This document shows, one piece after another, positions 1 to 64,000 of a stretch of DNA of 64,000 bases (the stretch's first letter is position 1; every line of letters begins with the position of its first letter). A program made the translations under genes and the position numbers. Location: contig NC_054742.1 in the NCBI RefSeq assembly GCF_018143015.1, positions 51,345,195-51,409,194 on the forward strand, in the 5' to 3' direction. The DNA comes from Lytechinus variegatus. Lineage: Eukaryota; Echinodermata; Echinoidea; Temnopleuroida; Toxopneustidae. The notes under the pieces are model-generated. The model did no database searches, was not told where the DNA came from, and was given only the letters and a program-made list of their open reading frames with translations.

Positions 1-124
1 TGGTAGTAGTCATGCCTTCGTAGCGAACGGACGCGTCTCTGGGGAGCTCTTGCCCGCTAAATTCAAACCTACTTTGAGAAATGCATTTGTAATCTACATT
101 TTGGTGGCACATAAATTCATCGTT

Positions 125-1226
125 ATGAGTAAACATTTATCGCCGAAGAAGTCTACTTATAATCTACGAAAAGCTAACGAACCTAAAACCAAACGCAAAG
201 GAAAGAATCAACCTAAACCTTCAAAACCTTCAGTATCAGGTATGGCTACCTATAACGCCGCTGATCTTGCTGATACCGAGTTACGTGAAAGACCTACGGC
301 CGGACCTCCGGCAAGTGACTCTGCCTCAACGTTTGACTTGAGCGACGTTACTGATGCGGGCTCAGATCGAGTGCTTACTAGCATATAGCATGGCCGAAAT
401 GAATTCATCTTTGTCAGGAAAGCTGGATAGCGTTTTGAGCCAATTAGTTACCATCAAGTGTGATTTAGCTGAAACCAAAAAGTCAATTTCTGAAGTTGAT
501 AAGAAGGTGAATTTCGTCACTGACAAAGTGTCTGCCCTGGAAAAGAACGAAATCCCACTTCTAAAGGAAAAAATAAAAAAGCAGGAGGAGGAGATTGAGA
601 CAAGGCTAACGCTAATCGAGATACATCATCGGAAGCAGAATCTTCTCGTTTACGGTATTCCCGACAGGCTAAATGAAAACATTGTTTCTACTGTCCAGGA
701 AATCTTGTGCCACTTCCTAAGGATCGCCCCAGACGATGCCCGGAAGATACCCCTAGTAAACGCCCATCGTTTGCCCAAGCCTCGCAACGGAAACGTTAAG
801 CAACTAGTCGGCCAACCCCAGCAAGAGCCCGGACCTAGCCCGATCATCATCCGTTTTTCGTCGATGTTTGACAGAGACCGCCTACTTCGCGCCTTTGAAT
901 CTCAACCGCGCCAGAGAGGCCCCGAGTCTAATCTACCAAACCCAGCTCATCAGGCGACAAGTGTCCCGATGTTCTCTCGCGTCACCATCCGCAGTGACCT
1001 CCCCCCTAAGCTGAAGAAGGAACGCGGACGCCTTGCCGCAGAAGCTTATCGACTCCGGCGGCAAGAGAAAGTTTCGACGCGAATTCGTCTTGTCGGATCC
1101 AAGGTAATCCTCCAAACCGCCATGCCTCCGCCAGTGGATCGCAACCTACCGCTTGGGATACGTGGACAGGATAAGGCAAGTTATCTTTCACGCTATCTTT
1201 ACCATAATCGATCCTTAATAAAGTAA
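125..1226 (+). mobile_element. LINE ORF1 (coiled-coil, RNA-binding type), one frameshift
   Basis: ORF1 of a non-LTR retrotransposon, expected to bind the element's RNA as a nucleic-acid chaperone. I place the start at ATG 125, where a very basic N-terminus rich in K and P begins (MSKHLSPKKSTYNLRK). The frame changes once, around 354-390. The longer second part has a heptad-type coiled coil (about 410-620), then NLLVYGIPD, VNAHRLPKP and PIIIRFSSMFDRDRLL, the usual order of an RRM-like ORF1 core, followed by a basic C-terminal domain. The next 4.6 kb contains no reverse transcriptase; the nearest is at 5855, same strand. Whether the two belong to one long element or two is unresolved. The window starts inside or just before its 5' UTR. 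Confidence 0.75.
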
Positions 1227-1235
1227 ATTACATAA

Positions 1236-1455
1236 GCATTAAAAGGAGTTGACTTTGAAAAGCGGCATTAAAAATAAAGTGATATAGGAGTTGATTCAAT
1301 AAAATGCAGCAGACATAAGAAACTGATTTATACTCGCATCGAAAAGGAGTTGATTTTGAAATGCGGCAGAAATAATCAAGTGACTTATACAAGCATCGAA
1401 TGGGAGTCGACTTAGAAATGCGGCGGAAAATAGCCAATATCATCAATATTCGTCC
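1236..1455. repeat. 57-bp minisatellite, about four copies
   Basis: Four imperfect tandem units begin near 1243, 1287, 1343 and 1402. Each carries GGAGTTGA, then GAAATGCGGCAGAAAT-like sequence, then a TTATACaaGCATCGAA tail. The array starts 10 bp after the ORF1 stop, so it may be part of the LINE's spacer. Confidence 0.75.
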
Positions 1456-2365
1456 AAATCGTTAAAAAATAACAAGGACAATTAAATAATTAAAAAACAC
1501 TAACATTTTTTGGTAGGAACGAATAGACCTATGAATGTGCCAGCATTTTGTTGTACTGAACCCTTTTTTTTTATATAAGCGATGTCGTTTGCTGTAGAAC
1601 ATATTCATTACAAGGATATCATGCATGGGCCTAGTACAGAAATTTCTCATTTAAATGTATCTGAATTTGTTTTATTATGATGTATTCGTCAATATTCGTT
1701 ATTAAAAAGAAAATTACTATTTGAATTGGTTTTTGCAAGACGAAAGTTCTGTGTATCAATTCACTTGTTCTCGTGCAAAACGTGCCTGTAGATGCAAACA
1801 ACAACCCCCCCAAAAAAGCTCAACTTTGCAACAACAACCAAAAAGGTAAACGCTATGCCTAGCGAACATTGCATTTTCGAATGCCAATTCTTTTTTTTTC
1901 TTCTTCTTTTTTTCGTGTATTTCTCAGTTAATCATGCTATTGACAAAACTTTAACTGTTTTCCCGATACCTTGGTTATAGTTTTTTTACTCCTCTAATAA
2001 CTCAGTTGAATGTTGTTGTTAATTTGCATTTATGGCACGACCACGGTACGATGTTTATTTGACAGGCTCTTTTACCCGTTAAACTGAAAATATTCATCCT
2101 TCCATAAGTCGACCTGTCATTTTGATATGTATGTAAAATCACATATTTTCATGTTTGTCTCTGACAACGTTAGTTGGTCTGTCTGACTGATGGTAAGAAA
2201 ATTTGATAACTATCAAATTCATTGTAATGAATGATAACCCAAAAAAGTATTTCATAATGTTGCTTGCTGTATGCAAATTTGAAACTTATAGCGTTTATGT
2301 CTACATGTTTTTTATGCTTATTTTATAAATTATGTTTCACTGGGCACTAAACCTCACAATTGGGT
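1456..2365. other. AT-rich spacer, no gene seen
   Basis: Poly-T runs and short chance ORFs only. I see no conserved coding signal, RNA gene or clear repeat. Confidence 0.5.
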
Positions 2366-2872
2366 TTAAAGGGGAGGTTCGCCCTGACAAAAGGTTTGTT
2401 GTGGGGATGGCGGAGGGAATAGTGAGGGGTATTGCCGGGGGTTTGGGAAAAAAATCATCAAATAATTAAAAAGTTATTAGAATTTCAAGTATTTCGTTTG
2501 TGACGTCATGTGCGAGCAGCATTCCTACATAGCGAATGGTAAAAAATCAATGAAATGTCATTTTCTCAAAAAATTGAAAATGGTTTTCACTGTAACTTTT
2601 GTATATCAATAGACAAATCGTTTCACACCAGATCATGAAAAGAAAACAAAATTAAGTCATCAGGAATCATACAAAATTTGAAATTCATACATTTTATATT
2701 ACATAACACATGGGGCAGCTGCTCGTTTATGACGTCACAAATCCAGAGTTTTGAACTCTAATAAATTTCTTACTCTTTGATGGATTTTCCTCAGACCTTC
2801 GCCAGTATTTTTTTATTGTTTTTTCTGCTATTTTTGCAGCAGGGTTTTCTTCGGGGTATGCTTTCCCTTTAA
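2366..2872. mobile_element. TTAA-flanked palindromic MITE, family A copy 1
   Basis: A ~500-bp element bounded by TTAA on both sides (2366-2369 and 2869-2872). Its inner ends are AGGGGAGGTTCGCCCTGA and an imperfect inverse ending TTTCCCT. The two halves are inverted copies of each other, each with a GTGACGTCA/TGACGTCAC block and a GAGCAGC motif. Copies: 37787-38290 (best), 33830-34170 and 21700-22140. TTAA target duplication is the habit of piggyBac-type transposases. The element has no coding capacity, so it is non-autonomous. Confidence 0.8.
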
Positions 2873-3300
2873 CACTCTTCAATTTAATCTTTATATAAGA
2901 TTGAATAATAAACTCGTCTCTCAATAACCATGAAAAAATGAACAAGAGAATAATGGATGTGTTTAGTACTGTTGATATTCAGCTTTACTTTTCATAGTTC
3001 CTCCCTTTATTCTAAATAGAAATAACTTGCATGTCAATTGACATGAATATGCCTGGTTCTTCATCTGCACAATTGATTTTCCTTATAGGGCAATTTTCTT
3101 GCTCAAAAAAATGTGCATGCCCTACAGTTGGGTCGTATTGACATCGCTTGTTAAGCATCTCTTAACCTGATTGCCCATCTCATCACATACACTGTGACCC
3201 CCCCTTTTTGTTTTGTACTTCTCATGCACTGCATACCTTTAAACATCCAACATCACATAAATTGATGCAATATTATCGTGTGTAAACATGCCAAGTTGAA
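2873..3300. other. AT-rich spacer, no gene seen
   Basis: Nothing recognisable between the MITE and the start of the degenerate tandem array. Confidence 0.4.
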
Positions 3301-5450
3301 ATAAAGTATACCATCTATTATGTACTTCATTATGCATACATTTGAGTGTTTGTATTTTTTTATGTGATCCGACTATCTCATTCCTTTGATGAGATTTGGG
3401 GGGGGGGCAATTCATAATTTAGATGTGAACGCTAAACCTTGGATGGTATGGGTTTCGCTCAGTTCTGGTTGGGCGTTGCCCCCATGCGTTTTCCTGCATG
3501 TGATGAATTGGTAATTATACATGTTTGCATGCCTTTACCCTGTTCATATTCAAATTTTCGGTTTCTCTTTTAAAAAAAACAAAACATGTATGTATATATA
3601 GTAATGTGAATGTCTTTTCTGGGCGAAATAGCGTAGGTCGCTTTGGTTGGGCGTTGCACCTAAACCATGTTTAATGCTTTGTTATACGTTTGTCGGAAAT
3701 GCTCAATGTTTTCATAGTATATTTTCGACCCAGTAAACAAACACCCATGTACACTAAATTGCAAGACATAGGAATGTATTTTCGACTGCATGCCATTACC
3801 TTGTTCATTTTCTCAAATACAATGATGACATTCTCAGGGCTCCATTAAAGATAATTATAGCTCAGTTTTAAAAACGTGACTCTGTTTGGGAATCGTTGGG
3901 TTTTGGTTGGACGATGCTTTATAATGCTTTAATTGCATGCTTTCGGATTTTTTTTGTTAAGCAATTTCCCGCGCGTTTAAAGTATTTTAAGCGCCATCGC
4001 CAAATTATACATAAGATTGATCTATTCGAATGACTCTACATTGTCTTTTATTCAAAGTGACAATTACCGCTTCTTCTAAAACATGTTTTGAAGGATGTTA
4101 TATTGCGAACACCAGTCCTAATCTTGACTGGTATGGTCATTTCTCGGTTTGGTTGAGCGATAATATATTTTAATTGCATGTTTTGGGCTGTTTCAACGAA
4201 TGTATGGAGGTAATTGTTTATGTACACCTGAATCCAGTTGGTATGGGCATTGCTCGGTTTTGGTGACTATATTCAGGTAGTCAACCAAGGCCGAGCAATG
4301 TCCTTAGGAATATAATGTTCCTTTCATCAATCTCGCGCTTTATCGCATGTTTTGGGGAAATGCTTTTGTGTTTCACAATTTCCCGCGTGTTTTCAGGCAT
4401 TCTCCCTTTGGATATAATTGCAACTTACGAATTGTTTCGCTTGCATGCATTTACCCTGTTCATAACAACCACATTCTTAAGCAGTGCATTATAATTGGGG
4501 GTAATTAAAGTTTGAATGTAAAAGGCAGTATCGGTTGGTTTTGGGCTCAGCTCGGTTTTGGATGAGCGCCTCAAAATGTTATCCAGTGCTTTATGTTATA
4601 ATGTATTTTTTCTTGAAATGACTTTTCAACGATTTCCCGCGCGTGTTTTGATAAAATGTCATTATTGATGTACCATCGCCTATTTATCGATATACATTGC
4701 CTTGTTTGCATGCCTTTGTTGTTCACACTTATAAAATGGCAACAATGATCACTTTCTCTAAGCATGCATTTGGCCAGAACTCCAGATCCCAATTGTTATG
4801 GGTAGTGAAAATTGCATGCTTGGTTCTGGTCAAGCGATCGTTGCATAATTTTGTTTGTAAGCTTTTACCACATTCATTTACAAAAAAGAACAACAATGCC
4901 ATTCCTAATAAGCATGAAAGTACCTTGTTCATATGTCAATACCAGACCCTGGTTAGTATGGGTATTCCTCGACTTTTTTATCTCCGTTTTTTTTTGTTGT
5001 TTGTTATCATTGTTCAATACTTTGATGCATGTTTCTAATCGTACATTTGTTACACGCCTTTTTCCCGATTATGTCATAATAATGCATTCTCTATACATAC
5101 TTTGACTCAATTGAGATTGCTTTATTCAAATGTGAATGTTCGACCCTGACCGGTTTAAGTATAGCTTGTCTTTGGCTAAGCGACGCTCTTGTATTTTTCA
5201 TTGCTTTCATGGAAGCTTTTAAAATGCTCATTGCCAATTTTCTCTTGTGTTTTCATGAATTTTAAAATTTAGACTGGCTGATTGGTATTGATTGGCCTGG
5301 TATAGCGTACTCTCCTTTGTTATGTATTTATTGCTCTGGTGTATATTTTTTTTCATAGAAAATTGCCTGTTTGCATGTCTTTACCAAAATTAGCAACAGC
5401 AACAATTTTATCTATTTTCAATTGTACGTGGCAAAAATTATTGTCGCCTC
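3300..5450. repeat. Eroded tandem array, ~255-bp unit
   Basis: Three phrases recur in the same order. GGTTTTGGTTGGGCG-like: near 3464, 3646, 3901, 4151, 4555, 4820, 5170. TTTCCCGCGCGTTTT-like: near 3966, 4378, 4632, 5235. GCATGCCTTTACCCTGTTCA-like: near 3527, 3788, 4443, 4708, 5372. Most spacings are 250-265 bp or simple multiples, so this is an old, strongly diverged array of about eight units. It lies directly upstream of the LINE ORF2 and could be its 5' region or an older satellite. Confidence 0.65.
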
Positions 5451-5836
5451 TTTTCATGTCCACAATATGGATTTTGCTTATATTGATATGCTTAATCTTG
5501 TTATTTGCCAACCTGTATGGGGTTATCGTTATTTTTCATCATTTGCATTTCTTATATTGATTTTTTTCTTTGGGCATCTCTCCAGTAATTATCAATGATG
5601 TATGTTTACCATCTTTGCTCTCTGACGCGTTTGTCCGCTCTGCCTACGAAGATTTCTGCTAAATGCTGCCCTCTCTCGAACTTTTATGAATTCGTTATTT
5701 GTTTTTATGTGTTCGTGTTTCTATGTATCTCTGTTACTTATTTGTTCCCACACAGGACCTTTTATTTTAATTACTCTTCTTTTACCAACTCAATGCCGAA
5801 AGTAGTAGTGAATGTTGAGACACTAACTGTACTTCC
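5451..5836. other. T-rich leader before the LINE ORF2
   Basis: Pyrimidine-rich and without a credible gene. A 15-nt sequence at 5641-5655 (TGCCTACGAAGATTT) is the exact reverse complement of 9156-9170 in the LINE 3' region. Confidence 0.4.
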
Positions 5837-5854
5837 GTGAATACTTTAACTGAT

Positions 5855-8800
5855 ATGCCGTTTTATTCCTTGAGTAATGATGACCTCTCCATTAATTTGA
5901 ATACACATAATTCAAATGGCAACCCTCAGGCTAATTTGGCGTACAACCACTTTGTAGCAAACAACATCAATGCATCATCAGAACTTCTAGATTTTCACAC
6001 TGATCATGACTTAATTCGCAATCCTTCATCAGAATACATCACTGAACTTCAATTCAAAAACACTAGTAAACAATTCTCCAAAGATATTTTTTCTTTATTA
6101 CATTTAAACATAAGAAGCATAAATAAACATTTCGAAGAGTTCCAACTGCTTTTAGACAATAATTCATCTAGACATTCGTTTTCCATTATTGGACTTACAG
6201 AAACTTGGTTAACTGATGAATCCAATATTCCATTTGCATTAGATCAATATGATTTCGTTTTTAATAACAGGAAAGATAGACATGGCGGTGGTGTTGCGTT
6301 ATATGTTTCCCACAATTATGAATACAAAATTCATGACGAAATCACTACTATGAATGAATATGTAGAGTCACTTTTTATCGAAATCAATGTCCTAAATTCC
6401 AAAAATATAATTGTAGGTGTTATATATAGACCACCAAATTCCAACCACAATGATTTTTTACTTTATCTTTCTAACTTAGTTAGAAATCCATTGTTGGTGA
6501 ACAAAGATGTTTTTATATTAGGAGATTTTAATATCGATATATTGAAGCATGACAGCAACAATACTGCCCATGAATTTCTTGAAACATTTTTGACTTCTTC
6601 ATATTTGCCATTAATATCAAAACCCACTCGCATTGCAGATCGCTCTGCAACCCTTATTGATAACATATTTTGTAACATCATGCCGTCTCCTGATTCTGAA
6701 ATAATACTATCCGATCTGACAGATCATTTTCCCATTATGTCACATTTTCCCTTAAAAATTCGTGTATTAATCCTTCCAAGCCATCAAGGCGGAGACCTAC
6801 TCCCGAGAATCTTGCAAGATTGGGTGTTTCGTTAGAATCTGTTGACTGGTCGCCTATTTATAACAATAACGATGTAAACACATGCTTCAATAACTTTCTT
6901 AATATTTTTAACAGTGAATTAGACAAGCATATTCCAAAAGTAAAAGATAAACAAACTAACTACAAAAAATCACCGAGACTTCCTTGGATATCCAAAGCAC
7001 TTTTGCGTTCAATCAACAGAAAAAACAGTTTATATTATAATTCCAAACTTAAAGGTACTCTTCAGGCAAAAACTAAATACACCACATATAAGAATACTTT
7101 AACTAAAACAATACGTTTGGCAAAGAAAAGATATTTTACTGATCAAATAATTCTGTATAAACACGACATTCAAAACACATGGAAAGTTCTTAAACAAGCC
7201 ATGAATTTATCCAGTAACAAGTCCGATATAACTGAAATTAGGTCTAACGGTGATATTATTGGTGATCCTGAAAATATAGCTAATATTTTTAATGACTATT
7301 TTTCATCTATAGGAACTAACCTAGCTCGAGACATCCCCCCTTCAACAAAACACTTTCATGATTACCTAGGTACACCTAATTCTAGTTCAATATTTTTCAC
7401 TCCCGTAGTCAAAAAAGATATTACTGACGTTGTATCTAATTTGAATAATAAAAAAAGTCCTGGTTATGATGATGTCAATAACTTTATTTTAAAAGGTATA
7501 ATATCTGAAATTATCGATCCTTTGACATATATTTTTAACCTTTCTCTAACCTCCGGTCAAGTCCCTGATCGCATGAAAATTGCCAAGGTCATTCCATTGT
7601 ACAAAAAGGGTGACAAGTTAAGTGTCAGTAATTATCGCCCAATTTCTTTATTATCATCCTTGTCAAAAATTTTAGAAAAGTGGTTTATAGCAAAACAATT
7701 GATTTTTTTAAATCTCACAATATTTTTTCTAACTTTCAGTTTGGATTTAGAGAAAAACACAACACAGAACATGCACTATTGAATTTCGTTGATAAAGTGG
7801 CCCACGCTTTTGATAATTGCTCACATTTAGTCGGCATTTTTCTGGACTTCTCCAAGGCCTTCGACACCATTAACCATGATATCTTATTACATAAACTTTC
7901 TCATTATGGTGTGCGCGGGAAGGCCTTGGAGTGGTTCAGAAGCTACTTGTCCGACAGACGTCAATTTGTATCTTTGAATGGTCATGCATCCAACATGCAA
8001 TACATTAATTGTGGAGTCCCGCAAGGCAGTCTGTTAGGCCCTTTATTATTTATCATTTATATTAATGACTTTTGTAAATCATCTGATATCCTTTCGTTCA
8101 TTCTTTTTGCAGACGATTCTAATATATTTTATTCCCATAAAAATCCATATACCTTAGTAAATACTGTTAATAATGAACTTTTAAAAGTCACACAATGGAT
8201 AAGATCCAACAAATTGTCTCTTAATCTACTTAAAACTAAATATATGCTATTTAGCAATTCCATTGATACACTTCCCATGGACATTGTTTTAGATGACACT
8301 AATTTAGAAAGTGTCACATTCATTAAATTTCTCGGTGTTACCGTTGATAATAAGCTTTCCTGGAAATACCACATAGATTGTATATGTAAGATTATTTCGC
8401 GAAATATTGGCATTATCAATAAACTAAAATATCATTTTTCGTCGTCATCACTTTTAATGCTATATTCTTCCTGATCTTGCCTTACTTGAATTATGGGATA
8501 CTTGCCTGGGGCAGCACCCACCAAACCATTTTAGATAGACTGTTATTACTGCAAAAGAAGTCCCTTCGTGTTATTCATAATTCAGCTTTTCGTTCACACA
8601 CTGACCCACTATTTTTTGATAGCAAATTGCTGAAGATAAGCGACCTATACTTATTTCATTTAGGACAATTTATGTTTAAATTTGACAAAAACACACTTCC
8701 ACGTGTATTTGATTCTATGTTTCCTCTTAATCGGTCTTTTCATAATTACCCTACTAGGCAATCTAACGAATTTCATTTACCCCGTTTTAGAACTTTATTG

Positions 8801-9037
8801 GCAAAGAGTACATTTATGTTCGATGGTCCTAGATTTTGGAACTCCCTCGACATTAACATAAAAAACAGCCCTTCCATACATTCTTTTAAAAAGAAAACTG
8901 AAAAACTTCTTACTTCAATCCTACCGAGGTCTTCATTACTAATTCCCGCTTGTTATCATCTCCTCTCAGACTTCAAGTTATGTTTTTGTCTTTATCATTT
9001 TGTTTTATCCTCTCTTTTCGGTCGTAATTTGTCCTGA
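5855..9037 (+). mobile_element. LINE ORF2: endonuclease and reverse transcriptase, three frameshifts
   Basis: The ORF2 polyprotein of a CR1/L2/Jockey-like LINE. Part 1 (5855-6835) is the apurinic-type endonuclease: LLHLNIRSINK, GLTETWL, a GGGVALYV block, IYRPPNSN, GDFNIDIL and SDLTDHFPI give the expected catalytic N, E, D-x-N and D-H residues. Part 2 (about 6820-7690) holds SPGYDDVNN, IAKVIPLYKKGD and NYRPISLLSSLSKILEK. Part 3 (about 7690-8474) holds GFREKHNTEHAL, FLDFSKAFDTINHDIL, GVPQGSLLGPLLF and the catalytic FADD (about 8107). Part 4 (to 9037) is the LPYLNYGILAWG and FWNSLD C-terminal region. Frame changes lie near 6800-6830, near 7680, and at about 8471, where one base is missing. The first ATG in frame is 5855; a stop lies at 5816. 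The ORF is almost full length but cannot be translated as one protein. Confidence 0.9.
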
Positions 9038-9430
9038 TTCTATTTTACGTTTATTCTACTTTTGTCGTCCTGTTTTGTTTTTTCTTTTTTATTTTTATTA
9101 TTTCTTCGTTTTGTCTTGTTCTGTGAGTTATCCTGTTCTTTTTCATCTATTCTGTAAATCTTCGTAGGCAAATAGCAACCATTGCGTCTCTCTCTCTCTC
9201 TCCTCTATTCTCTTCCTTTAGGGGGTTCACATTATACAAGCGATGCTTTTGAGTGAATCCCCCATTTCCACAGATACTTTTCTTTCCAAAGTATTATAAT
9301 TTTTTTCTATAAAATATTTTGTATTTTTTTTTATATGTTATTATCATTAATGTATTGTAAATATTTGTTAAAATGTATGAAAATGATTTGTATATTTGCT
9401 ATTTCTGTTGGAAATAAAATCTGCATTCCC
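9038..9430 (+). mobile_element. LINE 3' UTR with terminal hairpin
   Basis: The sequence after the ORF2 stop is T-rich with a CT tract. GGGGGTTCAC at 9221-9230 pairs with GTGAATCCCCC at 9253-9263, forming a ten-base-pair stem-loop. The element fades out after GGAAATAAAATCTGC near 9425, without a poly(A) tail. In L2- and CR1-type elements a 3' hairpin is used for template recognition by the reverse transcriptase; here that role is inferred. Confidence 0.55.
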
Positions 9431-10017
9431 TGAAAACAAAATTGTGACATGAACCTCCCTTCCACTAAAAGATGGCCCTTTAGGGCGGATCAAACATTTT
9501 TCAATAGGGCAGGGATGCACTGAGAGGGGTGTCGGGCGGGGGGTGCACGTTTTTTCCAAGCTGGCTGCAGCAAAGAGGTTTGGAGGATAAGTAAGTTCTA
9601 TGACTGAAGTTTTTAGCTTTATTGTTACAAATAAGATGGAGTTTTTCATAAGCCCCACATCAATAATGCGAGCGGGGGCTAGTTTTTCATAGACCTAAAT
9701 GGGAAAAGTCAAACAAAGTTCAAGGGCATTCGTGTCTCACTCAACAACTGACGAATTAGTCGACGCAGCGCATAACTATGAAGAGCGCCATCAGCGCTCA
9801 TAACGACACAACAACAACATCAAAAACAACACACGTGGACATAGGCTAGGCTAGGGATCGAAAACCGAAGGCAGAAGAAAAAACATACACCAAAAACTGG
9901 GAATCCCGGACTGGAACGAACTGGAGCCCGTTTCATGGTCGAATACAAGGTCTTGTATATAACTCGGAAACACTCTGCCATTCGTGACTTCCTGTTAAAC
10001 TAAGGTTTTAATTTGTC
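9431..10017 (+). promoter_or_regulatory. Upstream region of PRORSD1
   Basis: Higher GC than its surroundings, with CpG dinucleotides, GGGCGGGGGG (about 9534) and an AAGAGCGCCATCA block (about 9780), whose complement resembles a YY1-type GATGGCGCTCTT. There is no obvious TATA box. The transcription start cannot be fixed from sequence. Confidence 0.35.
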
Positions 10018-11305
10018 ATGGCAAGCGAAGATAATCAAGCAACAGCCTCTACTAACGGGGGAAGGGAGGAACTGATCGCCTTGTTCGACCGGCTGGGAAT
10101 CGCTCACGAGACCACCGAGCATCCAGAGGTAAGGAAATTTTAAACACTTCAGTTACAGTCGGTTAGACTAAAATGAGTACCTGTACTAACAGTAACAGTT
10201 AGATAGATCTAACTCGTCTTGGTTAGATCATTGATGGAACTCGGGCTCTCTATGCAGGAGGATTGAGGAATGATCTTATATTATAACTTATAAGTTACTA
10301 TAAATTATAATTATTAATATATAATTATATTGATTATAAATTACTTGAGTTAAAATAACTCACAATCTTAGTGCAAAGTGGTAGACCAAAATAAGCTTCA
10401 GACTTTCAGTCTCTGTAGTTTGATTGTTCGGCCGAACTACGTTGGTTATTCTTGTAATGCTGAATGTGATAAAAAACAATGCAACCACTATCAAAACAAA
10501 TGCATTAAATAGGGCCTAACTAAATTGACAGATCAAAACTACTTCATCTTTTCAGCTACATGTATTTTTATTTGTGATCACTCAAACCTGTCTCATATTA
10601 GGCCCTAAAGTAAACTAAATTGTTTACAATAATTAAATGAATTAAGGCTTGTTGAAAGACAAAACCTTGTAAGATTGCTCCATGTAAATTAATGGTTATT
10701 GCATAAATTCAAATTTTCAGTAGAGGTCAAGACATAGGTTTATACAAATAATGATTTCTGTTTCGTATTAGGGATCTACTTATGTTTATTTATTGAATAT
10801 ATACTTTACAATATTTTTTTGTTAAATAAAAGCTCAGTTTTATATTTCTAAATTTACTTCTTTCCTCCACCCTCAGGTTTTCACTGTTGAGGCCATGATG
10901 CCACATATTCAACATTTGACGGGGGCATTCTGTAAGAACCTCTTCCTAAAGGACAAGAAGAAAAAGCTTTACCTCCTCACTGCTCACCATGATAGACCTA
11001 TTCAGCTCAACGCAGTAAGCAAGAAAGTAGGTGCATCGGGTGGGCTTCGACTTGCTGATGAGTCTATACTCAAGGAGAAGTTGGGCGTGACCCAAGGTTG
11101 TGTCACACCCTATGCCATCTTCAATGACACAGCAGGAGACGTAAAGTTCATATTGGACTCTGATGTAGTCAACGGTGGTCATGAGAAGTTATTTGGTCAT
11201 CCGATGGTGAATACAGCCTCCACCGCAATCTCGCCAGCGGACCTGATGAAGTTTGCAAAGGAGATGGGGCATGAACCCATCTTACTTGACTTCAGTGACA
11301 TGTAA
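10018..11305 (+). CDS. PRORSD1: Prolyl-tRNA deacylase (ProXp-ala/YbaK-like), PRORSD1
   Basis: A free-standing trans-editing enzyme that hydrolyses mischarged Ala-tRNA-Pro in the cytosol. Two exons, 10018-10128 and 10877-11305, are joined in phase 0 across a GTAAGG...CTCAG intron, giving 179 aa. Exon 1 encodes a short acidic tail and ELIALFDRLGIAHETTEHPE, the usual YbaK N-terminal helix and strand. Exon 2 holds the rest of the domain: GAFCKNLFLKDKKKKLYLL (with the lysine of the active-site region), DRPIQLNAVSKKVG, GGLRLADESILKEKLGV, GCVTPYAIFND, VKFILD and the conserved GHPMVNTAST block. The length and complete order match single-domain PRORSD1 proteins, and no break is seen. The orthologue is a pseudogene in human but is retained in many animals. 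The start is the first ATG before this domain. Confidence 0.95.
10129..10876 (+). other. PRORSD1 intron
   Basis: AT-rich intron with an almost pure A/T block around 10270-10350. I see no nested element. Confidence 0.85.
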
Positions 11306-11562
11306 TACCATTGCCAACTTGAAATTAGGAACGCCTAGATTGTTGGAGTAAAACTCAAACAATCAATGCATTCGATCAGTTTACCTACAATCGACAATGG
11401 AATCCTACTTTTTACACTAATCAAATGTTTGCCGGATGTTGATTACTTATTTGAGACATTGATTATCAAGAGTAGCTCTTAAATGCCTAGTTGCGTGTGG
11501 TATAAAAGGCATGACCGCATTGGTCAGATCATGCCAAGAGAACGCGCACAACTGTCTTGATC

Positions 11563-11568
11563 AATAAA
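11563..11568 (+). terminator. Likely PRORSD1 poly(A) signal
   Basis: AATAAA 258 bp after the stop codon; the first canonical signal downstream. It implies a 3' UTR of about 280 nt. Confidence 0.6.
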
Positions 11569-11649
11569 ATTTCGCGCAGCATATAGTGTACGCGTCAACA
11601 TTTAAGCACGACTGTAAGTGTAAGTCATACTTGAATCTGTGTGAAACAC

Positions 11650-11790
11650 CCCTGGTACATAAACATAAACTTTGTGACATTATGAGATCTTAGCTGAAAA
11701 CTGACAATACTTATAGTATGATCACTAACACAGAAAAAAAACATTCATGTAATGTACATGTATGTGGGACAGTGAATTAACATTCCTTGG
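11650..11790 (-). mobile_element. Partial copy of TTAA MITE family E
   Basis: TGGTACATAAACATAAACTTTGTGA through GGGACAGTG follows the same order as 26163-26280 and as the reverse strand of 18780-18875, so this is a decayed fragment of the 404-bp element. The far end is lost or displaced by the duplication and SINE that follow. Confidence 0.6.
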
Positions 11791-11796
11791 GAAAAT

Positions 11797-11906
11797 ACCA
11801 AATGCCCAACGACTGGAAAAAAGACTATCGTGAAAGGTAGCAGCTACCTGCTACCAAATGCCCAACGACTGGAAAAAAGACTATCGTGAAAGGTAGCAGC
11901 TAACTG
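11797..11906. repeat. Perfect 57-bp tandem duplication
   Basis: A block beginning ACCAAATGCCCAACG and ending GGTAGCAGCT occurs twice, starting near 11797 and 11854, with no mismatch over about 50 bp. The identity points to a recent duplication, immediately 5' of the SINE. Confidence 0.8.
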
Positions 11907-12085
11907 GGCATTGTGGCGTGCGCCTGTAATCCAAGCTGTGGGGAAGTTACAAATTGATGCAGAGGTTCGAGGTTCGAGCCCCGGTCACGTCTTTCGGATG
12001 ATGACGTTAAAGGTCGGTCCCAGACGTAAATAATCATATCTGATTGATACACGTCTGACAAAAACTCAAATACACACACACACAC
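11907..12085 (+). mobile_element. SINE with 7SL-like head and (CA)n tail
   Basis: GTGGCGTGCGCCTGTAATCC at 11921-11940, followed by AAGCT, matches the 5' Alu domain of 7SL RNA at most positions (human form, from memory: GTGGCGCGTGCCTGTAGTCC then CAGCT). It is followed at about 11973 by GGTTCGAGCCCC, a good pol III B box. Next comes TTCGGATGATGACGTTAAA, a phrase I associate with SINE bodies of marine invertebrates, and a (CA)n run at 12050-12066. A full 7SL gene would be ~300 nt; the later SRP domains are not seen, so this is a derived SINE. Confidence 0.55.
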
Positions 12086-12637
12086 GCTAATCAGTAAGCA
12101 TATTGTTCGCATCAATGGACCCTGTACCACCGAAGTGAATGTTCCTGGTCCCATGATGTCATCGACATCAACGGTGCAGATTGGTGCATCGGCATGCTCA
12201 TGAATAATGCATACATTCACGTCTCCTTGGGTTCTAAGAGGCTTCACGACTCAAGTCACTCATCTTGTGCTCACTCGGCTCACACCAATTCTCCTTGTCA
12301 CCAGCTAGTCTCATCTCAACCACTACTTGACTAGGATTTGAGGAATATAGTCAAGTCGCGAGACCTTGTGGCATTAGACCATCTGAGAAGTATACCAATT
12401 ACCAAGATAATAAAGTCTTTTGAGGGATTATTTTTTGTTTTAAACATTGAAAGTTCTATCAAAGCTGGGCTAAATATTACCCAAGGAATAATCAGTTGTT
12501 TTTCTTTAAAAGCCCTTGCTTGTCTTTATACAGGGGATTTGTTTGAACATCTGTATTAGAGAAGTCTACATTATGATCTTTTATTATTGCTGCAGTCTGC
12601 AGATGAGTTTTATAAACAATCTTTGCATTTTGAGAAC
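12086..12637. other. No gene seen
   Basis: Unique-looking AT-rich DNA. A 73-codon ORF at 12338-12559 lacks recognisable features. Confidence 0.4.
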
Positions 12638-13229
12638 TTAAAGGTCAAGTCCACCTCAGAAAAACGTTGATTTGAATCAATAGAGAAAAATCAGACCAGC
12701 ACAATGCTGAAGATTTCATCAAAATCGGATGTAAAATAAGAAAGTTATGACATTTCAAAGTTTCGCTTATTTTTAACAAAATAGTTATATGAACGAGCCA
12801 GTCACATCAAAATGATAGAGTTGATGATGTCACTCACTATTTCTTTTGTTTTTTATTGTTTGAATTATAAAATATTTCAATTTTTACGAATTTGACGATT
12901 AGGACCTCCTTGCCTGAAGCACAAAATGTTAAAATACTGGAATTCCACGTGTTTAGGGAGGAATGAAACTTCATTTTACATGACAATAACGAGAAAATCA
13001 AAATATTTCATATTTCAAACTAAAAAAAAAAGAAATAGTGAGTGAATGACATCATCGACTCTCTCATTTGGATGTAGCTGGCTCGTTCATATAACTGTTT
13101 TTGTGAAATGAAGCGAAATTTTGAAATGTCATAACTTTCTTATTTTACATCCGATTTTGATGAAATGCTTGTTGAATTTTTCTCTTTTTATTCAAATCAA
13201 GTTTTTGTTGGGGTGGACTTGTCCTTTAA
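12638..13229. mobile_element. TTAA-flanked palindromic MITE, family B copy 1
   Basis: TTAA on both sides (12638-12641, 13226-13229). Inner ends are AAGGTCAAGTCCACC and GGTGGACTTGTCC. The arms are inverted copies: each contains ATTTCATCAAAATCGGATGT or its complement and a GATGATGTCA block. Copy 2 is at 58452-59057 and matches closely along its whole length. No ORF. Confidence 0.85.
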
Positions 13230-13259
13230 ATGAGGTTGTGTCGTGTAATGAATGGAGGC

Positions 13260-13725
13260 TTAACTCCTTCTGCATCAGTCATGTTCACCCCTGGTACAAA
13301 TTTTCCTTGGGTAATACCAAATGTGTGCTGTTGAGGATGATGCGGTCAGAGGTCACCGAGGGGTCATAAGTCATTTTTTCTGTCCAAATAGCTCTCATTC
13401 CTTTAGTTCAGTTTTATCAGTTTTATGTTCCCACTTGGTACAAACGATCTTTAGGTAACACTACATGTGTGTTGTTGGGGTCAATGGTCATCTAGGGTTC
13501 AAATGATATGAGGTCATGTCTATCCTTTTTTCAAGTTTTAGTTAAAATTGCTCTCATTTCTTTATATCTTCATCAATTGTACAAATGTTATTTTCTTGGT
13601 AATACCACATACATGTGTATTCTTGACGATGATAAGCTCAAAGGTCATCTAGAGGTCAAAAGTTAAAGATCATATTGCATATTTTAGTGATCTCAAAATC
13701 AGGTGAGACACATTGTTGTGAACCA
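13260..13725. repeat. ~160-bp tandem repeat with AGGTCA motifs, three units
   Basis: Units start near 13275, 13425 and 13572. Each has a TGGTACAAA/TTGTACAAA phrase, GGTAAtaCCAcATGTGTg, a GATGATG/GGTCAaaGGTCATCTAG block and CTCTCATTcCTTTA. GGTCA half-sites occur two or three times per unit (AGAGGTCACCGAGGGGTCA, CAATGGTCAT, AAAGGTCATCTAGAGGTCA). Confidence 0.65.
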
Positions 13726-14639
13726 CCTTATTTTAATTGGCAGCCCAAGGAGGGGGTAAACATCCTGACCCCCCCCTTAGATCTGCCACTGGTTGTATAT
13801 GTGTCTGTAGGATGTACATGATGGTAATAGTACTACCCAGAGTACTATATGCTGCTGTAATATTAACCATTTCAAAGAAAATCCACGAGGAGGAGGGTTT
13901 TGATTGGGAAAAATCTTGAAATTATTCTTTTTGCCCATTCACTTGGCCAAGGTCAATGTAATTTGAGATCAGTCAACTTCTTCCTCTTTTACTACCTTTA
14001 AAATGACGAGGTACTTGATCAAATCCATTTTAATTTGTAAAATGTATAAACAGGGCGTTATTAAAGAACTGTATGTTTCCAAGACAAGGTGAAAGGTCAT
14101 CTGAGATAAATATATTGAATCTACTGTAAAAAGATATATATTTTGAAGCGCATTTGTTTTAAGTTCATTTTAAATATTCAATAAATTTGTATATGAGACT
14201 GGTAAGTTCAGGGAGAAATTATCAGAGTGTGACCTGCATGGTATACATGAATATTGAGAGATTCCATTAAATCATCTCAAATTCATTGGTATTATTTGAT
14301 GAAAAAATGAAATAAAGTAATGAAAGCTCAATGTCCGAGCTGAAATATGTTTTGTATAATGGCTTCAAAACTTGATGTTTTAAGCTCCATATCAAGCAAT
14401 ATTGAGTATGATAAGAATCTCATCGAACAGGCAATGTGAGCATAAAGCGTGAGCCAAAATTTTACATAATGACATGAAAGATTTTTTTTTGCACATCTTC
14501 CCCTCACTTTATTTTACTCACTCGTCTTCCTTTTTCCTTCTACTTTTCCCATTCTTTTTCTTTCTCCTTTTTTTCCTCTGCAAGTTTTTTTTCATGGGGG
14601 CACGTGCCCCCCCCCCCCCCCCCGTATCTACGCCCCAGG
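13726..14639. other. No gene seen; homopolymer tracts
   Basis: Contains GAAGG-poor AT-rich DNA, a pyrimidine-rich tract (14480-14590) and an ~18-bp poly-C run near 14606. The C run and adjoining GTATCTACGCCCC look like a decayed transposon terminus. Confidence 0.4.
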
Positions 14640-14960
14640 TTTGTCTACAACCATTTTGTCTGCTACCCATTTGGTCCAATGGGTATGCCGTAACCAATTA
14701 AGTGTTTTATCTCTTCTCTGAGGCTGAAGCCATTTTGTATAATATCCACTTTGTCTATTATAATATCTCAGTTAAGCCTTTTCTCAGTCTATATCAATGG
14801 GAAAAAAATGTATATGAATCTTATTTTCATTTAACAATGTGCAAATCGATAAGTAGACAAAGTGGAGTCTTTGCATTAGACTAAATGACAGCTAGACCAA
14901 GTGATACTTTGACCAAATGGTGATTATACCGAATCGATAATAAACCAAGTGAAATGAGAT
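14640..14960. repeat. Palindromic repeat of TTTGTCTA/ACCATTTGGTC units, family R copy 1
   Basis: The left arm has TTTGTCTACAACCATTTTG and CCATTTGGTCCAATGG; the right arm has the complements (GACAAAGTGG, TAGACCAAGTG, GACCAAATGGT). Each arm is built of ~22-bp repeats of the same words. Related stretches lie at 47745-47860, 49905-50205 and 61140-61485. Confidence 0.6.
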
Positions 14961-15401
14961 TATAGAACAAAATAGGAAAAAACACCACATGAAATAAGTG
15001 TAAAAGTGAACAGTGAAGGGAATATTTAGAACTTTGGGTGCTTGGTTGTACAACTTAATCTCTAAACAAAACTTGATTCAATTTGATTTAATTAATTATT
15101 TAAATCCGTTTGTACAGTTCAATAGCAGCATGAAATCGAAAGGAAGGAGACATACTAAGACAGAGCTTGTAGGGTGGATGCCCCCTTTTCTATGAACATT
15201 TTTGTTTATATGATAAAAATTAAGATAAATGTCCTTGATCAGATAATATGACATGATGACTAAACTTAAGGTGGAGGACCTCTCCCCTATTTAGTTTAAG
15301 AAAAAGGAAAAGAAAATTAGACAAGTATACCATGGCCCTATGAAACGGGGGTGCTCAGAGCACTCTCAAAATTTACCTGGGGGTTGTTGTTGTTGTTGAA
15401 T

Positions 15402-15527
15402 ATGATGGCGCTCTTTCCAGTCTTCAATCTCTCCAGATTATACGCGCCAGTCGCTTTCGCAAGTACGACGTCGTCGGCAAAGGAAAAGGATCCATACGAC
15501 GTCAAACCATTGGGGACGATTATATGA
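15402..15527 (+). CDS. Candidate 41-codon ORF or orphan first exon
   Basis: ATGATGGCG starts a 41-aa frame (MMALFPVFNLSRLY...AKEKDPYDVKPLGTII) in a GC- and CpG-rich island within AT-rich DNA. The N-terminus is hydrophobic with R and S/T and no acidic residue before the KEKD stretch, which would fit a mitochondrial presequence. GATGGCGCTCTT also resembles a YY1-type initiator element. No downstream exon is recognised, and a GT donor inside (GCAAGTACG, about 15461) is weak. It could be a lost first exon, a transposon piece or chance. I do not recognise the protein. Confidence 0.2.
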   Translation: MMALFPVFNLSRLYAPVAFASTTSSAKEKDPYDVKPLGTII

Positions 15528-15626
15528 CATGTTAATATAGATTAGTCACCCATCCACCTATTATATTAGTAGGTCCTACAAAATTAAACATCTTCGTGGA
15601 ATAACACTTTAATACAAATAGAGAAA

Positions 15627-15732
15627 TTAAATATCGCGCGTGCTAAATCATTTACATGTAGCACGCGCGATATTTAAGTGCCCTTTTCCACGAACAATCA
15701 TTTAGTAAATGATTGTTCATGGAAAAGGGCAC
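15627..15732. repeat. Two back-to-back hairpins
   Basis: Arms 15627-15645 and 15659-15677 are a perfect 19-bp inverted repeat (TTAAATATCGCGCGTGCTA) with a 13-nt loop. Directly after it, 15678-15704 and 15706-15732 form a 27-bp inverted repeat with one mismatch and a one-base loop (GTGCCCTTTTCC...). No coding signal. Confidence 0.85.
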
Positions 15733-16259
15733 ACCAGCTAACCAATCGGCTACTAGTTATTGCATAATATATATAGAGAGAATTTCCTAAAATCTTCGTC
15801 AAACAACAATTCAAATGTGAAATCACATATTTCTCGTCCCTCTTAATCTTTTGTTTTGTCGTTATATATAAGAAGAATGAATTGTAAGAGCAATTACATT
15901 CATTTATTTAGTTTTCGCTAAGAATATTCCAGAATGTCCTGGCAGTAAAGTTTTATTAGGCACTATATTTAATATATTATTTATAGAACTATTATCAATT
16001 CCAATTTTGAAGGCACTCCTGTAGTTAATCGGTTAAATGAATAATTCAGTTTGTCTATTAGAGATATTGAAAACATTTTTCTTAGGTCAAGAAAATGTAC
16101 TTTGAATAGTAGGCTGAACAAAATTTCAATTCAAATTGTGACACGGGATTATTTACACGAATCGGGATTTATTTCGTCTTCGCATGATTTGCACGGATCT
16201 ATGCTCCTTTTGTCAAAAAGAACTTATTTTGTGTTGTTTTTTTTTCAGTACAACTTGAT

Positions 16260-16550
16260 ATGAAGAACATACACCTATATGAGAAGGCAAAGGGCACTCG
16301 TTAACACATAAAACATGTCCTTCTCAGGTGAAAGGGGCACAATACACGCCCATAAGGGGGCAATTAGGGGGGGAAAATGGCACTTTTACGAAAAAAGGGC
16401 ACTTGGAAACACCTAAAATGATGACCTTCCGAAAAAAGGGGCACTTTACACGTTCGTAAGAGGGCATTTTTCTTGAGTAAAAAATTGCACTTTTTCAGCG
16501 CTTCAAAAAGTAGGGGCACTGCGCCCTCAGGATCGCCGCCCCTGGACAAG
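16260..16550. repeat. Degenerate GGGCAC repeats ending in a CGCCGCCCCTG terminus
   Basis: Short units of the form (A)n-GGGGCAC-TTT-ACACG recur at spacings of about 35-60 bp (16293, 16331, 16377, 16396, 16439, 16467, 16514). The stretch ends in GGATCGCCGCCCCTG (about 16533), like the hAT-type terminus at 35440-35454. Probably a decayed MITE; the left end is not identified. Confidence 0.4.
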
Positions 16551-17697
16551 GATTTATTTTGTGTGTGCGATGTGCGGGTGGGTTTTATTATCATTTTCTT
16601 CTCTATTTTCTGTACTTTCTTATTTTCTTTCAGTGAATTTGAAAATTAATTATTTATGCAAATGATTATGAAATACTTTTTTAATGGTACCTTGATGTAT
16701 ATATCATTTATGAAGTTATCATGATGTATCATTGAAGTTATGAAATGTATGAAGCCAGTTTATGTTTGTATTCACTGGATGAAGCATAAAAGAATACTTT
16801 CAAAAAATGATGTAAACATGAATTTTATACGCGAGCGTTGGCGCAAAGCTCTATGTGATGAATAAAAAAGAATAATGGCGTCTGTCGCAAAAGTTTCTTT
16901 TTTAATCCCATCGCATTTTTTTTCCCCGTTCTTTTTTTCTTTGCCTTTTCTTTTTTCTTCATTTTTTTCTCGCCCACCAGAGGTGAAGGCGAGACTAATA
17001 CATCCAAATGTCCGTCGTCAGTCCGTCACAAACCTGTAATAGGGACCTTTCGCAATCATCACGGACGCTAGTATTAGGGTCCCCTATCACAAAAGTTAAC
17101 GCTTAATCATACACTTGATTCTTAAGATTGATTGTGCATTACAGTCAATAGAATCAAACGTAGAAAACTGCTCTACGATCAATGCTAAGCTTTGTGTAAC
17201 AGGGGGGTTACAGGCCCTACAAATCTGCTTTTCGTGTGCAAAATCCCTTTCCGCGACACCCGTACCGCATACATGCATGTATATTACGACTGATGGCTGG
17301 AGATATTCAAAATGCAGGACCTAAAATAGATTTATGAAATGGATAAGAAAGTGGTTTTTCAAACAAATCGAGAACATATTGAGTGAGGAAAAACTTACTG
17401 AATGAAGGCTTAAATATAGATCATTACAGTCCATCGAATCGATATTACATTTAATGTGGATTATTGGTGGATCACTGGCAATTGATTTCATGGATAAGAT
17501 CAACCTCTCCAGCCGAACATTTCGCATGCGTTGATATGTACACATCATATGCGATACCTTTGAACTCGTTTCCTTTTGTTTCTTTTGTTTCTTTGTTTCT
17601 TTTGTTTACTCCTTATACACAAACGATATGCCTCTCGCACACGATGTGAGGGGCATTATGTTTTACATTCCCCAGAAATGGGGATTAGATTCAAATT
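16551..17697. other. No gene seen
   Basis: AT-rich, with pyrimidine tracts (16905-16975) and a (TTTCTTTTG)n-like stretch at 17571-17605. No conserved coding or RNA features. Confidence 0.45.
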
Positions 17698-18003
17698 CCG
17701 GGGGGACCACTTCCATTGATGAGTGGATACCAGGCACGACCATGGGGTTTCGAAAAGTACCCTAAAGTGACATGCTAAACAAGGGAAGCAATTCTTTTCC
17801 AGATTATGAAAATGCATCTCTTAACAAGTATTTGGCTTGTGAAACCCTACAAATATTGAATATATATCCCTTTTTTCAGCATTTTAAACATCGTTTTGTA
17901 ACGTTACATAGGCCTATATACGTAACGTACCTGCCCACTCTGTCCCCTTTTACGGGTGGTCGCTACTGGTATCCACTAATCAATGGAAGTGGGCCCCCCG
18001 GGC
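17698..18003. mobile_element. hAT-like MITE, family C copy 1
   Basis: Terminal inverted repeats: CCGGGGGGACCACTTCCATT...GAGTGGATACCA at the left and TGGTATCCACT...GGAAGTGGGCCCCCCGGG at the right. The centre is not palindromic. The target duplication is not readable here but is at copy 2 (36678-37228). Confidence 0.75.
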
Positions 18004-18280
18004 GGCCTCTCGAGCTCTAGGAGGAGTCAAATGTGGCTTTGGAAAGTCGTCCTCAATCGGATAAATCGCTGTTACCATAGTAGCAACCAGAATTTTGCAC
18101 ACGAAACGCATATTGAATGTTTCCGTCGCAGATGCGAAATGAAAAAAAATCTCGTGTCACACAATTTGCATTGCAGGACTGAGTTTTATGACCATGATGA
18201 CGGGCCCAAAAAGTCCCTTCCAAAGTCAACTACCGTTGTAAATAAGCGTCCGCGTCCTCAAACGAAAGGTCGGGAATGAC

Positions 18281-19565
18281 ACATAACTCCACAACCGTAA
18301 ATCGCTTTTCAATCAAACTTGGATGGTAGATGGACTTGGGGGACCTGCATGTTATGCTGCAGTCTGATGTCATATGGTAAGGTCAAAGGTCATTTTCAGG
18401 TCAACGTTAAAGTTTACATGCAAGACTCTCTTTTGACACTTAACTCCGCAACCGTATGTCGCTTTTCAACCAAACTTGGATAGTAGATGGGCTTGGGGAC
18501 CTAGCTGCATGTTATGCTGCAGTCGGAGGTCACATGGTAAGGTTAAAGGTCATTTTCAGGTCAACGTTAAAGATAAATTCCAGTTTTGGTAATGATCTCA
18601 AAATGACTTTTTACAGAATATAATATAATGACCACTCAAGTGTCTGTTTGCATGAATAAAAAATATGTGCCAAAGGATTCTGGAAGAAATTGTGTAATTG
18701 CTGAGAAATAAGCAAAACAAGCGCGGATTCGGTCACTTCCGTCGGGTCTTTATTCAAGCAATAATAATACACTGTCCCACGTGTGCCTATCTGTGTTGGT
18801 GATCTTCAGTGTGAACACTTTTCAGCGTAGATTTCAAGATTTCACAAAGTTCAGTTTATGTAACTGTACCAGATCTAGATCCTCGATGATATACTGACAA
18901 TTAAGCCTTGTTTTACAGACTCTCTCATGAAACTTTAGTGTTTACTGCAACTACTGGAATTTCTCTTTAAGGTGTACATGCAAGACTCTTAACTCTGCAA
19001 TCGTAAGTCGCTTTTCAACCAAACTTGGATGGTAGATGGACTTGGGGGACCTGCATGTTATGCTGCAGTCAGAGGTCACATGGTAAGGTCAAAGATCATT
19101 TTCAGGTCAACATTAAACTTTACATGCAAGACTCTTGACATCTAACTCCGCAACCGTAAGTCACTTTTCAACCAAACTTGGATGTTAGACTTGGGGGATG
19201 TGCATGTTATGCTGCAGTCAGAGGTTACATGGTAAGGTCCAAGGTCATTTTCAGGTCAACATTAAACTTTACATGCAAGACTCTTGTGACACCTGACTCC
19301 GCAACCTTAGTCACTTTTCAACCAAACTTGTATGGTAGATGGACTTGGGGGACCTGCATGTTATGCTGCAGTCGGAGGTCACATGGTTAGGTCAAAGATC
19401 ATTTTGAGGTCAACTACCTAACTCCGCAACCGTAAGTTACTTTTCAACAATACTTGGGTGGTAGATGTACTTAGGCGACCTGCATGTTATGCTGCAGTCG
19501 GAGGTCACATGGTAAGGTCAAAGGTAATTTTCAGGTCAACATTAAAGTTTCCTTGCAAGCTCTTA
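18281..19565. repeat. ~150-bp satellite, six units, interrupted by a MITE
   Basis: Units start with AACTCCGCAACCGTAAGTC-like sequence at about 18287, 18441, 18991, 19143, 19296 and 19419. Each contains CAAACTTGGATGGTAGATGG, CTGCATGTTATGCTGCAGTC and a triple half-site phrase AAGGTCAAAGGTCATTTTC then AGGTCAA. The period is 146-154 bp except for a shorter last interval. Between units 2 and 3 a 404-bp TTAA element is inserted. Confidence 0.85.
18567..18970 (+). mobile_element. TTAA-flanked MITE, family E copy 1
   Basis: Flanked by TTAA (18567-18570 and 18967-18970), with ~15-bp terminal inverted repeats AAGATAAATTCCAGT and ACTGGAATTTCTCTT. It is inserted in a satellite unit at a TTAA that sister units still carry intact (AACGTTAAAG / CATTAAACTTT), so its boundaries are secure. 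Copy 2, inverted, is at 25906-26467. No ORF. Confidence 0.85.
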
Positions 19566-19956
19566 TGACAAGTGTTATTCCATCCCAGTCATTTCACAAT
19601 GAAGTTTCGATATAATTCTCTTGCGTGCCCTCGCAAATCATGATATTTCTGGTTATTTTCATAAGTGGGCGAGACACAAAATTGCGTTCAATTTAGCTTT
19701 TCCCTATCATTAGCTCATTCCATTTTACCTCATTTCCCGTTTCTTTTTGCCTATTTTGAGTCTTTCCCGCGGCCTAACATCCCGCTCCATTTTGCCCATC
19801 TCTTAATTCATTTCCCTTTTCTCACTAATTTATTAGTATTTCGATATGATTTGTGTTTTTTTTCACATGTAATCCTTCCTTCCGTTTTGTCTTTTTTCTC
19901 ATGTTATTTCCTTTTCTTCTCCCTATCTACTTCCCCCTGCCCCCGAGCTGCGCGGC

Positions 19957-21291
19957 CGGCGCGTTTCCGTTTTACACCCTGGCGAAGGCATTTTCCGGAA
20001 AAGTAGCCAAAAAGCGACTAGTGAAGAGTCTACGTCTACGTTTGTTTACATTATCAGCTGGGCGCGCGATCCAAAGTCCGCACCAAAGTTATCCGCAGCT
20101 GAGCTTATACTTTCCAGGTTCAATACTGCAGTATCTATCTATCTAATAATCTTCTCTGTCTCTCTCATTCTTTATCTAACATCTATCTATCTCAAATTCT
20201 CTATCTCTCTCTATCTATCCATCCATCTGTCTGTCTTTCTCTATTTCTCTCTCTCTACCTACCTATGTAACTACAGTATCTATCTGTTAATTTGTCGCTC
20301 TACTCTCTCATTCTTCAATCTGACATATATCTATCTCTCAAATTCTCTATCTATCTCTCTATCCATCTGTCTGTCTTTCTCTTATTCTCTCTATCTATTT
20401 ATCTATTTTTTAACTTATCTATCTGTTAATATTCTTTGTCTCTCTCCCTCTTTATCTATCTAACATCTATCTATCTCTATCTATCCATCTGTCTGTCTTT
20501 CTCTATTTCTCTCTATCTATATATCTATCTATGTATCTATCTATCTGTTAATTTGTCTATATTCTCTGTCTCTCTCATTCTTTATCTTTCTATCTATCTA
20601 ACATCTATCTATCTGTCTCTCAAATTCTCTATCTCTCTCCTTCTCTAGCATCTGTCTGTCTTTTTTCTCTCTTTCTCTTTGTCCGTCCATATGAACATCT
20701 CTCCTCTCTATATCCTTCTCTCTCTCTTTCTGTCTCTCCCCCTCTCCCTCTATATATCGACCTCTCTGTCTCTCCCCCTCTCTCTATCTATCCATCCATC
20801 TCTCCCTCTTTCTCTCTCTTTCTATCTATCCACCTCTCTCTCTTTCTCTATTATTATCTATCTATCTGTCTATCTTGTCTCTATCTATTTATCTGTCTTC
20901 TATATCTATCTTTCGGCAGCTTCTAAGTGTATCAATCCATTAAACTTAAATTTGTCTTTCCATTATAAGTATCTGTTTATTTTGATTTTGTCTGTCATTC
21001 TATTCATTTAGTTAATAATTTATTTTTAGAAAAAAAAACTATCATAAACAACGCGACTGCAAAAGCATGTTCGGATTTCAATCCTGACTGCCGCTCTCTC
21101 TGTACATGAAGTGCCGAGGAACTCTGTGCTCTGATCAGTAACTGTGCAAATTGCATGCGGTGGTGGACTCGCCTTTCTCGCACGCTGCATGCAACCCAGC
21201 GACGTTTGTAGACTCTTCACTAGTCGCTTTTTGGCTTCTTTTCCGGAAAATGCCTTCGCCAGGGTGTAAAACGGAAACGCGCGCCCGGCCG
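19957..21291. repeat. Inverted repeat of ~80 bp enclosing a (TATC)n microsatellite
   Basis: 19957-20032 and 21209-21291 are inverted copies (GCGTTTCCGTTTTACACCCT, GGCATTTTCCGGAAAA, AAAAAGCGACTAGTGAAGAG and complements). Between them, 20125-20935 is an ~800-bp pyrimidine microsatellite of (CTAT), (TCTC) and (CTGT) words with CTAACATCTATC interruptions; the rest is unique. The arrangement suggests a DNA element with long terminal inverted repeats whose centre has been replaced by simple sequence. Confidence 0.7.
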
Positions 21292-21344
21292 TTGGTCATA
21301 CTGCCCCCGCCCCAACCCCCCCCCCCCGTCTGTTGGGCTCGGTG

Positions 21345-21580
21345 TAAAAATGGCAGAGGTAAAAATGGCAAGGGTAAAAATGGCAAAGGTAGAAATGGCA
21401 AGGGTAAAAATGGCAAAGGTAAAAATGGCACAGGTAAAAATGGCAGAGGTAAAAATGGCAAGGGTAAAAATGGCAAAGGTAAAAATTGCAGAGGTAAAGT
21501 GGCAGAAGTAAAAATGGCAAAGGTAAAAATGGCAGTGGTAAAAATGGCAAAGATAAAAATGGCAGAGGTAAAAATTAATG
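21345..21580 (+). repeat. 15-bp minisatellite, about 16 units
   Basis: Tandem AAAAATGGCAAAGGT with G/A variants. Because the unit is a multiple of three, it reads through in several frames on both strands (KNGKG repeats, or LPLPF repeats in the complement), which is why long frames appear. I see no initiation or splice context supporting a real protein. Confidence 0.85.
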
Positions 21581-21699
21581 ATAACACTTAAGTTGGTATT
21601 TCCCCCCTGGACTTACATGCACGATCGACCTTCTCATGTCAAATCGCTCTTCTAATATTCAAATTTGAAGAACACTTTGGATCCAAAAAATATTGTACT

Positions 21700-22140
21700 T
21701 AACATTACAGGGTAAATTCACACTGATATAAATAAGTTTATTAAAATTATATTGATGCGGGTTTTAGGGAATCCATCAAAGATCTAAAAAGCTACTAAAA
21801 TTATACATGTTGATGGGAACGTCATCTGCGAGCAGTTTCCCCATAATGGTGTAATAGAAATGTCATTTTCAAAAAAAAAGAAAAGTGGTTTTAATTGTAC
21901 CTTGAGTATATTAACATACAAATAATTTTACATCCGCTCCTGAGAGATTTTTTTTAGCAATCAAGAACCACTGACTAAGAAATTGAAAAGTAGACATTTT
22001 GTGCATAAAATACGGGGTATAGTCGTCACAGATCAAAAACTCAAACTTCTAATAACGTTCTTAATCTTTGATGGGTTTTCCGCAAACCTTCACCAAGTAT
22101 TTTAACAGTATAAACCATTTGTCAGGGTGAATTTCTGCTT
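21700..22140. mobile_element. TTAA MITE family A copy 4, decayed
   Basis: Begins with CAGGGTAAATTCACACTGA and ends with TTTGTCAGGGTGAATTTC. Inside are CGTCATCTGCGAGCAG, GAAATGTCATTTTC and a TTCTTAATCTTTGATGGGTTTTCC block in family order. Its termini no longer show TTAA. Confidence 0.7.
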
Positions 22141-22774
22141 CAAAACAGGCCAATAGAATGGTAAGAAACACCTATAAATTTAAATCCCTGATTCGCTACA
22201 CATTTCAAAATTCATGCGGTATACCCGTTACCATTAACTAGTTAAACTTGGACTAGCTGCAATGAGGTATTACTCTGAAAAAAATGAGCACTATAGTTGC
22301 TATTATTATATCATTTACATTAAGCTATATAAGTATCATATCAATATCTATTCGGATCCATAATGATGTTGAAATATGAAAAATTGCTTATATTACAGAA
22401 CGTTTTGTTATTTTTCTGGTATCAAAGTTATAGTGGTTCAAAGAAATACCGAACTCGTTTATTTCAGTATGTTAATGGTAGCGCACATTGGTGTTTACAT
22501 TATATGCGTGATGAAGTGCTGTTCTACTTTACGAACTGGCCAAGATAAATCCTTTCACTCACTAATTGAAATCATTTTGGCATGAACATGTTTGAGTTTA
22601 ATCATGTCAACGAGAAATTATAGACCTAAATTGATGAAAAAAATCAAAATAATATCTCATCAGTTCATAATACTCATTTTGTCGATAGGAGTCCCCTTAA
22701 GTTCAATAATTATGACTGATTTTATCTGGATAGGTGGCTATTTTTCCCCCCTTGCTGATCTAGCATGTCATGAT
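22141..22774. other. No gene seen
   Basis: AT-rich spacer between MITE A copy 4 and the inverted minisatellite, with only short chance ORFs. Confidence 0.4.
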
Positions 22775-22925
22775 CTTTACCTCTGTCATTTTTGCCTCTG
22801 CCAACGGTTTACCTCTACCATTATTACCTCTGCCATTTTTACCTCTGCCATTGCCATTTTTACCTCTACCATTCACCTCTGCCTTATTTACCTTTGCCAT
22901 TTTTACCTCTGCCATTTTTACCCGG
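22775..22925 (-). repeat. Inverted partner of the 15-bp minisatellite
   Basis: About nine units of ACCTCTGCCATTTTT, the complement of the array at 21345-21580, 1.2 kb away. The flank GGCACCGTCTGTTG mirrors CCGTCTGTTGGGCTCGG next to the first array. Confidence 0.75.
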
Positions 22926-23379
22926 CACCGTCTGTTGCACCACGGTTTTTATTTCATTTTTCATTTTCAACAGAACAAAGTAAGTGCACGTATAGAATAC
23001 AAATAATATAAATTGAGGTAAATTTTTTGTCTGTTTTTATTATAGCAAATTAAAATAAATCACAACATTTACACATAATTATTAGGTGATTGCAAATCAC
23101 ATAAACTTAATTTTTTCCCCAAAAGTAAAACAAAGTATTTTATGTAAGCAAATCTTATCTGAGAAAATGGAGGGATCCACTAAAAAGCAAATGCTTGTAG
23201 AGTGCTTCCCACTGATCTCAGATCAGTGGCAGCACCCCCTGGAAATCTGGGGAGCGTTTCATCAACAGTTTTATCTGACGAGTTTTCCTATATGGCCCTG
23301 ATTAGTTTTCCCCAGGCCTCCTCTCGTTGTTCCCAGCCCATTTTGTCGATTGTAGCTAGCCTGAACTAGAGGCTATTCA

Positions 23380-23827
23380 TTTTTTTTCTTATGCAATCCT
23401 CATCGACGCGCCTGCGCACAAGAGCTTGATGATCTTCGTGCATTTACACGTGAATATTGCTTTACAAACCAAGCTAGCTAGCTCAGCTGCCTATAGGCGC
23501 TCGGCCGAAAGCGGCGCAGGTAAAGTCAGTGCATGCAGTGCATACTGTAGTGTAAGGCGGTCGTTGGCGGCCTATGTATCTGATTGTGACAGTAACGTGG
23601 CTAGCACTGCGAAGTTGAACATTGCCAGACCTACATCCATATAAACTCGGGCCCGTTCATGACATAATCTGATGGTCTAGAAGTATTGAATCTCTGGAAC
23701 CAATTTGTTACTTATTGCAGGAAGCTCTGCCTCTGGACAAAGTCAAACTCAAAAAGCAGCAAGCCAAAGCCAAGACAACTGAAGAAGGTTCTCTGCAGAC
23801 TGTAGTGTACCGGAACCGGCATTGGCG
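23380..23827 (+). promoter_or_regulatory. Probable CpG-rich 5' region and leader exon of the small membrane-protein gene
   Basis: 23400-23600 is CpG-rich compared with its surroundings and has a donor-like GCGCAG|GTAAAG near 23520. 23721-23827 looks like an internal exon: CTTATTGCAG before it, GGCG|GTAAGT after it. That exon has no ATG, so it is read as 5' UTR. If the leader exon ends at 23520, its ATGs would give a short upstream ORF (starting MIFVHLHVNI), stopping in the second exon. Confidence 0.4.
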
Positions 23828-24544
23828 GTAAGTTATTTTAATTTTCGTTTGGAATTTTGCCAATGGTGTGGTCCCAATGCGCTTTCTTTTTATTTCACAA
23901 AATCTTTCAGTTGATAATGTCCCTTATATTTTTATGAGTATAGGTGTTCCAAAAATCTCATGAAAATTTCAAAGAAAGAGAACACGTAATAATGCCATGG
24001 TATGATTTATCTTTGAAAAAAATTAAGTGATGTTACTTAGCTGTGTGTTGTGTGCAACGACAACAAACTTAAGTTTACACATGAAGACATGTCTGGAAGA
24101 TGTTCATTACAAGATCTGACTGAAAATGGTGAAAAAGTAATGAGTTTGGGCTTGGCGCATTTTATATGATGGTCTTGAATGCAACGTTTTCTAATCAAAA
24201 TCCCTTTTTAATGTGTAAATTGAATTTTGGTGCGGAGACATGGGGCACCACTTTTTTGTTCAATCTGAAAATGATCGGCTAATCTGCATATTATTAGAAT
24301 TGCTTTGCACAGATACGCATGTGCGCAGACAAGGGGAACTGTTGACTGAGCTGCGCAGAGTTGGGGCACCTTACCATACAGCAAGTTGTGGTTTGCTGTT
24401 GGGTGAGTGCTTGACTCCAATTATATGACTGAGGATGGTGGAAGATGGCAGAAATTGATAAGCAAATTAATGTAACTGAACAAAACATATGGTTAGCATA
24501 TTAACATGAAAATTTAGTAGGTAGATCTACAACTAGTAGTACAT

Positions 24545-24645
24545 AGCCAGGGGGCTTCTAGAGAGTAAAAATCATTCACTAATTCTCAGTGGAGAGAAAG
24601 CACACTTTGGTGAATGATTTTTACTCTCTAGGAGTCTCCTGACAG
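24545..24645. mobile_element. Short hairpin MITE
   Basis: CTTCTAGAGAGTAAAAATC and ATTCAC on the left face GTGAATGATTTTTACTCTCT and AGGAG on the right, around a 30-nt centre. It lies in the intron before the coding exon of the small gene. Confidence 0.7.
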
Positions 24646-24849
24646 TTACATGTAGTACAGTAGTTCGGTATAGTATGCATGTGATTGTGAGTGTGCTACT
24701 GACAGTAAAATGTATTTCTTTTTTTTATGGTTTTTAAATTTATTAGTCTAACTTCTTGGTTTTCTTTTCTTTTTGTCTGATAAAATTTTGCAGGATCCTT
24801 GAGCCTTTGAGGTTATTATAAGGTCAATACTTGAACTAGTACAGTCATC

Positions 24850-26807
24850 ATGATCATCTCCAGAATACCTGGGAGGCTCTTCCCCAGCAGAATTATACAG
24901 GTGAGCTTACTTAGATTGAAGACATGACTTGTCATAGACAGTCATAGAGACTAAGTAGGTGGTTTCAAACTGCCTCAATCATAAGAATCCCCGTTTAATT
25001 ACGAGAACTTTTTTAGGCTAAAAAACACCCATTGATTATTCCTGCATTCGCACCCCCCTGAAACATACCCTTCTGGATAAGTTCCTGAAGTTACAAGCAT
25101 GCGCAGTATGGTCTGTATAAGCAGGCAACGTGCGAGATTCAAAATCACTAGCGCAGCAGCCACCCACGGCGCCCGCGCCCAACACACGCTGGGCTAAAAG
25201 TTCCCGTAAATTGCTTTCACATTGCCAAAATACCTGCGGCCTTACCTTGGAAAAATCCCCGCGAAAGTTCTCGTAATTTCGCCAAGTACCTACTATTTAG
25301 CAGGTATTTTCTTTCGGGGAAATTACGCGTAGTTTGCTTTCACATTACCAAAATACCTGGTATTTTCTGATCAGGGTAAAGTTCCCGATCAGACAATACC
25401 TGGAACTGACGAACTTCGAGGCAGTTTAAAACCACCTAGTGAGGAGGACCTTTTCATCTAGGGGCAACTGTTGTTGATATTAGAAAGAAATGTAGGGCAT
25501 ATATGCTTGTCATTCTGTAAGACAGCACACACTTGCAAGTATTGCCAGTTGGGGTTAAGCCTTTAATTAGGCAACTTGAGCAAACCAGAAAGCAGAGCAT
25601 CAATGTCTAACAACAGAAGAAAAAAAAATACATGTGTATGGTCTACAAATTGACCCCATTTGTTAATTTATTAGTGATGATTACAAGTAAAGCCTTACAA
25701 GTAATGCAGTCATGTGCATCATGTGAACTACTATAGTTGACTCAAAAAATTAATTCATATTGGGATGTACAATTCAATTTTCTGAAATATCAAATACAGG
25801 TTCATACATGTACAGTTGTATGTGGCTCATGTTATGTTGTACTGTATTGGTGATAGACCTTTGAAATTATGAATTCCCAAACTGTCTTGAATTTAAATTG
25901 AGGTTTTAAAGCTAAATGATAGTAGTTGCAGTAAAACACTAATTTTGTGAGAAAGTCTGTAAAACCAAGGTTAAGTATGACTATATCATTGTGGATCTAG
26001 ATCTGGGCTCCGTAACACAAAGGTTAGCGATTAATCGCTACATGAAATGGCCTATCAAGATCATCGTTGCATGCGCATTTTGCTCCGTAGACTGACTGGG
26101 AACCAATCAGAATTGTTCTTTCAAATTAGCGAGTAATCGCTTATCTTTGTGTTACGGAGCCCTGGTACAGTTACATAAAGTGAACTTTGTGAAATCATAA
26201 AAAAATCTAAGCTGAAATACGATCACACTGGAGATCGCAAACACAGATAGGCACACGTGGGACAGTGTAATATTGCTGGAATAAAGACCCAACGGAAGTG
26301 ACCGAATTCACGCTTATTTAGCTTATTTCTCAGCAATTAGACAATTTCTTCCAGAATCCTTTGGCACATACTTTTTATTCATACAAACAGACACTTGGGT
26401 GGTCATTATATTAGATTCTGTAAAAAGTCATTTTGAGATTGTTACCAGAACTGGAATTTATCTTTAATATATACATGTAGGCCCTACATGTAATGGAAAA
26501 CTATAGGTCACACTTCACCAAGACTCAGTTTTGTCCCCATTTTATTCTCACCAGACTGGCAACTTGTTAAATTGTTATGATTTATTTATGTTACACAATC
26601 TTCCTTGAAAAGTTCAATGACTGAATGCATTTTCTATCTCTTGTATCTCATTTTATACAGGTGAACAACACCACCTCACCCCAGAGTGAGCGAATCCCAG
26701 CCCCTAGGTCAGCTCTGGTCATCCTGTGCCTAGGGGTTTGTCTCTCCATGTTCAGTGCTCATCGACTTCATACGACATGCTCGATCAGACATGTCAAAGA
26801 TAAGTAG
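24850..26807 (+). CDS. Predicted 65-aa single-pass membrane protein, unrecognised
   Basis: Two coding exons, 24850-24900 and 26661-26807, join in phase 0. The first ends ATACAG|GTGAGC, and the second follows TTTTATACAG. A leader exon acceptor (polypyrimidine tract, TTTTGCAG at 24793) precedes the ATG, and an in-frame TGA at 24832 closes the frame upstream, so ATG 24850 is the natural start. The product begins with a short basic segment (MIISRIPGRLFPSRIIQ), continues with a polar stretch (NNTTSPQSERIPAPR), then one hydrophobic helix, SALVILCLGVCLSMFSA, and a basic tail HRLHTTCSIRHVKDK. The size and shape fit small integral or mitochondrial membrane proteins. I cannot assign a family. The reading depends on splice sites alone, with no homology support. 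Confidence 0.45.
24956..25438. mobile_element. MITE with ~21-bp terminal inverted repeats
   Basis: TAGGTGGTTTCAAACTGCCTC at the left (24956) is matched by the complement at 25418-25438 with one mismatch. The interior has two CACATTACCAAAATACCTG-like repeats and is more GC-rich than its surroundings. It lies inside the intron of the small gene. No clear target duplication. Confidence 0.7.
25906..26467 (-). mobile_element. TTAA-flanked MITE family E copy 2, carrying a nested MITE
   Basis: TTAA at 25906-25909 and 26464-26467. The sequence is the reverse complement of 18567-18970. Its 562 bp minus the ~157-bp insert leaves about 405 bp, equal to copy 1 (404 bp). Located in the intron of the small gene. 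Confidence 0.85.
26005..26162. mobile_element. Nested palindromic MITE, GGGCTCCGTAACAC ends
   Basis: Left GGGCTCCGTAACACAAAGG and right CTTTGTGTTACGGAGCC are inverted repeats, with inner AGCGATTAATCGC and GCGAGTAATCGC. It splits family E at GATCT^GGTACAG, which is intact in copy 1 near 18873; CT appears duplicated. Confidence 0.8.
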
Positions 26808-29800
26808 ATTTATAAAGGACTAGTGACCTGAAAATGGACACTGATAGAGACATGCTCATGTATGTGACAGAACCTGCAGGACAGGCCTGTATATTGACCT
26901 GATCAAGGTCATTTTGAGCCTGGATTTGTTAGCAGATGGAGGAATGCATGAGACCATTGAGACAGCAATCGCTTGAGCAAGCCATATGTGCCATGGTGCC
27001 ATTCGGTTGAAGTGGATTGTTTGTAACAAGAACGGTGAAGACTCATCCAGATTGGATAACACAGTTCTGTGAATACATGTAGGCCTACATGTAACATGTA
27101 GATGAAACTTTCAGAGAACATCTAAGAACAAGTGCCTAATTGATGGTCAGTGCTTCACACAAACAGTTTATAGGCATTCTGGTTTTTGTATTTCAAGTAT
27201 CAAGGTCTTCATGAGATTCCTCTTTGAACCTTGGCAATTAAAGAAATCATTTGATGTGAAGACTTGTCTGCAGATGATTTATGGAGTTATATTCCTATTG
27301 CTTAGACCTGAGCTATCTGTTGTCAAAGTTTTATAGTTCTCATCTGATCTCATTTCCAATATTCATGAGGTAAAATCGAGTAATGAATGTAAAAAAAGAA
27401 TATTTTCCCAAAATGTCAAATGAGATAATCAATGCTTAGAATTGCTGGGTGATATTTTGATATTATTGAAAAATATTGAATATTCGGTAATGCTTTCATG
27501 GCTTTGTTCATCTTTCAAGATTATATGATATGACCCCAAAAGTAATACTGTTACTTATGAAAAATGAATCACTATTTATTGACTACAAATGCCATTCTGT
27601 ATTGCTTTAAACCAACTCAACATAAAGCTGGTACACAAATTCCCACTTTTCATGGACAAGCACAGATTATAGCCTTGCATTTTGTATCCCTCATTCTTGC
27701 TCTCACAGTATTGCTTACTTTCATAATGAACGAATGATAATGAATTTTCCGACTTGGCGTTGTTATGTGTTACTGGAGATATTTTGTTGGCGATAGATGT
27801 CCAGCACTGCAGTAATGCCTACATGTCTTTTAATAAGTAATTGACAAACTCGTTTTGAGGTCATAAATTCCCAATATCATACATTACATCATGTATCTCG
27901 GTCATCTGAATGCTTAAAATTTGCACTATACCCAACCCTCTAGTCTTCAGTTGACCTCAATATTAGTATAAAGTCCTTTAAAAAATGTATGATTTTATAT
28001 TTTTTCATTGATTTGTTAACTTTCTAATATTACAACAGAAGATGGGGATGATGGTGTGTGGATGTTATGTATATGCCTACATATGATGTACAACTTCAAG
28101 TACATGAAAATGTAGCTCTCCTGCCCACATGTGTGTGACATAGTTGATATGAAGTGTGCATATATGTTGTAAATAATAGATTTTATGACTGGTACATGTA
28201 CACGATATTGTAGTTTAGCATTCCTTGCATGGTATTCTGTTCAGGATTTGATCTATAAATACAGTCCATAAACATCATACCTTCAGTCTCATGAACTGTT
28301 GACCCATGTGAACATCAATTCAATTTTGAACATAAACTACAATATAGATTACAAAAAGTTATCTCTTTTACTATATAGAGACCTTAAATTTATGATGGAA
28401 TAAAGATTAGAATTTCCTTCATACATTATGTGTAGGCCTACATTTGCCAAAATCAACAGCGATCTGAGAAGAATCTGCTGTAGCTTAAAAGTTGGGAAAT
28501 ACTGTCTTGCAGTAGTCCTCTCACAAGTGTTTGGCACAAATATAAATATTTAAGTCCCCTAATCTAATTCTTTTATTTCCGATTTCAAGATATTGACAAT
28601 GTACTTTACTGTAGGATTAAAAAAAATAAATTACTGTACTTCTCATGACAGTAATGTTACATTTATGTTCACCTTGTTTACATGTAAGTAACAGCAGGTA
28701 TCTTTTCTGGTCACTGAGCCTTCGACCTTTAAAGAGGAGTTTATGATTGATGGTTTCAGACATGTGCTGGATGAAAGTGAATTCATAGGTCACAGACTTT
28801 ATTACTTAACCTATCTTCAGTACATTGAATGGTGTCTTGATATTCATGGAGATAAAGAGAGAATATTATTGTTCATGTAGTCCAGACTTGCTGTTCTTAT
28901 ATGAAATAGTGAAAACTGCTCTGGCCTTGTACATGTATCTAGGATGCAAAGTAATAATATGCAACCGTATTGTGCAATGACACGAATTAACGATTGTAAT
29001 TTGAAGACTGGTGGGAGGATTGGGGTGTAACATTAATCTTAGCACCTTTTGCAATTTCTGGACGTGGATTTCCATAGACTTTACAGTCAAGTAAATGCAA
29101 TTGTTCAATTGATTTCACTGGTTCATTTTGGGGTGACATTTTCCCCTTGTTTTTTTATGAATGATATGTACTGCCCCATTCGAGAACTTACAAAATGTAT
29201 GACTTGAGATCAAGATGATAAACAGTAGGCTATATATTACATCAGGATTTTGAGCAGTGATTAAGAGAAAGTAATGTGCAGGATGCCAAATAGAAATGCC
29301 AACATGAGAATATACTTAAGTTATTACCCAGGTGCTTCTACAATTGTTTTTAAGAAAAATCTGAATATCTTTGTATTGAATCATAGTATTGATTCTGAAT
29401 TCATGACGTCTGTTACGCATCAACACTCCTGGTATCCTATTATTATGTTAGTACTGATTGCTACATGTACGTAATTGATTACTAATTTTGGATTTCCATT
29501 CTTTGTATGTAACTAGTGTTTTCATGATTAATGCAGAACTCTTATTTCATTAGCCTTGTTCATAGATTTTTTGTCATGGTTTGTTCAATGGTTTGTTCCA
29601 TTTTATATTTATATTATAGCTTTGCTAATATGACACAGAGGAGTGAATTATTTTATACTCTTATTCCATTTAAGATGTCAGAATTTTGTTTCAAGATGGA
29701 CGATTTGTGATAGCTAATTTTTTAAAATTTTGTTGTGTTCCATCAATTTGTCTGCGTGTGGATGTACGACATTGTCTATGGATGTTAAGTGAAGAACTTT

Positions 29801-30500
29801 GCATGAATAATGCCACCACAAATATTCAACGAAAAGATGCCAATTTCCCGTAATTGTCATTAAAGATTGGGACTTGTTTGATTTTACTTGATTGTCGTAT
29901 TCAACCCATCATTGCATTGGTCAGATTATCATTGCAAACATATAACTTCATCTATTTCCCCCAAATGTACAGCATTTCCTTTTATTTTTTTATTAGATTT
30001 TGAAGTGTGTTTACAAAAGTGATATATGAGTGATGAGAGGCACACTAACAATGGGGAATATTAAAATCTAAAAAATTGCTATGTAATATATGTACTTTGT
30101 TTATGCAAGTACCTTTACATTAATTAGTCCTGCACAGAGTCTTAGAAAATGCAACTCAAAATTGAAAAAAATGTACCCATGAATATTAAATGTGAAACAA
30201 TAATACCATTGATTTTACCACAGCAGATGATCCATCATTGTTTTTTTTTTTGGAACATACATGTGTGTACAGTACCTTATATATTTCTAATATGATAGTG
30301 ATATTCAATTGCTCTATAATGCTTTATTCACACATAAACCTTGCAGTTTCACTTATACGGTTTATTTGTGCATGTACTAAGTTGATTCTTTCAACATTCA
30401 GAATATAGTTCATTTCAGTATTTGCAGTATATCTCTTCTGCCTTTGATTGTAATATGAGTTCATTCTTGATGAATATAATAAATACAGAAAATAACCTAG
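26808..30500 (+). other. Probable long 3' UTR of the small membrane-protein gene
   Basis: 3.7 kb without recognised repeats or conserved coding signal, unusually clean compared with the rest of the window. It ends with AATAAA at 30478-30483 followed by a GT-rich stretch, a good poly(A) site. Earlier AATAAA-like signals (for example at 28143-28176 in AT-rich context) may also be used. UTR status is inferred. Confidence 0.4.
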
Positions 30501-31726
30501 CCGAGTATGTATTATTTGGTTGTTAATACATGTGGGTAATCATTTTGTTTTGATCTGTAGATCAAACCTAATACAACTTTTTTTTGTTAAAAAAGAAGAC
30601 AATGAAAGCGTGTTGGATAAATGAGATTAAAAAGTTTGATGATAGCACTGAGCAGGAGATTTTTCATGAGAGGTTAATCCCATGGAATCTAAAATCTTGA
30701 TGCTGAATTGCATGGGTCAAATGCACAAAAAATAAGCAATTGGTTGCGAGGAAAACTCTTAGTTAGATGGCACACATGACTTTGATTACGTTGTACCAAC
30801 TGGTTTTCATTTACTAGTTCATTTCAAGTTATATTTCAAGATTCTGTTGAAATATTTTGAGAACAACTCCTGAAGCATCACCTTAAACACTGAATGTTAT
30901 TGATGTTCGGAATGTGATTTTTTAATCGTATACGGTAAAACAATTTGTAGGATTTTCGTTATTTCATTAATTTCATCACCATTGAACTGATAGGGCCTAC
31001 TTGATTTGTAGTTCCTTTCTGTCTGTTTATCATTTTTAAGCCAAGCTTTGAGTGAACAAAACGGAAAGTGATCAAGAATTTCATGTATAATAGTGTATTT
31101 CTTAAGGATTTTTTTCACTTGAAGTTCGCAGTATAATTAAGTTGAAGGCACTACATGTACATGTTTTCAATCGTGTCGCAGTCGTTCATATTGACTTTAG
31201 AACATACATTCGCCAATGTATAGAGTGGCTTACGTTACGTAATGTGATTGTTTATTATGTAATGTTTGATAGGGGAGTCACACATTTGGCACTTATCACT
31301 TCACGACCCCACTGTCTGATCAGGGGATTATCTCTCTTGCAATTCCCTTATCTAATGTTGTTTTCGACCCACACAACATCTTTTCATTATAATGCGTCCT
31401 TGACCAGGGTCCTGGCTTGTTTGAATTGGTCAGTGGACCCTGGGAGTTGACCTGCCTTCTTCCGCATCATCACGTGTCAAAAATCGTGCCGTAAAGAAAA
31501 AGGTGTTTTTAATAAAGTTGGATAGGATTGCGGTTGTTTTTATTCACAGACGAATTAATTGATCAAATTTCATTTATATATTGTAGTCTTCTATAAAAAT
31601 TTCACACTATCTTTCCCTCCTCTTCCACCTTTCATCTCTCTTTAAAAAATATCTCCCCCTCCCGGCTCTGTCTCTCTATGTTCTCGCTTTCCCCACCCCT
31701 ACCTCCCTTCTCACGTCCTTTCTCAG
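30501..31726. other. No gene seen
   Basis: AT-rich. A 102-codon frame at 31142-31450 has no domain, signal or splice context and is treated as chance. Confidence 0.45.
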
Positions 31727-31781
31727 AAAGAAAGAAAGAAAGAAAGAGAGAAAGAAGGAAAGAAGGAAGGAAAGAAAGAAA
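31727..31781. repeat. (GAAA)n microsatellite
   Basis: Interrupted GAAA/GGAA repeats over about 55 bp. Confidence 0.9.
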
Positions 31782-31787
31782 ATGTTG

Positions 31788-32190
31788 CGAAATTACGTTA
31801 CATTTTAAGTGCATGCAGACCCAAAATTGCTCGAAAACGTGAATTCGTGTACAAATCCAATGCAATTGGTGTTCTTTAGCAAAAATTTATTAATGTATAA
31901 TTATTTTTCCTCCAACTGATTAAAATAAATTAATTTCATCTTGTTTGTGGGCAAAAAAAACTCCCAGACAATTTAAACTGAAAAGAAAATAAGACAAAAA
32001 GTCAAAAAGCAAAAAAAAAAAAAAAAATACGTAAGAAAAAAAATTGATACACAAGAAAATAAATGTGATGTTGAATTTTTAAAAATACATTTGATAAGAT
32101 TCCTATAAATAGTCTGTGAATCAAAACTTAGCATAGTAAAGGGCATTATTTAGTTAATTAGAGCAAACTTTACGATTTAACCCTACCCCC
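31788..32190. mobile_element. Family P repeat, copy 2
   Basis: Shares with 40880-41290, in order, a TACGnnACATTTTnTAAGTGCAT block, AAAACGTGAnTTnGTGTACAAA, and a TTTAGTTAATTAGAGCAAA block. The termini seen at copy 1 are not found here. Confidence 0.6.
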
Positions 32191-32646
32191 GCCGTCTTAT
32201 TAAGTGTCGAAATAAATACTAACCCGGATACTAACATGACCACCGGGTTATATCTAATATCAATATATATATATACGAAGTGCAAAATCCTGGATACGTG
32301 CTTACCTTATTAGGTATCTTATCTTGTAATAAAAATAAAAAAATAGATGTACTTAAAACTGCAGACTTTACTTTAGTGGGGACTACCCCTAAACATAAAA
32401 ATCAGGTCTTAGCAGCGGACTGGAGAAAATGTGGGTGAAAATATTTTTCCGCCCCCCTAACTGTCCGCCGCCAATGCTTTCTCCCCCCCCCCCCCCCCCG
32501 CTTCTGCAGAAAAAGGGGATGTTAAGGACGTTCCACAGTTAAAGTGCTATAGAGCTTCAAAGTTCACCCAAATTGATGTTCTTAAGTATTGCGCATTCAT
32601 AAGAATTTTGCATTTTTAGACCGCCCAAGATTGAGTTTGAACCTCT
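32191..32646. other. No gene seen; poly-C tract
   Basis: Contains an ~18-bp C run near 32486. GTTAAGGACGTTCCACAG at 32520 looks like another repeat terminus, unpaired. Confidence 0.35.
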
Positions 32647-32715
32647 GTTACTACTACTACTAATAATAATACATAAGATTTATATAGCGCACTTTCCATC
32701 TTGATTAGATGCTCA
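32647..32715 (-). mobile_element. SINE 3' fragment
   Basis: ACTAATAATAATACATAAG then TTTATATAGCGCACTTTCC is the complement of the GCGC-TATATAAA-(ATT)n tail seen in the SINE at 47897-48228. Only the tail is present. Confidence 0.55.
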
Positions 32716-33829
32716 AAATACATGAAAAAGTCATCAAATTTCGCAAGAGAGTTAATAATTGTATTGTTAGAATCGAGAATCTATCTATAGTGCTATTTTT
32801 GCAATTTTAAGTTTAACAGCACTGTCAGTTCTTAAAAATGGCGTAAAAGATAACGAAATCCCATAAAGATTATATCTCTGTGCAAAATCCCAATCTAAAA
32901 ATGTGAAATTTCAGTAACAAACTACAAACGTATAATAAATGCTGCACTTTATTCAAAATCCATGTCATTTTCACCAAAATTTGCAGAGTTGTAGAGGAAG
33001 GTATACCTATGAGGTACAAACATTAAAAAGTAGGGGTTCATGTGCTTGTTTTTAAACTATCAGCATTTTTATTAGAGCAAATGTGCTTTTTAAAACACCA
33101 AAAATGCGCCAAATGCTTTTTGTATCTATGTGAAGAAAACAATAAAAAACACTCTACCATTTATTCAAACTCGGGGTAATATTCGTTATTCTTGGCAGCA
33201 CTGCAGAATAAAATATTTTGAAAATGTATAGATTATTTTTGGATGGTCCATGGAATAATTCCATTTTTTAGCTTCATGAAATAACGCATCGGATAAGGAC
33301 CCCCCTTGGAGTGGTATTGTGACCTGACAATTGATTGACCACTGAGTTATTTATTTGAGACCATATAGCTGACCAGAGCTGCATGACCTGACAGGATCGA
33401 GGCCTGGGACAGACAAAGTTGGCAGACAGGAACAAATTTATGCATGGGATTGCCTTTATCCAAGTCGTCGGTTGTTTTGCTCTCATTCTCAAGGAGGGGA
33501 GGGTCGGGTAGGCCTTCATCTCATAATCAACATGCAGGTGCATAGGGCAACTGGTTATTATTGTTTTTTGTTATAGTATTTATTGAAATCATTCATCTCA
33601 AAATCATGCACGCAATAGTACATTGTAAAATGTTATAATATCAACAAAAACACTGTTCAAAAAGCCAAATATTTATATATAATACAGGAAATTAAAAAAA
33701 AAATCACACAAAACTTACAGAATACAACATTCATATCATCTAGAATTAGGTAAATGCATATATTCTAAAAATACAACAGAAAAAAAGATTTACAGCGACA
33801 AAGGGGAATCAAATGAATCTGAATGAGTA
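32716..33829. other. No gene seen
   Basis: AT-rich non-coding DNA. An 89-codon minus-strand frame (33274-33543) lies in a slightly GC-richer patch but shows no recognisable domain. Confidence 0.4.
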
Positions 33830-34170
33830 AAAAAAAGGAAGTTCACCCTAACGAAAAGTTTGTTATAATACAAGAAAAAAAAACACATTGGTGAGGGTAT
33901 TGATTTGTGACGTCATATTCGAGCAGTAACCTCTTATGCAATGTAATACAAAATGAATAATTTACCGTTGTTTTTTTTTTACAAGATGACAAGATTCTAT
34001 CTTTTTTATGTGGGCGGATGTGAAATTATCAGTTTGTATAGACTGACACACTGAATGTATACGATAAAGCATTTTTTCCAGAAAATGACATTTTATTGAT
34101 TTGTTACTACAAGATATACGGGGAAGCTGCTCCCATATGTCGTCACAAAAAGGATCAGCTCTTTAGAATT
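33830..34170. mobile_element. TTAA MITE family A copy 3, truncated
   Basis: Starts with GGAAGTTCACCCTAACGAAA, keeps GTGACGTCATATTCGAGCAG, GAAAATGACATTTTATTGAT and a GTCGTCACAAA block, then ends without the right terminus. Confidence 0.65.
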
Positions 34171-34596
34171 TCCTATTTTAGGATGAATCGTCCTAGATCT
34201 ATACGTACAGCCATTTCAAAGTTTACTCATTGAACCCCAATCCCCAAATTATCTTAGGTATGTTGATATTTATACATTTCCATTTCTTTTAAGGGGAGAG
34301 GAATTCAGTGAGTTAAACTTTGAAATTGATGTCCGTAGATTTAGGACTTTTCATCCTAAATTCTGAAGTTCTAAAGTGCTGCCACGGTGGTTTGTAACCA
34401 ATGATTTTTTTTCTTCCATACATGTCAAAATAATGAATATCACGAAATCATTAACATTAATTGAATCATTATTCACACAAAACAATTCAAAATGATTATT
34501 CCAAATTAAACTAAGAATCAATCTGTAAATATTAATTATCACAAAAGGAATAGTACCAAATAAAATCTTCTAAAACTTCTATAGAGATCTATAAGT
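34171..34596. other. No gene seen
   Basis: AT-rich, with one inverted word pair: TTTAGGATGAATCGTCCTA near 34168 and TTTAGGACTTTTCATCCTA near 34340. Otherwise featureless. Confidence 0.4.
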
Positions 34597-34604
34597 CTCT
34601 GAAT

Positions 34605-35454
34605 CAGGGGCGTCGATCCATTTTTCAGATTGGGGGGCAAAATCATGAATCAAAGTTCCAAAGGCGCTTGATCACACAAAAGGAACAAACTCACCCGCAC
34701 ACACGTAAGTGTGTGTATATATATATATATATGTACATATGTATATGATTTATATGACTCTTGAGAAAGATACACATTATCTCACCAACAAATTATTGCG
34801 AGCGCGAAGCACGAGCTGAAATTTTTTAGTATACTGACATGAAAACAGGAAAAAGGTCCCTGTTTAGAACTGTTTGTAGTAACTCATGAGGAGGATAGAT
34901 ACATGACGAGTGCCGAGAGCGAGCTGAAATTTCTTTATATCCTGACCTGAAAGCTTGATATTCTAAGCATTTTTGGTACCAATGATTAAGATGGGTATCT
35001 AAAAGAACAGTAGATGCGAGCGCGAATCGCGAGCTGAAAATTTTGATGTTTCGATCTGAAAAAAAGACAGTTTAATGGAGTTTTTGATAAAGAACAAGAT
35101 AATATATCCAACAATTTATTATTACAAATCGAAGCGGGAGCTCTGTTGAGGTTTAGAACTGAAAGCGGGACATTCTATTCACCTATATAATCATGAAAAG
35201 TATGGGTTTTTGCTACATAAATGATGCGAGCGCGAAGCGTGTGCTGAAAATTTTTATATTCCAATCTAAAAAGCAGACATTAAATAAAAAACGAGTTGGC
35301 ATCTCAATCACGCTTGCTGATTTCTGTGTAACATTACAATCTTAGTTTATTTTTACACAACAGCGGAATTATTGGGGGAACAAAACGATATGTTTGCCCC
35401 CGATATTTTCATTTGTGGGGCAATCGCCCCCCCCCCCCAGGATCGACGCCTCTG
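34605..35454. mobile_element. hAT-like non-autonomous element with internal ~107-bp repeats
   Basis: Ends CAGGGGCGTCGATCC and GGATCGACGCCTCTG (one mismatch), flanked by an exact 8-bp target duplication CTCTGAAT (34597-34604 and 35455-35462), the hAT signature. Inside, GCGAGCGCGAAGCGCGAGCT-like units followed by GAAAATTTTTATATT recur at about 34797, 34908, 35013, 35125 and 35223. No ORF. Confidence 0.85.
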
Positions 35455-35462
35455 CTCTGAAT

Positions 35463-36136
35463 ATAATTACAAAGCACATACATATTTATAATCTATAGAT
35501 AAATCTTATTGTTTTCTTTTCCAATACCATAATAATTCTAAGAAGTTATCATAATATAGGTTTTCCCGTCCAATTTCGTAAAAATTTCAACCGATTTAAT
35601 GATGTAATAATTCAATTTGCAACTAATTTGAATGACCAATGAGATCAGCATTTAAATAGCCAAATACTTGATTTAATTTAATTCTACTGGCACGCGATTT
35701 CATAATTATTTCATTTAAACATTTATAAAGAACGATCAAATTAAAATAGCTGAGTAGTCATGGTAGTGTTTTCAAATTAGCACCGGTACCTTCCTTGCGA
35801 ACGTTTAGGAATTCAAAATCATTAATATGCAATCACTTACAAGATATGGACAGTGTTTTTCGTTGTTGTTTTTGTTTTACTTCTTTTGAATAATTATGGA
35901 AATGGGTTTTGCTCCCAAATTGGATGTTAAAAATTTTACTGAATTTTACATCTGACAGACCATCATCGGGACAACCACTCGTTTTTGTTCCACTTTCATA
36001 ACTATAGTCTGTGGTCAATACCATGATACCCATCCCTTCACCAAAACGATTAAATTATATACAATACAATTATGTAAAATAAAAAAGAACAAGATGATGA
36101 AGAAAAAATACCTACCATTGGCATACTAGGTCATCG
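35463..36136. other. No gene seen
   Basis: AT-rich. A 66-codon minus frame (35833-36033) is discussed under rejected items. Confidence 0.4.
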
Positions 36137-36145
36137 ACCCACTCA

Positions 36146-36293
36146 CTGGCGGATCCAGGGGGAGGGCAGAGCCGACTCGTGCCCCCCCCCACAATTAATT
36201 TTTTTCGTGGACGAAATATCTCTATTCTTTGGTTAAAAACCTTTTTTTTTGCTCGTCAAATTCCCTTTGGGAAAATCCTGGATCCACCCCTGC
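36146..36293. mobile_element. Short hAT-like MITE
   Basis: Left CTGGCGGATCCAGGGGG and right CCTGGATCCACCCCTGC, flanked by ACCCACTCA at 36137-36145 and 36294-36302. The right end reads CAGGGGTGGATCCAGG in complement, a typical hAT terminus; the left end has lost a few G residues. A poly-C run lies inside. Confidence 0.8.
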
Positions 36294-36302
36294 ACCCACT
36301 CA

Positions 36303-36669
36303 TCAATCACTAAAAGAATAAGCGTTTACAGCCATATCATATAAGTGTTACATGAATTACGTCTGTATCAAACATAATGGAATAAAATGATTCTAACTGA
36401 AAAGATCCGCAAAAAATAGAAATATAGGGTAAACTTTGAAAAAAGAAATGAATACTGAAACATGATATCTGAATTTGGAAGTTTAAAGTGCAAATATGTG
36501 TGCCAATAAATGAAATTGAAAATGGTGTTTCAGACGAAATTAAACGATCAGTTCGTCGTCGCGAAATTAAGTGACACTTTAGGGCCATTATTTTGAACGA
36601 ATTTCTCTCTAAATTGAATTTCTACTAAATTCAAAGGAATGATATAGAACGGAATTGAATGCTAAATGA
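36303..36669. other. No gene seen
   Basis: AT-rich gap between two hAT-like elements. Confidence 0.4.
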
Positions 36670-36677
36670 ATGAAAAT

Positions 36678-37228
36678 CCCGGGGGGCCACTTACATTGGC
36701 GAGTGGATACCATGCGCGACCAAAAAACACGTAAAAAGGATGTCTTTTTCACGATAGGGCACGTTACGTACGTAACGTGATAAGGGTGTCAAAAACACAA
36801 AAATAATGAAAAAAGGGTATCTATTTCGCTTAGAAAATTACGTGTTTAGGGTCGAATTTGAGGGGACGATAAAACGAAATTAAAATGTTTTATAAAGGAT
36901 GTCCTTTTTGCCTCAACACTACGTGTTCAGAGTCCGATTTGCGCGAGGTGTAGAAGGTGGGGTCGTACTAAACCAAAATTAAGGTAAAGCCGACGACCGA
37001 AGGACCCGTAACAATAAAACATTCCTGTACTTGTTTAGGGGTTCATTTCAGGGAATATTTGCCAAGAGTATCGTTCTGTTTCCAATACTTGTTAAGGGTA
37101 GGGTTTCACACGCCAATACTTGTTAAGGGGTGTATTTTCAGAATATGGAAATTACGTGTTTAGGGTGCTTTTCGGGACCCCATGGTCGCGCATGGTATCC
37201 ACTCGTGAATGGAAGTGGCCCCCCCGGG
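36678..37228. mobile_element. hAT-like MITE, family C copy 2
   Basis: Ends CCCGGGGGGCCACTT and AAGTGGCCCCCCCGGG, flanked by an exact 8-bp duplication ATGAAAAT (36670-36677 and 37229-37236). Subterminal GAGTGGATACCAtGCGCGACC and its complement are also inverted. Several tracts of the centre repeat the word ACGTGTTTAGGGT or AATACTTGTTAAGGG. It ends 290 bp upstream of the CDK5RAP3 start codon. Confidence 0.9.
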
Positions 37229-37236
37229 ATGAAAAT

Positions 37237-37518
37237 GAACTATGTGTGCAGAGGGTGGACGAAATATTTCAAATTTGAACGTCCTTTCATTAATTTAATT
37301 GCAACTCTGATGAAATTGGACGGGAAAACCTATAAAATAACAAACACACACACCCTCGCACAAAAGAAAACACACACACCCCGCCACGCTTCATCCATTC
37401 AGCTCCCATCATAGAGGTGGATTAATCCACCCATATGCCCCCATATCCCACTCTATCCGGTTTTGTTATTCCGCGACACCATACCGTAATTTCGGGGCAA
37501 CTCGACGTATGCGACAAA
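37237..37518 (+). promoter_or_regulatory. Upstream region and 5' UTR of CDK5RAP3
   Basis: The 280 bp between a MITE terminus and the start codon must hold the proximal promoter and leader. The last 80 bp are CpG-rich (CCGCGACACC, TTTCGGGGCAACTCGACG). There is no TATA box. A (CA)n-like stretch lies at 37341-37380. Confidence 0.4.
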
Positions 37519-40500
37519 ATGCAGGTAAATATAAAAATGTTTGTAATTGTACCTTTAATTTATTGTTCGTGTCTTAGAATTCATTCTATGTAAAAAGAGT
37601 CACTAATCACTTGGTTATAATTTCCAATGCAGGGAACAAAGAATGGAGAGTTGACGGCCCAGCAAATAGAAAATCTCCCGATAGATATCAGCTCCACTAA
37701 ACTACTTGGTATGTACCGTATGGTAGGCTCAGTCCAATGTGTGCATTTCTGTGACTGTGGTGTGTGATAAAACAAGTCTCAAATATTTAAAGGGGAAGTT
37801 CACCCTGAAGAAAACTCTGTTGTAAAAATAGCAGAAAAAATAGTAAAAAATATTGGTGAAGGTTTAAGGAAAATCCGTTAAAGAGTAAGAAAGTTATTAG
37901 AGTTCAAAGTTTTGGATTTGTGACGTCATAAACGAGCAGCTGCCCCATGTGTTATGTGATATAAAATGCATGAATTCCAAATTTTGTATGGTTCCTGATA
38001 ACTTAATTTTGTTTTCTATTCATGATCGGGTGTGAAATGATTTGTCTATTGATATACGAAAGCTACAGTGAAAACCATCTTCAATTTTCTGAGAAAATGA
38101 CATTTCATTGATTTTTTACCATTCGCTATGTTGGAATGCTGCTCGCATATGACGTCACAAATCGAATAATAGAAATCTAATAACTTTTTCATTATTTGAT
38201 GAATTTTTCTCAAACCTTCGGCAATATTTTTTATTATTTTTTCTGCTATTTTTACAATAAACTTTTTGTCAGGGTGAACTTCCCCTTTAAGCGATATCTA
38301 AAAGTCCACGTCTATATTGTGATTAGGATGGTATACAACCGTTGCAAGGCTATATTTACCTTATTCCTGTATCATATATAAAACTAGACAGCTGGCAGCC
38401 ATCTGTTTCGAGGAGTTTTTTAACATTTTTTTTTTTTTTAATTTCTCGTACACCATGGCCATGTACACAGACGGCTCGCCACCATTAGGCACTCATTCAA
38501 TGAACAAGGTTATAATATGCCATTAGGGGACTTGCAATGCAAAATCCCCCCATCGGGGCTCTTCAGTTTTTGTCTTCAATGAATAAAAATTTTGAAAATT
38601 AATGCGACCAAAATGCAAATTGATATTCCCTCTTGTCTTGGCATTAATTGCCCCAAAACGGAGAAAAATCAAGTTAAAAGGAACAAAAACAGTGACTTAC
38701 CTCGGCTGTCGCGCAAATTCACTTCCCCGTTTTATCCGATCCTAAGTACATAAACATATGGCCATTGAGTCCCCTGTACAGATCGTGCTAGAATTTCGGT
38801 CTCTGTATTTGGTGAGTGAAGCCAACGGAGTTCAGCTGAACAACCAATAACAGAGACCGAAGCTTTTGGTCTAATATAAAACTTGCTGACTAAGAGTACT
38901 GCTAGCTAAGCTGCTGACAATTGACATAAACATTAGAAAGCTGGCAGCTGTCTGTTTCGAGAATTTTTTTTAACATTATTATTTGTTTTTTATTTCTCCT
39001 CATATACAGACGGCTCACTATCGTGCAGCCACCATAAGAGGGTTAAAAAATGCAAAATCCGTTGGTCGTGGCTCATCAATTACGTTTAGCGATGTCACAA
39101 AATACCGTTTTGAAGAACAATTTTTAGATAAAAATTATCATTTAATAAATTATGAAATTTAATAAGTGATGGAAAATAATCATTATAGTAATAATAATTA
39201 TTCGTATAAATCACATATTTATTTGGTAACCCTATAGACACAACTTAGACTTACCTGTTTTGAAGAAATATCAACAAATTTGTCTGTGCCTGAAAAAACA
39301 CCAAAAAAGTAAAAATAAATTCCAATTAAAAAGTAGACAATGCTTGACAGTTTCCAGAATCTCCTGCGAGACCATTTCAAAAAATTCACCTCAGTATCAT
39401 AACATGCATACTTGTTTAATTTCATCTTTGTCATTAGACCGAAAGCAGAAGTCTCTGCACCAGCTATTGTTCCACTTAACTTTGTTGGCTATACTTACCT
39501 AGTAATAGTCAAATTCTTTACTTTACCTTTACCCGAGATTCTGGAAGAATGCTGATGATCCCAGCAGTCGTGCTTCCAGTTCAAGTTCTCCATCCTTCTC
39601 GTTAGTTAGGTATCTTCATAGCAGTCTAGCTTGGAAATCTGCACCGTCCTCGACATTAGTGTGGTTTATGCATCATAGGGTGAGCAGTACCGCTGGTCTG
39701 CCCATACCTTGTCTAGCCTTATTTTGAAACTGTTCACCATCTTAGCAGTGACTACCTCTTCGGGCAGCGAATTCCAGTCGTTTATGATACGCTGGCTGAA
39801 AACATCTTGTCAGATCTTCGTCAAGCATCTGGGTTTTGAGAGCTTCAGACTATGCCAATTGATCCCATCTTTTTTCAGTTATAATGTATATATTGAAAAT
39901 GAAGTCCTTGTCTTGGCAAACAGCAGCACTGCCTGAAAATGAAACATTGCTTGGAGGAAAAGTGGTGAAAAAGAAAACTAAATATTTTATTAATTGTGTT
40001 TAGATAGAGAGTTTAAGTTTTGTGATCATTTAGTCATTTTCAATTTAACCAGTATTTATGAAATTTCTGTTTTTTATATACAAATTATTATATTTTTCAT
40101 TTCCTAATCTCATTTTGAAATGGATATGTGAAGGAAGTTGATTTCATGATGATATTATTGTTGATTTGTTTGTATTGTTTTTGTATTTGATGGTTTAACA
40201 ATAAATTGAATTGAATTGAATTGAAATAAAATGATTTCTTGAAATCCAGACATTAAGTTTTTCATTTTCAAATTTACTTTTCCTTCTTGAAATCTATGAA
40301 AGAAAAATCCTAAAGATTAAGTGTAGTACTTTAATCTTGTTTGTTGTACTTCCCATTTATCCCTGTGAAAATCCCCAGATTGGCTGATAGATCGCAGGCA
40401 TGTAAATCTGAAATGGCAGTCTGCTGCCCTCATCATTCGTGAGAAGATCAATCATGCTATCCAGGATATGCCCGAGGTAGAAGAGATTAAAAAACTCTTG

Positions 40501-43500
40501 GCTGGAACATGTAAGTCACTATTGATTTTTTTTGGACTGTGCTTGTACTTAACCTTTGGTTTAAAATTTTATTTTCAAGTGCAGGAAAGAAATATTTCAA
40601 AAAAGAAAAATAGGTTTGATGAAAGGTTTCACTGAAGTCTTGAAATTACTTCTGGAACTAATTCAAGCCATGGTCATGATACCCAATATATCATTATTAC
40701 ATGTATCATAATATAAACCTAAAATGGCGGGGAGAGGTTGAATCAACCCCCCCCTCAACATTTTCTGCGATCATTCTGCTGCGCGAAATTTTTTGACCGC
40801 GCCACTCAGAGTTTATACTTTTAAGTCTCGCGCATCTTTTGAGACCAAATTTACGACCTCCGGGTACGCAGTTTCAAAATTACGCAACATTTTGTAAGTG
40901 CATATCAGACCAAAAATTGTTCCAAAACGTGATTTTGTGTACAAAGTCAATGCAAATTGAGTTTTCTCATCTTATTCATAAAGATATGATTATTTTTACT
41001 TTTAACAGCTGAAATCAATTGATTTTAGCATAATTATGCTTCAAAAATGTTGTGAAATAAATCTGGCGAAAAAAACAACGAAAAACATAAGGTTGAAAAT
41101 CAAAGAAATACATGAGAAATTCATAAAACAATAAAATACATAAGAAATTGATTTCCAAAACAAATTTTGTTTCAATTACGATTATTAAGGATGCTACAAA
41201 GAATATTTTCACCAAAAAATAGCATTCTAGGAGCTTTATTTAGTGAATTAGAGCAAAAAGTATGATTTATGCATAAATTAGCATAATTAATTCATACAAA
41301 ATAAAATCTCATTATTTTGGAAAATTTTACCATACAACCTTGTAGATTACATCGCACACTACTAGCGTGCAAATTTTTGCGGCGCTCGCGCGATCGGCGG
41401 CCAAGATCTCAGGGGGGGTTGAATCAACCCCCCCAGCCACAGAACAGCCAAAAAAGCCCGGCCTAGTTAGGGTTAAAAGGTTATTCCAGGCTGAATTTTT
41501 TTTTTCTGATTAAGTTCTTTCCAGTGCAAAGCAAAGGATCTGGCATTGGAGTTGAAAGTCTGTAGTTGAGAGTGCCTGGCTCTGGTAGGCGGGGCAAACT
41601 ATTAGGTGTTGCATTGTTTGATCCTTCCCACAGTCGCAAGTAGTTTCTCCGACCCTAATGTAACCCTGTTTCTACTTTGAGATATGAAATGAATTAATAA
41701 GGTAAAGTAAGACAAGCAAAACATGTCAACTTGATAACTTTTATAAAGGTTGGCATTATGCAGTGGGCATGTTGCATGGATATGCAATGAGTGATGGGGA
41801 GATGACATCATGAGTTCCCTCATTGCATATTTTTGCATATTACATGCATAGAACCATTTCATCTTTCAACAAAGTAATGCAAATCTTAAAAATACCATAG
41901 CTTTGTTATTTTCAGTGTTTGCTTGTTTATTTTTGTGTATTAGTTCAATTTACTTTTTTTTGTCATGGAACACCCTTTAAACAAGAATGGTTTATCAATA
42001 TTAGTAGCAACAACAACAACAACAAAATAGATAGCAATTTGCAATGATAATGATTTTGATAACAATATGCTGAGGTGAATAAGATAAGAATATAATGATT
42101 GATGGTGATTTTTTTTCTTACAGACATAAACTACTTTCACTGTTTAAGAATCGTTGAACTGCTAAAAGTTTCAGAGGAGAGTAGCAAGAATATATTTGGG
42201 TATTATTCATCTCAGCGCATGAAGGTGAGTATTAATTTCTAGACAGGGGGAGTATTTTTCCAAACAAGACTTTGTTTCTCTCTTCTCCTTGTGCTATTGC
42301 TTCAAGTACCTTGAGAAGTATAATTTTAAATCAAGAATGCTTTATTAAAAGATTTATAATGTATCTAATAGTGTTGCATCTTGAAAGAATGATTTAGCTT
42401 GTTAAGCTTTTTAAAAACTTGCAGACACTTTTGACCATACACTAAGAAAAAATTTGCTATGTACACCCCTCATTTTGTCAGAATCAAATTTGTCTAATTT
42501 TGCCAAATAAGCCATCCCTGGCATCCCTTTAATATCAGCTGTACAGCAATCAACTATAAATTGTGCCCTTTTGTATGATTTTTTTTTTCTAAAGGATTGG
42601 CAAGAGGTTGTGAAACTGTATGAAAAAGACAACATCTATCTTGCAGAAGCAGCTCATATGCTGATCCGAAACGTAGGCTTTGAAATTCCATCTCTGAAGA
42701 AGCAGATTGCAAAGTGCCAACAGTTGCAAGCAGTAAGTGATTTGAAAATGTAGCAATCAGCTCTATTCTCTTATACTTATTACCTTGAATATTTGTTCTG
42801 TTTTTGTTCTATTGACCTTTTATGCCACTTTCCACAGAAGATGGTTGCTTTAGGCAAGAATATGATAGTTTTTAAATATTTTTTAGAAACTACATGTATA
42901 TAATACATCGCAGATCTGTCATGGCAGATGCATTCATTTTGACTAGGCGGAGTTGAGAATCCAATCTTTTTCAGAATCATAGTGTGAATTACCAAACAAT
43001 TATGTGTAGTATTTCAATGTCTGCCATTGTACTCAATATTTTGATTTATTCTTTTAGAACTGAACAATTTTGATATTCTGTTATCCCCTTTTCAAGGAAT
43101 GCTCTAAGAAAGAAAAGGATTATGCAGAGAGTGCCAACTCAGCTAGAGATGAATACAAACAATCATGCAAACAGCTTGGTATAAAGGTAACTAATAAAAT
43201 TTGTTTCTTTTCTGAAAGGAAACTTTCTACGATCATATATAAACTTTATGTCTTGCTTTCAATTTTCTAATCATGTGTTTAATATTGAAACATCAGCACT
43301 ATAATTGTATACAAGAAACATGAAATAAGTAGTCTATCATGTTAGGCGTGATCATGTACTAACGAAAAGTAAGAGAAATAGGTTGTAAATAGTTCAGCAA
43401 ATTTCAATTGAAAATAAAAGTTTTGAATATTTTCAAATCTGTTGATGTACCATGTGAGATTCCCACTGCCCTTTATGAATATATAATGAAAGTGAAAGAA

Positions 43501-46500
43501 TGAATCAAATTCTGAATGAGTAAATCTAAGTAAGGGGTTATAATAATGAGCATTGTGGCAACGTAATTATTCAGTGTTTGAGGACATATTTATTTAATGT
43601 TTTGTTCTGCTTGTCCATTTCATAGGGAGAAAAGATCCGATCAGAGTTGTTAGAGCTTGTATCAGAGCTCCCACAGACATACAGGTCAATAGAAGAGCAG
43701 GCTAGGAAACTGAGTCAAGTTCTGGAGTTCTATCAAGCATTTGTCCAGTTTGTCAATGGAAGGTATGTGAGCTTTGTTATGACCTTGTATTGTATGTATT
43801 GTTGAGTGATACTGTGATATCCTGCGCCTCTGCATTACCATCTTGGATAGAAATTAGCAGTATCCATTTTACCATCTACATTTTCAGAAATATTGCAGAT
43901 TGATACCTAGGTACTTTGCCATTGTATTTAATGTAGTAGGGTTTCTTTCTGATAGTCCAAAATCCTTAATTATGTAAATTTTTATTGTTGTACATATATT
44001 TTGATCCCTCATTATTCTCATTTTCTGTTTACTTCTAAAGAAGAATGTAAGAATTTCATCTTGTATCCATGTCATTTCAGTGATGAAGAAAGCATGGGAG
44101 ATGTGTGTCCAATGCTACAGTACCTAACACAGCATGGGAACACTACTGTTTATCAATGGAGAACAGGGAAAGTCCCAGACAGGGTTGAAGAGGTCAAACT
44201 AAGCTTCCTGGAAGATGAGGAAGAAACCAAAGATGATGAGGTAAGATATTGAAAAGAGTGAATGGAAGGAATTTTTAATTTGTATGAAATCAAAGCAAAA
44301 GGGCTACCTCAGCAATCATGTCACAAAATGTTTTTCTTTAGCATTTCGGCATTTAACTATACTGTTTCTCAATGTCCATGACCCAAATTTTGTGGGAATT
44401 GGTTCATGGGTGTCCAAGATATGGCTATATTAATACCTACTTTGCCCCATTGAAATCAGTGTAACTTATGGCCTGGTTTCAAAGAGCTATGAACCCGACC
44501 AGTTTACACTGATATTTATGGGGCCTATTAGGTATTCATTTGACTATACCTTGCGCAACCATGAACAAATTCATGTCAAATATGGTGTGTGGACATTTTC
44601 CACATATTCTACCGAAATATGGTCATGAGATTGCTTGAACGCATAAAAAGAATATTGAGATTGGGTGGTCCTTTTCAGGACCAACACTTGCCCAAGAAAG
44701 ATACATGGTTTACCGTGAAACCTACTACACTATTCTTCTTCGCCATGGAAACCTTCAGAAGTTACAATATTGATGATGTGACATTTTGGAACCCTAATTT
44801 TGTACCCTATTTGATCAGTTTCAGTCAGGAAGTTTAGAATACAGACCCTCTTCAATAACAGGTTACCTTGCCTAATGTACCTCAACAAAAGTTGCATCCA
44901 TTGCTTTGCTGCATGCTTGATTTCAATTTGGTTTCTCTAATCCCCCAATGTGTATGGAGAAATACAAGGATAAGTACCGTAGTGAGAAGACATTCTACAG
45001 GATCTCTTCTAAAGCTATGGCAGAATGTATCCCAAATCCTTTCTTAGTCCACTTATACCTCAATCTGATTTCTTGGTATAGATTACCACATTTTCAAAGT
45101 TGGGCGTCTTCAGGTTTGAAGTCTCTGGATGGAAATCGCCATTTTGGCGGGGTTAGTTAAAAATTTAACTTCTGAAGGTTTCCATGGCAAAGAAGAATAG
45201 TGTAGTAGGTTTCACAGTGCACCATGTATCTATCTTGGCAAGTGTTGGTCCTGAAAAGGACCACCCAATCTCGACGTATCAACAAGTGTGTTCTTGTTGT
45301 CTTCGGACTCTTGGTACCTTAGGCATTCTCCTGAAGACGACAAGAACACACTTGTCGAAACCTCAAGTTTGGGTGGTCCTTTTCAGGACCAACAATTGCC
45401 CAAGAAAGATACATGGTGCACCGTGGTTCAAAATTGTGATGTCAACGAAGAAACTACATCTCTAAGTACATATCTGCGTTTGCCTATTATAGATTCTATT
45501 TTACCAATATAAAATCAAATATCCACACAAAGTATCATTCAAAATTTGTTTGATATTATATTGTATTTTCAAAAAGCGATTTGATGAGTTTCAGTAATAG
45601 ATTTTACACCCATATCTAAAATTTTCAAGCTGGCAAACAAGCTAAATAGAGAATAATTAAGTATCTAATTTGCCAATTTAGAAATCATGAATAAGGGTGC
45701 AAAATTTACAGAAGAAGATGATCACAAAAACTGAGATTTTCACATCGGTATAAAGATTCCAACCCCTATAATTGGATGTAACTCCATCCAGGTAACAATA
45801 CAAAAAGAAAATACCAAATTCCAAATACCAAAGAGTGGAATAAAGCTATGTTGTAGACTCAATAAAAAAAATGCTTATACAAATAAGTTTTGAGGCAGCT
45901 TTTGAATGTAGAGCATGTAGATGCCTCCTTAATGGAAGATGGGATCGTATTCCAAAGTTTAGGGGCAGCATAACAAAATGACCTCTCCCAAAGAACTTAG
46001 TCTGAACAACTGGACCACCGGACACTTGAGGAGATATGACATCTGGTTTAAATACAATCTACTTAGAGATGTAGTTCATGGCTGACGTCAAAATTTTCAT
46101 TGGCTCAATTTCAGGTATGACAATAAAAACCCATGTTATGACCTTTTATATGAAATCTAAATATTTGTATCTTTTCCTACTTTATAGATTGATTTCAGTG
46201 GCATTGATCTGGATACAGGAGGAATAGACTTTGGTGATTTAGGAATTTCAGTCGAGAATGAAGGTGCTGAAACCATAGACTTTGACATTGAGGTACATAT
46301 TTAGCTTCATTATTGTTTGTGGGCTATTGTTACAATATTTTCCTCATCTGTGAGTCTGATTATCAGCTTAGATGAACTCAACCTCAGAAAATTTTACCAG
46401 AGTTGAAAATTTCTTCTTTTACAAGCTAGAAAAAAACCCATTGGAATTAATGTGACTTACAGCTATTTCTTCAGTACTCTACTAATTGATTCGAAAAGAT

Positions 46501-49245
46501 TCATCCTTGAATCAGTGCTAACTAGGCATGTTGCTGTCTTGCTGAAAATTTTTGCTTTTTACTTGCAATCCTAATTTTGATGGATCACCATCAAAATGTT
46601 ATTTTTGCAACTTTCTGAGGCGTTCTTACTTGTACAACACATAATAACGATTATATTCCTATTTGTACAATGATTTTGCATTTTAGTGAAAGAGAGATAC
46701 TCTATTCAATGCGCTAAACCTCGGTGAGTAGAGCATCTTTATTTTACAGAATGGCGAATTCTCATACCATCACATCCATGCCTAATCCCTATTACTGTTT
46801 TCTTATTATCTCAGGTTGGTGATGGGACAGTGACTGAGAGTGGAGAGGGTGTGGCTCGTGGTAATGATGCTCTATGTCTGTTTGAACACATCCCAACTAG
46901 AAACCAGTTTATCAATGAAATCATAGAGGTAAAAACTTTGTTAAGAAACATTACCAATGCTCAGCAAATATGAAGGAAAAGGGGGAAAGTCCAGATGTCC
47001 ATCTTCATATTGAGTTGATTTTATCAGTTTATAATTCATTAGTTATCAAATTGACATGCTCTTAAATGCCAAGAAAGTCAAGATTTAAGTTTTAGATCAT
47101 GATAATTTCCTCAATGTTTGGTAGAATTGCTTTGTAAAAGATCCAATACTTCAACAAATGTATTTTATTTCAGGTTTTTTAATCACAAAAGATTTACCAA
47201 TTAATACTCAAGTAATTTTTGACAGAGTAATTGAAATATTACAATTGTGCCTGCACAGAATGTTCATGAACACAGAGCAAGTCACATGTGCCATTATTGC
47301 ATCTTTGAAGAATAATAAGTTACGGTTTATGGCAAACTTTCTACCACAGAACAGAATTTGAATCCTGTAATCTTGCACCCTTGATCACTTTATCCCTACA
47401 GCTACAAGCATTTCTGGGGCAACGCAGAACAGAGATGCAGGGAGACTCCGACGTTCTTACAGTCAATCAGTTCCAAACAGCGCCCACTATAGTCCAGACA
47501 AAGACACTTAATGATGTCACGACTATGCTGTCCCAAGTAGATGATATCTACAAGCGACTGACAGAGACAAGAATGCAGCATCTTTTCCTTCTCATAGGAT
47601 CTCCAAAGTAAGTATCACTTTGAATTGGAAACTCCCCAAAACAACTGATATTGATAGGAAAATACAAGAATAATAGTTGTCCCATAATACTGGATCTTCA
47701 GTATTTATAAATCAAATTTTCATTTGACAAAACAAAAATAAATTGTGACAAAGTGGAAATGAGATTATCTGGGCATTAAACTAAATCTAAATGAGAATTA
47801 GAGCAAGTGAAGTGGGTATTTGGCCAAATGAAATGTATTAAATTAAGTAAATAAAAACACCAGTGATGTTTCACCCTTTCAGCCATGCCCATGCCCCCGT
47901 GTGGAGGAGCCGTGGTGTAGTGGTTCTGACTCTCGTCTTGTAAACAGAGGTCTGGCGTCCTTTGGCAAGGCGTTAATCCACACTTTGCCACTCTCAACCC
48001 AGGTGCTAAATGGGTACCTGGTAGGATATGAAAGTCATTGTAGCTTGTCCAGTACTGTGTGCGCCTCATTGGCGACTGACTGGACTACTCCCCAGGGAGT
48101 GGAGGATGTGCACACATTGTGTGCGGGAATGACTGAATCCTATGACCGGGGTAATAATATATCTGTAAAGCGCTTAGACACATCGTTTCGATGTATTAAG
48201 CGCTATATAAAAGCGGATTATTATTATTTCCAAAGAGCTTTTCAAATCAAGCTTTCCCCTATTTTGTATCTTCAAGATATGTCGACAGATTGACAGACTC
48301 CCTGAAGCAGAAGCTTTCTCTAGAAGAGAAGATGCTAGCATCAAGGGAAGCAGTAAAACAGAAACGATTTGATTGCCTGGAGGACCAGACTAAGCTTGAA
48401 CCTCGGGTAGATGCATTGGTTGGACGAACAAGGGAATTACAAAAACAGGTAATGTTTTGCAGCTCTTGCATTTTGAGTAGTTTTTGTTTTGTATTCAGTT
48501 ATTTGAATTTGTAAACTCTCAGTCTTATGCTTTGATAAAGTAATAAACCATGTTCGGAATTACTATTTAACAAGGAATTAAGGGGGATAGAATAATTACA
48601 ATTATGATTAATAGTATTAATTATGAATCAAGTTCATGATTGATATAAATGAAGTGATTGTTATTATTTGGAAATAGCAATTCCATACACCAGTTACATT
48701 TCTCTTCCACACATTTTTTTGTAAGTAATTAGATAGAAATCATCCCATCGATAATTGATGGATTACTTCAATATGTAGAATTTTCAATACAGTAGTACCC
48801 ATGCATAATAGAAAATTGAAACTTGTCTTTGTATGTTTTTTATTTTATCACTCTAATCCAGCGCTTCTCAACCTTTTTCACTCGAGAAACACTTTGACTC
48901 TCAGATTTTTTTCAAGGCCTACCTACCAGAATTTTAAGAAAATGTCCATTGTGATGAAAAAATGTTTTGTGACATTTGAACACAAAAAGTGACATGACAT
49001 ATGAAGCCTTTGTGTTGATTGGGGTGGAAAGAAGGTTGATTAATAATGTAATTACAGTTTTGCATTCTTTGGGTGCAGTACAGGAAATTGTTCTGCATGT
49101 ATTTTATAGTCTTAATTTTGATAGCATCATTTTTTTTATTAATGTATTTCTTCTCTTTTTTTTTTTTTTACAGATTGAAGGTGACATATCCAAGAGATAC
49201 AAGAACAGGCCAGTCAATCTAATGGGTGCTATCAACACAATATGA
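37519..49245 (+). CDS. CDK5RAP3: CDK5 regulatory subunit-associated protein 3 (LZAP/C53)
   Basis: Substrate adaptor of the UFM1 E3 ligase (with UFL1 and DDRGK1) at the ER membrane; it links ribosome UFMylation to ER-phagy. Thirteen exons give 502 aa (human 506): 37519-37524, 37633-37708, 40379-40510, 42124-42224, 42595-42732, 43097-43186, 43626-43762, 44081-44240, 46188-46292, 46815-46928, 47402-47607, 48277-48448, 49174-49245. All introns are GT-AG and all phases agree. Family blocks in order: LPIDISSTKLLDWLIDRRH, WQSAALIIREKINHAIQDMP, YFHCLRIVELL, KNIFGYYSSQRMKDWQEV, EIPSLKKQIAKCQQLQ, GNTTVYQWRTG, the disordered loop in exon 9, VARGNDALCLFEHIPTRNQF, MQHLFLLIGSPKYVDRLT and the invariant ISKRYKNRPVNLMG C-terminus. 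Start: ATG 37519 is the only in-phase choice; ATG 37509 is out of frame. In exon 9 the family's IDWG motifs appear as IDFS, IDFG and IDFD. No breaks. Confidence 0.97.
37787..38290. mobile_element. TTAA-flanked palindromic MITE, family A copy 2 (reference copy)
   Basis: TTAA at 37787-37790 and 38287-38290. Ends AGGGGAAGTTCACCCTGA and CAGGGTGAACTTCCCCT are perfect inverted repeats of about 17 bp, and the arms pair along most of the length. It lies 78 bp into CDK5RAP3 intron 2. Best-preserved copy of the family, so probably the youngest. Confidence 0.9.
38386..39045. repeat. Direct repeat pair in CDK5RAP3 intron 2
   Basis: CTGGCAGCCATCTGTTTCGAG (about 38391; quoted in part: GGCAGCCATCTG) with poly-T and ACAGACGGCTCGCC recurs near 38941 as GGCAGCTGTCTG with ACAGACGGCTCACT. 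Between them, CGGTCTCTGTATTTGG (about 38795) and CCAATAACAGAGACCG (about 38846) form a hairpin. Probably ends of one ~650-bp mobile element. Confidence 0.45.
39543..39930 (-). mobile_element. LINE 3' fragment (CR1/L2-like C-terminus)
   Basis: On the minus strand, 39660-39830 translates to FSQRIINDWNSLPEEVV, then NSFKIRLDKVWADQRYCSP, the last domain of many invertebrate CR1/L2-type reverse transcriptases, preceded by KLSKPRCLTKI-like sequence. A stop follows after PYDA. Truncated at its 5' end; antisense in CDK5RAP3 intron 2. Confidence 0.75.
40728..41436. mobile_element. Family P repeat with GGTTGAATCAACCCCCC ends, copy 1
   Basis: Both ends carry the self-complementary GGTTGAATCAACCCCCC (about 40736 and 41418), making direct and inverted repeats at once. 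The interior shares blocks with 31788-32190 and, in inverted orientation, with 57340-57905. In CDK5RAP3 intron 3. Confidence 0.65.
44360..44600. repeat. Family Q palindromic repeat, copy 1
   Basis: GACCCAAATTTTGTGGGAATTGGTTCATGG-type sequence at about 44381 (core CCCAAATTTTGTGGGAATTG) and a later GAACCCGACCAGTTTACAC resemble 52480-52570. CDK5RAP3 intron 8, directly 5' of the histone-type motifs. Confidence 0.5.
44667..44701 (+). promoter_or_regulatory. Histone-type 3' processing signal, copy 1
   Basis: GGTCCTTTTCAGGACC is a six-base-pair stem with a TTTC loop, matching the SLBP-bound histone stem-loop consensus. Ten bases later comes CAAGAAAGA (44693-44701), the U7 snRNA-pairing downstream element in the form known from sea urchin histone genes. 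No histone coding sequence precedes it. Sense to CDK5RAP3, inside intron 8. Confidence 0.75.
45229..45262 (-). promoter_or_regulatory. Histone-type 3' processing signal, copy 2 (antisense)
   Basis: On the minus strand, the same GGTCCTTTTCAGGACC stem-loop (45247-45262) is followed by CAAGATAGA (45229-45237), one base off the canonical downstream element. It is the inverted partner of copy 1: 44655-44763 and 45167-45274 pair over ~108 bp around a ~400-bp centre. Confidence 0.7.
45375..45409 (+). promoter_or_regulatory. Histone-type 3' processing signal, copy 3
   Basis: GGTCCTTTTCAGGACC at 45375-45390 and CAAGAAAGA at 45401-45409, with the same ten-base spacing as copy 1. It forms a second palindrome with copy 2, centred near 45322, whose arms include CAAGAACACACTTGT. 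Sense to CDK5RAP3. Confidence 0.75.
45780..46110. repeat. Degraded dispersed repeat in intron 8
   Basis: GAGGCAGCTTTTGAATGTAG, TTCCAAAGTTTAGGGGCAGC and a later ATGACCTCTCCCAAAGAAC phrase resemble a dispersed echinoderm repeat I have seen, but the class is not clear. Confidence 0.3.
47745..47860. repeat. Family R fragment
   Basis: GACAAAGTGGAAATGAGAT, TGGGCATTAAACTAAAT and TTTGGCCAAATG repeat the words of the palindromes at 14640-14960 and 61140-61485. One arm only. Confidence 0.45.
47897..48228 (+). mobile_element. tRNA-derived SINE in CDK5RAP3 intron 11
   Basis: The head GGAGCCGTGGTGTAGTGG then TTCTGACTCTCG is tRNA-like with a good A box. The B box expected after ACAGAGG is missing, apparently deleted. 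The body contains TTTGGCAAGGCGTTAATCC and ends CTGTAAAGCGCTTAG...AAGCGCTATATAAAAGC followed by ATTATTATTATT. The (ATT)n tail lies only 48 bp before the exon 12 acceptor. Confidence 0.85.
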
Positions 49246-49547
49246 CAGAATTAGATGTTAAGATTTATATTTATATTCATATCATCTCACAAACTCAAAG
49301 ATATTTATGCTATGAATTAGCTAGCAAACACTCTTGTATAATTTTCTTCTTCTTTGAATTTTGAATATTTTCAAATCATATTGGAGAGCAAATCACATTC
49401 CTGTAAAACATGAGTGGATAATGTGTATTCGGGTGATCATGTACTGTCATTATATTACATTCAATAGCTCAGAATGGAATACCAGAACTATTCCAAGGGT
49501 TAGGGAAAATTGACCCTAACAAGTGAAATATTTCTGGTATTCCCTGT

Positions 49548-49553
49548 AATAAA
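49548..49553 (+). terminator. Likely CDK5RAP3 poly(A) signal
   Basis: AATAAA 303 bp after the stop, followed by a T-rich stretch. The first canonical signal downstream. Confidence 0.6.
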
Positions 49554-51977
49554 GCCATCCAATATAATTGTTATTATCTGTCTCACCCCCCCCCCCCCTA
49601 ATAAAAGAGGAAAAGTTTGAATGGGCAAATCATTTATTGCAACATGTAGTTCAGTATGACATCATTAAGTATCATTGTGCTCTATGCTACATATCGCATT
49701 GCATTCATTTTAAGCGTTGTATATTTCGTGCAGGTGCACTAGACTGTTGAATATGGTCTCATATTGAACAGCAATATTTGTACAGGAGCCTATGGATATT
49801 CATCGTTCCTCTTAAGCATATACTCATATGATGCAGGCCAGAATAGGCATTTTTAATGCATCACTAAAACACTCTGTATAGATAATACATATAATTTATC
49901 ATTACCATTAGTTTATTTTGTCTACACTTTACTTGGTCTAATAACCATTTAGTGTAATTCTCATTTAGTATCATGCACAGATGGTCTAATTTCTACCTTG
50001 TCTCCTAATGATTTTGTCCTTTGTCCAATAAAAATATGATTCAGGAACATTTCTTCTAACCATATAGACTAGATGTTGTTGGACCGGTTATAGACAAACA
50101 TAGGATAAGACCATGCAGGATGAGACCCAATGGGAAAGTAGACAAAGCGAGTGTAGACCAGTTGACAATTTATCTTGAGGAAGTCTTTGACCCACTTGTT
50201 TATCAGCCAAATGAGATCAATTCTTTTCAGGAATTGTTAGAATCTCTTATAACAGAGCCATGTTGGCATTCCAACCCTGGTAATCATATTTAACTAAATA
50301 GACACTCTTGTATCTTATTATGATTGTGAAGTGCTTTGATTGATATGGGTGTACTAAAAGTTCAAAATTTCTTGCCTAAAACATTGTTTTCCCCCAACAA
50401 GATCATTTCTTTAGTAGTCTGAATAAATTTTGATGACAAAGCTCAGGTAGATCCCATTTAAGCTGATAATATTTCATGGGAGACATATATACATATAAAT
50501 ATGAATGATATGTAGTATCATGCTTGTTGAGACAGGTATTTTCCCATAATCGGGCATTGAAAGCCCAAAAATTCATAATTACATTTACAGCCTAATATTG
50601 CACAGCATAAGTACAGGCTGAACTTAAACCCAAAATACATAATTTTTGTCACCAAATAAGGATTGAAGACCTCAAAATGATTGGAGAGCGCATTTGACTT
50701 ATATATGGGTTGAATCCATTCCAAATCACAAGCAGATTCTGTTTGCAGACATTCCATTCATTTTATGGATTTCTAAGAATGTATTTTGGAGGGCCATTTT
50801 CAAGACATTTCTTGATGAAAATTACGTATTGCATTGCTTCCATAGTGTTGATACGTAATGAATCAATTATTGTCAAATAGTTTTCCAGTTATTAGTTTTA
50901 AAAAAATCAGTAATTACAGACTATCACTAATTTCTAGGTTTTTAGATGTAATATCTTTTGAAATATAGTGATCATAACGTCTCCAAAATAAATTATTTCT
51001 GTTTTTATCCATGTTCTTGAATCTTGATACCGCCAATAATTCCTCCATTTTTTTCCTTTTCCTCCTTTTCTCTAAACCGGTGCAATATAGTTTACTTTTA
51101 GATGGTTTCCTATTTGTTTCATTTCTTTATAAAATATTTCTCAAGAATCTTCTTTGATGTTTTTCTAGGCCTACTTTATCTTTTCCAGTCCCAAAGAATT
51201 ATTGAAAATCATCATTTAACAAAGAAAAAGAAAGAATGAATTCATGTGTGTCTATTGGTCTTATGTTCTTTCAAATGTATTCATATATACACTTTAGAAT
51301 GTGTTTATGCTAATGTTCTTTCTGTTAGTCTTATTGATCAATGATTCATGCATTGTTAAATAAATAGCTCTTGATTGGTGTTCATTCAGATCTTCCAATG
51401 TATAAACATATGAAATAAATTACTTATTTGTCAAGTCACATAATTCCATTTCTTTGTTGTTGCTGATTTTTTGCACTGGGTAATTGTGAGATGCTAACTA
51501 ACTTAAAATAAACAAACAATGAATTGAAAATTGGTTAAGGAAATAATTCTAATGTTGCAACGATTGATTGACAGATGTCAATCCCCGGCCCCCATTGCTT
51601 TCTGTACAAGATTATTCATAATTTTCCTAACATGTATCCCATAAGAACGGGATCCATATTTCTTTTTTTTTTTACATGAAAATTTGATTTCAATTTAATC
51701 ATCCATGTAAAAGAAATGAGGTATAATGAGAGGATGGCGTTATGCTCTTTTGCATGTACATGTAGTTACCTTGGAAATCATTCTTTGGGAGTACATATAG
51801 GTGTTGGCTTAAAGCTATACATAACTTATTTGCCCTTCTGCATCCATCAAGATGACAAATTTTGTGTTATCAGTTTATGCCCAGCTACCATTGGATCTAC
51901 CAGGTCAAGTGAATATTTAGTAAAGTTCCTTGTTTTTATTTGTCAATTCACTCTTGTTTAGTCCAATTTAAACAGAA
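49554..51977. other. Intergenic, mostly AT-rich; family R copy at 49905-50205
   Basis: 49905-50205 has the palindromic words TTTGTCTACACTTTACTTGG and TAGACAAAGCGAGTGTAGACC. The rest shows no gene, RNA or clear repeat. Confidence 0.5.
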
Positions 51978-52190
51978 TAAACACTTATTATAATAATAAT
52001 AATCGTGGCATATTTACCCAGAGTAGCCACTTCAGTTCCGAAAACTGTTCTCCCAGTGTGCCCTGCTATTATTACCCCCGCTTTAGCACGGCTACCTTGA
52101 TCGGGCGCTTGAGCATTCGAGGAATTTCTTCCTACTGGAATGAAGGAATCACGTCATAACTAATGAAATTTTTTATCCCACAAACGAGCA
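51978..52190 (-). mobile_element. SINE, minus strand
   Basis: Starts (in + orientation) with the (TAA)n tail, then CGTGGCATATTTACCCAGAG, TTCTCCCAGTGTGCCCTGC, TTAGCACGGCTACC and ATCGGGCGCTTGAGCATTC, a SINE body typical of echinoderms as far as I recall. The tRNA head is not clearly present. Confidence 0.6.
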
Positions 52191-52444
52191 TTTTGAACCT
52201 TTGTCAATACGACAATGAAGTGTAAAACTCTACTGCTAGAGCACTTCACAGCAGAATCAGATCTAAGGCTTTATACCACTGCTCTATAGAAATTCCGTCC
52301 CTCAGTATTGCTCTGTATAATCTCAATATTTCGGTTTCTTGCCCTTTGGAAAATTACTGGGCATATTCTCTGATATAGCCATGTCTTATATGGGGTATTT
52401 ATTTGTGGCACCAATTCTTCCTTTTTTTTACTGTTTTTGATACC

Positions 52445-52945
52445 ATGTTTCTGTTGAGCATGATGGAATACCTCCACAACCCAAATTTGGTGGGAATCGG
52501 TCCATGGGGCCCCAATATATGACCTCACAAATACAGTGGTGCTCAAAAGTTAGTGAACTCGACCAGAAAATAAGTATTCAAGTTCTGCCAATTAGATACT
52601 TGATTGAGAAGTCTGGTGATAAAATATTACATTCAATAGAGTTTATCTGGGCAGGGCTTGCCGAACATTGTAGTGATGTTGTCTACATTCAAAATTCAGC
52701 ATGGAGGAGAGCATGTTGTGGTGGGGTACAAAAACTTTTGAGCATAGTCGACTGTAGGCCTATATATAAGTAGTCCCATCAAAATCAATGTATCATTGGC
52801 CTGGTTCTCAATGTTATGAACAAGGCCAATATTACATTGACTTCAATAGGGCTAATTATGTATTCATGAGGTCATATGCCGCATGGACTGATTCCCACCA
52901 AATTTGGGTTGTGGGTTTTTTTCATCATGCCCCGCAGAGGTGAAT
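52445..52945. mobile_element. Family Q palindromic element, copy 2
   Basis: Left GCATGATGGAATACC...CCCAAATTTGGTGGGAATCG and ATGACCTCA; right TGAGGTCAT...GATTCCCACCAAATTTGGG and CATCATGCC: inverted arms of ~95 bp around a ~300-bp centre. Confidence 0.65.
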
Positions 52946-55900
52946 CTCTTCCTGAAATTCTTTTATATTGAATCGATCAGTTTACTAGGCACTACTTTTA
53001 TAAAGATTTGTGAAGTCATCACTTTGGTACTCTATATATGAAATCGTCTCCTCACCCCGTTTCTGTTTCTCTCTCTCTCCCTCTTCATCTGTCTGTCCCT
53101 GTCCCCCTCTATCTCTCACTTTCTCTTTTCCTCTCCTCTACATGTAAGAAGAATCTCTCTCTCCCTACATTTGCTCACATTTAATTTTGCTCATAGATCA
53201 GACTATTTATATGGATTATACTGTAATTTATATTAGTAAACTGTAAAAAAAGGCAATATATAGAGTTACTGATTACAATATTTAAATCTAACCTCTGTTC
53301 AAAGATTTTTGTAATAATTTAATGAGGTTATATTATACCCACATGCCCAATGTGAGACATAGCATCCAAAAATCTTCACTTTAATTTTGTTGTCTGCAAG
53401 ACCATACATTTCATAGAGCGCCAACTAAACATGAATAGACAAGTAGAGCAGAACATGCATTGATAATGCAGAACAAAAGATAATTTCAGGGTAAATTCAT
53501 CCTCTTTAATTTACTCAAGTAAATACATGTACAAATACATATACAAATATATCCATCTTGTTTCTCTCTATGATTATATCTTGTATATCAACATACAAAG
53601 ATACTTCATTCATATTAACAGGCATTGGTATATCATTTTTTGAAAATATATGTTTAAAAAAACAGGATCAACAAAGTTCTTTGAGCAAACCAAGAATAAA
53701 ATGGAGGTGCATGCCACAAATTTCAAACTCTATGAATGAGAGATAGAGAGGGGGAAGCTTGTCTACTTAACTTTTAAGAATTACCTTAATGGCATGCATT
53801 AATATTTTCCCTTCCAAATTCAGTAAATGATAAAAACTTCAACAGAGCAACCCCTACCCCCCCCCAAAAAAAAAGATGAGGTACTGCTCACAAATAAAAA
53901 AAATAACAGTTAATGTGTTGAGCAAATAGTTTTCTTACTGATCATCTAATTCAAATAACTATGTAAAAAAAGAAGCACGAATGGCCTAGGGATATGACCT
54001 TTATCAAAGATTAATTTAAAACTTAAACCTTGGAACTTCTTGTATACGATGTGGAAAGACATCCCTGTATATGAAGATCTTTTGTTTTTCCTTAGAAAGA
54101 GCAATGATTAGTGAAAAAAAAGGATGAAAAAAAAGGAAACTGTACATAGCCTACGGACTGCCTGCCTATAAACACTGCCTTTTTGAAGTAGTGTCTGACT
54201 TGGAAAACTTTTTTTACACATTATCTCCACAAAAACGAACATGTACGGTCTTTATGAAGCCATTTCATAATTGATGAAATAATTATTCAATGACCTCCAT
54301 TATCAAAAGGATGAAAACAATGCAAATAATTCATTTCAGTGGATATGACATATATGTACAATATCAATATACAGTATAAATTGCACAGAATGTAAAGTTG
54401 AAAACAACAACTAAAACACATCAAGCCAATAATAAAGGGCTGTTGAAGTTTCGTAATCATAAAAGATGAAAAAAAAATCAATTTCAAGCTTCTCTACTTT
54501 CTTTCATACTTCCTTTCGAACAATGAATGTAAGTCAGTATTTATAGGATAAACTGCACAACTTTGTACTTCTTTTGGGCATACAACTTAGACATTGAAAG
54601 TATTTTAATTTGCTGGAGCCTAAAGAATAAGCTTTAAAATCAATGGTTAAAGCAAAACAAAATGTGATGAGCCCCTGTCTCGTTCATATATCTTAAAATT
54701 TACTCCTGGATAGAGGGATTTCTTTTTAAAATAACTCAACCTGCCCATAAAGACTATAATCTTGAAATACAGGCTTCCTGTGCAAAGAACCTAGTCAAGA
54801 AGTACATGACCAATAACTTCCATGATTTCTTTATTCAAAGTAATGAAACATTCACATGATAAATACATGATATTACTTCAAGTCAATGTACATGCTGCAA
54901 GAACATGAAACACAAACAGTGTGTATGTAAAGTGAAGAGATGAATAATGAAACGGCAGCTTCACCTGTGTAATTCAATATGGCTACCTAATTACCCACAA
55001 AAACAAGAAGTGAATATATACTACTTTTTCAATGACAATACTTGTTTGGATCGTTGCAATAATAAGCTTAATGTCCTACTAATATAAATACATGCACAGT
55101 CAACCCAACAACAAGATAAGCATAATTAAGACTGTTATGAGCTAATTGCACGTCTCCCTCATTAGTCTTCTACAGCTTAAGAGGTCTAAAGGTAAATATA
55201 AAAAATAAAAATAAAAGACAAGGTCTTAAACTAATAACAATAATAAAAGAAAAATATTAATAAATACATTGACTTGAATAAATCAATGAATAAACATTAT
55301 GAACAGACATAGTATGTAAATTAATTAATATGAACAAATAAATAATGAAATAAAGTGATAAATGAATGAATAAATAACAAAAAAATAAATAGATAATTAC
55401 AAATAAATAAATGAATAAATAAATAAATAAAAGGATAAATAAATAAAATAGACAAATAAATGAATTAAATAAATAAATAAAATAAATAAATGTTAAATAA
55501 TAAGTACATGAAGTGGGTATAAGAAATAAGTTTATGTTTATGTTCCCTTACATCAGTTGAACAGATATTGTTGAGTGAGAGAGCAATGGTTTTGTCAACT
55601 GAAACCAAAATCTTCACTACCAAGTCCATACAAGAGGCCTTCAAGCCATGAGTCCCCTGGTTTCTTTTCTTCGAGTTCATATACACAAGTCATGATGGAC
55701 CAAACTATAAAAAGTAAATTTTTGCTGGTATGAACTGTACACATATTAACACAAAACCAGTACTTGAAACAGAAACTTAGTGCCCAACGTCACTGTCGCT
55801 GTTCAGTATCTGTATATATTACCAATGATATTCTACGGAATATCAAAGATCACTTCCACAAATAAGCTACAAAATGTACGTTCTCCGTGTTTGAACTGTT

Positions 55901-58451
55901 ACAATTTCATTCACAACCATCCTGAGTCGAAATAAAAAAATCTTTTGTAATGAATGACACGCATACTTGAAGATGAATAAAAATACATGTAAGACGAAGT
56001 GACGATGTAAAGCATGTGATATTTGACCAGTGCACAAAATTTGTATACATTGTACATCTACGAAATGCATATCAAAGTTTTCTTTATACTAAAAATATAT
56101 AACTATATAAATATTTACAAGATATCTACATTCATATCTTGCTCTTTCACAAGTGAGCCTGTTGTCATTTAGTTACTTGGTGACATTCTATGAACAATAC
56201 AATCATATACATACCAGTTCTGAGGTGTATCACACATCTTTATGGTGTAATCCAAGATGTGCAATATGATATAATTATGAGCACTGAGGCAAAATATACA
56301 TGGCAGTGATAGTAGCCTCTATTACAAGCATTTATTCTCATTATCAGATTGAGGTGTGTTATCTTTCAAACCATGCTAACTAACTTATCATGTAATATTA
56401 TTAGCTTTTTCATCCTATCAAACATTACATCCACTTCACATTGTTCATTTCTACAAGCAAGTTTGCCAAAGCGGTGTTCGTTCCATTTCTAACTATAACT
56501 ATTCATAGTAAATTCATGATGTGTAATTGTTAATTTGTAGCTGAAATGGGAAGCATCTACAGTTTTAGAAACAGTATTCACAAAGTGCATTGCAAAGTTT
56601 ATTTGTTGCTATGTTAGGCATCCACTGAACAACAACTGCAGTCTAAGGAGAAAATTCTTTTTCATGAAAAGTTATTACTTTTGATGGTAAAACATTTTCT
56701 AATGCAATATCACTACACCAATGGCTGCTGTAAATTGCTGTCTAGTCTCCTCAAGAGTTCAAAGGCAAAACAGAGGAATCCCTAATATGTATACATGTAG
56801 GAAGTAATGTGCCTATGGTGTAACTGATGAGCCTTACATGCACAGCACACAGTGTCCCTAGTCTCTTAACATGCAGATGACATCCAGTACATGAACTTGA
56901 AGGAAAGGCACATACTGAGACCTGCACTAAAGGAATCTTGCAAGGAATATAGATTAGAAGCATTTGGATTTGACTTGACCTGTGTGCATATGGAACGCTA
57001 TCACTTTACATAGCCTAGTGTTTACAGAGCAAGCTCTTATTCCATGATAGAAGATGCTAGATGAGTGCAACAAGGTAACCTGCTTCTTTTTTCTGGGTCC
57101 GTATGAGATGGATCAAGAATGCATGGAGATATTTTGCTTCTTTGGCGGACAGAAGGATGTCAATTCACCTTGAGCTTGCACGACAGCCTTTCTGTTTCTC
57201 ATTAAGAATGACTACATCAGAGACTGCTCAGATCCCCCCCCCCCCAGATCTTGGCTATTGAGCATGTTACAGCATAACCTAGGCACACATATCACCTAGG
57301 ATGTCCTCTCAAAGACTGGATAAAAGACTATGAAATTAACTGATATTTAATCAATCAATAGTTAATTATGCTAATTTATGCATAAAATCAAAGATTTAGT
57401 CAAATTAACTATATGAGGTCCCAAACTGCTAATGTTCTATTCACAGACTCTGATTATGATCAAATGTGCTTTTTTGGGAAAATTTGGTATAACAACTGTT
57501 TTCTTATGTATTCATTGTTTTTTTAATTTCTTATGCATTTCCTTGTTTTTTACTTTCTGTTTTTGTTTTTTTTTCCAAAAAAATCGTCGGCAACTTTATT
57601 CTGATCATAAACGAGACAAAATCAATTGAGTTTGATCAGTAAAATTAGAAATGACAGATTTAGGAATTTGGCTGAAAATCCTACAATTTTCATTGGATTT
57701 GTACATGAATTCATATTCTTGAGCAATTTTCAGTCTGACATACATGTAAACTTTTAAAATGTTGTGTAATTTCAGGACATCGCAAATTTGGTCTCAAAGT
57801 TGTGCAAGACTTGAAAGAAAGTCATGAAAGGATGAGGCACCAGCTTTATGCATTCAGATTATGAAAAATGTTGGGGTGGATCCAACCCTCCCAGTCTTTT
57901 TAGGATTAAGTATGAATATCATGGTAAGAAAAAAGTTTAAGTTGTGTAAAAATAAAGTTTATTCAAAAGCTTACCTTTAATAAAAAGACAAATCAAGTAA
58001 AGCAAAAACTAATTATTCACAAATATTAGGATGTAATTACAAATTTAAAGGTACACATTAAAACTATGGGGAGAAAATGACTAAAATATTTTAAATGTAG
58101 ATATCAATAGAAATTTACAGACAATAGTAATTAAATGTGCCTTGGCAATTTTTGTGCAAGTGAATGTACACAAATAATGACTTCAATTTGTTACTAAACC
58201 ATATGAATTTTATCCAATATATCTGATTACTGAACTAAATTGCACTATAACATAATCTGTTTTAAAATATAAGCTCAGTGTAACATTTTTTAATTGTTAT
58301 GTTTCACTGTAGTTAGAAATGCAAGCTTGGTGGCATCATACTCTATCAACACATATTAATTCAGAACCACATGTACACAAATTTAAATGAGATGTCAATG
58401 AACCTGTATTTGATTGTTAATTGAGAAAACTGCCACCTGTTTAACATGCTA
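52946..58451. other. Intergenic, simple repeats, no gene seen
   Basis: CT-rich microsatellite near 53060-53160; (AATA)n stretch at 55195-55500; poly-C at 57236; family P copy (inverted) at 57340-57905, ending GTTGGGGTGGATCCAACCC. Several TTTATT signals on this strand could end the JAZF1 transcript. No coding signal on either strand. Confidence 0.5.
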
Positions 58452-59057
58452 TTAAAGGTCAAGTCCACCTCAGAAAAATGTTGATTTGAATCAATAGAGA
58501 AATATCAGACAAGCACAATGCTGAAAATTTCATCAAAATCGGATGTAAAATAAGAAAGTTATGACATTTCAAAGTTTCTCTTATTTTTAACAAAAAGTTA
58601 TATGAACGAGCCAGTTACATGCAAATGAGAGAGTTGATGATGTCACTCACTCACTATTTCTTTTGTTTTTTATTGTTTGAATTATACAATATTTCAATTT
58701 TTACAAATTTGACGATTAGGACCTCCTTGCCTGAAGCACACAAAAAATGTTAAAATAATGGAATTCCACGTGTTCAGGGAGGAATGAAACTTCATTTCAC
58801 ATGACAATGACGAGAAAATAAAAATATTTCATATAATAAAATACAAAAGAAATAGTGAGTGAGTGTTGTCATCAGTTCCTCATTTGCATACCGACCGAGA
58901 TGTGCATATAACTGTTTTGTGAAATGAAGCGAAACTTTAAAATGCCATAACTTTCTTATTTTACATCCGATTTTGATGAAATTTTCAGTGTTATGCTTGT
59001 TGAATTTTTCTCTTTTTATTCAAATCAAGTTTTTGTTGGGGTGGACTTGTCCTTTAA
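58452..59057. mobile_element. TTAA-flanked palindromic MITE, family B copy 2
   Basis: TTAA at 58452-58455 and 59054-59057, ends AAGGTCAAGTCCACC and GGTGGACTTGTCC. Nearly collinear with 12638-13229. The right arm has diverged most (GTTGTCATCAGTTCC in place of the GATGTCA block). Confidence 0.85.
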
Positions 59058-59414
59058 ATATCGCTGAGTTCTAAATACATCTTTCATTTCATTTTCTCAG
59101 TGGATTATTTTAAGCTCTTAGGATAGACCTCAAACTCTAACTATTGCATATACCAACATCTCATATGCAATTTCTAGTAGTCTGAAAAAAAATCCTCAAC
59201 TTGAAAATTTATACTACCAAGTTATTAGCCATGCTACATGTAACTGCCCATAGATCATCAAAAACCAAATCATTAGACAAAATAAATATCATCAATAAAT
59301 ATAGTTTATATATATGTACACTGCATATTAAAACAAAACATGTGCATCTTCTGATAATCAGTGTTTCTGTTTCTGATACATCCATCAGTGAGGTATGATT
59401 TCATCAACTCTCAA

Positions 59415-59420
59415 TTTATT
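59415..59420 (-). terminator. Candidate JAZF1 poly(A) signal
   Basis: TTTATT on the + strand, i.e. AATAAA on the minus strand, 489 bp after the JAZF1 stop. Others further on are possible. Confidence 0.3.
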
Positions 59421-59908
59421 GTTACCCAACAGGTGTTTCATATAGATCATTTCTGAAGTTGTATTTCTCGTAAACAATATCACAAAGTTGCTGAAGGAGT
59501 TGTTGCAAAAACAGAATGTTGAAACGAAAATGGTGGCAAGATGAGGTACAGAAATTTGATTTGAGATGTATTAATTGAGATGATAAGTGGAGAATGTCCC
59601 TGCAAAAAATAGCCAAATAATATGGAAAACATTCCATCAAGACTATACTGATTGACTGTGATTGATTATATTGTATACAGTAAGCAGCAATAAAAGCTAT
59701 AGAAGTTCCTCCTTGATGACCTCAATCTCCTTCAAGAACTTCAGTGAAAAGTATCCCGTCCAAATAATGGTGAAATGAATGTTGCACAAGATGAAAATTT
59801 ACATATCATAGGTACCCTCTGTCAGCATTGCAAGGCATCCAATTGCATTCCCAGATCATAAATGCTCTTCTATCTGTCAAGGTCCTCAAGAATTTCATAT
59901 TGCACGGT

Positions 59909-62900
59909 TCAGTCTTTAGCATCCCCCTGGATGTGGATCTGTTTGAATTTGACCTTGTTGGCAGCGGCCAGCGAGGCCTTGGCAAGGTTCATGCTTGTGG
60001 GTTCCACTCCAGAGGGTAAAGTCACTATAAGGCCTGTCTGCTGGGCCTGGGCCATACTGCCAAGAGCTGCAGATGCCGTGGACACCCCAGGTTCCATGAT
60101 GATGCTGCCCGACGAGATTGGGGTGATGGATTCCAAGACGATGCTTCCGTTGGCAAGGGACATCCCAAGGGGACTGGCAAGGAGAGGAGTGGCCTGTTGG
60201 ATGATGGATGCTGGTACAGTAGACGAAGCCAAACTACTGAGGGCGCTGCTTACTTTCGATGTTTTAATTTGTTTGTTACTGGCAAGAGAACTGAGAGGCA
60301 AGTCCAGTGAGTTGGTGTGCGTCTGTCTGTGCTGCCTAAGGCCCTGGGCAGTCTTGTAGCTCTTTCCACACTGACATTTGAAATTCTTCTTCACCTGAGT
60401 TCAGAACAAAAACAAAATTCTTTGATCAATACGAATTAACAAATCCTATGGCAACTTCATAGCAGCTTCCTTTACTTGGTCTTACCAATTTACCATATTA
60501 GTTAACCATGTATAAATGTCCTTATATTGCTTGGTACTTCTTGACAAGGGTAAACCTTTCCATTAAAAATACTATCTGTGGCAGACATATCTTCAATAAA
60601 TATATATTTCTCTTAATTTTTAGAGATCCTTATTCAAAGAGTACCAAAAAAAAACAGCATTCAAGTATAATACGTTATAATACTATATCTAGAAGCAGCC
60701 AGGAAGCTGTTTTAAAATTGATCATAAAGTTACACTTGATTTTAGATATAATGATAGGAACATAGGAATATTTCCCATTGATTTTAATATTTTGGCAAAA
60801 AACAAATTTCACATTTTTAAATATTAATCTGAACAGCACATTTCAACTTATTTGAATGCAACTAAAATGATGAAGAATTATGTTTGGCTTGACATGTTCC
60901 CACTGTGTTTGAAGTTATGCAATATGCATGACATTATGAACAGCTTTATGAAACATTTTTTACACTTAATTAAAACAGATATTGGCTATAAATGTTATTG
61001 AGACACAGAGAGAATACAGCTTCTTCCTCATATGACATGTTCTGATTGCAAGACAAATTTATGCAACACCATGATTCAAATGTATGCTCTGAGATCTATG
61101 GAATTCATCTACTTGAAACGATACATTGTAAATTACCCCTTGACCTAAACCCACTTTGTCCACTTTCCATTTGGTCTACTCTCATCCCACATGGGCTTAT
61201 CTTACAGTTTGTCAACAATCACTTTGTCTACTAATCATTTGGACAACTGTCATTTAACCCATCAACCATTTTATCTGATTTCTAGCTATACCCAATGGTC
61301 TAACACCACATAATCCATATGACAAGATGAACTGTTTTTTATTAACCAGTTTTGATCAACTGTAAAATAATGGATAGACAAAGTGGAAATTATACACCTG
61401 GGCATTGGATTAAATATGTTAGACCAAGTGAGTATTAGAGCCAGTAATAGTTGGACAAAATGGTAATTAGACCAAAATGTTTAGTATTACAACCAAGTGG
61501 ATAGAGACCCTTCAAACATACCTTTTTCTCATTCCGATGTCCATTTTTTGCATGATACTTCATCCCATTGACGTTCTTATATCTCTTCTTGCATCCTGGT
61601 ACAGGACAGAGAAAGGGTTTATCGTCCCCCACCTGGGTGGCCATGGTGCGCAGGATAAGCTCATAACTAAACTCATCTTGTGTCGTCCAGGAGTTATCGC
61701 TGTCTGAATCGCTCTTGTCGTTGTCATCATCAAAGTCCCACTCACTGCTGTTGACTGCTGCTCATGGCATAATAAAGAAATTCATAAGAACTTGAAAATT
61801 ATATAAGACATAATATTAGTTTTATTTAATTATTAAATTGGCCTATATATTATTAAGTGTCTTTATCAAACTAAATTGATTTAATGACATCTTGTTGAGA
61901 AAACTTAATAATAAAATGACAGTTAAAGAATATGTTCAACAAAAACAGACAGCAACATTTGTTCCAAAATACATGTACCTAAATATTAACACCACAGGTT
62001 ACTTGTTTCTTCTAGGAAGAATTTCATCAACCTTTTTGTCTGACAAGTTGTTGGATCTGATAACTTTCCTTGATTTTGATTGGCTGAGAAGCACAATTAC
62101 TATGAAAGTGTCAGATAAAACATACTTTGTCATATCAGATCAAACATCCAGCAATTCCTTTCATGAAACGCTCTCCTGAAAAGATAATCAAAATACATCT
62201 AAAGCCATTCACTACATTCACGTTGCAATAAGCTTTCAACATATTATAAGAAATCTTGAATGTAAAAGCAGCAATTAAAAAGCCCAGACTTACCTACAAG
62301 AGTCTGTGCAATAGTCCTTGGACTTGATGTTGATGAACTGTGAGCCCGTGCCTTCTTCTTCTCATGTTGATGTTTTGCTGCATCAGTCACAAACCTTTCA
62401 TTGCAAATAAGATTTGTAAAAACAATACAAAATTGGAAAGGTAAATTGGTTATTAAAAAATGAAAATGTTGAAAAACTGTACATGTACCTTGTAGTACAA
62501 GGCTTGTACTTTCTCTCTCACTTATTTTAATTTTAAACAGATGACAATTTTATCATTGCGAGAGTAGGTAAAATATTCAAGTCAAAGGATGTGCATGTAT
62601 GCAAACTAAAAAATTATCTTGTGATGATGGGACACATTATCACTTGGGAGAGATACCATCATCTCTCTAAATACCATGATCTCTCTAATGCAAAGATGAA
62701 CAACTATCTAGCATATTAGTATTGGCAAAGGGATGGGAGCAATAGTTTTCATTACCTAAAGCCGAAAGTAAGCCTGAAACCACAATGATTACATCTTTAA
62801 ATTACATGAGCATTCAATAAATTAAAAAAATATTAATATTGATAAAAAAAGGAATGCATTTTTTCACTGATGTGAAGGTCCAGGCCAGGGTTTTTTATCC

Positions 62901-63509
62901 AAGAAAAACTTCTTCTACCTAACGAAAGTAGTGTTCTTTTTTTTCAAAACTATATTTGTCAAATGAAAAATGATAGCAATAACTAAGGCATCCATGGAAA
63001 TACAAAATGTACAGAATATCTCACACATATATCATACATGTAAAAGTAAGAAGAAATACTATCTTCCACGGTCCACCATACCTATCCATATTTTAAAAAG
63101 ATCATTGTAGCATCGCTTTTTTTTCTTATTTGGGAGTATTGTATACTTTGATTAAGGGCCCTATAACATAAATTAAGTTATGGTATATTTGCCATACAAT
63201 GATAACTTCTCTAAAATCCTTGATTTGGTTGGCAGTTGAGCATCATTACCATGTTAATTACCATTGGATGGTAATCAGTGGCAGACCGTGACCCGGAGGA
63301 GACAAAGCATAGGGGCACAGCATTACATTCACAAACAATACAGTGCCCCTCCAATGCATTGTCTCCTCCGGGTCACGGTCCGCCACTGATGGCAATGTTA
63401 CCATGATTGTAACTTTTATGCAGATCTTTTTCTCACTTGATCACATAGCTGAGAGGCAGAGAGGATGGCTGCTGCAACTCTTGCTTCTCAAGGAACTTGG
63501 GATCATTGT
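59909..63509 (-). CDS. JAZF1: JAZF1 homologue, 3' part (5' exons outside the window)
   Basis: Nuclear zinc-finger protein; the human protein is a partner or subunit of the NuA4/TIP60 acetyltransferase complex. Four minus-strand exons are readable: 63437-63509, 62294-62394, 61522-61757 and 59909-60394, all GT-AG and phase-consistent, giving 298 aa to the stop. DNDPKFLEKQELQQP matches human DTDPRVLEKQELQQP; KFVTDAAKHQHEKKK follows; SDSDNSW matches SDSDESW; FLCPVPGCKKRYKNVNGMKY with HAKNGH is the first C2H2 finger of this part, and FKCQCGKSYKTAQGLRQH then RQTH the second. The N-terminal finger of the family must lie in exons beyond 64000. After the last finger about 135 residues rich in S, A, T and Q extend the protein, whereas human JAZF1 ends ~16 residues after it. 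Convergent with CDK5RAP3. Confidence 0.95.
61140..61485. repeat. Family R palindromic repeat, copy 3
   Basis: Left arm CACTTTGTCCACTTTCCATT then TGGTCTAC; right arm GACAAAGTGGAAATTATAC and TAGACCAAGTGAG. It ends 36 bp from the exon 61522-61757 donor. Confidence 0.6.
61986..62180. repeat. Possible decayed hairpin MITE in JAZF1 intron
   Basis: GACAAGTTGTTGGATCTGAT on the left and TTGTCATATCAGATCAAAC on the right are partly complementary. TTGATTTTGATTGGCTGAGA in the centre is a phrase common in such repeats. Ends TTTCATGAAACGCTCTCC. Confidence 0.4.
62400..63267. other. JAZF1 intron, no nested gene
   Basis: AT-rich intron sequence between exons 62294-62394 and 63437-63509; nothing recognised apart from the MITE at 63276-63388. 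Confidence 0.6.
63276..63388. mobile_element. 113-bp hAT-like hairpin MITE in JAZF1 intron
   Basis: Ends CAGTGGCAGACCGTGACC and GGTCACGGTCCGCCACTG; arms pair over ~48 bp (GGAGGAGACAAAGCAtAGGGGCAC). Flanked by ATGGTAAT (63268-63275) and ATGGCAAT (63389-63396), an 8-bp target duplication with one change. Confidence 0.85.
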
Positions 63510-64000
63510 CTGAAAATTCAACACAAACAAAATAATATTTGATTTCATTCATCACATTATATTCCAATTAAACTGTTTTAAAACGTAATTGCATGATCTC
63601 CCAATATGTTGTGTCTTAATATATTTGGCTTCGGTTGATTTCTTTTACAATTTGTTCATTTCTTCCTACTGTTTTTACAATTAAACAAAGGAAGTCTGAA
63701 ATCATTTAACATTTAAAGAAGAACTGGTACACTTTCTTTTTGCTTTGAGGCTATCATTGATTTCTTTTTTTTGGGGGGGGGTGGATTCCTATTTCAGGAT
63801 TATTTGTTTGTAGCACATTGTGCAATTAAGTATGAATACATGTATGTCAAGTGCTGGTATAGTTTAAATCATGAAATAGATTAAGATTGTAAAGAATAAA
63901 TTTTGTGCATAATTTTGTGACAGATGTAGGAGCACCTCTGAAGAAAATGGTAACTTAACAAATTATACATGGTTATTACACCTTATCAACTTTATATCCA
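63510..64000 (-). other. JAZF1 intron, continuing past the window
   Basis: T-rich near 63760 with a poly-G run. The acceptor of exon 63437-63509 (TTGAATTTTCAG) lies at its 3' border. No further JAZF1 exon is seen. Confidence 0.6.

What the first reader, a model, noticed from the sequence alone, without database searches (positions are those of the whole stretch)
44667..45409. Three histone-type mRNA 3' ends inside an intronic palindrome, without a histone gene
Seen: the 16-nt GGTCCTTTTCAGGACC stem-loop occurs three times within 750 bp, each time followed after ten bases by CAAGAAAGA or CAAGATAGA. Known: stem-loop plus purine-rich element is the signature for SLBP/U7 cleavage of replication-dependent histone pre-mRNA, and CAAGAAAGA is the sea urchin form. 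Inferred: a repeat family captured, or evolved, this signal as its own 3' end, which would give non-polyadenylated, S-phase-linked transcripts. Two copies lie sense in CDK5RAP3 intron 8, so they could also truncate the host transcript in cycling cells.
Basis: partly seen in the sequence, partly recalled or inferred. Interest (0 to 1): 0.85.

Follow-up and report, generated by a model that had tools for sequence, protein, structure and literature searches.

The report
Penelope retroelements with histone-type RNA ends
The three histone-like signals are short, decayed pieces of a jumping gene of the Penelope class; related families of it in this animal, probably a sea urchin, keep the signal that normally ends histone messages, which suggests that these elements borrow the histone machinery to finish their own RNA.

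Summary
In detail: GGTCCTTTTCAGGACC occurs three times, followed by CAAGAAAGA after 10 nt (twice) or CAAGATAGA after 9 nt (once). It is not an isolated intronic palindrome. The arms are the leader/3' end of a Penelope-like retroelement (PLE): reverse-transcriptase ORF, TATA box, hammerhead-type motif, stem-loop (SL), histone downstream element (HDE), then reverse-transcription start sites. The 16-mer occurs 539 times in the genome. Between three PLE families, SL core, pairing (with changes on both sides of pairs) and HDE are kept while most other leader sequence is not. Outgroup loci lack the SL core (11 of 11), though two outgroup families keep TATA box and hammerhead-type motif. I conclude that one PLE clade carries and selects for a histone-type 3'-end signal (about 0.65). 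It sits just after the predicted transcription start, where an LTR carries its RNA-end signal. No RNA data were available; the window copies look like inert debris.

The parts
44657..44764 (+). PLE family A fragment 1: starts at the predicted hammerhead cleavage site (GAGATTGGG), contains SL and HDE, ends at the distal RT start site (CAGAAGTTA)
   Evidence: homology extents -10 and +82 around the SL (arm L009:955)
44667..44682 (+). histone-type stem-loop, copy 1
   Evidence: exact match
44693..44701 (+). histone downstream element CAAGAAAGA, copy 1
45165..45301 (-). PLE family A fragment 2, inverted: left arm of the palindrome, with degenerate hammerhead-type motif, SL and HDE, ending at the distal RT start site
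   Evidence: extents -39 and +82 (arm L009:1550); inverted repeats I3 and I1; sequence
45247..45262 (-). histone-type stem-loop, copy 2
   Evidence: exact match
45229..45237 (-). HDE variant CAAGATAGA, 9 nt after the SL, copy 2
45324..45425 (+). PLE family A fragment 3: right arm of the palindrome, from near the predicted transcription start (CATTCTCC) to SL+35
   Evidence: extents -51 and +35 (arm L009:1663)
45331..45364 (+). decayed hammerhead-type motif (CTGAAGA...GAAACCTC; GTC has become CTC)
   Evidence: sequence, compared with L031
45375..45390 (+). histone-type stem-loop, copy 3
   Evidence: exact match
45401..45409 (+). HDE CAAGAAAGA, copy 3

Best explanation
A clade of Penelope-like retroelements in this genome carries a genuine histone-type 3'-end signal (SLBP stem-loop plus U7-binding element) in its pseudo-LTR. 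Shown by sequence, for family A: TATA box, initiator-like TCATTC, hammerhead-type motif, SL, HDE, RT start sites, in this order, downstream of the ORF. Inferred: the signal makes the non-polyadenylated 3' end of the element RNA, as a poly(A) signal does in the R region of an LTR, so that element mRNA behaves like histone mRNA. Shown by sequence: many short arms run from two fixed downstream sites back to near the predicted transcription start or to the hammerhead cut site. Inferred: these are run-off cDNAs of the RNA leader, attached to both ends of a DNA break, and so make palindromes like that of the window. The window copies are such short, mutated inserts and probably do nothing themselves.
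For: SL and HDE at histone spacing. Element identity: ORF open for 819 aa with RVT_1 E 4.6e-12; 608-nt inverted arms, 99% complementary. Families B (59% aa) and C (57 and 50%) have AGTCCTTTTCAGGACT-5 nt-CAAGAAAGA and AGTTCTTTTCAGAGCT-10 nt-CAAGAAAGA after their hammerhead-type motif. Of 17 loci at 50-71% identity chosen by ORF only, 12 include a hammerhead-type motif, and these 12 all have the signal (9 whole, 3 altered: L065, L083, L103); the other 5 show neither. In the leaders of A, B and C (one sequence each) the only shared words of 8 or more nt lie in SL, HDE and the ACATGGTGT block; 0 of 2000 shuffles share any 8-mer. Stem pairs 1, 3 and 4 change on both sides while pairs 2, 5, 6 and the loop do not; 35 of 36 cells paired; covariation score reached by 2 of 500 shuffles. 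Tree of seven RT pieces: A+B+C against D-G, support 100/100. Pattern counts with control 0: A-type 497, which includes histone genes and another repeat; B/C-type 1088. 5' ends of arms gather near the predicted start (4 of 22) and at the hammerhead cut (4 of 22) in a sample not chosen by SL.
Against: No RNA, SLBP or U7 data. Rfam's Histone3 model gives 18-19 bits to element SLs in L005, L009 and L069, and nothing at the limits used in the other element loci scanned (L002, L031, L032, L066, L067, L068, L083 among them), against a gathering score of 34 and 38-39 bits for histone genes here: the flanks differ, above all in family A (GGGT before the stem). Family B has 5 nt, not 10, between SL and HDE. 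Within family A, substitution rates are SL 0.0348, HDE 0.0354, other 0.0354 once two subfamily sites are left out (0.0524 with them), and no stem pair has both sides changed. In one search the number of pairs with both sides changed is reached by 55 of 500 shuffles and the number of pair types by 480 of 500; its rows were picked by hand and two of six are histone genes. The same signal lies in the 5' leader, where processing would abort the transcript. None of 27 arms ends 4-5 nt after the SL. Families D-G do without it. The U7 RNA was not found.
Confidence: 0.65

Rival explanations
1. The hairpin is a structural element of the Penelope RNA (for example bound by its own protein for template choice); its likeness to the histone signal is convergence.
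For: A lizard PLE starts reverse transcription in an AC-rich stem-loop near the ORF start (PMC11167929, main text read). Low Histone3 score. SL lies between hammerhead-type motif and RT start.
Against: Stem, loop core CTTTTCAG and a separate CAAGAAAGA agree with the histone signal, at histone spacing in A and C. The variable stem pairs 3 and 4 stay Y-R as in histones. D-G show no SL core (11 of 11 loci).
Confidence: 0.2
2. An ancestor captured a histone gene 3' end by template switching and the piece rides along without function.
For: Family C's first SL context in L091 (GATAAC-SL-AACATATATTCAAGAAAGAATAACAG) resembles real histone 3' flanks. Equal decay within family A.
Against: Pairing, loop and HDE kept in three families at 50-59% protein identity while most of the leader between was not; C elements carry two SLs.
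Confidence: 0.1
3. The signal works in the 5' leader, not at the 3' end: SLBP or U7 bound there controls translation, stability or premature ending of element RNA (self-limitation).
For: Predicted transcription start about 51 nt before the SL; arms end near there or at the ribozyme cut.
Against: A conserved HDE points to processing, which a 3' copy could use and a 5' copy would suffer from; no RNA data.
Confidence: 0.05

Closest known systems
Penelope/Poseidon-type PLEs (e.g. PAc of Anolis, PMC11167929)
   Same: RT ORF, pseudo-LTR with hammerhead motif, two RT start sites near the ORF start with a tail of about 30 nt between them, inverted copies
   Different: Here both RT sites lie downstream of a histone-type SL and HDE; arms that start at the hammerhead cut exist, whereas the paper reports no PAc RNA reads with ends there and no need of the ribozyme for insertion in vitro
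Replication-dependent histone mRNA 3' end (Rfam RF00032 Histone3)
   Same: Six-pair stem, UUUC loop, CUUUUCAG core, HDE CAAGAAAGA, 10-nt spacing in families A and C
   Different: No histone ORF; flanks differ; Rfam score below gathering; pair 1 is A-U in B and C; 5-nt spacing in B; signal would be in the leader as well as the 3' end
LTR retrotransposon U3-R-U5 with poly(A) signal (general knowledge)
   Same: Promoter, then transcription start, then an RNA 3'-end signal, then start of reverse transcription, in that order
   Different: Pseudo-LTRs of a target-primed element; histone-type signal in place of poly(A); strand transfer not shown

Membership tests
Penelope-like element | Reverse transcriptase ORF | tested here: met
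   RVT_1, E 4.6e-12, residues 356-547 of an 819-aa ORF in L031
Penelope-like element | C-terminal GIY-YIG endonuclease | tested here: inconclusive
   GVY...VYIGETGR motif seen by eye; no Pfam match; structure job failed
Penelope-like element | pseudo-LTRs, inverted or tandem copies | tested here: met
   608-nt inverted arms in L031, 603-nt in L032; tandem full copies of family A were not looked for
Penelope-like element | two RT start sites leaving a 30-40-nt optional tail | tested here: met
   Of 27 arms, 7 end at SL+48..52 and 14 at SL+81..84, 6 elsewhere; of 22 arms that by choice reach SL+50, 9 end at +50..53 and 13 at +81..85
Type I hammerhead ribozyme | core CUGANGA / stem II / GAAAC...GUC | tested here: met
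   motif in A, B, C, D and E; F and G have only altered versions; fold shows stems I and II in A. No Rfam hammerhead match
Type I hammerhead ribozyme | self-cleavage | not testable with these tools
   indirect: arms beginning at the predicted cut
Replication-dependent histone 3' end | six-pair stem with UUUC loop and CUUUUCAG core | tested here: met
Replication-dependent histone 3' end | purine-rich HDE at about 10 nt | tested here: met
   A and C 10 nt as in histone genes; B 5 nt
Replication-dependent histone 3' end | whole motif with flanks over the Rfam gathering score | tested here: not met
   at best 19 bits against 34
Replication-dependent histone 3' end | histone ORF upstream | tested here: not met
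   the ORF is a reverse transcriptase; none of the 85 PF00125 matches lies in the window
Replication-dependent histone 3' end | cleavage by SLBP/U7, no poly(A) | not testable with these tools
   no RNA data

The most novel reading that the evidence does not exclude
The pseudo-LTR is a true functional LTR analogue: promoter (U3), a short terminal repeat from transcription start to the histone-type cleavage site (R, holding ribozyme and SL), and U5 (HDE and RT start). Histone-type processing of the downstream copy gives R-U5-ORF-U3-R RNA; reverse transcription starts near the 5' end, runs off at the cap or ribozyme cut as strong-stop cDNA, and jumps to the R at the 3' end, which restores the HDE from the leader. 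This would explain why Penelope elements start reverse transcription near the ORF start, why short arms are so common, and why inserts carry the HDE although the RNA 3' end would not.
Probability: 0.25. Interest if true: 0.92.

Novelty: new variant of a known kind. Interest (0 to 1): 0.72.

Why it matters
To my knowledge histone-type 3' ends belong to replication-dependent histone genes. A retroelement clade with more than a thousand signal copies in one genome that uses the same signal would tie a mobile element to S phase and to the egg's SLBP, compete with histone mRNA for processing, and give a testable answer to how Penelope RNAs end, which the papers I could read leave open.

Tried and rejected
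Chance: rejected. Isolated DNA transposon or foldback element: at first suggested by outward inverted pairs; rejected when the RT ORF, hammerhead-type motif and RT start sites were found. miRNA-like Rfam hits of the palindromes are below gathering and due to the long hairpins. 'Inserts run past the HDE, so the template was not cut by the histone machinery': I held this early on (note); it is not decisive, because reverse transcription starts internally near the ORF start. U7 RNA: Rfam search silent everywhere, controls included; a pattern recalled from memory gave 5 near-matches against 10 for its reversed control. The identity of a second repeat with a histone-type end was not resolved. Literature: the listings show no paper that, by title or abstract start, joins histone-type ends to a retroelement; the one paper with all terms (a squid genome) was not opened; the library holds open-licence papers only. 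Seen: PMC11167929 main text in full; passages of PMC3846280 and PMC7229834. Cervera and De la Pena 2014 and Schostak 2008 are not held and were not read.

In checking this report I mended: the counts of downstream ends (9 and 13, not 10 and 12), the fact that the 22 arms were chosen to reach SL+50 and so say nothing on ends before it, the hammerhead-to-SL distance in family B (about 104 nt), which pattern counted which families, and the negative Rfam results.

Full report
What is there. The 16-mer is present three times as stated, with CAAGAAAGA 10 nt after two copies and CAAGATAGA 9 nt after the third. The window lies in an 869.6-Mb assembly of 33 contigs. The copies lie between two CDK5RAP3 exon matches, two of them in the sense of that gene.

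What it belongs to. The exact 16-mer occurs 539 times. A search with the palindrome gave 83 matches, with 40 of 1180 candidates scored. Longer copies show the source: in L031 an ORF open for 819 aa with a reverse-transcriptase domain is followed, within 390 nt, by a TATA box, CTGAGGACGACAAG...GAAACGTC (hammerhead-type core), GAGATTGGGT, SL, 10 nt, HDE and a conserved block. The ORF also shows a GVY...YIG motif by eye, which Pfam does not confirm. With inverted arms of 608 nt and two end sites, this is a Penelope-like element, here called family A.

How copies end. A first set of 27 distinct arms (after dropping overlapping loci and identical contexts) was chosen by SL or by likeness to the window palindrome, so it is biased upstream. 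Downstream, 7 end at SL+48..52, 14 at SL+81..84 and 6 elsewhere (+13, +22, +35, +43, +56, +70); none ends 4-5 nt past the SL. A second set is 20 loci chosen by an exact block from SL+19 to SL+50, without regard to the SL (20 of 100 listed of 813 matches with up to 3 mismatches). Its 22 arms reach SL+50 by choice; 9 end at +50..53 and 13 at +81..85. PMC11167929 reports for a lizard Penelope element that reverse transcription starts at two adjacent internal sites near the ORF start and that both DNA strands are cut and extended. Both fit here, and explain palindromes such as the one in the window. Upstream, in the second set, 4 of 22 arms stop at 9-10 nt before the SL (the predicted hammerhead cut) and 4 of 22 at 49-53 nt before it, near an initiator-like TCATTC about 31 nt after the start of the TATA box; 14 of 22 stop elsewhere or run on. 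Against an even spread over 171 positions the binomial p values are 0.0001 and 0.0035, but the two intervals were picked after seeing the data and two of the four cut-site arms are from one locus. In the first set 4 of 27 stop at the cut site, window copy 1 among them, and 11 of 27 at 48-52; one locus (L001 = L111) is in both sets.

Decay within the family. Of 145 places with fixed anchors on both sides of the SL-HDE stretch, 100 are listed; 88 without length change were counted and 12 were dropped. Rates of difference from the majority are SL 0.0348, HDE 0.0354, other 0.0354 without two subfamily sites (0.0524 with them); no stem pair has both sides changed. So dead copies show no special protection, as expected after insertion whatever the function. 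The right comparison is between lineages that still spread.

Comparison between families. Protein hits fell into groups at 59, 57, 50-51 and 41-44% identity, with 102 of 909 candidates scored. I fetched the region after the ORF for 20 and, 8 more by ORF (L097-L104) and 12 by the SL pattern (L085-L096; these cannot show that the SL is present, only its context). Family B: AGTCCTTTTCAGGACT-5 nt-CAAGAAAGA, about 104 nt after its hammerhead-type motif, whole in L066, L067, L068, L097, L098, L099, L100 and L104; L065 keeps the core but loses the rest, and L103 has a changed loop with the HDE. Family C: AGTTCTTTTCAGAGCT-10 nt-CAAGAAAGA and a second SL-like hairpin without HDE (L069, and L091 from the SL-chosen set; L083 lacks one loop T; L092 and L093 are altered). 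So of 17 ORF-chosen loci at 50-71% identity, 9 have the whole signal, 3 an altered one, and 5 (L070, L071, L084, L101, L102) neither signal nor hammerhead-type motif in the stretch fetched; L102 has an unpaired CTTTTCAG. Of the 41-44% group, 11 of 11 loci (L072-L082) lack the SL core near the motif (one has CTTTTCAG far away); the HDE was checked in three of them and is absent. D and E keep TATA box and hammerhead-type motif, F and G altered versions. A tree of seven RT pieces, one per family, puts A, B and C together against D, E, F and G, support 100/100. Leaders of A, B and C share no 8-mer except in SL, HDE and the ACATGGTGT block; shuffles never did (0 of 2000). Six distinct stems picked by hand, two of them from histone genes, give 35 of 36 paired cells and three pairs with both sides changed; 2 of 500 shuffles reach the covariation score and the share of paired cells, 55 of 500 the number of changed pairs, 480 of 500 the number of pair types. 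With so few rows this is modest, but the pattern (pairs 3 and 4 free to vary as Y-R, loop and pairs 2, 5 and 6 fixed) is that of histone stem-loops.

How it most likely works. Shown: order of parts, their conservation, and end sites of copies. Inferred: SLBP and U7 process the downstream copy to give the RNA 3' end. In eight stretches from about the ORF end (set by hand) to the RT start there is no AATAAA or ATTAAA, a weak point since D, E and G lack both kinds of signal. Because in family A the SL follows the predicted start of transcription and precedes the RT start, the layout equals U3-R-U5 of an LTR with a histone-type end in place of poly(A); whether cDNA jumps between terminal repeats is a hypothesis. 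In family A the fold also pairs UUGGG before the stem with CCCAA that includes the first three bases of the HDE, which might regulate U7 access.

Against. Element SLs reach at best 19 bits in Rfam's Histone3 model, in three of the loci scanned, and no listed match in the others, below its 34-bit threshold, where histone genes here reach 38-39. Flanks differ. B has a short spacer. The upstream copy of the signal would have to be ignored.

Verdict. A real and, as far as my searches go, unreported pairing of Penelope elements with a histone-type RNA end; the copies in the window are small decayed inserts.

Noticed in passing
L131 (G000:C1:19102900-19103450, -) and L132 (C1:56254900-56255350, +): A second dispersed repeat carries a canonical histone 3' end: CTTTTCAGAGCCACCAAATTACCAAGAAAGA at 8 of the first 100 of 497 places, none at a PF00125 match. 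The two copies fetched read AACGGCTCTTTTCAGAGCCACC and are alike on both sides of the SL; the element is not identified.
   Followed up: partly
L091 (C1:40153150-40153700, -), L069, L083, L092: Family C elements carry two histone-type hairpins in a row, only the first with an HDE.
   Followed up: partly
window 44657; L002; L121; L125: Arms that begin exactly at the predicted hammerhead cut site, which suggests that cleaved RNA served as template; PMC11167929 found no RNA ends there for the lizard element.
   Followed up: partly
L031, L032, L072, L077, L080, L083: A TATA-like box roughly 33-37 nt upstream of the hammerhead-type motif, or of its altered version, in several families, so the ribozyme would sit at the very start of the RNA.
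   Followed up: partly
window 18388, 18548, 19243 (+): Three copies of GGTCATTTTCAGGTCA (3 mismatches to the 16-mer) within 900 nt, apparently another local repeat.
   Followed up: no
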